DNA from: Nocardioides daedukensis
Lineage (GTDB): Bacteria > Actinomycetota > Actinomycetes > Propionibacteriales > Nocardioidaceae
Reading direction: 5' to 3'
DNA length: 64,000 nucleotides
NCBI RefSeq assembly: GCF_013408415.1
Contig: NZ_JACCAA010000001.1
Location: 1,674,001 to 1,738,000, forward strand
Shown: one piece after another, positions 1 through 64,000 of the stretch
How the letters are laid out: each line of letters starts with the position of its first letter
How positions within the stretch are numbered: the stretch's first letter is position 1
Notes under the pieces: generated by a model
The model's database searches: none
What the model was told of the DNA's origin: nothing
Seen by the model: the letters and a program-made list of their open reading frames with translations, nothing else
Position numbers and translations under genes: made by a program

Positions 1-1
1 G

Positions 2-1756
2 GTGGGCGGCTCGCTGATCGTGGGCCTGATCATCTTCGTGATCCTCCTGGTGATCCAGTTCGTCGTGATCACCAACGGTGCCGGCCGGGTCGCCGAGGTG
101 GGCGCCCGCTTCACCCTCGACGCGATGCCCGGCAAGCAGATGGCGATCGACGCCGACCTCAACTCCGGCCTGATCGATGAGAACGAGGCCCGCAAGCGTC
201 GTTCCGAGGTGCACGCCGAGGCGGACTTCTACGGCGCGATGGACGGTGCGTCGAAGTTCGTCAAGGGAGACGCGATCGCAGCGATTGTGATCACCCTGAT
301 CAACCTGATCGGCGGCTTCGCGGTCGGCGTCGCCCAGCTCGGCATGCCGATGGGGGAGGCGGTCGAGACCTACAGCCTGCTCACCGTCGGCGACGGGCTG
401 GTCTCCCAGATCCCGGCCCTGCTGCTCTCGGTGGCCACCGGCCTGATCGTCACCCGGTCGACGGCCGACGAGGACATGGGCTCCGACATCCTGCGCCAGA
501 TCGGCCGACGACGGATGCCCCTGCAGGTGGCCGGTGCCGCGGCGATCTCGCTCTGCCTGATCCCCGGTCTGCCGAAGTTCCCCTTCCTGCTGGCCGGCGG
601 CCTGATGCTGGTTCTCTCCAGCCGCATTCCCAAGGACGAGGAACAGCCCGAGAGCACTCCGGCCTCACTCGAGGCCGCGGCCACTGCACACCCGGACACT
701 CCCGAGCAGTTGGTCGCCGAGATCCAGGTCGACCCCCTCGGTCTCGAGCTCTCCGCGGACATGATCGACCTGGTCGACACCTCCACCGGGGGCGACCTGC
801 TCGACCGGGTCAAGGCCCTGCGCCGCAAGGTCGCCGGTGACATCGGCGTGGTCATCCCCCCGGTGCGCACTCGCGACAACCTGGACCTGCCCACCGCCAC
901 CTATGCGATCAAGCTCTTCGGGGTCGAGGTGGCACGGGGTACGGCGCCCTCCGGCACCGTTCTCGCAATCGGCGACCACCTCGGCTCGATGCCCGGTGAG
1001 ACCACCCGCGAGCCGGTCTTCGGTCTCGATGCCAAGTGGATTCCTGCTGGGCTGCGGCACCAGGCCGAGCTCTCCGGCGCCACGGTGGTGGACCGCGCCT
1101 CGGTGATCACCACGCACCTGGCCGAGGTCGTCACTACCCACGCCGCCCGGCTGCTCGGCCGCGAGGACGTCCGGATGCTCACCGACGTGCTCAAGAAGAC
1201 CCACCCCGTGGTGGTCGAGGAGCTCACCCCGACCCAGCTCAGTCTCGGCGAGGTGCAGCGGGTCCTGCAGGGGCTGCTCGACGAGGGAGTCACGGTGCGC
1301 GACCTGGTCCGCATCTTCGAGGCGCTCTCCCTCAAGGCGCAGGCCACCAAGGAGCCGGAGGCGTTGGTGGAGGCGGCCCGCACGGCACTCGGTCCGGCCA
1401 TCGTGGCGCCGTACGCCGTCAACGGCACCGTCAACGTGATCAGCCTCGATCCGTTGCTCGAGCAGCGGATGCTCGAGGCGTTGCGGATGACCGAGGCAGG
1501 CGCGGTGATCGCCCTTGACGCCGCCACCGGGCAGCAAGTGCTCACCGAGATCCTGCGCATCGCCACCGAGGCCGAGAACCAGGACCTGCGCCCGGTGCTC
1601 GTGTGCTCGCCGCAGATCCGAGCGGGCGTACGCCGCATGGTCCAGCCCTCCATGGAGCGCCTGCCGGTGCTCTCCTACTCCGAACTCATCTCCACAGCGA
1701 ATGTCCGTTCCGTCGGCGTGGTCTCTGCCGACCAGACCCTGGCGGTGACCGCATGA
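2..1756 (+). CDS. flhA: Flagellar export gate protein FlhA (5' truncated by window edge)
   Basis: FlhA is the largest membrane component of the flagellar type III export gate and docks export substrates through its cytoplasmic domain. The visible 584 residues begin inside the N-terminal membrane domain; the diagnostic FHIPEP-region stretch RFTLDAMPGKQMAIDADLN is at about residues 36-54, followed by further hydrophobic segments to about residue 205. The cytoplasmic domain runs from about residue 235 to the end. Compared with the usual length of about 690 residues, some 100 N-terminal residues lie upstream of the window. The stop overlaps the start of the next gene (ATGA), so the two are probably co-translated in a flagellar operon. 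The family assignment is secure. Confidence 0.96.
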   Translation: MGGSLIVGLIIFVILLVIQFVVITNGAGRVAEVGARFTLDAMPGKQMAIDADLNSGLIDENEARKRRSEVHAEADFYGAMDGASKFVKGDAIAAIVITLINLIGGFAVGVAQLGMPMGEAVETYSLLTVGDGLVSQIPALLLSVATGLIVTRSTADEDMGSDILRQIGRRRMPLQVAGAAAISLCLIPGLPKFPFLLAGGLMLVLSSRIPKDEEQPESTPASLEAAATAHPDTPEQLVAEIQVDPLGLELSADMIDLVDTSTGGDLLDRVKALRRKVAGDIGVVIPPVRTRDNLDLPTATYAIKLFGVEVARGTAPSGTVLAIGDHLGSMPGETTREPVFGLDAKWIPAGLRHQAELSGATVVDRASVITTHLAEVVTTHAARLLGREDVRMLTDVLKKTHPVVVEELTPTQLSLGEVQRVLQGLLDEGVTVRDLVRIFEALSLKAQATKEPEALVEAARTALGPAIVAPYAVNGTVNVISLDPLLEQRMLEALRMTEAGAVIALDAATGQQVLTEILRIATEAENQDLRPVLVCSPQIRAGVRRMVQPSMERLPVLSYSELISTANVRSVGVVSADQTLAVTA

Positions 1757-1989
1757 CCGAGTTGAACCCGGCCTCTCCCCCTGTCCTGTTGGCGGCGGCG
1801 TTGATCGTCTCGCCGGCACTGTGGGACGCGCTCGTCGTCGGCTCGATGCCGCTCGACACTGCCCTCACTCGCTTCCTCCTCGCGGTGGTCGCTGCGTGGG
1901 TGGTGCTGTCGGTGGCGGCCAACCTGCTGCCCGCGAGAGCGCCGGTGAAGAAGGACGAGCCGGACGTGAACCCGGCGCCCAAGCCTTGA
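1753..1989 (+). CDS. Small two-helix membrane protein, end of flagellar operon
   Basis: A 78-residue protein whose ATG overlaps the flhA stop by 4 bp, which fixes the start. Two hydrophobic segments lie at about residues 9-28 and 38-58, followed by a short charged, proline-rich tail (KKDEPDVNPAPKP). I do not recognise the family. Coupling to flhA suggests a membrane accessory of the flagellar export apparatus or simply a conserved hitchhiker; nothing in the sequence decides this. Confidence 0.6.
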   Translation: MTELNPASPPVLLAAALIVSPALWDALVVGSMPLDTALTRFLLAVVAAWVVLSVAANLLPARAPVKKDEPDVNPAPKP

Positions 1990-1995
1990 CCACGC

Positions 1996-3084
1996 CTAGT
2001 GCGTGAACGGAACCTGCCACTCCAGTCGCGTTCCTTGCACTTCCTCGTCACTGTGGGTCAACGTGCCGCCCAAGTCGATGGCGCGTCGGCGCGCATTGCG
2101 CAGACCGCTCTCCACCACGTCCGGCCCGAGGCCGCGACCGTTGTCGATCACTTTCAGCACGACCCGATCCTCGACCACGTCGACCTCGACCATGCAGGCG
2201 TCGGCATCGGCGTGTTTGACCACGTTGGACAGGCCCTCACGCAGCACCGCGAGCAGCTGGCCGGCGATGTTCGCCGGCACCAGCGAGTCGACGGGCCCGG
2301 TGGTGCGCACCAATGGGGTGAATCCGAGGACCGGGACATACTCCTTGACCAGGGCGCGCACGTCGCCGCGTAGAGAGACCTTGCGGGTGTGTTGCAGCTC
2401 GAAGATCGTCGAGCGGATGTCGCGGATCGTGGTGTCGAGGTCGGTGAGGGCGGTGCTGAGCATCGCGGCGACCTCCTCGTCGTGGATCCGCTTGCGCACG
2501 CCCTGCAGCTGGAGGCCGGTGGCGAAGATCCGTTGGATCACCACGTCATGCAGGTCGCGCGCGATCCGATCGCGCTCCGCGACCAGCATCAGTTCCTGCC
2601 GGTCGGCCAACGCAGTTGAGTGGTCGACTACCAGGGACGCTTGGTCCGCGAACGCCGAGAGCAGGTCGGCGGTCTCGTCATCGAGTGTGTCCTGCCGGGC
2701 GGGCAGCGACGCGATCAGCACGCCTTGTTCTGCCAATGCGGCACGCAGCGGAACCAGCACGATCACGGTGCCCGCGCGGCGTACCCACTGCGTCTCCTTC
2801 TCCGCGAGCGCCGAGCGCACCTCCGCCGAGACCCCATCGAGGAGGGCAGGCAGTTCGGCCTGGCCGGTGCCGTCCGTGGCGACGATGGACGGTACGCCGT
2901 CCCGCACGCGCAGCAGTGCCGCCAGCTCTCCGCCGGCAACCGCTCTGGCCCCCCGCGCGATCTGGTCCACCACTTCCTCAGGACGAGCCGGACCGTGGAG
3001 CTTGCCCATCACCTCGGCGGTGGCCTCGAGCCAGACGCGGCGGCGCTCGCTCAGCGCATCGGCGGGGCCGCGCTTCCGATTCAT
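1996..3084 (-). CDS. GAF-domain sensor histidine kinase, NarL/DevS-like
   Basis: A 362-residue soluble kinase. A GAF-like sensory region covers about residues 20-155. The HisKA_3 dimerisation box ERDRIARDLHDVV follows with predicted phospho-acceptor H179, then an ATPase domain with N box REGLSNVVKHA (about 282-292) and G box DNGRGLG (about 314-320). This layout resembles DevS/DosT-type kinases that partner NarL/LuxR-type regulators. No membrane segment is seen. No response regulator is adjacent: the upstream neighbour is a divergent XRE gene and the downstream gene is convergent, so it is an orphan here. The input signal is unknown. Confidence 0.9.
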   Translation of the reverse strand: MNRKRGPADALSERRRVWLEATAEVMGKLHGPARPEEVVDQIARGARAVAGGELAALLRVRDGVPSIVATDGTGQAELPALLDGVSAEVRSALAEKETQWVRRAGTVIVLVPLRAALAEQGVLIASLPARQDTLDDETADLLSAFADQASLVVDHSTALADRQELMLVAERDRIARDLHDVVIQRIFATGLQLQGVRKRIHDEEVAAMLSTALTDLDTTIRDIRSTIFELQHTRKVSLRGDVRALVKEYVPVLGFTPLVRTTGPVDSLVPANIAGQLLAVLREGLSNVVKHADADACMVEVDVVEDRVVLKVIDNGRGLGPDVVESGLRNARRRAIDLGGTLTHSDEEVQGTRLEWQVPFTH

Positions 3085-3293
3085 GGAGTCAGGTTAGACG
3101 GGTGCTGAGGCCGTCGCGGGTGAACATTGACAAGTCAGTGGAAGTTGGCATGACGAGCGTCTTTCCGACAGGGTGTGACTCACGGATTGCCCAGCCAACT
3201 GAGTCCTAGGCAGCAATTGCAGAGGGCATCGCGAAGGACGTCGCCCAGAACACGGCCAAGGCGCCGACCTGAATCCCCCCGGGCGGAGGCCAC

Positions 3294-3647
3294 ATGATGC
3301 CCAGCCCCTTCCATGGCGAGCGCCTCAAGGCGCTGCGCACCGAGGCCGGGTGGTCCCAAGCCGAACTGGCCGAGAAGCTCGGCTCCGATGCCCGCTATGA
3401 GAACTCCAAGGTGGCTCCGGGGCTGGAAGCGGTGATCCGCATGGCCGAGGCCTTCAACGTCTCCGTCGACTACCTGCCCTTCGACAACGCCGAACGACGG
3501 CCGCTCAACGCCCCCAGCCGCCACGTCGATGCCCGCCTCGTCGACCTCGACCAACTCTCCGACGAAGAGCGCACCACCATCGCCAACGTCATCGACGCCC
3601 TCGTCACCAAGGCCAAGCTCCGCCTCATCACCGGCGGAGCAGGCTGA
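3294..3647 (+). CDS. XRE-family helix-turn-helix regulator
   Basis: A 117-residue protein with a Cro/C1-type HTH at about residues 7-62 (LKALRTEAGWSQAELAEKL, then VIRMAEAFNVSVDYL) and a helical C-terminal segment. Two ATGs occur in a row; GGAGG at 3285-3289 is 4 nt before the first and 7 nt before the second, so 3297 is the better-spaced start. The gene converges on the last gene of the toxin operon with a 3-nt gap. It could regulate the toxin locus or be an unrelated neighbour. The C-terminal motif LDQLSDEERTTIANVIDAL is typical of small XRE regulators in mobile or toxin-rich regions. Confidence 0.88.
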   Translation: MMPSPFHGERLKALRTEAGWSQAELAEKLGSDARYENSKVAPGLEAVIRMAEAFNVSVDYLPFDNAERRPLNAPSRHVDARLVDLDQLSDEERTTIANVIDALVTKAKLRLITGGAG

Positions 3648-3650
3648 GCC

Positions 3651-3884
3651 TCACTCCTCCGAGTCGCGGACCCGACTGCGGGCCGCTTCCAACAGCTCGC
3701 GGTAGTCGCTCTTGAACGGTTCGACCAGGTGCTTCTCCAGCGCAGCCTCCAACTCCCACAGCACCCGCTGCTCAGCCTGATCCTCGAAGACCGCCGGCTG
3801 CTCACCTGCGCCAGTGCGGGCCAGCCACTCGAACAACACCAACGCTTGGTCGCGCGGCAACCCGATCGAGATCTCCTCGTTCAC
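3651..3884 (-). CDS. Conserved small acidic protein at the end of the toxin array
   Basis: A 77-residue protein starting with GTG that overlaps the stop of the preceding immunity gene (GTGA). It contains LPRDQALVLFEWLART and a helical, charged C-terminal half (AEQRVLWELEAALEKHL). I have the impression that similar small proteins occur in many actinobacteria, but I cannot name the family. It is the last gene of the coupled minus-strand array. It may be a second immunity or accessory protein for cassette 11, or an unlinked gene captured by the operon. Confidence 0.6.
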   Translation of the reverse strand: MNEEISIGLPRDQALVLFEWLARTGAGEQPAVFEDQAEQRVLWELEAALEKHLVEPFKSDYRELLEAARSRVRDSEE

Positions 3885-4210
3885 GCAGCCACCCTCGCGA
3901 GGAAGATCCGGCGGACGCCATCGGTCGGCGAAATCGCTCGCTGATCGAGCACCTCATGGAAAGACGCCACCTCGACGTCCTTGCCCACCAGGCTCTCGAG
4001 CTCGCTGACGATGTCGTCCATGTCGGCTCTGTCTCCTTCAGTGGCTTCAGAAAGCTGGAACCGAAGCCGCAGGCGCGGCCCTTCCACCTCAACACCGACC
4101 GCGAGAGCGTGCTCGGGAATCTGCCCAAGGGACGCCTGGGCAACCTGGGCGACGACATAGTTCTCCCAGACCGGCGTCCGTCCGGGATCCTCGGGTGTTG
4201 GCAGGCTCAT
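3881..4210 (-). CDS. Immunity protein candidate, cassette 11
   Basis: A 109-residue acidic cytosolic protein lacking a signal peptide. Its ATG overlaps the toxin stop by 4 bp (ATGA at 4207-4210), fixing the start. The position directly after a secreted toxin and the lack of an export signal are the basis for the immunity call; I do not recognise the family. The middle contains LRLRFQLSEATEGD, followed by a long acidic helix region (DMDDIVSELESLVGKDVEV). Confidence 0.65.
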   Translation of the reverse strand: MSLPTPEDPGRTPVWENYVVAQVAQASLGQIPEHALAVGVEVEGPRLRLRFQLSEATEGDRADMDDIVSELESLVGKDVEVASFHEVLDQRAISPTDGVRRIFLARVAA

Positions 4211-4995
4211 GGCGTCCACCCCGGGTTGTTGGGAACGACGCTCGGAGGCGACGATCCCTTGATGAGAAACACGTTCGTCGACTGGTTCGGGAAGCCCGCC
4301 CCTGGGTTGTGATTGAAGCCAGTAACGTTCGGGGACCGCACCACGATGTCGCCGTTCCGCTTCACGCCCAGGACCTGAGCCGCACCGCTGTGGAAGTCAT
4401 CGAGCACGCTCTGGGCATCGTCGAGCGAGTTGAAGTACCCCCGGCCTCCATAGTTCGCGTGCCCAGCGACGTGACGACCTTGGGTCTGCGCGACACGAGC
4501 AGCCACCGAGGCACGGTCGATCGTCACGCCCGCGCCGGTCGTGATGAACCTCGGCGGTACACCGTTTGCGGCAACACCCGTTCGCTCTACGACGACAGGA
4601 CCCGCCTCGGCGCCGCCGACTTGTCCCTCGGCATTCCCGCTGCGGGGTGCGCTATGCAAAAGCCGAGCGAGGTCGTCGTAGCCGTAGGTCGCGGGGGTTG
4701 TCGGCCCGTCCGGGCACGCCGAACCGCCGAGCGACCACAGGCCGTCGGCGTCGGAAGCGGTTGTGGGGTGGACGTACGTTTCGGGCGGGTCGCGCTCGGT
4801 GATGGCGTGCGTCGGGACGGCAGTGTCGTGTTGGTCGCCGAAGGCGTAGACGTGAGTGACCTCGAGGTTGGTTGTTGCCGGCGCCGCAGCCGTCGCCGGC
4901 GTAGTGGTCCCCAGCCAGGTCGCAAGGAGCCCGACGATCGCGACCAGTAGGCGTCTCACGTCGAATCCGTCGCGTGCGTCCCGCAGTTTCATCAC
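4207..4995 (-). CDS. Secreted polymorphic toxin, cassette 11 (Ntox50-like C-terminus)
   Basis: 262 residues. It has a Sec signal (LLVAIVGLLATWLG, then TPATAAAPA, cleavage near residue 38) and a shared leader with YAFGD, TERDPP, LWSLGG, TYGYDDLAR and VERTGVAAN. The variable C-terminus starts at about residue 150. It contains RHVAGHANYGGRGYFNSLDD, a DIVVRSPNVTGF strand and a terminal IKGSSPPSVVPNNPGW. This pattern, with a conserved H-G-R start and an S-VVP-P end, resembles the polymorphic toxin type 50 group (proposed BECR-fold RNases); that assignment is by eye. The ATG overlaps the preceding immunity stop (ATGATGA), with a second in-frame ATG next to it. Its leader shares a 34-bp identical DNA stretch with cassette 3 (4663-4696 versus 16826-16859). 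Confidence 0.7.
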   Translation of the reverse strand: MMKLRDARDGFDVRRLLVAIVGLLATWLGTTTPATAAAPATTNLEVTHVYAFGDQHDTAVPTHAITERDPPETYVHPTTASDADGLWSLGGSACPDGPTTPATYGYDDLARLLHSAPRSGNAEGQVGGAEAGPVVVERTGVAANGVPPRFITTGAGVTIDRASVAARVAQTQGRHVAGHANYGGRGYFNSLDDAQSVLDDFHSGAAQVLGVKRNGDIVVRSPNVTGFNHNPGAGFPNQSTNVFLIKGSSPPSVVPNNPGWTP

Positions 4996-5519
4996 GAAGA
5001 CCTTCGAGCCGAGTACGCCTCAGCCATTCGGGAGAGGTAGCTGCGCCAGCGCTGCTCGATACCTGAACCACTGGCGGGTTCGCCGGGCGGGGGAGGCATG
5101 AATCTCACAAGGCCTTCGATCTCCGCTGGATAGTCGAAATCGGCGTAGAGCATCTCGATCACCTCAAGCGGCTCAACGAAGTCGGCACGATGTTCGTAGA
5201 CCCAGTCGAGAGCTAAGTAGAGCCAGAGCCGGGGAGGGTTCTCGCTGGGCAGTGCCGCGCTGCTAGCCGAGAGCTCCTCGGCCGCGGCTCGTATCAGTTC
5301 AGCAACCCGGTATCGGTCATCACGAAGCAGCAAGGCCAGTTCCTCGACCGCGTCCGGCAGATTCATACCCATCGACAGAGCAGCCTCGGCAACACGAACG
5401 GCACCTTCATCGTCGAGCCATCCGCGCTGGTAGCCGTAGACCAAATCGTGAGGGGTAGGGGCCGCGCGCGAGAGAACGAATTCGGCGGGAAGGACGAACT
5501 TGACCAGATCTTCGCTCAT
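4992..5519 (-). CDS. DUF2247-family immunity protein, cassette 10
   Basis: 175 residues, no signal peptide. The start ATG at 5519 overlaps the toxin stop (ATGA). It has the DUF2247 pattern: a VYGYQRGWLDDEGAV block, an LALLLRDDRYRVAELI helix pair, WLYLALDWVYEHRADF and MLYADFDYPAEI near the C-terminus. DUF2247 members are commonly found beside secreted toxins and are thought to act as immunity proteins. The length matches the family. Confidence 0.78.
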   Translation of the reverse strand: MSEDLVKFVLPAEFVLSRAAPTPHDLVYGYQRGWLDDEGAVRVAEAALSMGMNLPDAVEELALLLRDDRYRVAELIRAAAEELSASSAALPSENPPRLWLYLALDWVYEHRADFVEPLEVIEMLYADFDYPAEIEGLVRFMPPPPGEPASGSGIEQRWRSYLSRMAEAYSARRSS

Positions 5520-6283
5520 GGCTTGATCGGGATTCCGTTGAGCGTGCCACCGCGGACGAACATTTGGTGGGTCAGGCTGCCTCCATCGACGATCCACTCG
5601 AAGCGACCGGCGATCCCGTTCACCTCGCCAGGCATCTGGACAAGTAGCCGCTCGACTCCGTCACCGCCGCCGGTACGGAAGACCGTCCCGTTCTTGGCGA
5701 TGTCATCCGTCGTGAAGGCCGCGGCCCGATGCCACGCATCGGACTTCAAGGCCGACCCAGTTGGCTTCGCACCCTGGATCAGGCGCGCGGCTTCAGACGA
5801 GGAAGGTAGCTCCCGCGCTCCGGCTTTTGCGGCAACACCGGCCCGCTCAAAGGCGACAGGGTGGGCCTCGGCGACCCGGGGCTTCTCCTCAGTAGGACTA
5901 GCACTACGCGCAGCCGGCACGAGCTCGGCCCCGTGGTCGCAGGCGATGGCGGGATGGACGGAACCAGCATCCGGGCGCGCCAGAGCGCCGTGCGACCAGC
6001 AGGCGCCGGCGTCACACGCGGACATGCGCTGACCGCTCGGCTCGGGAGGGTCGCGTCCGCTTGTGGCGTCGGTCGCCGGCGACGCGTAGTCATGGCCGTC
6101 GTAGCTGTATGTCGTGGCGGCCGGCGACGACGGCGCATCAAGAGCCGCCGCGCCGGGACAGGCAAGTCCAAACAGGACAGCGAACAGAGCGCCGAGGTGG
6201 ATGAGCGACGCACGAACGCGGCGATCACCAGAGCGCCTATCCCGTTCCCGGAGCCCGCCTACGATCCACGACACACCGCTCAT
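5516..6283 (-). CDS. Secreted polymorphic toxin, cassette 10
   Basis: 255 residues. A long basic N-terminus is followed by a hydrophobic segment (about 26-46, LIHLGALFAVLFGLACPGAA), consistent with a signal peptide or anchor. The leader is a diverged copy of the shared module: YSYDGHDY, SGRDPP, CWSHGALARP and FERAGVAAKAG. The toxin part begins at about residue 160. It contains SDAWHRAAAFTTDDIAKNG, an NGIAGRFEWIVDGG strand and HQMFVRGGTLNGIPIKP at the end. I recognise this tail as a recurrent C-terminus in actinobacterial Rhs and secreted toxins but cannot name its enzyme class; W-H-R and T-H-Q-M-F are candidate active-site residues. The ATG overlaps the preceding immunity stop. Confidence 0.65.
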   Translation of the reverse strand: MSGVSWIVGGLRERDRRSGDRRVRASLIHLGALFAVLFGLACPGAAALDAPSSPAATTYSYDGHDYASPATDATSGRDPPEPSGQRMSACDAGACWSHGALARPDAGSVHPAIACDHGAELVPAARSASPTEEKPRVAEAHPVAFERAGVAAKAGARELPSSSEAARLIQGAKPTGSALKSDAWHRAAAFTTDDIAKNGTVFRTGGGDGVERLLVQMPGEVNGIAGRFEWIVDGGSLTHQMFVRGGTLNGIPIKP

Positions 6284-6639
6284 CCGAGTACCATGTATTC
6301 AAAGTTCGCGATCTCAGTTGCTGGTTTCCGGACTACGGAGTCCCCGTCCTCTCGAAACACCTCGACCTCATCCAATCGGCCACCCACAACATGCAGGAGG
6401 ACGTGCACCATAACCCCATCTGCGTCGGCGTAGATCGCCTCCACAGGGACCCGAAACTTCACATTGGCTCGCGGCCCTGAGGCATGAACTGCGAGCGTTC
6501 CGTCCTCATCAACCTCCTCGAACTTGCACTCGGGGACTTGGGCACGAAGCTCAACTACGCCCTCAAACTCCTGGGTTAGCAACGCATCCAGCACGCGCAG
6601 TTCGCGCGCGTCAGGTTGATGGGCTGAGTTACGGGACAT
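6280..6639 (-). CDS. Immunity protein candidate, cassette 9
   Basis: 119 residues, cytosolic, overlapping the toxin stop by 11 bp (6629-6639). It opens with a helical stretch (RELRVLDALLTQEFEGVVEL), then mixed strands with DEDGTLAVHASG and VHVLLHVVGGRLDEVEVF. This looks like one of the small alpha/beta immunity folds found with actinobacterial toxins, but I cannot name it. The larger overlap differs from the 4-bp overlaps elsewhere in the array. Confidence 0.65.
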   Translation of the reverse strand: MSRNSAHQPDARELRVLDALLTQEFEGVVELRAQVPECKFEEVDEDGTLAVHASGPRANVKFRVPVEAIYADADGVMVHVLLHVVGGRLDEVEVFREDGDSVVRKPATEIANFEYMVLG

Positions 6640-7558
6640 AGTAGGTCCCCACGTTGATAGTCCCGTCTGGCAATGTGTAAGCGCGGTACTCGATCTGCTG
6701 CCCGCGGACCGTCACTCGGCCATAGAAGCTGCCGGTCGACGAAGCGTCGGCCGCGGCCTTCTGAACGTTACGAAGGATCACCGGCTCAACCTCCGATGGC
6801 GACAGGTTCGTCCCCTTGAGGTGTCGTGCGCCGTGACCGTCCCCCCTACCGAATCGCACCTTCGGGCACGTGTTGTGAACCAGGATGTCGGCGTTGCCAA
6901 CGTGGTAGGTGTGGATACCCTCCACTGTCAGGTTGTAGGCAAGCGCCTCCCGGGCAGTTTCGAGCCTCAGTCCGGAAACTGTGATCGCTCGGCCGTCAGC
7001 ACCGAGAACCTCCTCACCTGGGTCAAGCTCGTCGGCGCGCTCGAAACGCTGACTAGTGACGGACCAGAAGGGGTGGTCCTCGGTCGTGGTGATGGCTTCG
7101 CCGTCGACGACCAGGTCGAGGACGGTGTCGTCGTGGACGAAGACGTGTTCGACCCGTCGCGGTTCCTGCTCCCCGGTCTCAGGGTCGGTGGCGACCACTA
7201 GATCACCGACTTCGATGTCCTCGATCGGCTTTCGGGTGCCGTCGGCCATGAGTACGACTGTGGCGCCGGTGAATGAGCATGCGCGGGCTGCTGTGTTTGC
7301 GGCAACACCGGTAGCCACCACGATTTCCGGCCCCGCGTTGTTGTTTCCTAGCCGCTGGCCTGCGGTGATCTGGTCGAAAGCCCCGACGCGAACCTCGACG
7401 CTGGAACTGTGAGCCCCAACGCGAGTTTCGGCGTCAGCGGCCGCTGACGCCGATGCGGTGCTGATGCCGAGAACCGCTGCCAAGGCGGCGATCAGAGCAA
7501 CCAGGACAGCCGGGCTCCGACGCAGGAGGAGTCCTTGGTCGCCCGCCCTGAACTTCAC
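6629..7558 (-). CDS. Secreted Hint-domain toxin, cassette 9
   Basis: 309 residues from a GTG that overlaps the previous stop (GTGA). A signal peptide (LLRRSPAVLVALIAALAAVL, then ISTASASAA) is followed by a shortened leader that lacks the SERGPP and ARP blocks but keeps ATGVAANTA. A Hint (hedgehog/intein) domain spans about 94-229, from catalytic C94 in ACSFTG through VVLMADGTRKPIEDIEVGD and TTEDHPFW to the terminal ILVHN. The toxin is about residues 230-309: GDGHGARHLKGT, a long helix, then strands ending TINVGTYYVP. The single-domain size and H-x-x-x-H-L pattern suggest a BECR-type RNase, by eye only. The Hint domain would cut after the HN pair and release an 80-residue toxin. Confidence 0.78.
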   Translation of the reverse strand: MKFRAGDQGLLLRRSPAVLVALIAALAAVLGISTASASAAADAETRVGAHSSSVEVRVGAFDQITAGQRLGNNNAGPEIVVATGVAANTAARACSFTGATVVLMADGTRKPIEDIEVGDLVVATDPETGEQEPRRVEHVFVHDDTVLDLVVDGEAITTTEDHPFWSVTSQRFERADELDPGEEVLGADGRAITVSGLRLETAREALAYNLTVEGIHTYHVGNADILVHNTCPKVRFGRGDGHGARHLKGTNLSPSEVEPVILRNVQKAAADASSTGSFYGRVTVRGQQIEYRAYTLPDGTINVGTYYVP

Positions 7559-7923
7559 TGCAGGGCCACCTCGATGGTCGCCGAGACGATCTCCATCCTC
7601 CCCCAACCGCCTTCCAGGAGCGCTCCAGCGTCATCCCATTCGAAGCTGTCGATCTGCCCGTAGTCCTCCTCGCCCGACGAATCGACGGCCGGCGGGTTGC
7701 CGGAGTTAGACCAGAGGAGTCGGGTAACGCCCTTAAACACCAGCAAACCTCGGCGGAAGCAATACTGCTCGTCCGGCGCCGGCGCCCGGTAATCCGCATG
7801 ATCGGGCGTGAGCACCAAGTCCAGCTCAAAGGTCACCGCACCGGGAATTGCCGTGATGCCCAGCACGTAGCTCTCTTCCAGCAGAAAGTCGCGCAACTTG
7901 GGGACCTCGATATAGGGGCGCAT
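7555..7923 (-). CDS. Immunity protein candidate, cassette 8
   Basis: 122 residues, ATG at 7923 sharing one base with the toxin stop (TGATG). It is strand-rich: GAVTFELDLVLTPDHADY, a CFRRGLLVFKGVTRL segment, a polar DSSGEEDYGQIDSFEWDD loop, and MEIVSATIEVAL. This resembles small beta-sandwich immunity proteins. No signal peptide. The family is not recognised by me. Confidence 0.65.
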   Translation of the reverse strand: MRPYIEVPKLRDFLLEESYVLGITAIPGAVTFELDLVLTPDHADYRAPAPDEQYCFRRGLLVFKGVTRLLWSNSGNPPAVDSSGEEDYGQIDSFEWDDAGALLEGGWGRMEIVSATIEVALQ

Positions 7924-8636
7924 CACGGCAGATCCCATGTGATCGGAGTGTGGTTGCCTGGGCTCTTGCGACTGACCACGTTGCCATACGAGTCGACTCG
8001 CTGCCCAGAAGCGTTCCGGATAGCCACGTGAGGGAAGTCGCTCCCTGGCGTGCGAGCACTGCCTCGTTTTATGACCAAGCGTTCGATGCCGTTCGAGTCC
8101 ACATACTTGAGTGGTCCACCTGACGATTGCGCCGCCTTCCAACCCTGCGACTCAGCGACGTCGACGAGTCCAGAAGCCGTGCCACGACCACCCTTAGTCA
8201 ACTGACCGATCGCAAAGTCGGCGTCGTACTTGGCGAGCGCTCCGCCGCTCTTTGCGGCAACTCGCGATCGCTCAACGACAGCAGAGGTCACCTCAGTCCT
8301 GGCGACTTGCCCCTTGGCCGCGCGGCTCCGAGGTGCGATCGGCACAAACTGAGAGAGGTCGTCATAGTCATAGATCGCGACGGTGGTGAGGTCGTCAGGG
8401 CGTGCGACCTCGCCTGACGGCAGCAGGCCGTCGAGGTGATAGTCGATCGAGTTGCCGTCCCCCGCAGGCGGACCACGCTCGCTCCCGATGTGCGTGACAG
8501 TTGATGGATTGGCGGCCGTGTCGTACCCGTAGACGGTGCCGGCGGGTGATGACGGTTGAGCGACCGCGGAAGCCGGAGCGGCGAGCCCGAGGCACGCCAC
8601 CAGAAGCCCAAGGACGACGGCCAACGCACGCTTCAC
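7923..8636 (-). CDS. Secreted polymorphic toxin, cassette 8
   Basis: 237 residues from GTG (GTGA overlap with the previous stop). It has a clear Sec signal (AVVLGLLVACLGLAAPASAVA) and a full leader: VYGYD, GSERGPP, ARPDD, IYDYDDLSQF, VERSRVAAKSG. The toxin starts at about residue 130. It contains GLVDVAESQGWKAAQSSGG, LKYVDSNGIERLVIKRGS, then PHVAIRNASGQRVDSYGN and NHTPITWDLP at the end. The same tail recurs in actinobacterial Rhs proteins as far as I recall; the fold is probably BECR-like, but I cannot assign a numbered family. The K-R-G-S, H and N-H-T-P-I residues are candidate functional positions. Confidence 0.7.
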   Translation of the reverse strand: MKRALAVVLGLLVACLGLAAPASAVAQPSSPAGTVYGYDTAANPSTVTHIGSERGPPAGDGNSIDYHLDGLLPSGEVARPDDLTTVAIYDYDDLSQFVPIAPRSRAAKGQVARTEVTSAVVERSRVAAKSGGALAKYDADFAIGQLTKGGRGTASGLVDVAESQGWKAAQSSGGPLKYVDSNGIERLVIKRGSARTPGSDFPHVAIRNASGQRVDSYGNVVSRKSPGNHTPITWDLP

Positions 8637-8881
8637 GACGTGCCACCGGAGCGGTCGCCGAACAGCGATTGCGCAATCGCGTCACAGAGCTGCCGATGGT
8701 CGGTATAGGGCGTTCCCTCCGAAGGTGCGTAAAGAGCTAGGGCCTCAAGGAGGTCCTCGAACTCGTCTGCGTACGGGTGGTAGGTGTGGAGTGCCTCCTC
8801 CAGCGCGGCCGCAGCGAGAGTGGAGTCGTCGCCGTCAAGAATGGGGCGAGCCGCGGCGAGGACCTCCGGCGCGATGATCAT
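8633..8881 (-). CDS. Immunity protein candidate, cassette 7
   Basis: 82 residues, all-helical and acidic, with ATGA overlap to the toxin stop. It contains ALEEALHTYHPYADEFEDLL and a polar tail. Small helical immunity proteins of this type often block the active site of a BECR RNase through their acidic surface; this is inference from composition and position. Confidence 0.62.
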   Translation of the reverse strand: MIIAPEVLAAARPILDGDDSTLAAAALEEALHTYHPYADEFEDLLEALALYAPSEGTPYTDHRQLCDAIAQSLFGDRSGGTS

Positions 8882-9567
8882 CGGACCATCACCGTCACGA
8901 TGTGGATCGGTCCAGTGTCGCGGACGGCGACCCAGTCCTTGCCCTGGAAGACCCGGATCGTGCCGTTGTCCCTCATCATCGTCCTCGTCGGGTTGTTGAG
9001 GATGTCGTCGACCCGGCTCAGAGTGGTCGGCGACCGACCAGGTGCGCCGTAGACGATGCGCTCGGCCGCGTGAGCGCTGACCGTGTAGCCGGACGGTGTT
9101 CGTGCGTAGCCCTCTCCGACTTGTCCGAGAAGGTTGCGGGACGCGGCCATCGGGTCGTACCGGACCAGCGCGCCAGCCTCATCCGCAGACTTTGCGGCAA
9201 GATGGCTCGGCTCTAACGGCGAAGGAAGTCCCGCCGTGGCCCCGGCCCGCCCCAGGGTCATCGATGTCCCACGCGCAACCTGCACCGGCAGCACGGGGTG
9301 GTCGTAGGTGTAGGTCGCGGAAGGCATTGCCCCGGCCGGGCGCGCCGAAGGGCCGTGCGACCAGCGATCGCCGGCGTCATGGGTGGTGTCGGCGAAGCCC
9401 GCCGCAGGCGGGCCACGCTCGCTCGCGCTCGCGGTGCCAGGTGCGTTGTAGACCAGCGCGTCGTAGGTGAAGACGGCCACCGGCGCATCCGGCAACGGCG
9501 AGGCTTCGGCGGGTGAGCCGAGGCTGAGCCACGCAAGGCTCGCCACCAGGATGCGCAGGAGGACCAT
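8878..9567 (-). CDS. Secreted polymorphic toxin, cassette 7 (candidate BECR RNase)
   Basis: 229 residues. The ATG at 9567 shares a base with the preceding immunity stop (TGATG). It has a signal peptide (LLRILVASLAWLSLGSPAEA) and a leader with VFTYD, SERGPP, RWSHGPSARPAG, TYTYDHP and LAAKS. The toxin starts at about residue 145: GYTVSAHAAERIVYG, RSPTTLSRVDDILNNP, NGTIRVFQGKDWVAV and terminal HIVTVMVR. A histidine-led helix, an R-S-x-x-x-hydrophobic helix and a final I-V-T-V strand match the architecture of small RelE/DUF4258-like RNase domains. The VAAN block in the DNA is diverged here (TTTGCGGCAAG). Confidence 0.7.
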   Translation of the reverse strand: MVLLRILVASLAWLSLGSPAEASPLPDAPVAVFTYDALVYNAPGTASASERGPPAAGFADTTHDAGDRWSHGPSARPAGAMPSATYTYDHPVLPVQVARGTSMTLGRAGATAGLPSPLEPSHLAAKSADEAGALVRYDPMAASRNLLGQVGEGYARTPSGYTVSAHAAERIVYGAPGRSPTTLSRVDDILNNPTRTMMRDNGTIRVFQGKDWVAVRDTGPIHIVTVMVR

Positions 9568-9878
9568 CAGTCCCCCACGAACCTGAGCTCGGAGGAGCCA
9601 TCCTCGAGGCCCTTGGTGCAAAGGTCCGCGAGCTCCCGTGAGATCGCCACAACCGACGCGCGTGACGTTGCCCCCGCGAGCTGTCGAAGTTCCTCCCCGA
9701 GCGCCTGAAGCTGAGATTGGGTGAAGGTAGCGTCTCCGTACGGATCGACCTGTGACAGCAACGGATACAACTCCTGGGTCGGATCCAATGAGTACAAGGT
9801 GGCTTCGACGTCATCCCACCAGTGCTCGGCGCCGTCGACAAGCCCGTTGCCTGACCAGAGTTCGATGGTGATGGCCAT
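9567..9878 (-). CDS. Immunity protein candidate, cassette 6
   Basis: 103 residues, mostly helical, starting 3 nt after the stop of the interrupted cassette 6 toxin. It contains GAEHWWDDVEATLYSLDP and QLQALGEELRQLAG. It stays intact although its toxin gene is split by an IS element. That is expected if the 3' toxin fragment can still be translated, or if other cells in the population carry the intact toxin. Confidence 0.62.
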   Translation of the reverse strand: MAITIELWSGNGLVDGAEHWWDDVEATLYSLDPTQELYPLLSQVDPYGDATFTQSQLQALGEELRQLAGATSRASVVAISRELADLCTKGLEDGSSELRFVGD

Positions 9879-9881
9879 GGA

Positions 9882-10450
9882 TCAACCCTTCGGACTCGTG
9901 CCGGGGAACATCGTGACGACCGAGCCGTCGGGACGTCTGATCACGGTGAAGACATCGGTCGGTAAGCCGGTTGTTCGGTCGACGCCTACGCCTCCCGGGT
10001 TACGGAGGACGTACCGGGTGTTGCCGTTGGTTTGCAGGAAGCCGTCCATGCCCTTGGTCCTCGACGCCAAGCCACCAAGGTCGACGTTGTCGTAGAACTG
10101 GCTCTTGCCCTTGAGGGTGTTCGGGAACTGGTGACGCAGCCCTGCATGACCGATGTCAGCAACCTCGTCTGCCGACTTTGCGGCATCGGCGATGTTGTTG
10201 AACTGCTTCGGTACCTTTAACACGTCTCCAAAAGGGATAAAACCGACCATGGCGGCGCCAAAACTCAGCGATATGAGGCCGTCTTTGTCGAGGCTTCGCT
10301 TCGCGTCGTAAGCGTCACATCCCGCACCCAGGCCTGGTACCCACGCGCATAGCGCGAGTGAAACCTCCCGCATGAAACCACCGAGGTTGTGTGTCGGGGG
10401 TTTGGGAGACTCACCGCGGCCAGATACAAGGCCACAGACGCCGTTCTTAC
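9882..10450 (-). pseudogene. 3' part of cassette 6 toxin, separated by IS256 insertion
   Basis: This segment continues the reading frame of the 5' part at 11847-13443 once the IS element and one copy of its 8-bp target duplication are removed. It encodes a pre-toxin region (WVPGLGAGCDAYDAKRSLDK, then GAAMVGFIPFGDVLK) and a toxin tip: HAGLRHQFPNTLKGKSQFYD, GLASRTKGMDGFLQ, VGVDRTTGLPTDVFTVIRR and final VTMFPG. An internal ATG at 10373 could give a 163-residue leaderless product. The H-Q-F-P, K-S-x-F and T-G-x-x-T residues recall BECR-fold RNases, but this is by eye. The immunity gene follows after 3 nt. Confidence 0.75.
10443..10450. repeat. 8-bp target-site duplication, left copy
   Basis: GTTCTTAC directly precedes the left terminal repeat of the IS256 element and is repeated at 11839-11846 directly after the right terminal repeat. 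An 8-bp duplication is normal for IS256-family transposition, and the perfect match points to a fairly recent insertion. Confidence 0.92.
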
Positions 10451-11838
10451 GGGTCTGTCGGAAAGTTTGTGTAAGTGGGCATCGGCTTAGTTGATTCCCA
10501 GGCGGTCGCCGTAGGTCATGGACAGGACGTTGAGGATGTTCTTCCAGCCAGCAATCCGGCCGGTGGGGTTCGGTCGGTTCGCTTCGCGTTGACGCACCGC
10601 GAGGTAGAGCACCTTGAGGGCTGCCTGCTCGTCGGGGAAGTGCCCACGGCGCCGGGTCGCGGCCCGGAACCTGGCGTTGAGCGACTCGATCGCATTGGTG
10701 GTGTAGATGACTTTGCGGACCTCCACGGGGAAGTCCAGGAACGGGATGAACTCCTCCCAGGCATTGCGCCACAGGTTGATCATCGCCGGGTACTTGCCCG
10801 CCCACTGCTCGGTGAACTCCTCGAACTCGGCCTCTGCAGCAGCCAGCGTCGGCGCGGTATAGATGCGACGCAGCTGGCCCGTGATCTTCTGCCAGTGCTG
10901 GCGCGAGGAGTACCGCAAGGAGTTGCGCACCAGATGCACCACGCAGGTCTGCACGACAGCTTGAGGCCACACGGCGTTGATCGCCTCCGGCAGACCCTTC
11001 AGGCCATCGCAACAAACGATGCATGCGTCGAGGATGCCACGATTCTTCAGGTCCGTGAGCATGTTGATCCACTGTTTTGCTCCTTCCCCACCCGAGGGCC
11101 CCACCCACATGCCCAACACGTCACGGAACCCGTCGAGGTTCACCCCCATCGCCACATAGACCGGACGGTTGGCCACCGTGCCCTCGCGGACCTTGAGCAC
11201 GATCGCGTCGATGATGATCACGGGATAGACCGGATCCAACGGCCGCGACTGCCACTGCTTCATCTCCGCGACCACCTGGTTCGTCACCGTGGAGACCAGA
11301 TCGCGCGAGACGTCAGTGTCGTAGACCTCACCCAAGTGCGCCGCGATGTCACCGGTGGTCATCCCCTTGCCATACAGGCTGATCACCGCCTCATCGAAGC
11401 CGGCCAACCGACGCTGATGCTTGGCCACTATTCGTGGCTCGAAGGACCCCTCCCGATCCCTGGGGACATCCACGGTCACCTTGCCAATCTCGGTCGTGAC
11501 CGTCTTGGGCGTCGACCCGTTACGCGAATTGCCGCGATTGCGCCCTACTGGGTCATGCCGGTCATAACCCAGATGGTGCGACATCTCAGCCTCCAGCGCC
11601 GACTGCAGGACCTGCCGAGTCAACGCCGTCAGCAACCCGTCCTCACCGGTCAACGCGATCCCGCGGCCAGACGCCGAAGCCACCAACTCCTCGGCCAACG
11701 CCACCATGTCCGGCTCACGAACCGCCGGCACTGTCGTACTCTCAGACTCATGCTCGCTCATAACGTGATGTTCCTTCCAACACGGACCAAGTCCGTGGCA
11801 TCACGCCGAGCCACTTACACAGAATTCCTGACAGACCC
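10451..11838 (-). mobile_element. Complete IS256-family insertion sequence
   Basis: A 1388-bp element with imperfect terminal inverted repeats at 10451-10478 and 11811-11838 (outer end GGGTCTGTC, inner end TGTGTAAGTGG; 24 of 28 positions match), one transposase gene, and a perfect 8-bp target duplication. It interrupts the cassette 6 toxin gene in the coding sequence just upstream of the pre-toxin region. Removal of the element plus one duplication leaves 2166 nt, an exact multiple of 3, and restores one open frame. Confidence 0.95.
10487..11761 (-). CDS. IS256-family (mutator-type) transposase
   Basis: 424 residues, full length for the family. The DDE residues are visible: D in VIIIDAIVLKVR (about 200), D in IVCCDGLKGLPEAI (about 265), and E in YTTNAIESLNARFR (about 370). 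The N-terminal part has the typical LEAEMSHHLGYDRHD motif followed by RNGSTPKTV. No frameshift or internal stop is seen, so the enzyme should be active and could mobilise the element. Confidence 0.96.
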   Translation of the reverse strand: MSEHESESTTVPAVREPDMVALAEELVASASGRGIALTGEDGLLTALTRQVLQSALEAEMSHHLGYDRHDPVGRNRGNSRNGSTPKTVTTEIGKVTVDVPRDREGSFEPRIVAKHQRRLAGFDEAVISLYGKGMTTGDIAAHLGEVYDTDVSRDLVSTVTNQVVAEMKQWQSRPLDPVYPVIIIDAIVLKVREGTVANRPVYVAMGVNLDGFRDVLGMWVGPSGGEGAKQWINMLTDLKNRGILDACIVCCDGLKGLPEAINAVWPQAVVQTCVVHLVRNSLRYSSRQHWQKITGQLRRIYTAPTLAAAEAEFEEFTEQWAGKYPAMINLWRNAWEEFIPFLDFPVEVRKVIYTTNAIESLNARFRAATRRRGHFPDEQAALKVLYLAVRQREANRPNPTGRIAGWKNILNVLSMTYGDRLGIN

Positions 11839-11846
11839 GTTCTTAC
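11811..11846. repeat. Right terminal inverted repeat of IS256 element plus target duplication
   Basis: Positions 11811-11838 read CCACTTACAC to ACAGACCC, the reverse complement (24 of 28) of the left end at 10451-10478. The mate of the GTTCTTAC duplication follows at 11839-11846. Confidence 0.9.
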
Positions 11847-13443
11847 CGCAGTGAGTGGGCGGTCCAGATCTACCTGATGAGACCGATGCGTCCATGGCTT
11901 GGCCCGGGTTAGCCGTGTTCCTGCCTGGTTTCATGGTGCTTCCTGACCCGGGTCTCGGCGTGTTGCTCTGCCCTGCGGGATTGTCCACGCGGTGGATGTT
12001 GGTGTTGCCAGTGCGCTCCGGCTCGATCGGGTACAGGCCGCTGGGGTCGGTGAAGGTGTTGGGGTTGTTGTTGGCGTAGGCGTAGCCGAGTAGCTGTGAC
12101 GGCGAGCCGGTGTCCATCAGGGGGTCGACTGAGATGAATCGGCCGGTGGTGGGGTCGTATTGGCGTGCGCCGACGCTGGTAAGTCCAGTGTCGGTGTCCT
12201 CGGGTTTGCCGAGGAACCCCCGGGTGGTGGGCCAGGCGGGGGGTTTGGTTCCCCGTTGTTCGCCGTAAGGGGAGGTGTAGTTGCGCTCGGGGGTCAGGGT
12301 GGCGCCGTCGAGTGCGATGGTGCCGGTGCCGGCAGGGTTGGTAAGCAGGAAGTCGAGCTGGGTGTCGCTGGCTCGGACTCCGCTGACGCCGCCAGGCAGG
12401 GCGTAGTGGCGTTGGGCGCTGAGGTCCCCGGTGTCGTTGTCGGTGTGGATCTCGGTCTCGGCGGCGAAGAGCACCGTCTCGGTGTCGTTGGATTGCAGCA
12501 GCAGTTCACCGTCGGCGCCATAGAGATATGTCGTGGTCGCGCTGGCCCCGTCACGTTCGGTGACGAGCTGGCTGAGCTTGCCCTCCGCGTTCCAGTCCAG
12601 GTCCTGGGCCGCCCCGCCGGGGGTGGTGTCGGGTCTGGTGGTGGTGTTGCCGGACTCGTCGTAGGCGTAGTTGCGGGTGCCCGCTGCGGTGCCGGTGGTG
12701 GTGATGGTGGTGACCGAGTTGGGGTGGGGGTCCGAGACAGCCGGATAGGTGTAGGTCTCGCTCGACTGCGTGGTGGGCGTCGTGGTGGACTGGGTGGCAC
12801 GCAGACCGCGGTCGTTGAAGGTCCACCCCTGCCACTGCGGCGCGGGCCCCCCGAGCCCGGCCTGCGAGGGATTCGTCGCGCAGTCGCCCGTGCTGGGAGT
12901 CCAGGTCGCAGCGAGACGTTGGTGATCGTCATAGCGATGACAGGTGACGTCGTGATCGCGGACCACGATCTCCTCGATCGGCTTCTTGGTGCCGTCAGCG
13001 ATGAGTACGACGATGGTGCCCGCAAACGAACAGGCCTTGGCTGTTGTCTTTGCACCAACACCGCCTGCCCTGACGTGAGAACTGTCCTCGTTGACTCGAA
13101 AAGCTCGCGCGCGGACGATACGTCCAGTCCTGCGGGCAGGCACGGTCCGCGCAGGGTCGTCGTAGCCGTCGTTCCCGAATGCCAGTCCGGTCAGCGCGTA
13201 CGCCGAACCACAAGCCCATGGGCGGCCGAAAGCGTCGTCGCCGGTGTGACGGGCACAGGCCCAGGACGACCCTGCTTGGTCCGTCGTGGCGATCCTCCAC
13301 CCGGGCTGGTGGTTCAGGTCGTGACTGTTGGTCGCCAACCGTGCCACAGACGCGGTCGTCAGCGCTGCAGCCGACGCAGCAACGCCCGTCATGCCGATCA
13401 GGATCGCAGCAAGGGCGCAGACCAAGGCTCTGAGAAGAATCAT
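11815..13443 (-). pseudogene. 5' part of cassette 6: secreted leader, Hint start and captured Rhs core, cut by IS256
   Basis: Starts with ATG at 13443, overlapping the preceding immunity stop (ATGA). A signal peptide (LLRALVCALAAILIGMTGVAA) is followed by a strongly diverged leader (NDGYDDPART, AGGVGAKTTAKA) and the first strands of a Hint domain (ACSFAGTIVVLIADGTKKPI). The Hint domain then breaks off at EEIVVRD and joins HDVTCHRYDDHQRL of an Rhs core. This core (12042-12951) is nearly identical in DNA to part of the main rhs gene and ends at the usual FTDPSGLY. A unique proline-rich linker follows. The true coding sequence stops at 11847; the last 10 or so residues come from the IS end. With the 3' part, the intact protein would have 721 residues. 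Confidence 0.82.
12042..12951. repeat. 910-bp duplicate of rhs core DNA (copy A)
   Basis: It aligns without indels to 20829-21738 at a constant offset of 8787 bp. By eye I see about 15 mismatches, six of them clustered near 12106-12131. Homology begins at TGGGGTCGG, inside the codons of the DPxGL end of the Rhs core, and ends abruptly after GTGACGTC, where copy A enters Hint sequence and copy B continues in YD repeats. Confidence 0.95.
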
Positions 13444-13703
13444 GTCGGTGGCCGGGCGTGGCAAGGGTTCTCGATCACTTCGACACCCGCGTCGAGCGCG
13501 ATCGAACCAAATCGCTTGTGGGGCCCGTCGGACGTGAGAATGTCCGCAATCTGTCGCACGACCGATCGGGACAGCCCCGGTCGGATGTAGCACCCAGCCC
13601 GCGAGACGGTCTCGTAACCCGCCGACATCGCGACACCCAATCGTTCAACCTCAGTCCTGGTACGCCGCAGCGAAACCGCACCAGCATCGACATAGATTCC
13701 CAT
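13440..13703 (-). CDS. Orphan immunity protein candidate, cassette 5
   Basis: 87 residues, no signal peptide. Its stop overlaps the cassette 6 start (ATGA), like every other immunity gene in the array. Upstream there is no toxin but an IS3-family remnant whose end lies 2 bp before the ATG, so the cognate toxin appears to have been lost. The sequence (TEVERLGVAMSAGYETVSRA, IRPGLSRSVVRQIADIL) is helical and basic; I do not recognise the family. A longer original N-terminus cannot be excluded. Confidence 0.58.
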   Translation of the reverse strand: MGIYVDAGAVSLRRTRTEVERLGVAMSAGYETVSRAGCYIRPGLSRSVVRQIADILTSDGPHKRFGSIALDAGVEVIENPCHARPPT

Positions 13704-13705
13704 TC

Positions 13706-14458
13706 TGGGCTGCTGCGGTGATTTCGGACAGCGGATTGATGGGATTCATACGCTGCCGTCTCCGGCTGGGTGTAACCGTAGTGGACCTCATTGGGCCGTT
13801 TGTAGCCGAGGGCTGAGTGTCGTCGTCGGGAGTTGTAGAACCCCTCGATGTAGGCGATGACGTCGCGTCTGGCTTGGGCCTTGGTGGCGTAGACGATGCG
13901 GTAGACGTGTTCGTTCTTCAGCGCTGAGAAGAACGATTCGGACATCGCGTTGTCCCAGCACACACCGGTCCTGCCCATCGAGGAATGCATCCCCAGATCG
14001 GTGACGAGGGTGCGGTATTCGGCCGAGGTGTAGACGCTGCCGCGGTCGGAGTGGAAGACCGCGCCGGGTTCGATCACGCTGGTCGCGGCAGCGTTGCGCA
14101 ACGCTGTGGTGACGAGCTCGGTACGCATCTGATCTGCGATCGACCAGCCCACCACCTTCTTGGAGTAGCAGTCGATCACCGTGGCCAGGTAGATAAACCC
14201 TGCCCAGGTGTGGATGTAGGTGATGTCTCCGACGAACCTGGCTCCAGGCCGCTCGGCGGTGAAGTCACGACCGACCAGATCGGGCATGTCCTTCGCGGCT
14301 GCTTCATCGGCTTCGGTGGTGACTCTGAACGGGCGTGGCTGGCAGGCGATCGGGCCCTCAGCGCGCATGATCTGGCAGACCAGTTCCGGTGAGCACTCGG
14401 TGCCCTCCTCGAGGAGGTCGGCGTGGATGCGGCGGTAGCCATACGTCTGGTTGGCTCA
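13706..14458 (-). pseudogene. IS3-family transposase remnant (orfB 3' part)
   Basis: Minus-strand reading gives the typical orfB sequence YGYRRIHADLLEEG, then the rve integrase core: D in FVGDITYIHTW and VIDCYSKKVVGWS, a second D in AVFHSDRGSVYTS, and E in NAMSESFFSALKNE, ending with RRRHSALGYKRPNEV. The element lacks orfA and the first part of orfB: at about 14458 the frame starts in mid-domain. One end is recognisable by TGGGCTGCTGCGGTGATTTC at 13706, which resembles IS3 terminal repeats. The open frame runs on past the element into neighbouring DNA. Immobile by itself. Confidence 0.88.
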
Positions 14459-14479
14459 CTTCCCGGCATTGCCTCAGGC

Positions 14480-14707
14480 TCATTGAGCCCCGTCCGGCCT
14501 CAGGAGCTCAACTGGGAGCATCCGCCTAGCGTCGAGGACCTCTATGCCAATCAGGCGACCTTCAGAGTTGAAGTCGAGATTGATCATCCCTCCCACCGCC
14601 ACCGGATCACACGCGTACATCTGGGCAGAGTCACCGGCGCCGATGTCAGTAAGTTCGATGTAGGCCGCGTTGGCCGACTCGTCATAACTCACTCGGATAT
14701 CACTCAT
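14480..14707 (-). CDS. DUF2283-family immunity/antitoxin, cassette 4
   Basis: 75 residues with the DUF2283 signature: ISxD-like RVSYDESANAAYIELTD at the start and INLDFNSEGRLIGIEVLDA, then MLPVELL. ATGA overlap with the toxin stop at 14704. DUF2283 proteins are often encoded next to DUF4258/RelE-like toxins as antitoxins, which fits the toxin domain upstream. Its 3' end is about 20 bp from the IS3 remnant. Confidence 0.82.
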   Translation of the reverse strand: MSDIRVSYDESANAAYIELTDIGAGDSAQMYACDPVAVGGMINLDFNSEGRLIGIEVLDARRMLPVELLRPDGAQ

Positions 14708-15792
14708 GGCCTTCGCCTTTGGAGTCGCGAGACGTACGCCTTGTCGACGTTCGTCATGACGGTGTTAACCGTGTCATCGATCGTCTTGGCAACAAAGAGT
14801 CCGCTCTTGGGGTCATAGAATCCCGACTTCCACTGGTCGTCGTGCCAATACGAGAACGGCTGGCGTTCCAGCACCCGATCCACCTCGGCTTGGCTGATGC
14901 CACGCACATCCATCTGCTTCTGGGCATGTGGCGAGACTGGGCAGTTGTGGACGAGGAGTTGTGCTTCGGTGACGTAGTAGTTGTGGTCGCCGGCTACTTC
15001 GAAGTTGTAGACAGTCGTCCTCGCCGGAGCGACCTCGATCGACCTGATCGTGGTCGATGTCCCATCGCGCTGGGCAAGCCGATCGCCGACGCGGAGGTCG
15101 CCGGACATCACCCAGCCCTCACCAGTCACGTAGAACGGGTGCTCATCGGTAACGGTGACTTCGGCGCCGTCAGCAACGGTGATGGACATGACCTCATCGG
15201 CGTGCTTCTGGAACAGGCCGGTGACGGTCCGTAGGTGACTCTCGCCGGTGTCGAAGTCCTTGGCCCAAACCCGGTCTCCGACGTCAATATCCTCGATCGG
15301 CTTCTCGCCGTCGGCGGTTTGGACCTTGGTGCCGGCAACGAAACAGTTGCACGGGAGCCCGTCGACGTTGTCGAGCTTTCGTGTCTTTGCGGCAACATGC
15401 CACCGAGGAAACGACGAGAGGCTCCCGTCGACGTCCTCCGCGTGGCCGCTGGCCGTACGTATCGCGGGTGCAACCGGCGCGAGCGCGATTGGTGCGTTGT
15501 AGGTCGTCCCGGCGCGGGATGTCGATCCGCCCGAGCGCGCCAAAGCGCCGGCGGACCAACGGTCGACGGCCGTGGGAGCGGGTGTCGCGTTGTAGGTGTA
15601 CCGCGAGGCTGGTGGCCCACGCTCGGTAGCGCAATCGGTCAACACTGCAGACGCGTGAATGCCGTCACAAGGGTAGACGTGCCCGAACTCGGCGTTCGTT
15701 GTCGCTTGAGCGACGCCCGCAGCTGGCACTGTGAAGATGGCCAACAAGACCACCACGACGCCACCCTGGACGGCGCGGACCAGCCGAATCAT
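14704..15792 (-). CDS. Secreted Hint-domain toxin with DUF4258-like RNase tip, cassette 4
   Basis: 362 residues, ATGA overlap with the preceding immunity gene. Signal peptide at about 8-30 (GGVVVVLLAIFTVPAAG). The leader carries HVYPCDG, TERGPP, RWSAGALARSGG, TTYNAP and WHVAAKT. A Hint domain runs from C150 (NCFVAGTKV, VQTADGEKPIEDIDVGD, VTDEHPFYV) to LLVHN at about 283. The toxin, residues 284-362, reads SPHAQKQMDVRGISQAEVDR, then VLERQPFSYW and TVNTVMTNV; this H-A-x-x-x-M-x-x-R-G-I-S pattern is that of DUF4258-type BECR RNases. Self-cleavage at the HN/C junction would free a 79-residue toxin, probably after export. Confidence 0.83.
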   Translation of the reverse strand: MIRLVRAVQGGVVVVLLAIFTVPAAGVAQATTNAEFGHVYPCDGIHASAVLTDCATERGPPASRYTYNATPAPTAVDRWSAGALARSGGSTSRAGTTYNAPIALAPVAPAIRTASGHAEDVDGSLSSFPRWHVAAKTRKLDNVDGLPCNCFVAGTKVQTADGEKPIEDIDVGDRVWAKDFDTGESHLRTVTGLFQKHADEVMSITVADGAEVTVTDEHPFYVTGEGWVMSGDLRVGDRLAQRDGTSTTIRSIEVAPARTTVYNFEVAGDHNYYVTEAQLLVHNCPVSPHAQKQMDVRGISQAEVDRVLERQPFSYWHDDQWKSGFYDPKSGLFVAKTIDDTVNTVMTNVDKAYVSRLQRRRP

Positions 15793-16391
15793 AGCCTTCG
15801 CTCCACGGCCACGGCGCTGGCCCAGTCAGGACTTGTGTCGATCGGAACGCCGAGCGCGGTGAGGTATTCAAAGACCATGTCCGTGGTGAAACGGCTCGCC
15901 TTAGCGCGCCTCTCGTACGCAGACTGATTCTCGAAGGGGAAAGCGTGTCCCGAGGTCTCGAACACCCATCGTCCGCCATCGTTGGCCGCAACGATCGAAC
16001 GCTCCATGGCTAGCGGTGGCTCACCGCTGGGGCCGTAGACCTCCAGCACTCGAGCCGGATATGTCGCGCTGTCTTCGACAGTGACCACTCGCATCGCACG
16101 ACAGCCGAGTTCCCGCGCGGCGTAGCTCGGCAGTACGCCGACGTCGGTGCCCAGCGGCCCGTTGCTGAGCAACGCCGTCCAATGACCAACGGGCACACAA
16201 ATGTATCGAGTGACGTCGCCGCCCGGCGTCAGGAGCGCGACGACCTCCTCCATTGACGCAACTCCAGCCGGGCGAGTCGCCCAGCCAGCATCAAAGCCAC
16301 GGAGGATCCAGTCGGCGAGGGGCGTGGTTCCGACCTCGAAGTAGCCGACCTGTTCGGTGGTAGCGCCACCTGCGGCGGACGGAAGCGTCAT
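15789..16391 (-). CDS. Immunity protein candidate, cassette 3
   Basis: 200 residues, the largest immunity protein of the array, ATGA-coupled to the REase-like toxin upstream. It contains YFEVGTTPLADWILRGFDAG, VGHWTALLSNGPLGTDVGV and RWVFETSGHAFPFE. No export signal. The ADWI...GFDAG and YxxRxKxxRF features are common in Streptomyces proteins next to secreted toxins, as far as I recall, but I cannot give a family name. Confidence 0.68.
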   Translation of the reverse strand: MTLPSAAGGATTEQVGYFEVGTTPLADWILRGFDAGWATRPAGVASMEEVVALLTPGGDVTRYICVPVGHWTALLSNGPLGTDVGVLPSYAARELGCRAMRVVTVEDSATYPARVLEVYGPSGEPPLAMERSIVAANDGGRWVFETSGHAFPFENQSAYERRAKASRFTTDMVFEYLTALGVPIDTSPDWASAVAVERRL

Positions 16392-17122
16392 GGCACGAGC
16401 CTAAGGATAAAGTTGGAACCGGGATCGTTCGCCAAGATGCGTGCTTCGTGAAGTGCACCGCGGGGGTTCGCTAGTCCTTCGTACTCGACGTAGTAGCGCT
16501 GGCCGTTGAGTGAGTACTGCAGGTCAGGACGGTTGATGCCCACGCGCTGTCCGAGGGCGTTGACCTGCTGCTGGTTGACCCGGATTCCCGTCGCGCCGCG
16601 CGGGAGTGCAGCGATGTCGGCCTGGAGCGCCTGGTTGTGGGATGCGCGTCCAATCGATCTACCAAGGCCCAAGGCGTTCGGTGCGATCGGGCTAACAGCT
16701 ACGTCCTGTGCAAGTCGGGTGCCTGCGTTTGCGGCAACACCAGATCGCTGAGCGACGACAAGCACCGCCACGGTGCTGTCGACTTGCTCCTCGACACCGG
16801 AGCTGCCGCGTGCGGACTGCGCAAACCGAGCGAGGTCGTCGTAGCCGTAGGTCGCGGGGCCAATCGCTACGTTCGGGCGCGCCGAAGCGCCGAACGGCCC
16901 AAGTCCGTCGGGGTCGTAGGCGGTGCTGCTGTCGTAGGTCGAAGGCGGGCCGCGCTCGGAGGCGGTGTACGTCGGAGCATCGGTGTGGTGGTGGCCGTTG
17001 TACACGTGCACAGAAGGCGGTTGAGCCGGGACATCAGCCAGAGCGCCGGCCGCCGGAACCCAAAGCAGCGCGATCAGGACAGCGATCAGCATCGCCGCCA
17101 GGGTGCTGACGCGACTACACAT
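16388..17122 (-). CDS. Secreted PD-(D/E)XK-like nuclease toxin, cassette 3
   Basis: 244 residues from ATG at 17122, overlapping the preceding immunity stop by 8 bp. Signal peptide: LAAMLIAVLIALLWVPAAGA. The full leader is SERGPP, FGASARPN, TYGYDDLARFAQSARGS and VAQRSGVAANAG. The toxin begins at about 145: GRASHNQALQADIAALP, then VNQQQVNALGQRVGINRPDL, QYSLNGQRYYVEYEG and RGALHEARILANDP with a final IL strand. The conserved R-P-D-L-Q-Y...Y-V-E-Y pair resembles the acidic metal site of restriction-endonuclease-fold (Tox-REase) toxins, so DNA is the likely target. This differs from the RNase-like tips elsewhere in the array. Confidence 0.75.
   Translation of the reverse strand: MCSRVSTLAAMLIAVLIALLWVPAAGALADVPAQPPSVHVYNGHHHTDAPTYTASERGPPSTYDSSTAYDPDGLGPFGASARPNVAIGPATYGYDDLARFAQSARGSSGVEEQVDSTVAVLVVAQRSGVAANAGTRLAQDVAVSPIAPNALGLGRSIGRASHNQALQADIAALPRGATGIRVNQQQVNALGQRVGINRPDLQYSLNGQRYYVEYEGLANPRGALHEARILANDPGSNFILRLVP
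16728..16740 (-). repeat. VAAN junction block (type copy; repeated through the array)
   Basis: The plus-strand 13-mer TTTGCGGCAACAC encodes (on the minus strand) the VAA-N/K motif that closes every leader. Copies: 4565-4577, 5826-5838, 7296-7308, 8251-8263 (ends CTC), 9191-9200 (first ten bases), 10177-10185 (TTTGCGGCA), 13049-13061 (TTTGCACCAACAC), 15386-15398 (ends CAT), 16728-16740, 17712-17724 (ends CGT), 18739-18751, and TTTGCGGCA at 20294-20302 in the main rhs gene just before its Hint domain. In several copies conservation continues with AGATCGCT and a CGAC-type tail. Confidence 0.85.
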
Positions 17123-17396
17123 CGGCTGAACCCTCGATGCTCGCGCGCAGTTCGTCCAAGCGGAAGATGGCGGCGGGCACCTGCTCATCGAGCAGGGTAG
17201 TGAATTGGATCTCCTCCAGGTCGGCCTCCGCTAGACGAACTGCCGAGGCGATGCCGGAGCCATCGTTCTCGAAGCGAGGTATCGCGCCCTGTAGGACGGC
17301 CTGCACCTCGGCGAGCGTGCATGTTCCCGCCTCAAGGTCCGCGATCGCAGTAAGGACTTCACGGGCGACGGTGGCGTTGTACTCGTTCATGGTCAT
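17115..17396 (-). CDS. Immunity protein candidate, cassette 2
   Basis: 93 residues, helical and acidic, ATGA overlap with the toxin stop. It contains YNATVAREVLTAIADLEAG and AVRLAEADLEEIQFTTLLDE. No signal peptide. The family is unknown to me; the role is inferred from its position. Confidence 0.65.
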   Translation of the reverse strand: MTMNEYNATVAREVLTAIADLEAGTCTLAEVQAVLQGAIPRFENDGSGIASAVRLAEADLEEIQFTTLLDEQVPAAIFRLDELRASIEGSADV

Positions 17397-18091
17397 CGCG
17401 TGATCACCGTGATGACGATGTTGTTCTCTGTAATGACCTGCACGGTGCCGCTCGTGAATGAGAGGCGTGGCTCGCCGTTCGGCCCCTTGACGGGTACCCC
17501 TCGTGAGCCGGTCAGTACGTCCTCGATGTAGTTCGGCGAGATGCTCCGGCCAGGACCAGGTGCCCCCGCCGGCGCACCAAGCCCGCTTGGCTGCATGCGG
17601 TCGACGGCATGCCTGGTGTAGAGCCGATCGCCGACCTGGGCGTACTCACGACCTCCTTGTGTGGCCTTGGGGTAGTTCTGCCAAGACGTCCACGGGATCT
17701 TCGATCCCCCGTTTGCGGCAACGTCAGATCGCCAAACGAGGACAGAGCCCTGCTCGGCGCTGTCGCTGTGCTCCTCGACCGCGTCGCTACCGCGTGCGGT
17801 CTGCACGAACCTGGCGGGGTGGTCGTAGGCGAAGGTGGCAGGCGGGGTTGTTCCGCCCGGGCGCGCCGGATCACCGTTCGACCAACTGTCGACGGCATCG
17901 TACGTAGTGCGCTCGTTGTGCGCCGCCGGTGGCCCACGCTCCGAGGTGGTGTCGATGACATGCGCGGGGGTTTCACGAGCGTCATAGCCGATGGCAGTTA
18001 CCGGATCAGCCGGAGCCGCGGCGGTCGCGGCGGGCGCGCCCGCGAGCCATGCCGCGAGGAGGCTGATCACGAGGGCGAGCAAGCGGTTCAC
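17393..18091 (-). CDS. Secreted polymorphic toxin, cassette 2 (candidate BECR RNase)
   Basis: 232 residues. Canonical signal peptide (LLALVISLLAAWLAGAPAATA) and the clearest leader in the array: IGYDA, SERGPPA, DSWSNGDPARPGG, TFAYDHPARFVQTARGS and VWRSDVAANGG. The toxin from about residue 135 reads YAQVGDRLYTRHAVDRM, SISPNYIEDVL, then strands ending VQVITENNIVITVI. The H-A-x-x-R-M helix followed by an R-S-I-S-x-x-x-I-E helix and a terminal V-I-T strand resembles DUF4258/RelE-like RNases. Coupled at both ends by 4-bp overlaps. Confidence 0.74.
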   Translation of the reverse strand: MNRLLALVISLLAAWLAGAPAATAAAPADPVTAIGYDARETPAHVIDTTSERGPPAAHNERTTYDAVDSWSNGDPARPGGTTPPATFAYDHPARFVQTARGSDAVEEHSDSAEQGSVLVWRSDVAANGGSKIPWTSWQNYPKATQGGREYAQVGDRLYTRHAVDRMQPSGLGAPAGAPGPGRSISPNYIEDVLTGSRGVPVKGPNGEPRLSFTSGTVQVITENNIVITVITR

Positions 18092-18453
18092 TCGCCACGC
18101 TCCCGATCGAGAACGTCGCGGACGACTTGGTCACCGGCAGGGGTGTTTCTCAGCCACACGATCGCACCCGGAGTGGGGACCTCGTCGGGCCACTCGTCGA
18201 GCCACTCCCGCCGAATGCGCTCAGCCCACTGGTCAGGCCCTCCCGGCCACGGAACATGGTCGCTGCCGATCACATCGCCGGCGACCATGAGACCGCCTCG
18301 AAGCACCTCGGCGATGAGGGCGAGCGTCAGGTCACGGAGTGCGGTCGGATCGTTCTCACCCGAGAGTCGCGCCGATTGGAGCGCCCAGCCGGCGTCAGCC
18401 CAATCGTCGAGCCCCCCGACGAGAAGGTCTTCCAACGGTGTTCGCATTGTCAT
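18088..18453 (-). CDS. Immunity protein candidate, cassette 1
   Basis: 121 residues, acidic, tryptophan-rich (DDWADAGWAL, HVPWPGGPDQWAERIRREWL). ATGA overlap with the toxin stop at 18450. No signal peptide and no recognised family. Confidence 0.65.
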   Translation of the reverse strand: MTMRTPLEDLLVGGLDDWADAGWALQSARLSGENDPTALRDLTLALIAEVLRGGLMVAGDVIGSDHVPWPGGPDQWAERIRREWLDEWPDEVPTPGAIVWLRNTPAGDQVVRDVLDRERGE

Positions 18454-19124
18454 GGCTGGTCCACGTGGAGGCGGATTCGGGAGCCATCCGGCATTCGAAT
18501 GTCGATTGCGCCTCCGCCGCTGCCCGAGTAGCTGCGCATCCCGACTTGCACGCCGTCGGCGCGCTCAATGACCGTGCCGTCGAAGTTCTTCCACGTCGTC
18601 GGGGTTCCCCCTCTGGTTAGGTCATCGAACTTCGTGGTGAGTGCACCTTCGTCGGGAACCATGCGGACCCAAGATTGCTTGCCTCTCGGTAAACCGGCCA
18701 GCACGTCGTCCACGCTTCGAAGAGCAGTCGTGCCGGCGTTTGCGGCAACACGAGATCGCTGAAACAACGAGAGCTCCCCGACGTTAGCCAGAGGTGCCCG
18801 CTGGTTCGTACTCGCAGCCTCCGCATCCTGTGCGAACCCGGCAGGGGTGTTGTAGGTGGTCGTAGGCCTAGATGAGGTCCCCGCGGGGCGCGCCGAAGTG
18901 CCGTGCGACCGAGGGCCAACGGCGGTGTAGGAGGTGCTCGGGTCGAACGCGCTGGGCGGACCGCGCTCGGTCGGGGTCGTCGTCGGAGCAGTATGAGCGT
19001 CGCTGTCGTAGGTGTAGGTGGGGACGAGATGGGCTGACGCAGCGCTGGTGGATGGCGCGATGCCGAAACAGCCGAGCATCGCTGCCAGCACGGCGATCGC
19101 CAGCCGCAGGGCTAGTTTCCTCAC
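18450..19124 (-). CDS. Secreted polymorphic toxin, cassette 1
   Basis: 224 residues from GTG (GTGA overlap with the immunity gene of the main Rhs). Signal peptide LRLAIAVLAAMLGCFGIAPS. The leader contains TYTYDSD, TERGPP, RSHGTSARPAG, TTYNTPAGFAQ and QRSRVAANAG. The toxin from about residue 135 reads VDDVLAGLPRGKQSWVRMVP, FDDLTRGG, TWKNFDGTVIERADGVQVG and MRSYSGSGGGAIDIRMPDG. The G-x-x-x-R-x-x-S-x-S-G-G-x-x-I-D-I ending is a frequent pattern in contact-dependent toxins with BECR-type folds, judged by eye. First cassette after the main rhs gene. Confidence 0.7.
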   Translation of the reverse strand: MRKLALRLAIAVLAAMLGCFGIAPSTSAASAHLVPTYTYDSDAHTAPTTTPTERGPPSAFDPSTSYTAVGPRSHGTSARPAGTSSRPTTTYNTPAGFAQDAEAASTNQRAPLANVGELSLFQRSRVAANAGTTALRSVDDVLAGLPRGKQSWVRMVPDEGALTTKFDDLTRGGTPTTWKNFDGTVIERADGVQVGMRSYSGSGGGAIDIRMPDGSRIRLHVDQP

Positions 19125-19615
19125 TCCGGCGCAGCTCCAATCGACCTGAGATAGATGCCGCGCGCAAACTCCCATCCACGAGACGCCTCCTCAGTCGAGC
19201 GCCAAGCACGGTAGTAGGCGATGAATCCTGGCGGAACTCTGTCCTCGTCCAGAAGGCGCCGATACTCTTCCCCGTGTTCGACGATCCCCCAGACCGAAGG
19301 TCGCACCAGATAGATCCCGGGCACCTCGCGGCCGGCTCCATAGTTCCAATTCTGTGCCCGGAGCTCGGCAAGGCTCGGCGATGAGACAACCAAGTCACTG
19401 CTCTCGCCCTCAAGCGGGATCACGAGCGCCACGTCGAACTCTTCTGCCCGGTCGAGGATCAGACCACGAATCGACTGGACGCACTCGATGGCTGCCTCGA
19501 CTGCTCTCGGCGGCGGTTCAGAGGAGAGCTCATCGATGTCGACCTGAGCCGGAATGTCATCGGCGTCGAGGCGCTCTGCCGCCCATCGAGTCGCATGATC
19601 ACACAGCGAAGTCAT
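19121..19615 (-). CDS. Immunity protein candidate for the main Rhs toxin
   Basis: 164 residues from ATG at 19615, overlapping the rhs stop by 4 bp. It contains AIECVQSIRGLILDRAEEFD, LVIPLEGESSDLVVSS and WEFARGIYLRSIG. No signal peptide. Position directly after the Rhs tip makes it the cognate immunity gene; I do not recognise the family. Confidence 0.68.
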   Translation of the reverse strand: MTSLCDHATRWAAERLDADDIPAQVDIDELSSEPPPRAVEAAIECVQSIRGLILDRAEEFDVALVIPLEGESSDLVVSSPSLAELRAQNWNYGAGREVPGIYLVRPSVWGIVEHGEEYRRLLDEDRVPPGFIAYYRAWRSTEEASRGWEFARGIYLRSIGAAPE

Positions 19616-22600
19616 AAGTTCCATCCGTTCGCGATCAACCAATCCCGCTGCTTGTTTGTTAGTTCGACGAACCCATGCTTCCAAGTTCCGTCGATGTTGA
19701 GCGACGGAGCTCCCTGCCCGCGGCCGAAGACCGCGTGGGGTTGCTCGGCTCCGGGAACTTTCCCACGGTCGATTCGCTCGATTCCCTTTGGTGCCTGGCC
19801 TCGCCGGATGGCGCTGTTCATCTGGTTGAAGCTCATGCACGGCCCGGCATTGTGAACGAGGACCGAGTCGCTACCAGCGAAGTAAGCGTGAACACCCTGG
19901 ACGGTGAGGTTGTACGCGGTCAGATCCTGCTCGGTGATGCCCCGCTTGGTAACGGTAAGCCGGTCGCCGTCAGCGGTGATGACGACGTCGCCGGGCTGCA
20001 GGTCGATCGCGTCGACCCATTCACCCCGGGACTCGACCCAGAACGGGTGGTGGTCGGTGGCGTCGATCATCGAGCCGCCCGAGAGCCGTACCGCGACCAT
20101 GGTGTGCGGCCCGGAGTGACGGATCAGGTCGATCACCTTGCGCGGTCCGGTCTCCCCGGTCTCCGGATCGGTCGCCATCACCTTGTCGCCGACCTTGACG
20201 TCCTTGATGGGCTTCTTCGTCCCGTCGGCCATGAGGACGAGCGTCGTACCCGTGAAGGAGTTCAGACAGGTCTCGGCGACTTCCGTTCCTGCCTTTGCGG
20301 CACCCGAGGCGATGCGCGAGCGTCCGAGTGTCCCGATCCCCTTCATGAGTTGGATCAGCCTTGGCGCGCCTCTGGTTCCCGAAGCGAACACGCCCCCGGG
20401 GATCGGCACCAACAGTGAGACGGCGATGATAAAGGGGTCGCTGGAGGATTCGCCCATCATCCCTAGAATGCCGTCGACATCTACGTAGCCCCCTCCGCCG
20501 GTCAGGGCACCCTGGCAATCACCCCCGGTGGGAATGCCAAATTGACCGCATGAAACAGCCACGTTGGCGACCGACGACACCGCCAAAACGGCACCGGCGT
20601 ACTCCTTCTTCATGATCTTTGCCTGAAGCTTGACTCCCTCCTTGACTGCGGAGCCGCCCTTCTTAAAGACTCCGCCGGCTTTGCTGAGCGCGGACATGAC
20701 CTTGCCACGTGGCTTGGCGCCACCCTTCGACTTGCTTGGGGAAGCTTTGGGCTGTGGCTGTGCCACCGAGCCCTGCATCATCGACCCGAGGCCCGCGCCC
20801 GGTTGAAGGAAGTCGTTCATCAGCCCGGTGGGGTCGGTGAAGGTGTTGGGGTTGTTGTTGGCGTAGGCGTAGCCGAGTAGTTGTGATGGCGAGCTGGGGT
20901 CCATGAGGGGGTCGACTGAGATGAATCGGCCGGTGGTGGGGTCGTATTGGCGTGCGCCGACGCTGGTAAGTCCAGTGTCGGTGTCCTCGGGTTTGCCGAG
21001 GAACCCCCGGGTGGTGGGCCAGGCGGGGGGTTTGGTTCCCCGTTGTTCGCCGTAAGGGGAGGTGTAGTTGCGCTCGGGGGTCAGGGTGGCGCCGTCGAGT
21101 GCGATGGTGCCGGTGCCGGCAGGGTTGGTAAGCAGGAAGTCGAGCTGGGTGTCGCTGGCTCGGACTCCGCTGACGCCGCCAGGCAGGGCGTAGTGGCGTT
21201 GGGCGCTGAGGTCCCCGGTGTCGTTGTCGGTGTGGATCTCGGTCTCGGCGGCGAAGAGCACCGTCTCGGTGTCGTTGGATTGCAGCAGCAGTTCACCGTC
21301 GGCGCCGTAGAGATATGTCGTGGTCGCGCTGGCCCCGTCACGTTCGGTGACGAGCTGGCTGAGCTTGCCCTCGGCGTTCCAGTCCAGGTCCTGGGCCGCC
21401 CCATCGGGGGTGGTGTCGGGTCTGGTGGTGGTGTTGCCGGACTCGTCGTAGGCGTAGTTGCGGGTGCCTGCTGCGGTGCCGGTGGTGGTGATGGTGGTGA
21501 CCGAGTTGGGGTGGGGGTCCGAGACAGCCGGATAGGTGTAGGTCTCGCTCGACTGCGTCGTGGGCGTCGTGGTGGACTGGGTCGCGCGCAGACCGCGGTC
21601 GTTGAAGGTCCACCCCTGCCACTGCGGCGCGGGCCCCCCGAGCCCGGCCTGCGAGGGATTCGTCGCGCAATCGCCCGTGCTGGGAGTCCAGGTCGCAGCG
21701 AGACGTTGGTGATCGTCATAGCGATGACAGGTGACGTCATGGTTGGTGCCTTGGGCGACGTCGGCGTCGCGCGTGATGTTGCCGGCGTCGTCGTAGGTGT
21801 AGCGGTGGTCGCTGACCACGTCCTGGGACTGGTTGGCCAGGGCCATGTTGCGGGTGAGCCTGCCGGTGCCTTCGTCGCGGGTGGGCAGCACCCAGAACTT
21901 GGTCGCCGTGCTCTGGCCCATCGCGGCGATCGTGACGCGGCCGTAGCTGTCGTAGGTGACGTCTTGGACGAGTGCGTCGTAGCCGTTGACGTTGGTCGGC
22001 AGGGCGTGATTGTTGTAGGTGTATTCGAGGAACTCGGTCGACAGGGCGGTTCCGCTCGCTCCGGCGACCTTGGGGAGCCGGAGACTGTCCAGGCTCATGT
22101 CGACGTTGTGGCTGCGCCTCCACTCCAAAGTGGTGGGCAGTCCCTCAACGAGGTCGGCGCCGGTGGAGCCGGCCGGGCCGGGGGTGATGGTGAGTTCCTG
22201 CTCGATGGGCTCACCCCACGAGGTGTAGTCGGTGACCGAGGTGCTGATCGCGGTGCCCGACTCGCCGTCGATGTAGCGGGTGGTGGCGCTGGGCAGTCCC
22301 TTGGCGACGCTGTCGTAGGTCCACGAAGTCAGCAGCTTGGAGGCCGACGGGGTGGTGCCCTCATAGAGCTTGCTGGGCCGGTTGAGGGTGTCGTAGGTGG
22401 TGTGCGTGGACTTCCCGCGTGCGTCGGTGCTGGTGGCGGGCAGGTCGTTGTCGGTGTAGGCGGTTGTGGTGGTGCCGGTGTCGGGGTCCACCGCGGTGGT
22501 CCGTCGCCCGCGCAGGTCGTAGTCCCAGCTCCAGGTTCCGGCGGGGGCCTGGAGGCCGGTGAGGTTGCCGCGCAGGTCGTAGGAGCGAGTGGTGGTCAGG

Positions 22601-25600
22601 TTCGGGGTGCCGTGCTCGATGCTGGTGGTTACCTGACCGCGGACATCGGTCATCGTGGTCTGGGGCGGCGCGCCAGCGGGTGGGGTGACCTTGGTCTTGT
22701 TCATGCCCAGATGGGCGGTGGTGGTCTTCCAGCGGTAGGTGTTGTAGGTGTACAGCGCGGCTTGGGTGACCCGACCGGCACCGTCACGGGTGTAGCGGGT
22801 GTTGGCCGCCGACTGTCCCTGTCCGACGTTGAGCAGTGTGGAGGAGGGGCCACCCGCGGCATAGACCTCGCCGAGCTCGGCGCTGAGCAGTCCCCGGGCG
22901 TCGTAGACCTGGCTGGTGACGGTCTTGTCGCCGTTGCCGTTCAGCGACGGCACCTGCCTCTGACGTGGCCGCAACAGGGCGTCGAAGTGCTCCACGGAAC
23001 GCAACACGTGTCCGGAGCCGTGGGTGTTCAGCGTCCGGGTCAACACGGTGGAGGGTGCGGTGTTGCGCACGTTGTACACATAGGTGGTGCTCGGTGTCAT
23101 GCTCGTGGCCCGGTTGGCTGCCCAGTGGCTGACCAGTCGCCCGAGCGCGTCGTAGTCAGCGTGCTCGGACTTGCCGTTGGCGTCCGTCAGCTTGGTCGGA
23201 AGCGCCCAGGCAGGGTCCAGGGTCACGGTGGTGGTGTGGTTCTTGCCGCCGGCATCGGTGGTGCTCGTGGTGCCGGTGGTGGTGCCCTGGGCTGATCTGG
23301 TGTAGGCGATGGTGTCGGTGCGTGAGGACCCGGCACCGGTCGGGGACGTCATCGAAGTGGGACGTCCCCAGGCGTCGTAGGCGGTGGTGGCCACGGTCTG
23401 GAAGGTGCGTGCCCCCCCGCTGGTGGTGGCGGCGCGGGTCTGCTTGGTGACCAGTCCGCGGGTCGGGGTCGTGTCCAGTCCGTGGCCGTCGTAGAAGGTC
23501 TGGGTCTCACCGAGGACCGCCGAGTCGGAGGGCGTCAACGCGTTGGCGCCGCACACCCCGACCGACTCCACGACTCGCTTGGTGAAACCGACACGCCAGG
23601 TGCCGGTGGCGGTTGTCTCGTCGGCGTATTCAGTGGCCGCACAGCTCTGATCGTCGTTGACTGCGGTGTCGCCGTGGTCGCTGATGCGGGTGGCGAGGCC
23701 CTGGTCGTTGAAGGTGGTGTCCACCCGGCGGGTGCGGGTGCCACCGGTGTTGGTGGCCTCGATGACCTCTGATCGTTCCACCCCCACCAGCCATGCACCC
23801 TTCAACCCACTCCCGGCGGTCCGCGTGGACCAGGGCGTGGAGATGGTGCGCGAGAGCACGTCCCCGCCGGCGCCGTTGAGCAGGGTCGTCTCCAGCGCGA
23901 AGCCCGCATAGGGACGCGAGTCGGTGTGGGAGGTGCCGCTGGAGTCACTCACCGTCACGGACCTGGTGCCCCCCGAGCCGGTGCGGTCACCGTGCATGCC
24001 ACGCAGGAACTTCACGGTGCTCTGGCTGCGGACCGAGGTGAGCGCCGGATCTCCCACCGTGGTCGTCACCGAGCCATAGCCGCGGAAGTCCGACCACGTG
24101 CGATAGGAGGCGGGGATCAGTGGGTTGTCGTCGTAGGCCCAGGCAGCGGCACCGTGGTAGGTGTAGTAGGTCGTGACCGGGGGCGCGTTGGCGGTGGTGT
24201 CGTTCTCGGTGACGTTGGAGACGGTGTATTTCTTGAACCAGTCCGTGCGCGCGGCGAAGTCGCCCTTGGGGGTCCACCTCACCGGGAAACAGCGCGAGGT
24301 GTTCGCCGACGGTATCGGCTTTGTGCCGGTGCACGAGTTCGAGACGTAGTTGACGCCGATCTGGCCACCGGTCTCGGTCTCGATGCTCGTCAACCGATAA
24401 CGCTGCAGCGCCGACAACCCGTCCGTGGAGGAGTCGACCCGGTTCGCATAGGCACCCGGCGCGAACGTCACCTTCGGCAGGTTGATCGTCGCACCCACCA
24501 GCCCGGTATGCGTGATCGAAGTGGGCCACAACACCGTGGCGTAGGTGCTGCCCGAGCCGCCCGGCTTCATGAACGCATGCGCCACGCTCCACCGGTCCAC
24601 GTCCTGATAGCCCGAACTGGTGTTGATCTGCGTGGTGATCGACACAATCCGGGTGCGGGTGAAGAAGGTGGGCGCGGTCTTGGCGCCGCAGTTGGAGGTG
24701 GTGCAGATCTGGTCATAGGGGGTGTCGGGCCACCCCACCTTGGTGTAGGCCGAGCACCCCGAGGACGCCAGACACCTGGTGGCGTTGCTCATCGCCACCC
24801 GCATCGGCACCGGAGTCGGCGTGGCCTCCCGGGTGCCGTAGTCGATGCGCGCCAACCGACCACCGCGCACATATTCCGCGCTCGAGGAGGTCACCCCGTT
24901 CTTGGCATAGCGGTTGGTCTCGTACAGGTACCAGTAGGACATCGTGTTGCCATGCGGGTCGACCACGTAGTCCAGGTTCCAGCGCCATCCCTGGTTGCAG
25001 AACGAGGCAGCGAACGTGGAGCCATGACACGCATCGCCGCTGTCGTCGCCAGCCACCGGCACCCACCACACCGAGTTGGTGTTGCCCGAACGGCCCGGGA
25101 TCTGTGACTGCCCGAACACATAGCGGGTGCCATCAGCGGTGGTGAGCTCCCAGTGCTCCTTGTCGTTGTCGCCATTGGAGCCCGGACCACCGCTCAGGCG
25201 ACGGATCCGAGACCCGTCATCGTCACGCAGCCGCCACGTGCCGTCGGCAGCCTTGGCCAGCTCCTGGGCGGCACCGTTGAGGACCAGGGTCGCGTTGTCG
25301 GTCTTCCAGCACAGGTCACGCTTGCCGGAGATGCCGTCATTGGAGCAGGTGGTGTAGTCACGCTGGACGTAGGACTCGGTGAACCCGAAGCCCTCACCCA
25401 CATCAGAGGACTGGTTGTTCGTCGATGCCGTGCGCCCATCGACGATCTGGGAGTTGTAGTTGATCGCCAGATTCGGCGCTGGGCCATTGTTCGCCGGCGG
25501 CACCCGCATCGGATAGGACCACGTGAACGCGCCACTGGAGCCGCCCGCAGACCACGCGGCACTCGCCGTCATCGGGGTGGCGGAGAAGTCTCCGTGCCCA

Positions 25601-26271
25601 TCGGCCGAACCCGAGGTGCCCTGCAGCGCGACCACCAGGTCCTTCGAGGCCAACCTTGCCGGCACCGTCGCGCTCACCATCGTGCCCTCGTGGGAGGTCT
25701 CCAGAGGCACAGCCTTCGCGCAGAGCGGGTCCTTTGGCCGGGTCAGCACACAGTCGGGATAGGCGAAGGCGCCCAGTCGCGACTCCCAGTCCGCGCCATA
25801 GGCGTGGGCGAACGTGCTCGTGTCGAGAGCGACCTTCAGCTTCTGCGGCTTGGCGCCGGCAGCATCCACCTCCACCATCACCCCGTGCACGCCAGCCTTG
25901 CGAGAGGTCGTCTGGCTCACCACCGAGACCGGCAGCTTCGCGCTCGTCTGCGACGCCGACACACTCACCGCACCGAGGCGGACCTTCGGTGCCTTCCCCG
26001 CGCCCAGAGCACTGCTCGCCGCCGCAGGCCACACCACCTTCCGCCTCGCCACCGTCTTCGCCGCCGACGCGCCCTTCGCGCCGTCAGCCGACACCGCGTC
26101 CTTGCCCCGCGGGGTCTCCGGCTTCAACGTGACCGCCCGCTGCTTCTTCACCACCGGAGGTGCGGTGGCCCCGCCCGGGTCCGCCGTCACCGTCCCCTGG
26201 GCAGAAAGCCCAGCAACGACAACCGCGATCGCGACCAGAATCGAACTGAAACGAACGCTCATCTTCTTCAT
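19612..26271 (-). CDS. Secreted Rhs/YD-repeat polymorphic toxin with Hint domain
   Basis: 2219 residues. It has a Sec signal (SILVAIAVVVAGLSAQG), an N-terminal region with the actinobacterial Rhs motifs SYPMRVPP and NLAINYNSQIVDGRT at about residues 250-285, and then many YD repeats (YDxxGR/L) to the DPxGL core end near residue 1814. Short hydrophobic pre-toxin segments follow at about 1880-1960. A Hint domain extends from C2002 (LVLMADGTKKPIKDVKVGDK, DATDHHPFW) to LVHN at 2140-2141. The toxin tip is about 78 residues: GKVPGAEQPHAVFGRGQG, LNIDGTWKHGFVELTNKQ. It should be encapsulated in the YD shell and released by autoproteolysis. The start overlaps the upstream gene (ATGA). The tip family is not named; H-A-V-F and D-G-T-W-K-H are conserved-looking. 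Confidence 0.95.
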   Translation of the reverse strand: MKKMSVRFSSILVAIAVVVAGLSAQGTVTADPGGATAPPVVKKQRAVTLKPETPRGKDAVSADGAKGASAAKTVARRKVVWPAAASSALGAGKAPKVRLGAVSVSASQTSAKLPVSVVSQTTSRKAGVHGVMVEVDAAGAKPQKLKVALDTSTFAHAYGADWESRLGAFAYPDCVLTRPKDPLCAKAVPLETSHEGTMVSATVPARLASKDLVVALQGTSGSADGHGDFSATPMTASAAWSAGGSSGAFTWSYPMRVPPANNGPAPNLAINYNSQIVDGRTASTNNQSSDVGEGFGFTESYVQRDYTTCSNDGISGKRDLCWKTDNATLVLNGAAQELAKAADGTWRLRDDDGSRIRRLSGGPGSNGDNDKEHWELTTADGTRYVFGQSQIPGRSGNTNSVWWVPVAGDDSGDACHGSTFAASFCNQGWRWNLDYVVDPHGNTMSYWYLYETNRYAKNGVTSSSAEYVRGGRLARIDYGTREATPTPVPMRVAMSNATRCLASSGCSAYTKVGWPDTPYDQICTTSNCGAKTAPTFFTRTRIVSITTQINTSSGYQDVDRWSVAHAFMKPGGSGSTYATVLWPTSITHTGLVGATINLPKVTFAPGAYANRVDSSTDGLSALQRYRLTSIETETGGQIGVNYVSNSCTGTKPIPSANTSRCFPVRWTPKGDFAARTDWFKKYTVSNVTENDTTANAPPVTTYYTYHGAAAWAYDDNPLIPASYRTWSDFRGYGSVTTTVGDPALTSVRSQSTVKFLRGMHGDRTGSGGTRSVTVSDSSGTSHTDSRPYAGFALETTLLNGAGGDVLSRTISTPWSTRTAGSGLKGAWLVGVERSEVIEATNTGGTRTRRVDTTFNDQGLATRISDHGDTAVNDDQSCAATEYADETTATGTWRVGFTKRVVESVGVCGANALTPSDSAVLGETQTFYDGHGLDTTPTRGLVTKQTRAATTSGGARTFQTVATTAYDAWGRPTSMTSPTGAGSSRTDTIAYTRSAQGTTTGTTSTTDAGGKNHTTTVTLDPAWALPTKLTDANGKSEHADYDALGRLVSHWAANRATSMTPSTTYVYNVRNTAPSTVLTRTLNTHGSGHVLRSVEHFDALLRPRQRQVPSLNGNGDKTVTSQVYDARGLLSAELGEVYAAGGPSSTLLNVGQGQSAANTRYTRDGAGRVTQAALYTYNTYRWKTTTAHLGMNKTKVTPPAGAPPQTTMTDVRGQVTTSIEHGTPNLTTTRSYDLRGNLTGLQAPAGTWSWDYDLRGRRTTAVDPDTGTTTTAYTDNDLPATSTDARGKSTHTTYDTLNRPSKLYEGTTPSASKLLTSWTYDSVAKGLPSATTRYIDGESGTAISTSVTDYTSWGEPIEQELTITPGPAGSTGADLVEGLPTTLEWRRSHNVDMSLDSLRLPKVAGASGTALSTEFLEYTYNNHALPTNVNGYDALVQDVTYDSYGRVTIAAMGQSTATKFWVLPTRDEGTGRLTRNMALANQSQDVVSDHRYTYDDAGNITRDADVAQGTNHDVTCHRYDDHQRLAATWTPSTGDCATNPSQAGLGGPAPQWQGWTFNDRGLRATQSTTTPTTQSSETYTYPAVSDPHPNSVTTITTTGTAAGTRNYAYDESGNTTTRPDTTPDGAAQDLDWNAEGKLSQLVTERDGASATTTYLYGADGELLLQSNDTETVLFAAETEIHTDNDTGDLSAQRHYALPGGVSGVRASDTQLDFLLTNPAGTGTIALDGATLTPERNYTSPYGEQRGTKPPAWPTTRGFLGKPEDTDTGLTSVGARQYDPTTGRFISVDPLMDPSSPSQLLGYAYANNNPNTFTDPTGLMNDFLQPGAGLGSMMQGSVAQPQPKASPSKSKGGAKPRGKVMSALSKAGGVFKKGGSAVKEGVKLQAKIMKKEYAGAVLAVSSVANVAVSCGQFGIPTGGDCQGALTGGGGYVDVDGILGMMGESSSDPFIIAVSLLVPIPGGVFASGTRGAPRLIQLMKGIGTLGRSRIASGAAKAGTEVAETCLNSFTGTTLVLMADGTKKPIKDVKVGDKVMATDPETGETGPRKVIDLIRHSGPHTMVAVRLSGGSMIDATDHHPFWVESRGEWVDAIDLQPGDVVITADGDRLTVTKRGITEQDLTAYNLTVQGVHAYFAGSDSVLVHNAGPCMSFNQMNSAIRRGQAPKGIERIDRGKVPGAEQPHAVFGRGQGAPSLNIDGTWKHGFVELTNKQRDWLIANGWNL
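20829..21738. repeat. 910-bp rhs core segment shared with cassette 6 (copy B)
   Basis: The donor-like copy within the intact rhs gene, paired with 12042-12951. It encodes the last YD repeats up to the DPTGL core end. No indels separate the copies. Confidence 0.95.
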
Positions 26272-29200
26272 GATCCGGTCTCCATCGCGCTGATCTGGTC
26301 TTCAACTTCGAGAGCCTGAGCAGCCGAAATGGCTCCGGCATATGCATGGATCAAGGCGACGTCGCCCTGCAGCGGCGCCGCTGCTCCTGACACCGTGCCC
26401 TCGCCGACGGCGAAGACTCCTCGAGCCGCCGAGGTCATCGGCATCGTCCGGTCCAACCCACCCGTGTCATCAACAACCGGGGCACCGTGAGCATAGAGCT
26501 GGATCTTTCCCGCGGCGGAGTCGTAGACCGCGATCAGCGACGTCCACCCAAACTCCGGGTCGCTCTCGCGCGAGGACACACGAGCCTGGGCCGTGCCGTT
26601 CGCGTCGAGGTATTCCAAGATCCAACGTCCCTGACCAGGACTCGTCGGTTCATAGCGGACCCGCCACAGCGACCCATCCAGTCCGCGCTGCTCCAGAACC
26701 ACCGCAGCCGCGTCTCTGGCAATGGGGCCTACACGCGCAAGGATCGAGAACGACCCCGACGTGTCCACCACCGGGCCGCTGCTGCGCACCCGCTGCGTCG
26801 ACGTGCCCGGCAACCTGAGCACACGCGCGCTCGCGGGCGCCTCCTTGGCCACGAAGGCCGGCAGGGGGACGTTCGTCAGCGCCAGGTCATGGTCGAAGGT
26901 CTTGTCCGTCGCCACCTGCGCAGTCGAGGGATCTGCCTCCACCATGTCCCACATCGAGGACAGCGACACGATCGCATCCTCGCCGGCGTCGATGGGATTC
27001 GCCAACGCCACCGCCTCATGCCCCGAGAACACCGAGTCGAAGACCGCCACCTCATCGATCAACCCCACCGCACACGCTCCGCCTGCTGCGCCATCGCAGC
27101 CCAGGCTCCACGCCGAGCTCTCCAGCAACGACACCGGAGCAGACCCAGCAGCGTGCCCGTTGACGAACAGCCGCAACGTGCCACTCGCCGAGCGCGTGAC
27201 ACCCAGGTGCGTCCACACCCCCGCGATGGCCGGTGCGGTCACCGCAGGACCGCTCGGTCCCCCGGTTCGCCACTGCCCAGAGGGGGAATCGAAGGACAGG
27301 CTCCACGTCATCGCGCCCGTCGAGTCCATCGCCGAGATCACCGGACGTGTCGCGCTCAGGTCTCTGTCGATGCGCACCCACGCCGAGACCGAGAAGGCCC
27401 CGTCGGTGGAGACCGCACCGTCCCCGGACGTCGCGGATCCGTCCAGTCGCAGACCCGTCTCGACCCGCCCCGCTCCTGCAGTCGCCAAAGAGGAGAGCGA
27501 CAAGTCACCCCCAGCAGCAGTGCCCGAGCTCTGGGCCAGCGAACCGGCGGGGAAGGCCCACTCCAGTGACGCCCGGCGCTTGGCGACCCGGAAGATGAAG
27601 TCCGCATCCGATGACTTGTTCGCACTGTCCACGGCCTTGACCGTCAAGCGGTTGATCTCAGTGTCGGGAACCACCGTCAACGTCCGTGCCGCGCCCGCCA
27701 CAGTCGCCACACTCGTGACGGGACCGTCATTGAGCCACCACTCATAGCGCACCACGTCCGAGGCAGTCGAGTCGACCGTGAACTGACCCGCCGTGCCCGC
27801 GCGACCGACCACCGGACACTGAAGGGGATTGTCGGGTTGCGTCGAATCGCAGGTGGTGAAGACGCTCGTCTGGATCGTCGGCGAAGCGGGCTTGGACGTG
27901 TCGACCCGGAAGTAACACCACATGCCCCCCGTCCCCGACAACGTCGAGGCGAATGGGCCGTCCCAGTAGGCACCAGAAGAGGTGCTCGCCGCCACATAGC
28001 CGCGGGTCTTGACCCGGAACCGGTAGGTGCGGCCATCGTCCAGGCCATCGAAAGCAACCGTGACGCGGTCCCCTCTCTCAACCGACGTTCCGTTGGCCTT
28101 CTCCTCCAGGAACGTCGTGGTGAACGCGTCATAGAGCTGGAACACGCCACGCAGGGTCTTGCCCTTGTCCGGGCTGTTCATCTGAGCCGCAGCCAGCACA
28201 TAGGTCGATCCCGTCACCCGCGGCGCAGCGGCCGTGCCACACATGGCGCCCCCGGCCACCCGCGCATAGCTGGGCTCATGGGGCTCACTGACATAGTCGA
28301 CCTGCATGTTCGCGCCCGCATCGTCGAACTGCTTCCACCCGTTGCGCGCAGTCTCACTGGAGCCCTTCACCATGAACGTCCCGTTCGAAGCGCCCGCATT
28401 CGCATAGGACTGCGCCCCCGGCTTCACGTCCCAACCGACCATCCCAGGCCCCCACGAGCTCGAACATCCCCGCGTCGACTCGTTGGTGTCCTGCAACGTC
28501 TTGCGCGTCGGCTGATTGCTCCACGTCGTCGCCGTCGAAATCGGATTCGTCTGATACATCCGCGTCGGGTGTACCGCGCACTGAGCAGCATGCACCTGAC
28601 GCACGTTCACCTCAGCCGACACGATGCGCTTGCCGCTCAACACCTTGGTGTCGAAACGGAAGTAGGAACGAACAACCTTGTTCTGCTCCCACCCCTCATA
28701 GCCAGCCCCCAGCGAATGCGGCGTCTGCCAGAACGACGAGGACGGGAAATTGCTCCACACAGCCGTCCACCCGTTGCGCAACCGGTTGATCGTGGGATCC
28801 ACCACCACCGGGAAAACCGTGTCCGGACTCGACATGAGTTCCGCCTCAGGCCTGAGCACCAACGAATCCGCCTCCGGCTCCGCGGCAACCTCGGCCACGA
28901 CGTCCCCGGTGGCCGGACCACCCTCAACCGCCTCCACCGACGACAGCACCGGCCCCCCGGCCGAGTCCTCAGCCGCATCACTCGAATCCCACACCAAAGG
29001 CGCAGGCGACCACAACTGAGTCCCCGCAGCGTCATCGACATAGGCCAGGCCACCAGACTCCTCCACCGCCTCCAAGCCCGTCATCTGCACCGGCAACGAC
29101 AACTCCAAGACCCGCGGATCCGCAGCCGCCTCAGGGGTCTTGACCACCCAGTTGTGAGAGAACCCCAACGTCTGCGACTCCACCACCAGGTCAACCCCAG

Positions 29201-29687
29201 GCACGACCTCCGCGAAAGTCGCGAACTCACCACTGACCACCGGCGCCGACAACGCAAAAGGAGAAGACACCGCATAGGAGAAGTCACCATCGGAATACTC
29301 AGCAATCACCGAGCCCGCCGGACCTCCCCCCGACACCCTCAGATCACCGATGATCCGGCGCGCAGAGAACGTCCCCTCGACATTGCGCACCAACGTCGGA
29401 TCCAACGCCAACCACTCGCCATCGACTTCCGTGCGCACCGGACTCACCGACAGATCAGCACGAAACGCACCACTGGGAAGAGCACTGACCTCGACCGTCT
29501 CAGACGTCAACGACTCCACCACAACGGGCTCACCACCAGCAACAGCCTTCGACGAAGCCAGAGACTCGACCGAGACCTCGGGAGCCGAGGAAACCTGCGG
29601 CTGCGACTGACCAGCCACCACCATTGCCGACCCCACAAGCAGCAGGACCGAGGGCGTCACCGCCCGACGAACCCACCCGAGAAACAT
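26268..29687 (-). CDS. Secreted DNRLRE/LamG-domain partner of the Rhs protein
   Basis: About 1139 residues from ATG 29687. A start 19 codons upstream (29744) is possible, but the later start begins directly with a signal peptide (VRRAVTPSVLLLVGSAMVVAG) and leaves room for a promoter. The N-terminal third is a secreted domain of unknown role. Near residues 310-470 is a DNRLRE-like region (VDPTINRLRNGWTAVWSNFP, ATTWSNQPT, WDVKPGAQSYANAGASNG). Ig-like segments follow, then two LamG/concanavalin-like domains (VSAWVRIDRDLSATRPVISA and a second at FSILARVGPIARDAA). It is ATGA-coupled to rhs. Such proteins often precede actinobacterial Rhs genes and probably act in surface display or adhesion. Confidence 0.88.
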   Translation of the reverse strand: MFLGWVRRAVTPSVLLLVGSAMVVAGQSQPQVSSAPEVSVESLASSKAVAGGEPVVVESLTSETVEVSALPSGAFRADLSVSPVRTEVDGEWLALDPTLVRNVEGTFSARRIIGDLRVSGGGPAGSVIAEYSDGDFSYAVSSPFALSAPVVSGEFATFAEVVPGVDLVVESQTLGFSHNWVVKTPEAAADPRVLELSLPVQMTGLEAVEESGGLAYVDDAAGTQLWSPAPLVWDSSDAAEDSAGGPVLSSVEAVEGGPATGDVVAEVAAEPEADSLVLRPEAELMSSPDTVFPVVVDPTINRLRNGWTAVWSNFPSSSFWQTPHSLGAGYEGWEQNKVVRSYFRFDTKVLSGKRIVSAEVNVRQVHAAQCAVHPTRMYQTNPISTATTWSNQPTRKTLQDTNESTRGCSSSWGPGMVGWDVKPGAQSYANAGASNGTFMVKGSSETARNGWKQFDDAGANMQVDYVSEPHEPSYARVAGGAMCGTAAAPRVTGSTYVLAAAQMNSPDKGKTLRGVFQLYDAFTTTFLEEKANGTSVERGDRVTVAFDGLDDGRTYRFRVKTRGYVAASTSSGAYWDGPFASTLSGTGGMWCYFRVDTSKPASPTIQTSVFTTCDSTQPDNPLQCPVVGRAGTAGQFTVDSTASDVVRYEWWLNDGPVTSVATVAGAARTLTVVPDTEINRLTVKAVDSANKSSDADFIFRVAKRRASLEWAFPAGSLAQSSGTAAGGDLSLSSLATAGAGRVETGLRLDGSATSGDGAVSTDGAFSVSAWVRIDRDLSATRPVISAMDSTGAMTWSLSFDSPSGQWRTGGPSGPAVTAPAIAGVWTHLGVTRSASGTLRLFVNGHAAGSAPVSLLESSAWSLGCDGAAGGACAVGLIDEVAVFDSVFSGHEAVALANPIDAGEDAIVSLSSMWDMVEADPSTAQVATDKTFDHDLALTNVPLPAFVAKEAPASARVLRLPGTSTQRVRSSGPVVDTSGSFSILARVGPIARDAAAVVLEQRGLDGSLWRVRYEPTSPGQGRWILEYLDANGTAQARVSSRESDPEFGWTSLIAVYDSAAGKIQLYAHGAPVVDDTGGLDRTMPMTSAARGVFAVGEGTVSGAAAPLQGDVALIHAYAGAISAAQALEVEDQISAMETGS

Positions 29688-29712
29688 CTGGCCAACCCCC
29701 GAAAAGTTGTAT

Positions 29713-29726
29713 CCCTCAGATGAGGG
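29713..29726. promoter_or_regulatory. Palindrome in the probable promoter of the toxin operon
   Basis: CCCTCAGATGAGGG is a perfect 6-bp inverted repeat with a 2-bp centre. On the minus strand it lies between a weak -35-like GCTGAC and a -10-like TACAAC, about 26-39 bp upstream of the chosen ATG at 29687. It could be an operator controlling the array. If translation starts at 29744 it would be coding, which lowers confidence. Confidence 0.3.
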
Positions 29727-29794
29727 TGTCAGCACTCTAGCCACACCCGCCGGGTTGCGGAGCCGAACGACGAAACTCGTTCCTCCTCGTTCGC

Positions 29795-31780
29795 CTACGC
29801 CTCGACCGGTGCCGCGAACTGCGAGCGATACAGCCGCGCATATGCCCCGTCCGCCTCCAGCAGCTCACCGTGATTGCCCTGCTCGACGATCGCACCGTCC
29901 TCCATCACCAGGATCAGGTCGGCGTCGCGGATGGTGGAGAGCCGGTGCGCGATGACGAACGACGTACGGTCGCTGCGCAGCGCACTCATCGCCTGCTGCA
30001 GCAGGAGCTCGGTGCGGGTGTCCACCGAGGAGGTCGCCTCGTCGAGGATCAGCAGGGCCGGGTTGGACACGAAGGCGCGGGCGATCGTGATCAGTTGCCG
30101 CTCACCGGCACTGATGTTGCCGCCGTCCTCGTCGATCACCGTGTCATAGCCGTCGGGCAGCGAGTGGACGAAACGGTCCACGAACGTCGCCCGCGCGGCC
30201 TCGAGGATCTCCTCCTCGGTCGCGTCGGGACGGCCATAGGCGATGTTGTCGCGGATCGTCCCCTCGAAGAGCCAGGCGTCCTGGAGAACCATCCCGATCT
30301 GGTCGCGCAGCGCGGCGCGGGGCATCGCCGAGATGTCCACGCCGTCGAGGGTGATCCGTCCGCCGTCGACCTCATAGAAGCGCATCACCAGGTTGACCAG
30401 CGTGGTCTTGCCGGCACCGGTCGGGCCCACGATGGCGACGGTCTGCCCCGGCCGGGCGACCAGGGAAAGGTGCTCGATCAACGGCTGGTCGGCGTCATAG
30501 CTGAACGAGACATCCTCGAAGACGACCTCGCCATGCCGCTCCTCGACAGGCGCCGGCGACTGCGTCCCCTCGACGCGTTGCTCGTCGGCGTCCAGCAGCT
30601 CGAAGACTCGCTCCGCCGAGGCGACACCGGACTGCAGCAGGTTCATCATCGAGGCCACCGCGGTCAGGGGCTGGGTGAACTGACGGGTGTACTGGATGAA
30701 CGCCTGCACCTCACCCAGGCTGAGCGACCCGTTCGCCACCCGGAGCCCACCAACCACGGCGATCACGACGTAGTTGAGGTTCCCGATGAACATCATCACC
30801 GGCATGATCAGGCCGCTGATGAACTGCGCCCGGAAGGAGGCGTCGTACAGCTTGTCGTTCTCCTCGGCGAAGACCCGCTCCACCTCGGCCTGACGCCCGA
30901 AGACCTTGACCAGGGAATGACCCGAGAAGGTCTCCTCGATGTGCGCGTTGAGCTTGCCCGTACGCCGCCACTGGGCGATGAACTGCGTCTGCGAGCGCTT
31001 CATGATCGCCGCTGTGGTGAACATCGAGATCGGCACGCTGACCAACGCAATCAGGGCGAGCAGCGGCGAGATCCAGAACATCATCCCGAGCACCGCGATC
31101 ACGGTGAGCAGCGAGGTGAGCAGCTGGCTCATCGTCTGCTGCAACGTCTGGCTGATGTTGTCGATGTCGTTGGTGACTCGCGAGAGGAGCTCGCCACGGG
31201 GCTGGGTGTCGAAGTATTCGAGCGGCAGCTCATTGACCTTGGTCTCCACGTCCGAGCGCATGTCGCGCACCGTCCCCTGGACCACGTCGTTGAGCAGGAA
31301 CCCCTGGACGAACGAGAGTACGGAGGCGGCGGCGTACAGCCCGAGCACGACCAGCAGCACCGACGAGACAGCGCTGAAGTCGACACCGACCCCGGGCACG
31401 AAGTCCATCGCCTGCAGCATGTCGGCGAGCCGGTCGTCTCCCGAGGCGCGGACCTGCTCGATCACCTGGTCCTTGCTCGAGGTGGCCGGGAACTGGTTGC
31501 CGAAGAGCCCCTCGAAGATGAGGTCGGTGGCGTGCCCGAGGATCCGCGGACCGAGCGCGGTCAGCACGACGCTGCCGACCGCCAGGATGAGCACGCCGAT
31601 CGTCTTCAGCCGATAGGGACGCATTCGGCGGACCAGCCGCTTGGCCGACGGGCCGAAGCTCATCGCCTTCTGACCGACCATGCCGCCCGCGCCGTGCCCG
31701 GGGCCGCCGGTGGTGACGACGCGCTCGGTCTCCTTGAGCTTGGGGGTGCCCTTGGGGTTGCCGGGACTGTTCTCGCTCAC
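29795..31780 (-). CDS. ABC exporter subunit with canonical ATPase site (heterodimer partner 2)
   Basis: 661 residues: a polar N-terminal extension, six predicted membrane helices (about 58-370), then an ATPase domain with Walker A GPTGAGKT, a modified signature ISAGERQL, Walker B LLILDEATSSVD and H-loop AHRLSTI. The exporter type (ABCB/MsbA-like) is clear; the substrate is not. ATGA overlap with the preceding ABC gene shows one operon under the upstream TetR gene. The glutamate after Walker B is intact, so this subunit carries the catalytic Glu of the pair. Confidence 0.93.
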   Translation of the reverse strand: MSENSPGNPKGTPKLKETERVVTTGGPGHGAGGMVGQKAMSFGPSAKRLVRRMRPYRLKTIGVLILAVGSVVLTALGPRILGHATDLIFEGLFGNQFPATSSKDQVIEQVRASGDDRLADMLQAMDFVPGVGVDFSAVSSVLLVVLGLYAAASVLSFVQGFLLNDVVQGTVRDMRSDVETKVNELPLEYFDTQPRGELLSRVTNDIDNISQTLQQTMSQLLTSLLTVIAVLGMMFWISPLLALIALVSVPISMFTTAAIMKRSQTQFIAQWRRTGKLNAHIEETFSGHSLVKVFGRQAEVERVFAEENDKLYDASFRAQFISGLIMPVMMFIGNLNYVVIAVVGGLRVANGSLSLGEVQAFIQYTRQFTQPLTAVASMMNLLQSGVASAERVFELLDADEQRVEGTQSPAPVEERHGEVVFEDVSFSYDADQPLIEHLSLVARPGQTVAIVGPTGAGKTTLVNLVMRFYEVDGGRITLDGVDISAMPRAALRDQIGMVLQDAWLFEGTIRDNIAYGRPDATEEEILEAARATFVDRFVHSLPDGYDTVIDEDGGNISAGERQLITIARAFVSNPALLILDEATSSVDTRTELLLQQAMSALRSDRTSFVIAHRLSTIRDADLILVMEDGAIVEQGNHGELLEADGAYARLYRSQFAAPVEA

Positions 31781-33507
31781 GCTGCTTCCTCCGCCGTCAG
31801 CTGCGACTCCACGATCTCCTGGTATGTCGCACAGTCGGCCAGCAGCTCGTCATGCGTGCCGCGGCCGACCACCTCCCCGTCCTCCAGGACCAGGATCTGG
31901 TCGACATCACGGATGGTGGAGACCCGCTGCGCGACGAGCAGCACGATCGCCTCACGGGTCTCCGGCTTGAGCGCGGCCCGCAGCCTGGCATCGGTGGCCA
32001 GGTCGAGGGCGGAGAAGGAGTCGTCGAAGAGATAGACGTCGGGCTCCCTCACCACCGCCCGCGCGATGGCCAGGCGTTGGCGCTGACCACCGGAGAAGTT
32101 GGTGCCGCCCTGCACGACCGTGCTCTCGAGCCCGTCGGCCATCGCCTCGACGAAGTCGCGCGCCTGGGAGATCTCGAGGGCCCGCCACATCTCCTGCTCA
32201 GTGGCGTCCGGCTTGCCATAGCGCAGGTTGTCCGCGATCGTCCCGCTGAACAGGAACGCCTTCTGCGGAACCAGGCCGATGCGGGTCCACATCGTCTCCG
32301 CGTCGCGCTCCCGGATGTCGACGCCGTCGATGCGGACCGCTCCCGCGGTGGCGTCGAAGAGACGCGGCACGAGGTTGACCAGGGTCGACTTGCCGGCACC
32401 GGTGGAGCCGATGATCGCGACGGTCTCACCGGGCCGCGCGTCGAAGGAGATCTCGCGCAGCACCGGCTGCTCCGCACCCGGATAGGTGAACTCGACGTGG
32501 TCGAACTCGAGGTGGTCGATCGTGTCGGTGATCGCTCCGGCCTCGGGGAGGACGACACTGCTCGGGGTGTCGAGGACCTCGGTGATCCGGTCCGCGCAGA
32601 CCGCTGAGCGGGGCACCATCATCAGCATGAACATGCCCATCATGATCGACATCAGGATCTGCATCAGATAGCTGAGGAAGGCGGTCAGGGCGCCCACCTC
32701 CATGTTGCCGTCGTCGACCCGATGACCGCCGAACCAGAGCACGGCGACGCTGGCCACGTTCACCACGAGCATCACCAGCGGGAACATCGTGGCCAGCCAG
32801 CGGCCGGCGCGGATCGAGACGTCGGTGAGGTCGTCGTTGGCCTTTGCGAACCGCTTGGTCTCCTCGGGCTCGCGGACGAAGGCACGGACCACGCGGATGC
32901 CGGTGATCTGCTCGCGCAGCACCCGGTTGACCCCGTCGATCCGCTCCTGGACCAGCCGGAAGTTGGGCACCATCCGCGAGACCACGATGCCGACGACGAG
33001 GAAGAGCGTGGGCACCATCACCGCGAGCAGCCAGGACAGGCCGAGATCCTCGCGCATCGCCATAAGGATCCCGCCGACCATCATGATCGGGACCATCACG
33101 CCGATGTTGCAGGCCATCAGCGCCAGCATCTGCACCTGTTGCACGTCGTTGGTGTTGCGGGTGATCAGCGACGGTGCCCCGATGCGGGTCACCTCGCGCC
33201 CGGAGAAGCTGCCGACCTTGGCGAAGACCGCCGCGCGGAGGTCGCGCCCGAAGGCCATGGCGGTGCGGGCCGAGAACCAGACCGCCGTGACCGAGCAGGC
33301 GATCTGCACGATCGAGACCGCGAGCATGATGCCGCCGGTGCGGATGATGAGTCCGATGTCGCCACGGGCCACGCCGTCATCGATGATGTCGGCGTTGAGG
33401 CTGGGCAGATAGAGCATCGCGACAGTGCTGACGAACTGCAGCGCGACGATGATCGCGATCCAGGTCCGGTAGGGCGCGAGGTGGGTGCGCAGGAGACGGA
33501 GCAGCAT
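31777..33507 (-). CDS. ABC exporter subunit with degenerate ATPase site (heterodimer partner 1)
   Basis: 576 residues from ATG 33507, which shares a base with the TetR stop (TGATG). Six membrane helices are followed by an ATPase domain with Walker A GSTGAGKS and signature FSGGQRQR. Walker B is VYLFDDSFSALD, where the usual catalytic Glu is Asp. This substitution is typical of one member of heterodimeric bacterial exporters. Together with the next gene it should form a drug/lipid-type exporter under local TetR control. Confidence 0.93.
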   Translation of the reverse strand: MLLRLLRTHLAPYRTWIAIIVALQFVSTVAMLYLPSLNADIIDDGVARGDIGLIIRTGGIMLAVSIVQIACSVTAVWFSARTAMAFGRDLRAAVFAKVGSFSGREVTRIGAPSLITRNTNDVQQVQMLALMACNIGVMVPIMMVGGILMAMREDLGLSWLLAVMVPTLFLVVGIVVSRMVPNFRLVQERIDGVNRVLREQITGIRVVRAFVREPEETKRFAKANDDLTDVSIRAGRWLATMFPLVMLVVNVASVAVLWFGGHRVDDGNMEVGALTAFLSYLMQILMSIMMGMFMLMMVPRSAVCADRITEVLDTPSSVVLPEAGAITDTIDHLEFDHVEFTYPGAEQPVLREISFDARPGETVAIIGSTGAGKSTLVNLVPRLFDATAGAVRIDGVDIRERDAETMWTRIGLVPQKAFLFSGTIADNLRYGKPDATEQEMWRALEISQARDFVEAMADGLESTVVQGGTNFSGGQRQRLAIARAVVREPDVYLFDDSFSALDLATDARLRAALKPETREAIVLLVAQRVSTIRDVDQILVLEDGEVVGRGTHDELLADCATYQEIVESQLTAEEAA

Positions 33508-34130
33508 CAGTCGTCCTCCTCTGAATCGGTCGGGGAGAGCATCACGCCGCCGACGATGATGTCGGCGATCTGATCGGAGGTGAGCTCGACGTCGAGGTCC
33601 ATGCCGGCCGACCCGAAGACGAGCGAGCGCAGCACGACCGCCCCCTGGGCGGGGGGCACGCGCATCCGGTCGGCATAGGGCTCGAAGAGTCCCGCGAGCA
33701 TCTCGAGGAGGTCCTTGTTGGCCCGGATGAGGAACTCGGGCGGGCCCGCCGACGGCTCGTGCTTCTTGCGGTCGTCCTGCTTCATCAGATAGCGACGGAC
33801 CCCGAACATCACCATCATGGTCCGGTTGCGCTGGCCGGTGAGCGACTCGGCGGCGAGCCGCACCCGCTCGTGCAGGTCGTCGGTCGCGGCCAGCATCGCG
33901 TCGAACTCCTCGCGCCCCTGCGCGGGGTTGATCGCCTCCTCCGCAACCGCCCACATCAGCTCGGTCTTGTCGGCGAAGACGCGGAAGATCGTGCCCTCCG
34001 CGACCCCTGCCGCCTCGGCGATCAGTCGGGTGGAGAGATCGGCGCCGTGCTCGATGACGAGTGGAACGACGGCGTCGAGGATCGCCTGACGGCGGTCTTC
34101 GGGGGACATGGGTCTGGCGCGTGGGGTCAC
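33507..34130 (-). CDS. TetR-family repressor of the ABC exporter
   Basis: 207 residues from GTG 34130 (an ATG at 34109 is an alternative). N-terminal TetR HTH: ILDAVVPLVIEHGADLSTRL, IAEAAGVAEGTIFRVFADK. The ligand-binding domain is not informative about the effector. The gene is translationally coupled to the exporter genes, and a perfect palindrome sits just upstream, so autoregulation of the whole operon is likely. No Shine-Dalgarno sequence is evident, so the message may be nearly leaderless. Confidence 0.92.
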   Translation of the reverse strand: MTPRARPMSPEDRRQAILDAVVPLVIEHGADLSTRLIAEAAGVAEGTIFRVFADKTELMWAVAEEAINPAQGREEFDAMLAATDDLHERVRLAAESLTGQRNRTMMVMFGVRRYLMKQDDRKKHEPSAGPPEFLIRANKDLLEMLAGLFEPYADRMRVPPAQGAVVLRSLVFGSAGMDLDVELTSDQIADIIVGGVMLSPTDSEEDD

Positions 34131-34145
34131 GCCGGAAAGACTAAC

Positions 34146-34163
34146 TGAGTGAGGACTCACTCA
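34146..34163. promoter_or_regulatory. TetR operator palindrome
   Basis: TGAGTGAGGACTCACTCA: perfect 8-bp arms around a GA centre, 16 bp upstream of the repressor GTG. The form GAGTGAG-N-CTCACTC is typical for TetR-family operators, and the position suits autorepression. Confidence 0.72.
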
Positions 34164-34175
34164 CAAACCTTTTTT

Positions 34176-34264
34176 CCCGCCGACCCGGCACTTGTTGACA
34201 CCAGAACCCGCCGACCCGGCACTTGTTCACGACAGGTTGTCGTGAACAAGTGCCGGGTCGGCGG
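34176..34264. repeat. Long hairpin with an adjacent direct half-copy
   Basis: 34208-34264 is an inverted repeat with 27-bp perfect arms (GCCGACCCGGCACTTGTTCA is part of the left arm) and a 3-nt loop. The first 21 bases of the left side are also present as a direct copy at 34176-34196 (34207-34227 is its mate). It begins right after the pdxH stop, so it could end pdxH transcription, but no U-tract follows in either direction. It could equally be a dispersed palindromic repeat. Confidence 0.7.
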
Positions 34265-34972
34265 TCAGGGGGCGAGGCGTTCGACGAACCACTCCCCCGC
34301 GCCTGGCCCGGAGCCCGCACCTGCGCCTGCGTCTGGGCCGGCACCAGCACCTGCATCCAGGCCCTGACCGCTGGCCTCATCGCGGCGGTAGCGCCACCGG
34401 TCGTGCATCCGGTTCAGCCGGCCCTGCCAGAACTCGACCCGGTCGGGCACCACGACGTACCCGCCCCAGTGCTCGGGCACGGGAACCTCGCGCTCCCAGT
34501 GCCCCGCCGCGTAGGCGAAGTCGCGGGCCAGCTCCTCCGCAGTGGTCACCTGCGACTGGGCCGAGGCCCAGGCTCCGAGCTGGGCGCCGCGCGGCCGCGT
34601 GGCGAAGTACGCCGCCACCTCGTCGCGGCTGAGCAGCTCGGCGTGGCCCTCCACGCGCACCTGCCGCTGCAGCGGGTGCCACGGGAAGAGCAGCGCACAC
34701 CGCGGGTTGGCCGCGAGGTCAGATCCCTTGTGGGACGAGAGATTGGTGAAGAACGAGAACCCGCGTTGGTCAAGGCCCTTGAGCAGGACGGTGCGCGCGG
34801 AGGGCTGTCCGTCGGCGGAGACCGTCGCGAGGACCATGGCGTTGGGCTCGGGCAGCACTCGTGCCTGCTCGAACCAGGTCCGGAACATCGAACCCGGGTC
34901 AGCGGCCAGGTCCCCCGCCTCGAGGCCGTGGGTGGAATATTCGGTCCGGAGCGCGGCGAAGTCGTCGACCAT
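34265..34972 (-). CDS. pdxH: Pyridoxamine 5'-phosphate oxidase
   Basis: 235 residues. It oxidises PNP/PMP to pyridoxal 5'-phosphate using FMN. Family motifs: MVLATVSADGQPSARTVLLK, FSFFTNLSSHKGSDLAANP, WHPLQRQVRVEGHAELLS, and the C-terminal substrate motif FWQGRLNRMHDRWRYRR. Between this motif and the usual end (W-VERLAP) lies an Ala/Gly/Pro-rich insertion of about 30 residues (GAGAGPDAGAGAGSGPGAG), unusual for the enzyme. The gene is monocistronic, with a strong hairpin directly after the stop. Confidence 0.95.
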   Translation of the reverse strand: MVDDFAALRTEYSTHGLEAGDLAADPGSMFRTWFEQARVLPEPNAMVLATVSADGQPSARTVLLKGLDQRGFSFFTNLSSHKGSDLAANPRCALLFPWHPLQRQVRVEGHAELLSRDEVAAYFATRPRGAQLGAWASAQSQVTTAEELARDFAYAAGHWEREVPVPEHWGGYVVVPDRVEFWQGRLNRMHDRWRYRRDEASGQGLDAGAGAGPDAGAGAGSGPGAGEWFVERLAP

Positions 34973-34989
34973 GGCTCCTAGGTTAGACC

Positions 34990-36645
34990 TCAGACCACCG
35001 GGCCCGTGCGGTGCCGCCGAGTCTCCTCCTCGAGTCTCGCGCAGCGCGTCTCGTCCACGAGCACGAACCCATCCTCAACCCGCTCGAAGACCTGATCGGC
35101 GTGCCAGCGATCGCGCCGCAGGCCGGCCTTGTCGGTCTTGCGAGTCGCGGTCACCGGGATCGGGTCGCAGAGCCGGACGAACCGGGGCATCGCCTTGCTG
35201 CTCAGGTCCGGGTCCGCGGCAAGAGCACCAGCGAAGCTCTCCAGGGAGAATCCCGGATCAACCTCCAGCGCCGCCATCACCGCATCCCCCGTGTGAGGGT
35301 CCGGCACGGGATAGACAGCGGCCGCGCGGACGTCGTACAGCCGCTCCAGGATGATCTCGATCGGCCGGGCCGCAAGGTTCTCCGAGTCGACCCGCAGCCG
35401 ATCCGCCGTGCGTCCGGCGAAGTAGAAGAAGCCCTCGGCGTCCCGGTAGGCCAGGTCCCCTGTGTAGAAGTGTCCGTCACGCAGCCGCGCGGCGCTCGCC
35501 TCAGGATTGCGGTAGTAGCCCTCGAACCGCTGCTCCGCGCCCAGCGCCCTGATCTCGCCGATCGCCTCGGCCGGGTTGAGCACGGTGCCGTTGTCGTCGA
35601 GCTCGGCCGGCGGGCACTCGTTGCCCTCCTCGTCCACCACATCAGCGTCATAGCCGATCTGCGGCTTGCCGAGTGCCAGCTCAGGCGTGTCCGGTGTGCG
35701 CACGATGTGAATCGCCCCCTCGGACGAACCGTAGGACTCGAAGAGGTGGCAGCCGAACCGGCGGGCGAACTCCGCACGGTCGGCCGCCGAGGCCTCGGTG
35801 CCGAACCCGAAACGCAACCTGTTCTCCGCCTCGTCAGGACGCTCTGGCTGGGCCAGCACATAGGCAAGCGAGCGGCCCACGTAGTTGAAGAACGTCGCGC
35901 CGAACCGCTGCAGGTCGGGGCGAAAACCCGAGGCGGAGAACTTGCGTCGCATTGCATAAGCAGCGCCGTTCGCGAGCACCGGCCCCCAGGCTGCCATCAG
36001 TGCGTTGCCGTGAAACAGCGGCATCGCGTTGTAGGCCACGTCATCAGGGGTGAACTCGATCGGGTTGAGCTGACACAGCGCAGCGAACCGCCCGCTCGAG
36101 CAGATCACCGCCTTCGGTGCACCGGTCGACCCCGAGGTGAACAGCAGCAGCATGCGGGCGGTCGGGTCGAGCGCCGCCGGGCGTGGGGACGCCTGCGCCC
36201 CGGCGTGCGCGGCGAGCCGGTCGTCGTACGCCGTGGTCCCGACGGTCCAGGTGGGCAGGCCCGAGGGTGCTGCCTGGGCCAACACCTCGCGATCCTGCTC
36301 CTCGCAGATGACAACGGTGAGGTCGGTGCCGGCGATGTCGGTGGCCAGCTCGGCGCCGCGGCGGGTGCGGTTCACCCCGACCAGGGTGGCGCCGGACAGG
36401 ATCGCGGCACCCAGCCAGAACATGTACTCGGGGGTGTTCTCCATCATCACGCCGACGTGGAGCGGCTCCGCATCGGGAAACTCCGCCTCGATCAGAGCGG
36501 CCCGCGCCGCGGACTCGGCAACGAACTCGCGCCAGGTCCAGCTGCTCTCCTCGAAGAGGAGCGCAGTGTTGTCATCGTCGGCGCGCGCGAGCAGTAGTTC
36601 GATCGTGGTGGCGACCATCGTGGTCGGATCTGGACTCATCCCCAC
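34990..36645 (-). CDS. Acyl-CoA synthetase, AMP-binding (FadD17-like)
   Basis: 551 residues of the ANL superfamily. P-loop MLLLFTSGSTGAPKAVI (about 165-180), AMP site FESYGSSEGAIHIV, adenylate motif YTGDLAYRDAEGFFYFAGR, and a C-terminal Lys region ATRKTDKAGLRRD. It activates a carboxylic acid as acyl-AMP and transfers it to CoA; resemblance to mycobacterial FadD17/FadD1 suggests a steroid side-chain or fatty-acid substrate, which is inference. Three in-frame starts lie close together (36645, 36636, 36618). Confidence 0.9.
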   Translation of the reverse strand: MGMSPDPTTMVATTIELLLARADDDNTALLFEESSWTWREFVAESAARAALIEAEFPDAEPLHVGVMMENTPEYMFWLGAAILSGATLVGVNRTRRGAELATDIAGTDLTVVICEEQDREVLAQAAPSGLPTWTVGTTAYDDRLAAHAGAQASPRPAALDPTARMLLLFTSGSTGAPKAVICSSGRFAALCQLNPIEFTPDDVAYNAMPLFHGNALMAAWGPVLANGAAYAMRRKFSASGFRPDLQRFGATFFNYVGRSLAYVLAQPERPDEAENRLRFGFGTEASAADRAEFARRFGCHLFESYGSSEGAIHIVRTPDTPELALGKPQIGYDADVVDEEGNECPPAELDDNGTVLNPAEAIGEIRALGAEQRFEGYYRNPEASAARLRDGHFYTGDLAYRDAEGFFYFAGRTADRLRVDSENLAARPIEIILERLYDVRAAAVYPVPDPHTGDAVMAALEVDPGFSLESFAGALAADPDLSSKAMPRFVRLCDPIPVTATRKTDKAGLRRDRWHADQVFERVEDGFVLVDETRCARLEEETRRHRTGPVV

Positions 36646-36790
36646 AGGTCATCAGCAGTTGCCCGGGTCGTCCAGCACCGCTCCAGCTCAGTGGGACGTA
36701 CCCGGCCGAGTGTGCACTCGCTGCGCATGGGGGGCAGAATGCGAGATTGGAAAACATCGCGCAGGAACGTCGAGCAAGAGGAGCTTGTCC

Positions 36791-37894
36791 ATGACTGAGG
36801 TTCACCACGGCCTTGAGGGCGTCATCGCATTCGAGTCCGAGATCGCCGAACCCGACAAGGAGGGCTCCGCACTCCGCTACCGCGGCGTCGACATCGAGGA
36901 CATCGTCGGCCGCGTGCCGTTCGAAAACGTCTGGGGCCTGCTGATCGACGGCTCCTACACCCCCGGCCTTCCTGCTGCCGAGCCCTACAACCTCCCGGTC
37001 CACACCGGCGACGTGCGGGTCGACGTTCAAGCTGCTGTGGCGATGCTGGCAAAGTCCTTCGGCTTCGGCCAGACCTACGACATCTCCGACGAGCAGGCCC
37101 GCGAGGACCTCGCCCGGGTAGCCGTGATGGTGCTGTCCTACGCCGCCCAGTCGGCCCGCGGCCTGCACCTGCCCGTCGTACCCCAGAAGACCGTCGATGA
37201 GGGCGCGACCCTGGCCGAGAAGTTCCTGATCCGCTGGAAGGGTGAAGCCGACCCCGCCCACGTGAAGGCGATCGACGCCTACTGGTCCTCGGCCGCCGAG
37301 CACGGCATGAACGCCTCCACCTTCACCGCCCGCGTGATCACCTCCACCGGCGCCGACGTCGCGGCTGCCTTCTCCGGCGCCATCGGCGCGATGTCCGGCC
37401 CCCTGCACGGTGGCGCTCCCTCGCGCGTGCTCGGCATGATCGAGGACGTCGAGAAGTCCGGCGACGCCGCTGCCTATGTCAAGGGCCTGCTCGACTCCGG
37501 CGAGCGCCTGATGGGCTTCGGCCACCGCGTCTACCGCGCCGAGGACCCCCGCGCCCGCGTGCTGCGTCGCACCGCCCGCGAGCTCAACGCCCCCCGCTAC
37601 GAGGTCGCCGAGGCGCTCGAGAAGGCCGCCCTGGCCGAGCTTCGCGAGCGTCGTCCCGACCGCGTCCTCGAGACCAACGTCGAGTTCTGGGCCGCGATCG
37701 TGCTCGACTTCGCCGAGGTCCCGGCACCGATGTTCACCTCGATGTTCACCTGCGCCCGCACCGGCGGCTGGTCGGCCCACATCCTGGAGCAGAAGCGCAC
37801 CGGCCGCCTGATCCGCCCCTCGGCGATCTACACCGGCCCCGACCCGCGCCCCGCCAACTCGGTCGAGGGCTGGAACGACGCTTGGGGCAAGTGA
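36791..37894 (+). CDS. Citrate synthase 2 (citrate/methylcitrate synthase family)
   Basis: 367 residues from ATG 36791, preceded by AGAGGAG. It has the citrate synthase motifs: LRYRGVDIEDIVGRVPFENV at the start, catalytic His region GPLHGGAPSRVLGMI, GFGHRVYRAEDPRARVL, and the C-terminal SMFTCARTGGWSAHILEQ. The length fits the short actinobacterial citrate synthase 2 group (gltA/citA-like). It condenses acetyl-CoA (or propionyl-CoA) with oxaloacetate. Single gene followed by a hairpin. Confidence 0.95.
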   Translation: MTEVHHGLEGVIAFESEIAEPDKEGSALRYRGVDIEDIVGRVPFENVWGLLIDGSYTPGLPAAEPYNLPVHTGDVRVDVQAAVAMLAKSFGFGQTYDISDEQAREDLARVAVMVLSYAAQSARGLHLPVVPQKTVDEGATLAEKFLIRWKGEADPAHVKAIDAYWSSAAEHGMNASTFTARVITSTGADVAAAFSGAIGAMSGPLHGGAPSRVLGMIEDVEKSGDAAAYVKGLLDSGERLMGFGHRVYRAEDPRARVLRRTARELNAPRYEVAEALEKAALAELRERRPDRVLETNVEFWAAIVLDFAEVPAPMFTSMFTCARTGGWSAHILEQKRTGRLIRPSAIYTGPDPRPANSVEGWNDAWGK

Positions 37895-37908
37895 CCCACT
37901 GAACGACC

Positions 37909-37968
37909 CTTCCGGGATACGGATGGGCTGATTTTCCGAGGAACTTCAGCCAGTCCGTATCCCGGAAG
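37909..37968. terminator. Bidirectional hairpin between convergent genes
   Basis: Arms of 23 bases (CTTCCGGGATACGGA at the outer end) pair at 21 positions, interrupted by a 2-nt bulge, with a 14-nt loop containing ATTTTCC. It sits 15 bp after the citrate synthase stop and 6 bp before the stop of the opposing gene, so it can serve both. No long U-tract is present. Confidence 0.75.
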
Positions 37969-37973
37969 ACATT

Positions 37974-38717
37974 TCAGGCCTGCTCAGACACGGCATCGCG
38001 TTGTCGTGCAGTCACGAAGAGGGCCGAGGCCAGCGCACCCGAGTCCACCCGTGCGTCGCGCAGGTCGGCTCCCAGCAGGTCGGCGCCGGTGACGTCGGCA
38101 CCACGCAGATCGGCAGCGATCAGGAGAGCGCCGCGCAGGTCCGCGTTGCGCAGGTCCTGGCCCCGCAGGTCCGCGCCGATCAGGTCGGCACCCGGCGCCT
38201 TGGCGGACAGTGCCACCGCCGACGTCGACTGGCTGCCCCGCGCCTGCGCACTCACCTCGCCCAGGGCGGTGATCACCCGGGAGGCCCAACGGTCCAGGTC
38301 AGCCGCGAGTACGACGTCGGGTTGCGCGCCTGAGAGGGCCGCCAGGCTGGTCCACAGCTCGTCTAGCGCCTTCGTCCGCGTCGGTGCCAGGTCGAGCAGC
38401 AACAACAGTTCGTGCACCCGACCGGTTGCTCGGAAGACGGCGAACATCTCGTCGGCCAGATCGGGCCGCTCGCGCCAGCTCACGCCTGCATAGGAGCCCT
38501 GCGCCACCTGCTGGCCGGCCCCGGCGCAGTCATAGACTGTGCACCCGCGCCACCCCGACGAGGCGAGCCGCTGATGGATCGAGCAGCCGAAGTCGTCGGC
38601 CAGATTGCTGCACGGCACACCTGCGGGCTTGGCCTGCGCGAAGTCGCTCGAGGCGGAGAACGGCAACGCGGCGCAGCACAGCGCGAAGCACCTGCTGCAG
38701 TCGGCGGTGAGCTCCAT
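37974..38717 (-). CDS. Pentapeptide-repeat protein with cysteine-rich N-terminus
   Basis: 247 residues. The N-terminus has a cluster C7-C10-C14-C15 (CSRCFALCC) and more cysteines in VPCSNLADDFGCSIH and CTVYDCAGAG, suggesting a metal or Fe-S site. The C-terminus (about 172-220) is built of A(D/N)LxG pentapeptides (ADLIGADLRGQDLRNADLRG), which form a right-handed beta-helix. I recall this arrangement in other actinobacteria, but the function is not known to me. Convergent with citrate synthase. Confidence 0.85.
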   Translation of the reverse strand: MELTADCSRCFALCCAALPFSASSDFAQAKPAGVPCSNLADDFGCSIHQRLASSGWRGCTVYDCAGAGQQVAQGSYAGVSWRERPDLADEMFAVFRATGRVHELLLLLDLAPTRTKALDELWTSLAALSGAQPDVVLAADLDRWASRVITALGEVSAQARGSQSTSAVALSAKAPGADLIGADLRGQDLRNADLRGALLIAADLRGADVTGADLLGADLRDARVDSGALASALFVTARQRDAVSEQA

Positions 38718-38747
38718 CCCCGCAGGCTAGGCCATCGAGGTGTCGCC

Positions 38748-39416
38748 TCAGTCGGACGGCTCGAGCCCCGACTGCATCGCGAAGACCACCAGCTGTGCGC
38801 GGTCCCGGGCGGCCAGCTTCACCATCGCCCTCGACACGTGCGTGCGCACGGTGTCGGGACTGACCACCAACCGGTCGGCGATCTCCTGGTTGGACCGTCC
38901 GGTGGCGACCCAGGCCACCATCTCCCGCTCACGCTGGGTGAGCCGGTCCATCCCGGGATGAGGGGCGCGTCGGGAGGCGCCCGCCCCGAAGTGCTCGATC
39001 ACCCGCCGGGTCACCGAAGGAGCCAACAGCGAGCCACCCTCGGCGACGACTCGGATCGCACCGAGAAGCGCCGTCGGCTCCGCGTCCTTGAGCAGGAAGC
39101 CCGAGGCGCCCAGGCGCAGTGCCTCGAAGACGTAGTCGTCCAGCTCGAAGGTGGTCAGCATGACCACACGCACGTCACTGAGCTCCGGATCAGTGCCCAC
39201 CTGACGGAGCATCTCGAGGCCGTCCATCGCCGGCATCCGGATGTCGCAGAGGACCACGTCGGGCCGTTCGCGCCGGATCGCGATCAGACCGGCGCGACCG
39301 TCCTCACCCTCCCCCACCAGCTCGAGGTCCGGCTCGGCAGCGATCAGGGTGCGTAGACCGGTGCGGACGATTGCCTGGTCGTCGACGACCACGACCCGAA
39401 TCGACGTACGGTTCAC
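38748..39416 (-). CDS. NarL/LuxR-type response regulator
   Basis: 222 residues from GTG, overlapping the kinase stop (GTGA). Receiver domain with acidic pair D12/D13, phospho-acceptor D58 (VVLCDIRMPAMDG) and Lys in GFLLKDA; C-terminal LuxR HTH LTQREREMVAWVATGRSNQE, then DTVRTHVSRAMVKL. Together with the adjacent kinase it forms a two-component system. Targets are unknown. Confidence 0.95.
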   Translation of the reverse strand: MNRTSIRVVVVDDQAIVRTGLRTLIAAEPDLELVGEGEDGRAGLIAIRRERPDVVLCDIRMPAMDGLEMLRQVGTDPELSDVRVVMLTTFELDDYVFEALRLGASGFLLKDAEPTALLGAIRVVAEGGSLLAPSVTRRVIEHFGAGASRRAPHPGMDRLTQREREMVAWVATGRSNQEIADRLVVSPDTVRTHVSRAMVKLAARDRAQLVVFAMQSGLEPSD

Positions 39417-40552
39417 CGCGGAGCCGCCCTCAGCACTGCCCGCACCCGGAACCCGTCTCGGTTCGGTCCGGTCTCGAGCGTTCCGCCCAGTGCGGTGACG
39501 CGATCACGCATGCCCCGAAGACCCATGCCCTCATCGTGCCCGAGAAGACCTCGTCCGTCATCGGTCACGCTCACCACGAGGGCACCTGCGGCTCCGCTCA
39601 GGTCGACGCGCACCGTCTGGGCACCGTCGGCATGCCGCATCACGTTCGTCAGGGCCTCCTGCACCACGGCGTACGCCGTTGTCTCGACGTCGCCGGGCAG
39701 CTCGGCGCGTGGCGCATCCACGTCGACCTCCGACCCGGTCACGATCACTTCGAGACCCGTCGCGCGCACCCTGTCCACCAGGGCACCGAGATCAGACAGG
39801 CCCCGCAACGGCGCGCGATACGCAGCCTCGCCGGTCAGCTGGGCCACTTCGGTGCGAAGCGCGGCCAGGGACTCACGGCTGGTGTCGCGGATGGCTTCGA
39901 GGGCGGTGCGCACCCCGGCCGGGTCCTTCTCCAGCACATGCAGTGCGACCCCGGCCTGCATGGCGATCAGGGCCAGGCCGTGACCCACCCCGTCGTGCAG
40001 GTCCTGGGCCATTCGCAGCTGCTCCTCGGTCGCGGCGCGACGTCGCTCGAGCGACGCCGTCTCCCGGAGCGTGCGATCAGTCGTGCCGATCGACGCTGCA
40101 GCCGAGACCAGGAGACCGAGACCGATCGCCTGCCACGCGGCCAGGTCCGGCTCCTCCCAGCGCACTGCGCGGATCACCAGTCCGGCCCACACCAGCACCG
40201 CTGCGACGACCAGCCACCCGAACCATTCCCGAACCGGCTCGCGGGTGGCGACCAGGAAGGCAGCCACCACGACGGCGAACAGGATCGGTCCGTTCTCGCC
40301 GCCGACGGCGAAGTAGCCACCGACCAGCGCACCGACGCCGACCATGGCCGCCGCCGGCCACCGGTCGATCGCCAGGAGTCCGGCCGCTGCGAGCGTCGCC
40401 AGCACCACGGCAGCCGCGGCGCCGGCGAGTTCACGCAGGGGGTGGAACGTCTCACCGGAGCCGAGGTTCACCGCGATCGAGCCGGCGACCAGGATCGCCA
40501 GGACGGGCAGGAGCCACCAGCGGCGGCGGAGCATCCACGTCATCGATTCCAT
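39413..40552 (-). CDS. Membrane sensor histidine kinase (HisKA_3)
   Basis: 379 residues. About five hydrophobic helices in residues 12-155 are followed by MAQDLHDGVGHGLALI with phospho-acceptor H186, an N box VQEALTNVMRHADGA and a G box TDDGRGLLGHDEGMGLRGMR. This is a typical actinobacterial kinase without a large extracellular domain, so it may sense the membrane state. It shares an operon with the regulator. The start could also be at codon 4. Confidence 0.94.
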   Translation of the reverse strand: MESMTWMLRRRWWLLPVLAILVAGSIAVNLGSGETFHPLRELAGAAAAVVLATLAAAGLLAIDRWPAAAMVGVGALVGGYFAVGGENGPILFAVVVAAFLVATREPVREWFGWLVVAAVLVWAGLVIRAVRWEEPDLAAWQAIGLGLLVSAAASIGTTDRTLRETASLERRRAATEEQLRMAQDLHDGVGHGLALIAMQAGVALHVLEKDPAGVRTALEAIRDTSRESLAALRTEVAQLTGEAAYRAPLRGLSDLGALVDRVRATGLEVIVTGSEVDVDAPRAELPGDVETTAYAVVQEALTNVMRHADGAQTVRVDLSGAAGALVVSVTDDGRGLLGHDEGMGLRGMRDRVTALGGTLETGPNRDGFRVRAVLRAAPR

Positions 40553-40643
40553 GCCGATGACGCTAGGTCGTCAGCCGCGCGTTGTCGTACGACCAAGGGA
40601 GGTCACGGCCTACGCAATCCTGCGTATGCCAACTCACCGTGGG

Positions 40644-41198
40644 TCAGAGTCGCTTGCCGAAGCACCGCGACAGCGGCGAGTCCCGGTAGTGACCGAACCC
40701 GGCGATGCGCTGGTAACCCGAGGACTCATAGAGCGCGATGGCCTCGGGCTGCTTGATGCCGGTCTCCAGGATCGACACCTCCGCCCCCGCCTCGCTCGCG
40801 GTCCGCTCGAGGTGGGCCAGCATCGCCCGCGCCAGGCCGGTACGCCGGGCCCGTGCGGCGACGTACATCCGCTTGATCTCGGCGGTGTTCGTGGTCTCGA
40901 AGGCGCTCACGTCCTCGCGCCGTCTCCAGGCTCCGCTCGCGGCTGGCTCGCCGTCGACATAGCCGACGAAGAAGGCGCCCATCGGGGCGTCGAACATCGT
41001 CTGGTCGAGCGGGGTGTCGTCGGGGGTGCCGTAGAGACGGGTGTATTCCTGCTGCACCTCCTCGATCAGCCGCACGGCGTCGGGATGGGTGAAGGGCACC
41101 CGGTCGATGCGCAGGTGGCCGTTGCGCAGGTCGGGGCGCAGGTCGGGGCGCAGGTGGTCGGCGTCGAGCTGGCCGATCGGAAGGTCGGGCGATGGCAC
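40644..41198 (-). CDS. GNAT-family acetyltransferase
   Basis: 184 residues with the GNAT core: AEIKRMYVAARARRTGLARA (strand plus acetyl-CoA pyrophosphate loop R-x-x-G-x-A), MLAHLERTASEAGA and ALYESSGYQRIAGFG. The N-terminal segment contains an RPDLRPDLR repeat. The substrate is unknown. Confidence 0.9.
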   Translation of the reverse strand: MPSPDLPIGQLDADHLRPDLRPDLRNGHLRIDRVPFTHPDAVRLIEEVQQEYTRLYGTPDDTPLDQTMFDAPMGAFFVGYVDGEPAASGAWRRREDVSAFETTNTAEIKRMYVAARARRTGLARAMLAHLERTASEAGAEVSILETGIKQPEAIALYESSGYQRIAGFGHYRDSPLSRCFGKRL

Positions 41199-41347
41199 CT
41201 GCTCACTCTAGGACCGTGCGTGGCCGGTGCCCGCCGCGGATGCCACAATGGGGGTTCGCTGACAACGTGGTCAGGCACCCTGTTGTTTCGCAGGGCCATT
41301 CCGTAGGGCCATGGCGCAGGGTCATTTCGCAGGCCGAACACAGATGA

Positions 41348-42478
<1,131 letters not shown>

Positions 42479-42520
42479 GCTTCGCGTCGCCGCGGTCGCC
42501 GCTGCGTTGAGGGGTCAGGC

Positions 42521-43015
42521 TCAGGCCAACGCGTTGTCGATCAGGTCGTACGTCGTCCTCCCGAACGCGACCATCCTCGCCTCGGTGACCCGGGTCGGGG
42601 TGGAACCGAGCGTCTCCACCGCGGCGGCGACGGCGTCCTCGCGCGGCCAGCCGTAGACGCCGGCGCTGATCAGCGGGAAGGCCACGGTCCTCGCGCCGAT
42701 CTCGTCGGCGACCGCCAGGGCTCGGCGATAGCACGAGGTGAGCAGGGCACGGTCGCGCTGGCCGGCGTTGAAGTTCGGGCCGACCACATGGATCACCCAC
42801 TTCGCCGACAGCCGGCCGCCGGTGGTCCAGCCGGCATCGCCGGTGCGCAGTCCGTCGGGGAAGCGCTCCTCGCAGTCGCGCAGGATCTCTGGCCCGCCGG
42901 CCGCGTGGATCGCTCCGTCGACGCCGCCGCCGCCACGCATGCGCCGGTTGGCCGCGTTGACGACCGCGTCCACGTCCTGGGTGGTGATGTCTCCTTGGAC
43001 CAGGGTGATCTCCAT
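42521..43015 (-). CDS. Macrodomain protein (O-acetyl-ADP-ribose deacetylase-like)
   Basis: 164 residues from ATG 43015. Family motifs: LVQGDITTQDVDAVVNAAN, MRGGGGVDGAIHAAGG and FPLISAGVYGWP. These are the ADP-ribose-binding loops of the YmdB/MacroD type, which removes ADP-ribose from proteins or deacetylates O-acetyl-ADP-ribose. The length matches. Stand-alone gene. Confidence 0.95.
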   Translation of the reverse strand: MEITLVQGDITTQDVDAVVNAANRRMRGGGGVDGAIHAAGGPEILRDCEERFPDGLRTGDAGWTTGGRLSAKWVIHVVGPNFNAGQRDRALLTSCYRRALAVADEIGARTVAFPLISAGVYGWPREDAVAAAVETLGSTPTRVTEARMVAFGRTTYDLIDNALA

Positions 43016-43131
43016 GGCTCCCAGTGTGCACCTGGGGTAGGACACGACCGCTGTGGTCGAGCTCCTGGCTCCTCCTCGCGACGGACCTCGTCCTCCCCCA
43101 GATGAACCCCTCGCAGCGGGGCCCGTCCGGG

Positions 43132-44148
43132 TCAGCGCGGGCGCAGGGAGCGGATCAGCACCCCGAACGCGATCACTGCGGCCAGGCCGCCGAGCAGCCA
43201 CGGAAGCACTGCCGGACCGTCGAGGTCCTCGTTGCCTGCGGGATTCTGCTCGGAGGACGGGCCGGGGATCGGTGACTCCGAGTCGCTCGGAGACGACGAC
43301 GAAGACGGGGACGCGGACGGCACTGGGGTCGGCGCGGCTCCGCGAGCGACGCCGACCGCGGAGGCGATCTCGGCGGGCAGCTCGATCCGCAGGACCTCGC
43401 TGTTGACGCCCTCACTGCTCAACCACACCTCGCCCGACGGCGTGACCGCGATGCCCTCTCCCTGGGTCTGCACCGGCAGGTCGATCACGCCGACCTGCTT
43501 CATCGACGACGTCTCGAAGACGTAGGCGGCGCCGTAGTTCCTCAGGATGAAGTGCTTGCCGTCGCCGAAGAACGCCCCGTCCGTGATCAACGCGGGTGCC
43601 TTGGCGACGGGCGCGAAGACATTGCCCGAGGAGGACAGGGTGGCGGGCCCACGCAGCACCTCGCCGTCGACGACGTCCTTGGTCACGACATACATCTGCC
43701 CGGTCACCGGGTGCACCATCAAGGTCTCGGCGTCGGCCGGTCCACCCTTCCACGACACCGGGTGGCGTGAGGCAGCCGAACCGTCGAGGGGCACGTGCAC
43801 CACGCTCAGGTCGGAGCGCTTGGCCAGGTTGTCGCCGATGTCGCCGACCCACACCGCGCGCTCATCCTTCGCTGCCGGCGCGAGCGCCTCGACATCCACC
43901 GCGCTCCCACCGTAGGAGAGTGCTTCGGAGGATCCGTCGTCCGGCGAGACGACGAAGATCCGCGCCGAGTCACCCGAGTCGTTGACCGTCACCGCCACGT
44001 CGTCGAGGACGACCAGGCCGCTGGACTCGTTGATCTCCCTGTCCTGGAAGGTGAAGACGCTCTCGCCCTCGGGACCCGGATCGGCGACCGCCACACCCAC
44101 CACGAAGGGTGCGACGATCACGAGCGCGACCAGGCCCGAACGCATCAC
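43132..44148 (-). CDS. Secreted, C-terminally anchored protein with propeller-like repeats
   Basis: 338 residues from GTG 44148 (an ATG at 44145 follows); the start overlaps the methyltransferase stop. Signal peptide LVALVIVAPFVVGVAVADPG. The ectodomain has repeated strand patterns (INESSGLVVLDDVAVTVNDS, RAVWVGDIGDNLAKRSDLSV, GEGIAVTPSGEVWLSSEG), as in beta-propellers. A Ser/Pro-rich stalk (about 285-315) precedes a final membrane helix (LLGGLAAVIAFGVLI). Likely an extracytoplasmic sensor or binding protein; specificity is unknown. Confidence 0.78.
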   Translation of the reverse strand: MMRSGLVALVIVAPFVVGVAVADPGPEGESVFTFQDREINESSGLVVLDDVAVTVNDSGDSARIFVVSPDDGSSEALSYGGSAVDVEALAPAAKDERAVWVGDIGDNLAKRSDLSVVHVPLDGSAASRHPVSWKGGPADAETLMVHPVTGQMYVVTKDVVDGEVLRGPATLSSSGNVFAPVAKAPALITDGAFFGDGKHFILRNYGAAYVFETSSMKQVGVIDLPVQTQGEGIAVTPSGEVWLSSEGVNSEVLRIELPAEIASAVGVARGAAPTPVPSASPSSSSSPSDSESPIPGPSSEQNPAGNEDLDGPAVLPWLLGGLAAVIAFGVLIRSLRPR

Positions 44149-45359
44149 ACGTCCACGAGCTCGGCCAGCTTGGGCTGGACGGCCCACATCTCGACGAGCT
44201 CGTCATATTCCTTGCGCACGCTGCCGCCCTTCACCCGGCCACCGGTGCGCACGGAGCGGAGCAGGGTGTTGCGCGGGGTGTGCTGGCTCTCGACGAACTC
44301 CACGACGTCCACCTTGTAGCCCACCAGCCGCAGGATCGAGGCACGCAGCGCGTCGGTCAGCGTGTCCGCGAACCGCTCGCGCAGGATGCCGTGCCGGGTG
44401 AGCATCGAGTAGGGCGACGGCGTGGGGTTCTTGCGCAGCTGCACGGAGATGTCGTGGTGGCAGCAGGGCGCGGCCAGGACCAGCGAGGCCTCCCACTCCA
44501 CCGCGCGGGCCAGGGCCTCGTCGGTGGCGGTGTCGCAGGCATGCAGGGCGAGTACGACGTGCGGTTGCTGCTCCAGGGTGGCTGCGGCGATGGTGCCGAC
44601 CACGAAGTCGCATTCCTGGTCGATGCCCAGCTGCGCCGCCACGGCGGAGTTGTGGTCTGCCGACTGCTGCTTCACGTCGACACCGGTGACGTGCACCGGC
44701 AGCCCGCGCACGTGCGACAGGTAGCGGTGCGCGGCGAAGGTCAGGTAGGCGTTGCCGCAGCCGAGGTCGACGATGCGCAACGGGTCCTCGGCGGTCGGCT
44801 TGCGCAGGGCACCCGCGGAGAAGGCGTCGGTGATCGACGAGTCGAGCAGTCGCAGGAACTCCTCGACCTGGCGATACTTCGCCTGCCTGGTCGGCTTGAT
44901 CCGGCCCTGTGCGTCCGAGATGCCCAGCGCCACCAGCACCGGGTCGTCCTCGGGGAGCAGCCGCTGCTTGGCCTTGTCGTGCTCCCGCTCGACCTCGACC
45001 TCGTCGGCGCGGGCGGTGGTGTGCACCATCGCCTCGAGCTTCTTGGTCACCCGGACCTGGTGCTGTTCGGTGGTGGTCTCGACGTGCCAGTTGGCGAACG
45101 GGATGTCGAGCAGGTCGTCGACCGCGTCGCGGGCGGCGTCGCCGGCCGCGTGGTTCGAGGTGTGCGCCTGGGTGTCGTCGTAGGCGACGACCTGCAGGTG
45201 ACGGCCGGCCTTGAGGTCGACGTAGCGCAGCTCGACCCGCTTCCACTTCGGCGTCTCCCCGCGCTGGCGTCCAGAGCCGACCGCGCGCACCAGGGTGGTC
45301 TCGTCGAGGATCAGCGCGCGCATCTTCGCGAGCGCCCGGAGCAGAGGTTCGGCAGCCAT
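44145..45359 (-). CDS. Class I SAM-dependent methyltransferase
   Basis: 404 residues. The N-terminal part is of unknown role. The methyltransferase fold starts at about residue 190 with motif I IVDLGCGNAYLTFAAHRYL, then VTGVDVKQQSADH, VVLALHACDTATDEALARA and LVLAAPCCHHDIS. The A-P-C-C-H motif resembles the methyltransferase domain 32 / Trm13-like group, which would suggest an RNA substrate, but that is inference. Preceded by a 28-residue membrane peptide gene. Confidence 0.85.
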   Translation of the reverse strand: MAAEPLLRALAKMRALILDETTLVRAVGSGRQRGETPKWKRVELRYVDLKAGRHLQVVAYDDTQAHTSNHAAGDAARDAVDDLLDIPFANWHVETTTEQHQVRVTKKLEAMVHTTARADEVEVEREHDKAKQRLLPEDDPVLVALGISDAQGRIKPTRQAKYRQVEEFLRLLDSSITDAFSAGALRKPTAEDPLRIVDLGCGNAYLTFAAHRYLSHVRGLPVHVTGVDVKQQSADHNSAVAAQLGIDQECDFVVGTIAAATLEQQPHVVLALHACDTATDEALARAVEWEASLVLAAPCCHHDISVQLRKNPTPSPYSMLTRHGILRERFADTLTDALRASILRLVGYKVDVVEFVESQHTPRNTLLRSVRTGGRVKGGSVRKEYDELVEMWAVQPKLAELVDV

Positions 45360-45372
45360 CAGATCAGCCCGG

Positions 45373-45459
45373 TCACTTCACGAGAGCTGCGACGACGACC
45401 ACGACCAGGAGCCCGATCAGTGCCGCAGGGATGATGACGCGTCGGACACGGGGATTCAT
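45373..45459 (-). CDS. 28-residue single-helix membrane peptide
   Basis: Short frame MNPRVRRVIIPAALIGLL, then seven hydrophobic residues and a final K: a basic N-terminus followed by one membrane helix. It ends 13 nt before the methyltransferase start. The arrangement looks like a real small protein, but with no homology check it stays tentative. Confidence 0.45.
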   Translation of the reverse strand: MNPRVRRVIIPAALIGLLVVVVVAALVK

Positions 45460-45555
45460 GCCTCGATCCTATCCGCGGTGCGGGTGGTGGGCCGATTCCC
45501 GACGCAGTCAGGCGCTCGCGTGGGCGTCGCCGTGGTCTGCACGGTCGGGTGCTCG

Positions 45556-48402
45556 TCAGTGCGGCGGCAGGTGTGAGGCCAGCAGCTGTGCCAGGTGCAT
45601 CGCTGGCACGTCGGCCAGGTCGTCGAGCTGGATCCGGCAGGACATCCCGTCGGCCAGCACCACCGCGCCGGGTGGGGCCTGGCGAACGGCGGGCAGCAAG
45701 GCGTGCGAGGCGATCGCGACGGAGACCTCGTAGTGCCCCTTCTCCACCCCGAAGTTCCCGGCCAGGCCACAGCAGCCGCCGACCCTGGTCACCGAGGCAC
45801 CGGCGCGGCGAAGGAGCGCCTCGTCGGTCTCCCAGCCCAGCACCGAGGAGTGGTGGCAGTGCGGTTGGGCCACGATCGAGACACCGGAGAGGTCGGGCGG
45901 GGTCCACGTGGGCAATGAAGCCAGGAACTCGGCCAGGGTCAGCATCCGCGACCCGACCGCGCCCGCCTCCGGGACGAGCTCGGCAGCATCCGAGCGCATG
46001 GAGGCCAGGCACGAGGGCTCCAGGCCGATCACCGGCACGCCGGAGTCGACGTACGGCGTCAAGGTGTCCACGGTGCGGCGCACGATCCGTCGCGCCGCAC
46101 TCAGCTGGCCGGTGGTGATCCAGGTCAGCGCGCAGCAGGCCGACTCGTCGATCACCCGGACCCGCAGGCCGGCCGCCTCGAGCACGGCGATCGCAGCCAT
46201 CCCGGTCTCCGGGGCGAAGTGGTCGGTGAAGGAGTCGGCCCACAGCCACACGTCCGGTACGTCGTGCGCCGTCGTTGCTGCGCCAGTCGTGGGGCCAGTC
46301 GCTGCGCCAGTCGTGGGGCCAGTCGCTGTTCCCGTCGTGGGGCCGGTCACTGCGGCCGCAGCCTGACGGCGCAGGGTCCGCGAGGCGAACTTCGGCAGCC
46401 CCCGTCGCTGATCGATCCCCGCCGCCGCCTTGGCCAACCGGGCCAGCGGTCCCGCCCGCAGTGCGAGGTTCGCCGCCGGAGCCATCCGTGCCGTGAGCCG
46501 TGCCCACCGGGGCAGCTGGCCCAGCGCATAGTGGGCACGCGGACGCAGCTTGCCGCGATATCGGGCCTGGAGCGCTTCGGACTTGTAGGTCGCCATGTCC
46601 ACGCCGGTGGGGCAGTCGCGCGAGCAGCCCTTGCAGGACAGACAGAGGTCGAGCGCCTCGCCGACCGCCGGGTCCGACAGGCCGTCGACCAGGGACCCGT
46701 CCAGGGCCTCCTGCAGCACCCGCGCGCGGCCACGGGTCGAGTCCTTCTCCTCCCGCGTCGCCAGGTAGGACGGACACATCACCCCACCGGTCCCGGTGTT
46801 GTCGGCGATGCACTTGCCCACGCCCGTGCACCGGTGCACCGCGGTGGCCAGCGAGCCGCCGTCGTGTGCCAGCGCCAGCAGCGGTCGCACCCGTGCCACC
46901 GGTCGGGCGGCCCGCAGGGAGGCATCCACCGGATCCGGGTCGACGAGCACCCCCGGGTTCAGCAGACCGGGCGGATCACAGATCGCCTTCGCCGCACGGA
47001 ACAGGGCCAGCGACTGCTCGTCATACATCGTCGGAAGCAGCTCCGAGCGCGCCCGCCCGTCCCCGTGCTCGCCCGACAACGAGCCGCCGTGCGAGGCCAG
47101 GGCCGAGGCCGCGTCGGCGAGGAACGCCCGGAAGCGTGCCCCGCCGTCGTCGAACTCGAAGTCGATCCGCACGTGCACGCAGCCGTCCCCGAAGTGGCCG
47201 TAGGGCACCCCGTCCAGGCCGTGCTCGACCAGCAGCGCGTCGAAGTCGCGCAGCCAGGCGCCCAGGCGCTCGGGTGGGACCGCGGCGTCCTCCCAGCCGG
47301 AGTACGCCGGACGGGTCAGGCTCCGGGCCGCGAGACCAGCACCGTCCTCACGGATCCGCCACAGCGCGGCCTGCTCCCCACGATCGGTGACGATGCGGGA
47401 CTCGAGCGCACCGGCGGCGGCCGCCACGCGGGTGGCCATCGCCGTGGCCTCGGACGCCGAGGAGGCGCCGACCTCGACGAAGAGCCATCCGGCACCGCGC
47501 GGCAGCTCGGGCACCGCGCCACCGGCGGCCCGGACCACGTCGACGATCCGGGCATCGAGCCCCTCGCAGGCGATCAGCGGTCCCGCGGCCAGTACGCCGG
47601 GCACGGCATCGGCAGCGTCGACCATCGAGGGATAGCCGAGCGCCACGAGGACGGTCGCAGCAGGGTCCTCGACCAGCTCGACGGTGGCTTCCAGCACCAC
47701 GGCAAGGGTCCCCTCGGAGCCGACCAGGAACCGATCGAGTCGCCTGCCGTTCTCGGGGAGCAGGTGCTCGAAGGAATAGCCGCTGACCTGACGGGTGAAC
47801 CGGCCGAACGAGGTGCGCACATGCCCCAGCGAGGCATCGGTCAGCGCGGCCAGCGCATCCCCGGCCACCGAGCGAGCGCCGGTGGAGAGCTCCTCCCCCG
47901 TCCCGAGGACCACGTCCAGGCCGGCCACGTTGTCGGCGGTCCGGCCATAGCCCAGTGCCCGCGACCCGCAGGCGTTGTTGCCGATCATCCCGCCGATCGT
48001 GCAGCGGGTGTGGGTCGACGGGTCCGGTCCGAACCGCAGCCCGGAACCGGCCAGCTCGCGCTGCAGCACGGCATGCACCACACCCGGCTGGACCACCGCG
48101 GTCCTGGCCTCCACGTCGACCGACAGCACCCGGTTGAGGTGGCGTGCGGTGTCGAGCACCAGGCCCGGACCGACCGCGTTGCCCGCGATCGACGTACCGG
48201 CTCCGCGCATGGTGACCGGCACCGACAGCGAGCGCGCGACCGAGACCGCGGCGAGCAGCTCCTCGCGGGTGCGCGGCCGGGCGACGGCGGCCGGGACCAG
48301 GCGATAGAGGGAGGCATCCGAGGAATACAGGGCCCGGTCGAGCGTGGTCGACGAGGCGTCGGGCACCCCGGCACGGTGCAGGGCCGCAACCAGATCGTCC
48401 AT
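45556..48402 (-). CDS. FAD/4Fe-4S 2-hydroxyacid dehydrogenase (D-2-hydroxyglutarate/D-lactate type)
   Basis: 948 residues from ATG 48402, sharing a base with the upstream stop. FAD-binding PCMH domain: VPVTMRGAGTSIAGNAVGPG, IGGMIGNNACGSRALGYGRT. FAD-oxidase C-terminal domain with SGEHGDGRARSELL. Ferredoxin-like motifs HRCTGVGKC and CLSCKGCSRDCPTGVD, and a CCG-type domain (GGCCGLAGNFGVEKGHYEVS). This is the domain order of E. coli YdiJ (D-2-hydroxyglutarate dehydrogenase) and related D-lactate dehydrogenases. A TGPTTG(A/T)A triplet repeat sits in the linker. The operon partner supports the 2-hydroxyglutarate role. Confidence 0.9.
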   Translation of the reverse strand: MDDLVAALHRAGVPDASSTTLDRALYSSDASLYRLVPAAVARPRTREELLAAVSVARSLSVPVTMRGAGTSIAGNAVGPGLVLDTARHLNRVLSVDVEARTAVVQPGVVHAVLQRELAGSGLRFGPDPSTHTRCTIGGMIGNNACGSRALGYGRTADNVAGLDVVLGTGEELSTGARSVAGDALAALTDASLGHVRTSFGRFTRQVSGYSFEHLLPENGRRLDRFLVGSEGTLAVVLEATVELVEDPAATVLVALGYPSMVDAADAVPGVLAAGPLIACEGLDARIVDVVRAAGGAVPELPRGAGWLFVEVGASSASEATAMATRVAAAAGALESRIVTDRGEQAALWRIREDGAGLAARSLTRPAYSGWEDAAVPPERLGAWLRDFDALLVEHGLDGVPYGHFGDGCVHVRIDFEFDDGGARFRAFLADAASALASHGGSLSGEHGDGRARSELLPTMYDEQSLALFRAAKAICDPPGLLNPGVLVDPDPVDASLRAARPVARVRPLLALAHDGGSLATAVHRCTGVGKCIADNTGTGGVMCPSYLATREEKDSTRGRARVLQEALDGSLVDGLSDPAVGEALDLCLSCKGCSRDCPTGVDMATYKSEALQARYRGKLRPRAHYALGQLPRWARLTARMAPAANLALRAGPLARLAKAAAGIDQRRGLPKFASRTLRRQAAAAVTGPTTGTATGPTTGAATGPTTGAATTAHDVPDVWLWADSFTDHFAPETGMAAIAVLEAAGLRVRVIDESACCALTWITTGQLSAARRIVRRTVDTLTPYVDSGVPVIGLEPSCLASMRSDAAELVPEAGAVGSRMLTLAEFLASLPTWTPPDLSGVSIVAQPHCHHSSVLGWETDEALLRRAGASVTRVGGCCGLAGNFGVEKGHYEVSVAIASHALLPAVRQAPPGAVVLADGMSCRIQLDDLADVPAMHLAQLLASHLPPH
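46270..46350. repeat. Short tandem repeat coding a TGPTTGxA linker
   Basis: Three copies of a roughly 24-bp unit (GTCGTGGGGCCAGTCGCTGC and variants) encode TGPTTG followed by T or A and A. They lie between the ferredoxin and CCG domains of the dehydrogenase. Such in-frame repeats can change copy number and linker length. Confidence 0.7.
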
Positions 48403-48908
48403 CACGTCACGTCCCGTGGGGTGCGATAGCGCCGGGTGGTCAGGTGGACGCAGGCGCCGAGGACGCCGAGGAGATAGATCCCCAGCGCGAGCCAGATCCA
48501 CGGCGTCATCGACGGTTCCTCATCGCGAGCGACCCCGAGGGTGATCAGCTCCACGACGATCAGCAGCAGCATCGTCGCGGCACCGAACCCGTAGAGGTCG
48601 ACGCTCAGGCGCCGGCGCAGCTCGACCGTCCGCTCGGGGGTCGCGAGCCACCACTTCTTGTCGCGTTCATTGATGTTGAGCAGGGTCTCCGGCGCGCGCG
48701 GGACCCAGGTCGCCAACGCCCAGAAGAGCAGGGCCATGCCGGCCCCGACCAGGGCCATCGTGAGCACCGCCTCGGGGCGCGAACCCCAGCGATCGACCTC
48801 GCCGGACCCGGAGAAGTGCAACGGCACCCGCTCGGGCAGCACGAACCAACCGACCGTGCAGACGCTCGCGTGTGCGAGCACGGTCGCCCAGAAAGTCACC
48901 CGGGCCAT
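48402..48908 (-). CDS. DUF1648-like membrane protein
   Basis: 168 residues from ATG 48908 (TGATG with the upstream stop). It starts ATVLAHASVCTVGWFVLPER, VPLHFSGSGEVDRWGSRPEA, the motif VP-x-H-F-x-x-x-G-x-x-D-x-W-G of DUF1648 proteins, followed by further helices. Four membrane segments in total. Role unknown; it sits between two metabolic genes. Confidence 0.8.
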   Translation of the reverse strand: MARVTFWATVLAHASVCTVGWFVLPERVPLHFSGSGEVDRWGSRPEAVLTMALVGAGMALLFWALATWVPRAPETLLNINERDKKWWLATPERTVELRRRLSVDLYGFGAATMLLLIVVELITLGVARDEEPSMTPWIWLALGIYLLGVLGACVHLTTRRYRTPRDVT

Positions 48909-49399
48909 CAGCGCCTGCCTGCAGGGCGATAGCGGGAGGTGAACATCCACACGAGCCAGGTCAGCGTCCCCAGCGCGAAGCCGAGCACGGCCACCACGCC
49001 GAGCCGACCCAGACCCCTGCCCGCGTCCTCGCCGGCACGCGCCGCGGCCACCACGAGCAGGGAGAGCAGCGACATCGTGCAGATCCCGAAGAACGCCACG
49101 TCCGTGGCGATCATCCGGCGGAACCTGGCTTCGTTCTGCGGCCGGATCCAGTGGTCGCGATAGGGCAGACCGAGCCGATCGCCGCCGCGTGCCGGGACCA
49201 CCCGGACCAGCACCTCGAACACGACGGCAAGCAGCAGACCGATGATCAGCATGCTGATCATCACGACCGACTTCGCCCGCAACATCGTGGGATCGCCGTC
49301 CGCATCGAAACGGACCGGCACCTGGTCGGGCAGCATCGTCGAGCCGACGATCAGGCAGACAAGATAGACCGCCACACTGAGCCGGAAGAGCCAGATCAC
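48908..49399 (-). CDS. DUF1648-like membrane protein, paralogue
   Basis: 163 residues from GTG 49399 (GTGA with the upstream stop; a TTG one codon earlier is possible). VGSTMLPDQVPVRFDADGDP carries the DUF1648-like VP-x-x-F-x-x-x-G pattern; four membrane helices. It is a diverged sister of the next gene, and the pair may form a heteromeric complex. Confidence 0.78.
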   Translation of the reverse strand: MIWLFRLSVAVYLVCLIVGSTMLPDQVPVRFDADGDPTMLRAKSVVMISMLIIGLLLAVVFEVLVRVVPARGGDRLGLPYRDHWIRPQNEARFRRMIATDVAFFGICTMSLLSLLVVAAARAGEDAGRGLGRLGVVAVLGFALGTLTWLVWMFTSRYRPAGRR

Positions 49400-50661
49400 C
49401 AATGCTCCAGCGACCCGCGGAAGACGCTGGCCAGGTCATCGCCGGTCACCTCTCGCGGCGCGGTGGCCAGCAGCCGCTGCTGCTTGAGGGCACCGTCGAC
49501 CAGGTCGTCGACGTCCCCCTCGCCATAGCCGACCTCGGCCAGGCCGTTGGGGATGCCGATGTCCCGCATGAGTGCGGAGAGTACGTCGGGGAGCAGCGCC
49601 GGCGAGTCGGCTGCCGACGAGGTGGGATCGAGCAACCGGGCAGCGCGCAGGTGCCGTTGTGGGGCGGCCTCGAAGGTGAGCCGGAATGCCTCGGGCGCGG
49701 TCAGCGAGACGGCCATCCCGTGCGGCACGATCGGTTCGTCCTGGGGATAGCCGTCGGGGCGATAGTCACGGACCCGACCGGCGATCGGATAGGCGCAGGC
49801 GTGCGGGATGTGCACGCCGGCATTGCCGAAGCCCATCCCGGCGAAGGTCGCGGCCAGGGCCATCTCCTCGCGGGCGGCCAGGTCGCCGCCGTCACGTACG
49901 GCGGCGCGGAAGGAGCCGGCGAGCAGCGACATCGCCTTCTCCGACCACATGTCTGCGATCGGGTTCGCGCCACAATAGGGAACCCGCTCGGCGGCCTGCT
50001 TGGCCGGGAAGTCGGCGTACCACTTGGCGGTGTAGCTCTCCAGCGCGTGGCACAGGATGTCCATCCCGGCGGCGGCGGTGACCATCGCCGGCTGGGTGAC
50101 GGTGAGGGCAGGGTCGATGACGGCCATCGTCGGGCGCAGGCGCGGGTGGCTGATCCCGGTCTTCACCTTGAGCGACAGCACGTCCAGCACGCAGATGGTG
50201 GTGCTCTCGCTGCCGGTGCCGGTGGTGGTCGGGACAGCGATCAGCGGCTTGAGCGGGTGCGTCGGCGCCAGCGCTCGACCGACCGGGGCGTTGATGTAGT
50301 CCATCAGCTCGCCCTCGTTGGTGCCGAGCAGGTTCACCGCCTTCGCCGTGTCGATCGCGGACCCGCCACCGACCGCGACGTAGGCATCGAAGGGCCCCTC
50401 GCTGCGGCCGAACTCCACCGCTCCCGCCAGGCTCTCGTCGGTCGGCTCGACGTGGGCGTCCTCGAAGACGACCACCTCGATGCCGGTGGCCGCGATCTGC
50501 TCGGCGATCCGTGCCGGGTGGCCGGTCGCGGCGACGCCGGGATCGGTCACCAGGAGCACGCGACGGGCGTCCAGCTGGCCCAGGTCGTGGCCGATCTCTG
50601 CTGAGGCACCGGTGCCGAACTTGAGCCCCGGAGCGCCGTAGGTGAAGACGGTCTCGGTCAT
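49396..50661 (-). CDS. Iron-containing alcohol dehydrogenase, hydroxyacid-oxoacid transhydrogenase type
   Basis: 421 residues from ATG 50661. Fe-ADH motifs: YVAVGGGSAIDTAKAVNLL, PTTTGTGSESTTICV, and metal ligands in GMDILCHALESYTAKWY, HIPHACAYPIAGRV and VPHGMAVSLTAPE. The sequence resembles ADHFE1-type hydroxyacid-oxoacid transhydrogenase, which converts 4-hydroxybutyrate plus 2-oxoglutarate to succinic semialdehyde plus D-2-hydroxyglutarate. The downstream FAD/Fe-S dehydrogenase would then regenerate 2-oxoglutarate. First gene of the coupled operon. Confidence 0.88.
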   Translation of the reverse strand: MTETVFTYGAPGLKFGTGASAEIGHDLGQLDARRVLLVTDPGVAATGHPARIAEQIAATGIEVVVFEDAHVEPTDESLAGAVEFGRSEGPFDAYVAVGGGSAIDTAKAVNLLGTNEGELMDYINAPVGRALAPTHPLKPLIAVPTTTGTGSESTTICVLDVLSLKVKTGISHPRLRPTMAVIDPALTVTQPAMVTAAAGMDILCHALESYTAKWYADFPAKQAAERVPYCGANPIADMWSEKAMSLLAGSFRAAVRDGGDLAAREEMALAATFAGMGFGNAGVHIPHACAYPIAGRVRDYRPDGYPQDEPIVPHGMAVSLTAPEAFRLTFEAAPQRHLRAARLLDPTSSAADSPALLPDVLSALMRDIGIPNGLAEVGYGEGDVDDLVDGALKQQRLLATAPREVTGDDLASVFRGSLEHW

Positions 50662-50743
50662 GGAGACCAACCTAGTCGCTGCCGACGGGGATCGGGGTGA
50701 CCCGGGGTGCCGCGCTGGGCCATCGTGGGCAAGGCCCGGGGCC

Positions 50744-51616
50744 TCAGCGGGTCAGGGCGTGCCGGACGACGTCGAGCACCTCGAGGCGGCCGGCCTCGAT
50801 GTCCGCGATCGGCACCCACGCGACCTCGTCGGTGGTCCCGTCGACCTCGACCACGCGCGGTACGGCGCCGTCGGCAACGGTGGCGGCGAAGATCAGATGG
50901 ACCCCGTGGAAGTCCTCGTGCCGCCCGCTCGGGGCGGTGCCGGTGAAGTGGACGTCGTGCACGTCGAGCACCTCCCCGGGCACGCACTCGAGGCCGCACT
51001 CCTCGGCGACCTCTCGCACCAGCGCGCGGGCGGGCTTCTCGCCGTGGTCGACGCCGCCGCCGGGCAGAGTCCACGAGCCGGCATGGTGCCCGAGCGCCGA
51101 GATCCGGGTGAGCAGCAGCGACTGCTCCCGACGGATCACCGCATAGGCGGCCAACCGTTGCCGCTCGAACGGCCGGTGGTCGGCCAGGGCCTCACGGACC
51201 AGGGCGGTGACCGGGATGGACGCGTTGAGCACGTCGGCCAGCGGCAGCCAGGCCGCCTCGACCGTCGAGCCGTCGACCTCGACCACACGCGGTTCGGGGG
51301 CATCCTTGGGGACCCAGCCGTCATAGACGATCCGCAGTGCGTGATAGTCCGCCAGCCGCTCGCCGTGGGTGGCCTTGGGGTTGTGCAGCGAATAGACGCG
51401 AGCCTGCTCGGAGACCACCGCGTCGAGTCCGGTCTCCTCGTGGATCTCGCGGATCACCGCCTCGCGGGGGTCCTCCCCGTGGTCGAGTCCCCCACCGGGG
51501 AGCGTCCAGAGCGGGGTGCGGGAGATGCGCGGGGCCAACCGGGAGAGCAGGATGCGGTCGCCACGAATGATCACGGCGTATGCCGCGACCCGCTGGCGTT
51601 TCGGTAGTCGACCCAT
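50744..51616 (-). CDS. Tandem double-Nudix hydrolase
   Basis: 290 residues with two Nudix domains of about 145 residues each. Box 1: GGGLDHGEDPREAVIREIHE, then ETGL. Box 2: GGGVDHGEKPARALVREVAE, then ECGL. Both keep the RExxEE core, so both may be catalytic. The domains share the motifs AAYAVI, VVEVDG and W-x-P, which points to internal duplication. Substrate unknown (NDP-x). Confidence 0.92.
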   Translation of the reverse strand: MGRLPKRQRVAAYAVIIRGDRILLSRLAPRISRTPLWTLPGGGLDHGEDPREAVIREIHEETGLDAVVSEQARVYSLHNPKATHGERLADYHALRIVYDGWVPKDAPEPRVVEVDGSTVEAAWLPLADVLNASIPVTALVREALADHRPFERQRLAAYAVIRREQSLLLTRISALGHHAGSWTLPGGGVDHGEKPARALVREVAEECGLECVPGEVLDVHDVHFTGTAPSGRHEDFHGVHLIFAATVADGAVPRVVEVDGTTDEVAWVPIADIEAGRLEVLDVVRHALTR

Positions 51617-51704
51617 GTGGCCAGAGTGTATGACGCGTCACCCGAGAGGCGGGGCGGGTGCCGCTCGAGTTGCGATCGATGCTCACTTCGCTACGGTGGA
51701 TCGA

Positions 51705-52853
51705 ATGCGTCGCGACCCATGGCTCGACAACGCCAAGTTCACTCTGGTCACCCTGGTGGTGATCGGACACTCGTTTGCCATCCTGGGCGCCAGCGCCCTG
51801 GAACTTCAGGTCTACGACTTCATCTACTTCTGGCACATCCCGGCGTTCGTGCTGGTCAGCGGCCATCTCTCCAAAGGTTTCGTCTGGGATCGAAAGCACT
51901 TCTCGTCCCTGTTCACGACCCTGGTGCTGCCGTTCCTGATCTTCGAACCGGTGCTGCTGGCCTGGCGCGAACATCTCGGTGAGGACACCGAGGGGCCGTT
52001 GTGGCTCGAGCCGCACTGGGCGATGTGGTATATCGTCGCGCTGTTCGCGTGGCGCCTGGCCACCCCCGTGCTGCGGCTGCACTGGCTGATGGTTCCGGCC
52101 TCGGTGGCGGTCTCGCTGGCGAGTGGCTTCAGCGACGTGCTGACCCTCTCCCTGCCCCGGATCCTGGGATTGTTGCCGTTCTTCGTGATCGGGCTGCACC
52201 TGCGCCGCGAGCACCTGTCCGTGCTGACCCGCGCCCGGGTGCGCCCGTTCGCTGCCGCGGCGATGCTGTGGATCTTCGTCGTCGCCGGGAGCACCGACCA
52301 GTGGGGACGCACCGCGTTCCTCTACCACGATCGCTCCTACGGGGCTCTGGGCGTGCCCGGGCCCGAGGCGATGGAGGTGCGGCTCCAGGTCCTGCTGATC
52401 GGCCTGGTCGGCGCCGCTGCCGCCCTCTCGCTGATCCCGAGCCGCAAGCTGCCGATCACCGCGATGGGCTCGGCGTCGATGGTGGTCTACCTGTTCCACG
52501 GGTTCGTGGTGCGCTATGCCGAAGCCGCCGGTTGGTTGGACCCGTGGCGCGGTCACTCCGCGCTGTCGATCCCGCTCGCCGTGGGCGGGTCGGTGCTGCT
52601 CGCGCTCTTCCTCTCCTGGGCTCCGGTGGCGAGCCGGCTGACCTGGTTCGTGGACCCGGTGGGATCGCTGCGCCGTCGGCGGGCTGCTGAGGCCGGCGCG
52701 GGTGCCACCCCTTCCGGTGGCACCCCTTCCGGTGCGGCACTTCGCGGTGACCTGGTGCTCAACGCTGACGTCGACGGCATCCGGCCCAGCCGTGACCTGA
52801 CCTCGGTCGGGTCGACGACACGGGACCTCACCTCGGCCGCGGGCCCCAGGTAG
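51705..52853 (+). CDS. Acyltransferase 3-family membrane protein
   Basis: 382 residues from ATG 51705. It opens with the family motif RRDPWLDNAKFTLVTLVVIG and H-S-F, followed by about ten membrane helices (FWHIPAFVLVSGHLSKGF, MVVYLFHGFVVRYAEAAGWL). Members O-acylate sugars or other surface molecules. A Ser/Thr/Arg-rich cytosolic tail with a TPSG repeat ends the protein. Its 3' end overlaps the convergent next gene by 26 bp. Confidence 0.85.
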   Translation: MRRDPWLDNAKFTLVTLVVIGHSFAILGASALELQVYDFIYFWHIPAFVLVSGHLSKGFVWDRKHFSSLFTTLVLPFLIFEPVLLAWREHLGEDTEGPLWLEPHWAMWYIVALFAWRLATPVLRLHWLMVPASVAVSLASGFSDVLTLSLPRILGLLPFFVIGLHLRREHLSVLTRARVRPFAAAAMLWIFVVAGSTDQWGRTAFLYHDRSYGALGVPGPEAMEVRLQVLLIGLVGAAAALSLIPSRKLPITAMGSASMVVYLFHGFVVRYAEAAGWLDPWRGHSALSIPLAVGGSVLLALFLSWAPVASRLTWFVDPVGSLRRRRAAEAGAGATPSGGTPSGAALRGDLVLNADVDGIRPSRDLTSVGSTTRDLTSAAGPR

Positions 52854-53619
52854 GTCGCACCGCAGCCTTCGGCACCAGGTCGAGCTCGGCCGCCTCGGCC
52901 AGGTCCGGGGCGTGGCCGCCGAGGTGCGCGGGGTGCCACGGGGCGTGCTCGCCGGGCGCGGGCCGATGGTGCGGCAGCTGCTGCAGTCCCTCCAGCATGC
53001 CGGTGAGGGTGTGGCCGAGTTGCTGCGTCGCGGCAGTCAGGTCGCCGCCGGGTACGACGTACTGCGGGAGGCCGAAGGCGACGTCGACCCGCCGCCCGCG
53101 GGTCCAGTCCGGGCCCGGCTCCTTGCCGTCGGGGCCGGGCCGACCGACCGAATAGATCCGTTGGGGTCCCCACAGCGCCACCGGGACGATCGGCGCCCCG
53201 GTCTCGCGCGCCAACGAGGCGACGCCTCGCATCAGCGGGCGGATCGTGTAGGAGTATGAGATGCCGGCCTCGGGGAAGGCACAGACCCACTCCCGGGCCC
53301 CCAGCAGGCTGCGGGCCCGCAGATAGGCGCCGGCCGGAGCCGTCCGGTCCACCGGGATGTGGCCCATGTGGTCCATCGCCCGGGCCAGCAGCCGCCGGTG
53401 CCAGACGTCGTGGCGGCACATGAAACGGATGTGCGGCTGAATGGTGAAAGCGGCCTTCTGGACGAAGACGAAGTCCGGGTAGGAGACGTGGTTGGAGGCC
53501 AGCAGCACAGGCCCTCGGACCGGAAGATTCTCGGCCCCGTGCACCTCGACGCGGACGTCGAGCGCCCTGAGCAGAGCCCGCCCGAGGAGGTTGACCGCGT
53601 TGTGTACCCGGTCAGCCAT
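52828..53619 (-). CDS. 1-acyl-glycerol-3-phosphate acyltransferase family (PlsC-like)
   Basis: 263 residues. HX4D motif NHVSYPD (about 43-49), FPEAG in place of the usual FPEGT, and IVPVALWGPQR. It should transfer an acyl group to a lysophospholipid-like acceptor at the membrane. A proline/histidine-rich C-terminus of about 50 residues is not part of the fold. Confidence 0.9.
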   Translation of the reverse strand: MADRVHNAVNLLGRALLRALDVRVEVHGAENLPVRGPVLLASNHVSYPDFVFVQKAAFTIQPHIRFMCRHDVWHRRLLARAMDHMGHIPVDRTAPAGAYLRARSLLGAREWVCAFPEAGISYSYTIRPLMRGVASLARETGAPIVPVALWGPQRIYSVGRPGPDGKEPGPDWTRGRRVDVAFGLPQYVVPGGDLTAATQQLGHTLTGMLEGLQQLPHHRPAPGEHAPWHPAHLGGHAPDLAEAAELDLVPKAAVRPTWGPRPR

Positions 53620-53692
53620 GGCCGAACTTTGTCACAATGCGTGTGCTGGATAGTAGATTCCTCCGAAAGTTCACCTCGGGAATGGTCTTCGC

Positions 53693-54190
53693 ATGCAACA
53701 GTTCAACTCGCTTCGCGTCCTGGCTCTTGCCGTGCTGCCCATGCCGCTCCTCCTCGGACTGGCCCTGTGGTTCGTTCTCCAGGGCGTTGACGGCAGCACG
53801 ATGGCCCACGTCCCGTCGATCCTGCTCGTCGTAGGCGTTGCCGTGGCGGCCCTCGCGCTGATCCTCGCGATCGGCTATCGCGGCGCCCCCTTCCGGCAGG
53901 GCGTCCCCCCTCACGTCGCCGTCGAGCGAGGCGCCCGCGTCTTCCAGTCCACCGCCTTCATGCGGATGGCCCTGAGCGAGCTGCCGATGCTGGTCGGTCT
54001 GGCGCTCGCCTTCGTCGCCGGCGAGGGCGGCCTGATCACCTACGCCGTCGGCGCAGCCGCCACCCTCCTCCTGCTGCTCCTGCACTTCCTCCCCAACGCC
54101 ACCCAGGTCCGCAAGGTCCAGGAGTCCCTGGAGCGCCAAGGCGCCCGCGTCCCGCTCCTCGACGCCTTCCACGGCCAGCCCGTCGCCTGA
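53693..54190 (+). CDS. Four-helix membrane protein
   Basis: 165 residues with helices at about 8-30, 40-62, 91-110 and 113-132, then a basic/acidic tail (NATQVRKVQESLERQGARV). The pattern (two helix pairs with a polar loop ERGARVFQSTAFMRMALSEL) recurs in actinobacterial proteins of unknown function, as far as I recall. Confidence 0.7.
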   Translation: MQQFNSLRVLALAVLPMPLLLGLALWFVLQGVDGSTMAHVPSILLVVGVAVAALALILAIGYRGAPFRQGVPPHVAVERGARVFQSTAFMRMALSELPMLVGLALAFVAGEGGLITYAVGAAATLLLLLLHFLPNATQVRKVQESLERQGARVPLLDAFHGQPVA

Positions 54191-54207
54191 CCGCCCCGGC
54201 CCGGTCG

Positions 54208-54281
54208 AAGTCACCGGGTACCGGGTGACTCCGGCGCTTCCCGGGCGAGATCTTGCCCGGGAAGCGCCAGACTTGCCCGGG
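54208..54281. repeat. 74-bp inverted repeat, left copy
   Basis: Nearly exact reverse complement of 55371-55444. It contains a hairpin GCGCTTCCCGGGC...GCCCGGGAAGCGC (13-bp stem) and a second palindromic part around GGGTACC. It lies right after the stop of the four-helix membrane protein, so it may also act as a terminator. Confidence 0.85.
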
Positions 54282-54407
54282 AAGTTACCCGCGCGGCACG
54301 TCGTACTCTGACCGCATTCTGTCCACAGGCTGACCGCGACCCCGACTTCTCCACAGGTCGCATGCCGGTCCCAGCGGCCGCTCCAGTTGCAGGCGAACCT
54401 TGCCGCC

Positions 54408-55361
54408 ATGACCACCGATCTGCTGAGAAGACGCTGCATCAGCCAGGGCTACATCCTTCGCCGCGAGGCGGTGGCCATGGGCTACGACGACAAGTCCCTG
54501 ACCCGGCTGGTGCGCGCGAAGCAGCTCGTCCGGGTGCGCTACGGCGCCTACACCATCGCCGAACTGTGGCCTGACTCCGTGTCCGACAGGCATCAGATCA
54601 GGGCGCGGGCCGTCCTGGGCACCGCGAAGCCCGGAACGGTCCTGTCCCACACGTCGGCGGCGCTCGAGCATGGCGTCTCGACATGGGACGTGCCGTTGTC
54701 CGAGATCCACACCACCCGACCCGATGGCCACGCCGGTCGTCGACTTTCCGGAGTGCACCAGCACCAGGGCATCCTGCTGCCCACCGACACTGTCGTGGTC
54801 AACGACGTGCCGGTGACTGCACCGGTGCGCACCGCTCTGGACTTGATCACGATTCTGGACGTGGAGCATGCTCTGGTCGCGATCAACTCGATGCTGCACG
54901 CGGAGTTGATGACCAAGGACGCGCTGCGTGTTCGTGTCGAGACTGCTGACCAATGGCCGCACACCCTGCACGGTCGCGTCGTGGTCGGCTTGAGCGACCC
55001 CCGTCTCGAGTCGGTCGGTGAGTCGCGCACCTTCTATCTGTGTTGGTCGAACGGCATCCCGCTCCCGACGCCCCAGCACCCGATCTTCGACAACGGCAGA
55101 CTGATTGCACGCCTCGACTTCGCATGGCCCGAGCACAAGGTGTTCCTCGAATTCGACGGACGGGTCAAGTACGTGAAGTTCGTCCCTGATGGCGGGGACA
55201 TCACGGACGTGGTCCTGGCTGAGAAGCGACGCGAGGAACGCATCTGCGAACTGACCGGGTGGCGTTGCATCCGGATCACGTGGGCGGATCTGGCCCAGCC
55301 CGGCCGGACGGCACAACGGATCCGTCAGCTCCTCGAGAACCGGCCACAGAGCGCCGCCTGA
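54408..55361 (+). CDS. AbiEi-like / DUF559-type protein inside an inverted-repeat-bounded unit
   Basis: 317 residues from ATG 54408 (a TTG at 54387 is less likely). The N-terminal winged helix LRREAVAMGYDDKSLTRLVR is as in AbiEi antitoxins. The middle section (LSHTSAALEHGVSTWD) is typical of the group. The C-terminal region has the Vsr/DUF559-like nuclease pattern: IARLDFAWPEHKVFLEFDGR, then KY, and EKRREERICELTGWRCIRIT. The D...E-x-D residues could form a PD-(D/E)XK site. Actinobacteria often carry several such genes. No toxin partner (AbiEii) is adjacent. Confidence 0.75.
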   Translation: MTTDLLRRRCISQGYILRREAVAMGYDDKSLTRLVRAKQLVRVRYGAYTIAELWPDSVSDRHQIRARAVLGTAKPGTVLSHTSAALEHGVSTWDVPLSEIHTTRPDGHAGRRLSGVHQHQGILLPTDTVVVNDVPVTAPVRTALDLITILDVEHALVAINSMLHAELMTKDALRVRVETADQWPHTLHGRVVVGLSDPRLESVGESRTFYLCWSNGIPLPTPQHPIFDNGRLIARLDFAWPEHKVFLEFDGRVKYVKFVPDGGDITDVVLAEKRREERICELTGWRCIRITWADLAQPGRTAQRIRQLLENRPQSAA

Positions 55362-55370
55362 GCCCTACTC

Positions 55371-55444
55371 CCCGGGCAAGTCTGGTGCTTCCCGGGCGAG
55401 ATCTTGCCCGGGAAGCACCGGAGTCACCCGGTACCCGGTGACTT
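55371..55444. repeat. 74-bp inverted repeat, right copy
   Basis: Mate of 54208-54281 in opposite orientation; the arms differ at only a few positions (GTGCTTCCC versus GCGCTTCCC among them). Together they bracket a 1237-bp segment with a single gene. No target duplication is visible next to the outer ends. It also lies before the rpoC stop on the other strand. Confidence 0.85.
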
Positions 55445-55517
55445 TGGCGGGGCGGGCCCCGGACGCGCGAACGCCCCCGACCGGAACCCGGTCGGGGGCG
55501 CTCATGCGATCAAGCGA

Positions 55518-58500
55518 TCAGTTCTGGTACGTCCCGAAGTCGAAGTCGTCCAGCGCGACGGCCTGGCCGCCGGTGGCTCCGAACTCGTAGTCGTAGGAGT
55601 CGTAACCGGACACGGAGTATGCCGCGGCGCGGGCCTCCTCGGTCGGCTCCACCCGGATGTTGCGGTACCGCTCGAGACCGGTACCTGCCGGGATCAGCTT
55701 TCCGATGATCACGTTCTCCTTCAGGCCGCGCAGCGAGTCGCTTCGGCCGTTGATCGCGGCGTCGGTGAGCACTCGGGTGGTCTCCTGGAAGGAGGCCGCC
55801 GAGAGCCACGACTCCGTGGCCAGCGATGCCTTGGTGATACCCATCAGCTCCGGACGTCCCGATGCCGGCTTGCCACCCTCGGAGAGAACGCGACGGTTCT
55901 CCTCCTCGAAGCGGACCCGGTCGACCAGGTCGGACGGGAGCAGGTTGGTGTCACCGGACTCCAGCACCGTGATCCGGCGCAGCATCTGCCGCACGATGAT
56001 CTCGATGTGCTTGTCGTGGATCGACACGCCCTGGCTGCGGTAGACCTCCTGGACCTCGTCCACGAGGTGCTGCTGCGCACGACGGACACCGAGGATGCGG
56101 AGGACCTCCTTGGGGTCCTCGGTTCCCTGGGTGAACCGGTCGCCGACCTCGACGTGGTCGCCATCGGAGACCAGCAGTCGCGAACGACGGCTGACGGGGT
56201 ATTCCACGATCTCGGAACCGTCGTCGGGGGTGACGACGATCTTGCGGGCCTTGTCGCCATCCTCGATCTCGATCCGACCGGCAACCTCCGAGATCGGCGC
56301 AACCCCCTTCGGCGTACGGGCCTCGAAGAGCTCCACGACGCGGGGCAGACCCTGCGTGATGTCGTCAGCCGAAGCCACACCACCGGTGTGGAAGGTACGC
56401 ATCGTCAGCTGCGTGCCGGGCTCACCGATGGACTGCGCGGCGATGATGCCGACCGCCTCACCGATGTCGACCAGCAGGCCGGTGGCCAGCGAGCGGCCGT
56501 AGCACTTCGCGCAGGTACCGGTGCGAGCGTCGCAGGTCAGCACGGAGCGGACCTTGACCTCCACGATGCCGGACTCGATCAGCTCGGCGATCTTGACGTC
56601 ACCCAGGTCCTCACCGGCGCGGGCGAGGATCTCGCCCGACTCCGGGTGCTCCACGTCGGAAGCAGCGGTCCGGGCGTACGCCGCGGTCTCGGCGTTCTCG
56701 TGCTTGATCACCGAACCGTCGGCGAGCTTCTCACCGATCACCTTCGGCAGACCACGCTCGGTGCCACAGTCGTCCTCACGGATGATGACGTCCTGCGACA
56801 CGTCGACCAGACGACGGGTCAGGTAACCCGAGTCTGCGGTCCGCAGCGCGGTGTCCGCGAGACCCTTGCGGGCACCGTGGGTGGCGATGAAGTACTCGAG
56901 AACGGTGAGGCCCTCGCGGAAGTTCGACTTGATCGGGCGCGGGATGATCTCGCCCTTCGGGTTTGCCACCAGACCACGCATGGCCGCAACCTGGCGGATC
57001 TGGTTCATGTTTCCCGAGGCACCCGAGTCGACCATCATGTAGATCGGGTTGGCCTTGTCGAAGTTCTTCTCCATGGCCTTACCGATGACGGCAGCAGCCT
57101 GGGTCCAGATCTCGATGAGCTCCTGACGACGCTCCTCGTCGGTGACCAGACCACGCTCGAACTGCACCTGGACCTTGGCGGCCTGTGCCTCGTAGCCGGC
57201 CAGGATCTCGGCCTTGTCGCCCGGCGTGGTGACGTCGTCGATCGAGACCGTGACACCGGAACGGGTGGCCCAGTGGAAGCCAGCGTCCTTGAGCGCGTCG
57301 AGCGAGGCAGCAACCTCGACCTTGGTGTAGCGCTCAGCCAGGTCGTTCACGATCGCACCGAGCTGCTTCTTGCCGACCTCGTAGTTCACGAAGGGGTAGT
57401 TGGCAGGCAGGGCGTCGTTGAAGATCGACCGGCCCAGCGAGGTCTGGACGGACTCGCCGTCGACACGCAGCTGGATCGGCGTCTGCAGGCTGATCTCGTG
57501 GCGGTCGAACGCCATGATCGCCTCGGCCTGACCGGTGAAGGCACGGCCTTCGCCGGGCTGGTTCGGCCGCTCGGTCGTCAGGAAGAACAGGCCGATGATC
57601 ATGTCCTGGGTAGGCATGGTCACCGGACGGCCGTCCGACGGCTTGAGGATGTTGTTCGTCGACAGCATCAGGATCCGGGCCTCGGCCTGCGCCTCCGCGG
57701 AGAGCGGCAGGTGCACGGCCATCTGGTCACCGTCGAAGTCGGCGTTGAAGGCCGAGCAGACGAGCGGGTGGATCTGGATGGCCTTGCCCTCGATCAGCTG
57801 GGGCTCGAACGCCTGGATGCCGAGACGGTGCAGCGTGGGTGCACGGTTGAGCAGCACCGGGTGCTCGGTGATGACCTCTTCGAGGACGTCCCACACGACC
57901 GGGCGTGCGCGCTCGACCATCCGCTTGGCGGACTTGATGTTCTGCGCGTGCGACAGGTCCACGAGGCGCTTCATCACGAACGGCTTGAAGAGCTCCAGGG
58001 CCATCTGCTTGGGCAGACCACACTGGTGCAGCTTCAGCTGCGGGCCCGAGACGATGACCGAACGACCGGAGTAGTCGACGCGCTTTCCGAGCAGGTTCTG
58101 ACGGAAACGACCCTGCTTGCCCTTGAGCATGTCGGAGAGCGACTTGAGCGGGCGGTTGCCCGGACCGGTCACCGGACGACCACGACGGCCGTTGTCGAAC
58201 AGCGAGTCGACGGCCTCCTGGAGCATCCGCTTTTCGTTGTTGACGATGATCTCGGGGGCACCGAGGTCAAGCAGGCGCTTGAGTCGGTTGTTCCGGTTGA
58301 TCACGCGACGGTAGAGGTCGTTGAGGTCCGAGGTGGCGAAGCGGCCACCGTCGAGCTGGACCATCGGACGCAGGTCCGGCGGGATGACCGGGACGGCGTC
58401 GAGGACCATGCCGATCGGCTGGTTGCCGGTCTTGCGGAACGCGTCGACGACCTTGAGCCGCTTGAGTGCGCGGACCTTCTTCTGACCCTTGCCGGTGGCA

Positions 58501-59342
58501 ATGGTCTCGCGAAGGTTCTCGACCTCCTGGGCGATGTCGAAGTCCTGGAGGCGCTTCTGGATCGCCGTGGCGCCCATGTGGCCCTCGAAGTACTTGCCGA
58601 ACCAGGTCTTCATCTCGCGGTAGAGCAGCTCGTCGCCCATCAGGTCCTGGACCTTCAGGCTCTTGAACGTGCTCCACACCTCGTCGAGGCGGTCGATCTC
58701 GCGCTGGGCACGGTCGCGCAGCTGCTTCATCTCGCGCTCGGCACCGTCGCGCACCTTGCGGCGGGCGTCGGCCTTGGCGCCCTCGGCCTCGAGGGTCTCG
58801 AGGTCGTCGGCCAGCTTCTTGGTGCGGTCCTCGAGCGAGGTGTCGCGGCGGGTCTCGAGACGCTTGCGCTCGAGGTCGATCTTGCCCTCGAGCGAGGACA
58901 GGTCGCGGTGACGCGCGTCCTCGTCGACGGAGGTGATCATGTAGGCCGCGAAGTAGATGACCTTCTCGAGGTCCTTCGGGGCCAGGTCGAGCAGGTAGCC
59001 CAAGCGCGACGGAACGCCCTTGAAGTACCAGATGTGGGTCACGGGAGCGGCGAGCTCGATGTGGCCCATCCGCTCACGACGCACCTTGGAACGGGTGACC
59101 TCGACGCCACACCGCTCGCAGATGATGCCCTTGAAGCGGACTCGCTTGTACTTGCCGCAGTAGCACTCCCAGTCGCGGGTCGGGCCGAAGATCTTCTCGC
59201 AGAAGAGTCCGTCGCGTTCCGGCTTGAGGGTGCGGTAGTTGATGGTTTCCGGCTTCTTGACCTCACCGTGGCTCCATCCGCGGATCTCGTCCGCGGTGGC
59301 CAGGCCGATCTTGAGCTGGTCGAAGAAGTTCACGTCGAGCAC
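55518..59342 (-). CDS. rpoC: RNA polymerase subunit beta'
   Basis: 1274 residues, GTG start. Zinc-ribbon cysteines C60, C62, C75, C78 ([19 protein letters not shown]), the catalytic [16 protein letters not shown] loop, and C-terminal [19 protein letters not shown] with the second zinc site [11 protein letters not shown]. Full length for actinobacteria. It follows rpoB after 111 bp containing a strong hairpin. Confidence 0.99.
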
Positions 59343-59416
59343 GTTGGCTTCAATTCCTTCGCTGTGGTTGCCCTGTGTTTCCGGGCGGTGATTGAGAGAG
59401 TGATGACGTCGGGAGG

Positions 59417-59447
59417 GGCGGTACGCCGTGTGGTACGGCGTACCGCC
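59417..59447. terminator. Hairpin in the rpoB-rpoC spacer (attenuator candidate)
   Basis: GGCGGTACGCCGT and ACGGCGTACCGCC form a 13-bp perfect stem with a 5-nt loop, 6 bp after the rpoB stop. No U-tract follows on the transcribed strand, so it is more likely a partial terminator, an RNA processing site or a stabilising 3' structure than a full stop. Confidence 0.6.
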
Positions 59448-59453
59448 TCACCG

Positions 59454-63002
<3,549 letters not shown>

Positions 63003-63103
63003 GAGGGTGTCCTTCTACAGGTTCGCTCTGGAGATTGGCGCCGACCCACCACAAACCAGCCACCGGGCAGGCAGGAAGCATTTGAGAGCAGGCGCAAAGA
63101 TGA

Positions 63104-63132
63104 AGCCTAGCCCCAAAGGCATGAGTTCACAA
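63104..63132 (-). promoter_or_regulatory. Putative rpoBC promoter
   Basis: On the minus strand, TTGTGA (63127-63132) and TAGGCT (63104-63109) are separated by 17 bp, a fair sigma-70-type match. It would give a leader of about 95 nt before the rpoB TTG. This is the best promoter-like sequence I see in the 243-bp gap. Confidence 0.4.
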
Positions 63133-63245
63133 GCCGTCACTCCGGCCACAATCGGAACAGCGCCTAGATCATGCGCCGCAGCGAGCCTCAGGTCAAGCGG
63201 ATCGCCGCAGCATCTCGCACTTGATCGTCATTGCGACGCAGTCGA

Positions 63246-64000
63246 CTACTCCGTCGAGGCGCTTCCCGATGGACTGGGCGAACTGCCCGACGGGCTGGGT
63301 GAGCTGCCCGAGGATGCACCGGGCGAGGGGGCACCGGACGACGGGGCGTCGGACGCCTTCTCCTCGGCCTCCTCGGCCAGACCTGCGTCCCAACCGTCGA
63401 GCTCCTCGACCAGCCAGGTGCCGTCGTGGTTGACCATCGTGGCGGTCAGCGTGACCACGGCATCCTGCGTGCCCTCGGAGTTCACGGCGTGCACCTGCAC
63501 CACGGTCAGCACCTGCACCCGGTCTCCCCCACCGGAGGACCGGACCAGTCCGGTCGCGATGGCCTGCGAGGTCAGCGAGGCCTTGCTCTTGGCCAGGTTG
63601 GGCTCGACGGTGTCGGTCCAGACGTCGTCGTACTCCGACTTGAGGTCGCCACCCAGGACGCGCATCGCCTGGTCGTGGGAACGCTCGGGGAACTTGTAGT
63701 CGTAGGCGATCACCTTGGGTACGGCGCTCTCGGCGGCACGGCGGGCTTCGGCCATCGCCTTCTCGACGTCGTCGGGGTCGTCGTAGGTCACGTGCAGCAC
63801 GGCTGCAACCGCGGCCACGAGCAGCACCAGCACGGCCAGAGCCGCGAGCAGCTTGGTCGACAGTTCCTTCTTGTCGCCCTCAGCCTTGTCGCCCTCAGCC
63901 GATGCCTTCGGGGTCGGCGTGGCCGAGCCCTCGTTGTCCGCGTCGGTGTCGCCAGCGTCGGTGTCGTCCGCGTCGGTGTCGGTCTCGTGGACGTCATCGG
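63246..64000 (-). CDS. Mce-associated-type membrane protein (5' truncated by window edge)
   Basis: The frame stays open to the window edge, so the start lies outside. The visible part: an acidic Asp/Thr-rich cytosolic tail (repeats of DTDADD), a short basic stretch, one membrane helix (LLAALAVLVLLVAAVAAVLH), and an extracytoplasmic domain with DVWTDTVEPNLAKSKASLT and TLTATMVNHDGTWLVEELDG, which match Mce-associated proteins. A Ser/Pro/Gly-rich tail (SPSPSGSSPSPSGSAS) ends the protein. In Mce systems these proteins support lipid import. It ends 243 bp upstream of rpoB. Confidence 0.75.
   Translation of the reverse strand, partial: DDVHETDTDADDTDAGDTDADNEGSATPTPKASAEGDKAEGDKKELSTKLLAALAVLVLLVAAVAAVLHVTYDDPDDVEKAMAEARRAAESAVPKVIAYDYKFPERSHDQAMRVLGGDLKSEYDDVWTDTVEPNLAKSKASLTSQAIATGLVRSSGGGDRVQVLTVVQVHAVNSEGTQDAVVTLTATMVNHDGTWLVEELDGWDAGLAEEAEEKASDAPSSGAPSPGASSGSSPSPSGSSPSPSGSASTE

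Follow-up and report, generated by a model that had tools for sequence, protein, structure and literature searches.

An AbiEi-like gene with a predicted Vsr-like nuclease domain lies between inverted copies of a dispersed palindromic repeat in Nocardioides daedukensis

Introduction

A gene of Nocardioides daedukensis lies between two nearly identical repeats in opposite orientation. The locus raises the question of whether these repeats belong to the gene or surround it by chance, and whether gene and repeats together form a mobile unit. It was found in a window of 64,000 nt (the whole stretch of DNA analysed), which spans positions 1674001-1738000 of a 3.81 Mb genome assembled as one contig. 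A first-pass annotation had described an AbiEi/DUF559-like gene between 74-bp inverted repeats containing hairpins, and had read this layout as a small mobile or repeat-bounded unit.

Palindromic repeats dispersed through the genome are widespread among bacteria. The dedicated enzymes linked to them in PMC3733652 are tyrosine transposases, and CGTC repeats are described there as having no such enzyme. RAYT genes are described in parts of PMC3116915 and PMC3733652 as distinctive, single-copy genes beside their own repeat type, with many dispersed intergenic palindromes that often lie at gene 3' ends. TIRtrons, in the part of PMC3733652 given to them, consist of a TIRYT gene between long inverted repeats, some of which are double-palindromic and form moderate families.

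Results

The gene and its arms

The features of the locus are as follows (window coordinates).

54196..54285, + strand: upstream arm, whole repeat, ordered from outer palindrome to half-site on the gene side; 90 nt, matching the reverse complement of 55367-55456 at 90% identity
54209..54230: P1, the outer palindrome of the upstream arm, centred on 54219/54220
54236..54265: P2, the central palindrome of the upstream arm, centred on 54250/54251 at a distance of 31 nt from the centre of P1
54270..54285, + strand: P2h, a half-copy in the upstream arm that repeats the right side of P2 20 nt further on
54408..55361, + strand: gene of 317 aa; N-terminal half resembling AbiEi (about residues 1-197), followed by a predicted Vsr/I-Bth0305I-like nuclease domain (about residues 202-314)
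55367..55456, - strand: downstream arm, the upstream arm repeated in inverted orientation, separated from the stop codon by 5 nt
55387..55416: P2 of the downstream arm (central palindrome)
55422..55443: P1 of the downstream arm (outer palindrome)

The two arms are in place and nearly identical, with differences at 5 of the 78 positions between 54208-54285 and 55367-55444. The inverted match extends to 90 nt at 90% identity, and the annotated length of 74 bp is thus replaced by a measured extent of 78-90 nt. Hairpins had been noted in each copy, and palindromes P1 and P2 were found in both. The bracketed reading frame is intact (ATG at 54408, stop at 55361, 317 aa). Its neighbours are a 165-aa ORF upstream (53693-54190, + strand), for which a Pfam scan gave no significant match, and rpoC downstream (55518-59342, - strand), which is convergent with it. 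No AbiEii (DUF1814) toxin gene was detected by Pfam among the neighbours. A separate G+C-rich hairpin without a T run, perhaps the rpoC terminator, lies at 55464-55508, directly past the end of rpoC.

Bracketing was scored by blastn between both 500-nt flanks of each locus, counting matches of at least 40 bits. The window's own flank pair scored 123 bits. Since 40 bits was reached by 0/113 and 0/125 control flank pairs at unrelated loci (0/238), a chance origin of the bracketing is excluded.

The encoded protein

The window protein scored 24.6 bits against Pfam AbiEi_4 (E 2.7e-5), marginally below the cut-off of 25 bits, and was matched at E ≤ 1 by nine PADLOC AbiEi models, the strongest with an E value of 2.8e-20. 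DUF559 (PF04480) was unlisted by Pfam for the window protein at E ≤ 1 and for 30 family members at E ≤ 0.1. No Y1/HUH tyrosine transposase appeared in the Pfam scans of the window protein and the 30 members, and a sequence search of solved structures with the protein gave nothing better than E 0.66.

An AlphaFold2 model of the window protein (mean pLDDT 91.4) was compared with solved structures. Residues 1-197 matched AbiEi 6y8q (Z 10.0, 183 aligned, rmsd 5.8) and residues 1-215 matched Rv2827c (Z 8.1, 199 aligned, rmsd 4.9). Residues 202-314 matched I-Bth0305I (Z 9.1, 97 of 97 residues, rmsd 2.6), and residues 200-313 matched Vsr (Z 7.4, 105 aligned, rmsd 3.1), a score that unrelated folds can also reach. 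These four are named from 50 matches, the remainder of which include nucleotidyltransferases (Z 5.8-7.8, middle part of the protein). Foldseek gave E values of 4.9e-5 for 6y8q and 6.3e-4 for Rv2827c; those for the nuclease half were weak (0.089 and 0.23). The protein is predicted to be an AbiEi-like DNA-binding half joined to a Vsr/I-Bth0305I-like nuclease. The annotated combination of an antitoxin-type domain with a Vsr-like nuclease is supported, for the Vsr-like half by the predicted structure.

Residues E205, D237 and E248 were invariant in 80/80 Nocardioides/Marmoricola proteins and in 29/29 proteins from outside the genus; they are conserved acidic positions of the predicted nuclease half. 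D250 was kept in 80 of the same 80 and in 26 of the 29. Two pairs of orthologues gave dN/dS values of 0.18 and 0.22, which places the gene under purifying selection; its predicted active site is probably in use.

Bracketing across the gene family

Inverted repeats surrounded the gene at 75/80 Nocardioides/Marmoricola loci (the best 80 of 168 relatives, all belonging to these two genera) and at 27/30 further genus loci, among them the window locus; the two sets may share species and were counted separately. Further gene copies were bracketed in 19/20 cases. The closest relative in the set of 80 (L107) had no paired 40-bit repeats in its 500-nt flanks, and its upstream flank carried the 31-nt pattern described below. 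In a distant subfamily (34-39% identical), all loci (14/14) were bracketed when 700-nt flanks were used. The repeats there are mostly of another type; three loci (L384, L387, L390) resemble the main type, and one match is merely 30 nt long. Loci of this distant subfamily (L377-L390) often have a repeat type of their own, with GAGGTATGCAG or ACCGAGGTAACTCGGT cores, and three of the 14 (L380, L382, L388) have about 580-700 nt between the gene and its downstream arm. For loci beyond the genus, flanks of 900 nt were compared; inverted matches were found at 16/29 of them, and matches on either strand at 21/29.

Mismatched flank pairs taken from different loci matched on either strand in 1/400 cases, and further controls gave 0/28 and 0/18. 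Cross pairs of flanks from different family loci within the genus reached 40 bits in 27/300 cases; the highest of these scores (205-577 bits) came from loci with common neighbouring sequence, so cross pairs are no clean control. A plus-strand flank search had been tried as a control and failed because palindromic arms match in both directions (54/80, 19/29, 16/29 and 1/7 at 40 bits); it was swapped for mismatched loci.

Bracketing thus characterises the gene family as a whole, being common in Actinomycetota relatives and far wider than one locus, and the description as a repeat-bounded unit is supported. Two loci outside the genus (L194 in G253 and L195 in G165) have arms that are identical at 94.7% over 57 nt and at 100% over 56 nt, which suggests recent homogenisation. 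Among seven other gene matches in the N. daedukensis genome (E ≤ 1), two are flanked by long inverted repeats and a third by one of 24 nt. The two with long repeats are the paralogues L032 (C1:714773-715435) and L035 (C1:997640-998341); their repeats differ in sequence from the window arms (124 nt at 87% and 89 nt at 78%) and are made of repeated short units.

Arm geometry

From its outer end inward, an arm consists of palindrome P1, palindrome P2 with its centre 31 nt further in, and the half-copy P2h, which faces the gene. A spacing of exactly 31 nt between two strong palindromes was present in 138/186 unique arms, against 15-39/186 for other spacings between 25 and 40. The right half of P2 recurred at +20 with an identity of 0.557 (167 arms), compared with 0.21-0.31 at other shifts. 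When 50 arms were aligned without gaps (alignment A2), 90.2% of cells paired. Arms were picked for A2 by palindromes at the 31-nt spacing; the pairing percentage is therefore partly built in, and the spacing comparison is not. Downstream arms of L163 and L155 (wrong register) and arms scoring below 16 were left out. Two-sided compensatory changes in A2 numbered 305 cells, against 95.7 in shuffled and 62-91 in slid versions. Judged from the arm sequences, the architecture is fixed while the sequences themselves differ.

The four columns outside P1 held 0.1-0.5 bits each (73 arms), with no conserved tetranucleotide and no GTAG. Rfam gave 8 matches at E ≤ 1, all far below gathering; two weak matches were found in 72,556 plasmid records and none in 50,697 phage records.

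Dispersed copies of the repeat

The element occurs at 16 places in the N. daedukensis genome. Eight have the P1-P2-P2h form (two of these being the arms of the gene), another seven are symmetric or close to it, and the last consists of P1 only. Symmetric copies (P1-P2-P1') span about 31 nt on both sides of the centre, and two of the seven are hybrids. Further copies thus exist at 14 places beyond the arms. All 14 are without the gene, and none of the seven other gene matches coincides with an element, the nearest lying about 6 kb off.

A covariance model was built from arms and used to scan the genus, with 47 candidates scored per genome and both strands counted. Matches were found in 88/98 genus genomes. 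When 150 candidates were scored, the N. daedukensis genome gave 29 matches, G012 74, G022 61 and G056 81; G027 and G062, in which the family is unmatched at E ≤ 1e-15, gave zero. At least six matches were found in 70/70 genomes that carry a close gene (E ≤ 1e-65) versus 14/28 of those that lack one (Fisher 1.2e-9, uncorrected for kinship); these counts include the gene's own arms, the model was built from the arms of close genes, and related genomes are not independent. Twelve of the 98 genomes had at least six matches and no close gene; in three of these (G020, G045, G087) no member of the family was matched at E ≤ 1e-15. None of the best 30 solo loci, from which L235 was dropped as spurious-looking and on a short stretch, had a family gene inside its 1.5-kb stretch. 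Beyond the genus, one genome from a different genus of the same family (G325) has the arm at about 16 further places, and one from a different family within the phylum (G210) has it at 6. Near G022:C1:1967000 and G012:C1:485200, the solo copy of either species is followed by short GAACGCCGCTGGGA-like units repeated in tandem.

One gene, one repeat family

Two genomes, G012 and G022, carry two such genes each, with different arms. Solo copies were assigned by identity to these arms. G012 has more than 34 solos, of which 34 were tested; 28 belonged to gene A and 6 to gene B. The 35 tested in G022 divided into 28 for gene A and 7 for gene B, and neither genome had an ambiguous case. Among the rows listed for the two genomes, identity to the cognate arms was 0.78-0.94, against 0.40-0.45 to the other gene. 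The model used was trained on both arm types and would miss other repeat families; the upstream arm of G022 gene B was of doubtful register, and the other arm bore that part of the test. In the two genomes examined in detail, each gene's arms were shown to be members of one dispersed repeat family.

Among 16 solos, the mean best identity to an arm of the same genome was 0.778, versus 0.636 when permuted (0/1000 as high). Eight of them were nearest to an arm of the same genome, two were ties and six were nearer to an arm from another genome; same-genome gene copies were incompletely represented in this test. An earlier version with nine solos had given 0.699 versus 0.595 (2/2000) and was redone with more gene copies. 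A quick extraction of the N. daedukensis solos gave an identity of 0.63 to their own arms; symmetric copies were likely misregistered, and BLAST identities were used instead. Protein and arm variation showed weak rank correlations (0.34 for the whole protein, 0/200 permutations as high), in which kinship and co-evolution are unseparated.

We regard a cognate association of gene and repeat family as very nearly certain. The first-pass annotation had set its reading against repeats occurring widely as single terminators unrelated to the gene family. The repeats are indeed common as singles; they are not unrelated to the family, because solos tend to track same-genome arms and fewer than six matches were found in 14/28 genomes without a close gene versus 0/70 with one.

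A proposed two-part system

The reading that we favour, with moderate confidence, is a two-part system of a gene and a structured repeat family carried at both ends of the gene. The AbiEi-like half would bind the palindromes, by analogy with AbiEi antitoxins, which bind inverted repeats. The Vsr-like half would then nick or cut the repeat, either as duplex or as extruded hairpin. Repair of the break would copy single arms into new intergenic places, would keep the copies alike, and may now and then move the whole unit. From the fold and the conserved residues, it is quite probable that the protein recognises the arms; on the same basis, the chances that nuclease activity drives spread or homogenisation appear evenly balanced. 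A Vsr-type fold is not known to join DNA, and spread would consequently need host repair.

Genomic setting and alternative readings

Of 75 elements, 68 lay between genes called with a simple gene caller. Convergent genes flanked 30/68 of these elements and 23/138 of the remaining gaps, an enrichment (p 4e-5), and divergent genes flanked 6/68 and 30/138, a depletion (rough gene calling). This distribution speaks against an alternative that we consider unlikely, in which the arms are regulator sites: the upstream arm would serve an AbiEi-type protein for repressing its own gene, and copies elsewhere would be a regulon or chromosome-organising sites. The fold match to 6y8q favours such a regulator, as does the fixed 31-nt spacing, which would fit dimers on one face of the duplex. 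AbiEi and Rv2827c are also described in PMC7319586 as binding 23-bp inverted repeats in their own promoters and repressing themselves. A second arm behind the gene and the invariant acidic residues of the nuclease half, in addition to the placement of the solos, argue against it.

Gene units had 46 distinct neighbour contexts among 80 (simple gene caller). Occupancy was compared among species at kamA, a gene present in 73 genomes, 30 of which had loci that were examined. The family gene was present on the 3' side of kamA at 10/30 loci, with an lrp-type gene then within the locus in 6. At 10 other kamA loci, that of N. daedukensis included, the kamA-lrp gap was 41-150 nt. The element was seen at 0/20 kamA loci without the gene, by a palindrome scan that missed both arms at 1/10 occupied loci, and no gene/solo allele pair was found at the kamA site. 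Five loci 3' of kamA without the gene (L351, L368, L374, L347, L363) hold another palindromic repeat, TTGGTGACCAA- or TTTGTGACCAAA-like, perhaps a further repeat family. The kamA site shows presence/absence among species, compatible with insertion and no proof of it.

These loci bear on a homing-endonuclease-like selfish gene, in which a symmetric solo P1-P2-P1' would be cut at its centre and repair would insert the gene between two P2 copies. The predicted catalytic domain is nearest to the homing endonuclease I-Bth0305I, and symmetric solos do exist (7/16 places in the N. daedukensis genome). Such a gene is nonetheless improbable, given the 0/20 result and the single-arm solos, which seem to dominate elsewhere as judged by paired matches on both strands.

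Least probable of all is that the repeats act as ordinary terminators, bidirectional or at mRNA ends, and bracket the gene by chance. The strong hairpins, the convergent-gene enrichment and the position of the gene's downstream arm between two convergent genes would speak for this reading. Against it, no terminator-like site with a T run was found in 53600-55700, occurrence follows the gene family and, in two genomes, each gene's repeat type, and the 31/20 geometry is unneeded for termination.

Movement of the copies was followed between G012 and G022, which are about 91% alike. Both flanks were located for 24/34 G012 solos in the part of G022 that was compared, and 21/24 had the spacing expected of a shared copy. 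Most copies therefore seem older than the G012/G022 split. At two sites of solo presence/absence between these genomes, neither junction was base-precise, and on one the shorter side seems to lose a gene end. No target-site duplication was seen by eye in the N. daedukensis copies or in the G012/G022 alignments, the ends of the element being undefined by an empty site. On the rpoC side, 23 genus relatives had no family gene in the locus, with synteny too poor for a junction; in this comparison plsC adjoined rpoC in L049, and L066 gave a weak plsC match. As to the suggested mobility, occupancy differs among species at kamA; neither a precise junction nor a target duplication was found. The empty sites sought in relatives did not appear in precise form at rpoC, at kamA or at the solo sites.

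Discussion

The layout described here, a gene flanked by a repeat that is dispersed in the same genome, is shared with REPIN-RAYT systems (REPtrons). The enzyme is not: RAYTs are tyrosine transposases, whereas the window protein is predicted to be AbiEi-like and Vsr-like. The repeats differ as well, having no GTAG tetranucleotide at the foot and an arm built as P1, 31 nt, P2, 20 nt and half-copy. A gene between long inverted repeats is also the arrangement of TIRtrons, in which the TIRYT enzyme is a tyrosine transposase; no such Pfam model matched the window protein. The modelled N-terminal half resembles AbiEi and Rv2827c of AbiE type IV toxin-antitoxin systems, from which the locus is set apart by having no toxin gene beside it, an extra nuclease domain, and repeats that are both two-sided and dispersed. 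With Vsr and I-Bth0305I nucleases the predicted fold of residues 202-314 is shared, here fused to an AbiEi-like half and tied to a repeat family.

Literature searches, mostly of open-access text and so weak evidence of novelty, found nothing on DUF559/AbiEi/Vsr-type genes paired with palindromic or inverted repeats; nor did searches of the same mostly open-access kind find REPIN/RAYT in Actinobacteria. The layout matches REPIN-RAYT systems and the enzyme does not, and the partnership of this gene with dispersed repeats looks new.

Tentatively, and at slightly less than even confidence, we propose a REPtron-like class in Actinomycetota with an AbiEi-Vsr-like, non-HUH nuclease, whose cutting would spread or homogenise single intergenic repeats, each gene serving its own family. 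If this is true, a second, unrelated enzyme would occupy the same layout, and the partnership of gene and repeat would have had more than one origin. Toxin-less genes of the 'AbiEi antitoxin'-like kind could then be given a role, and the two matched nuclease-repeat specificities inside one cell, in G012 and G022, would be a testable pair.
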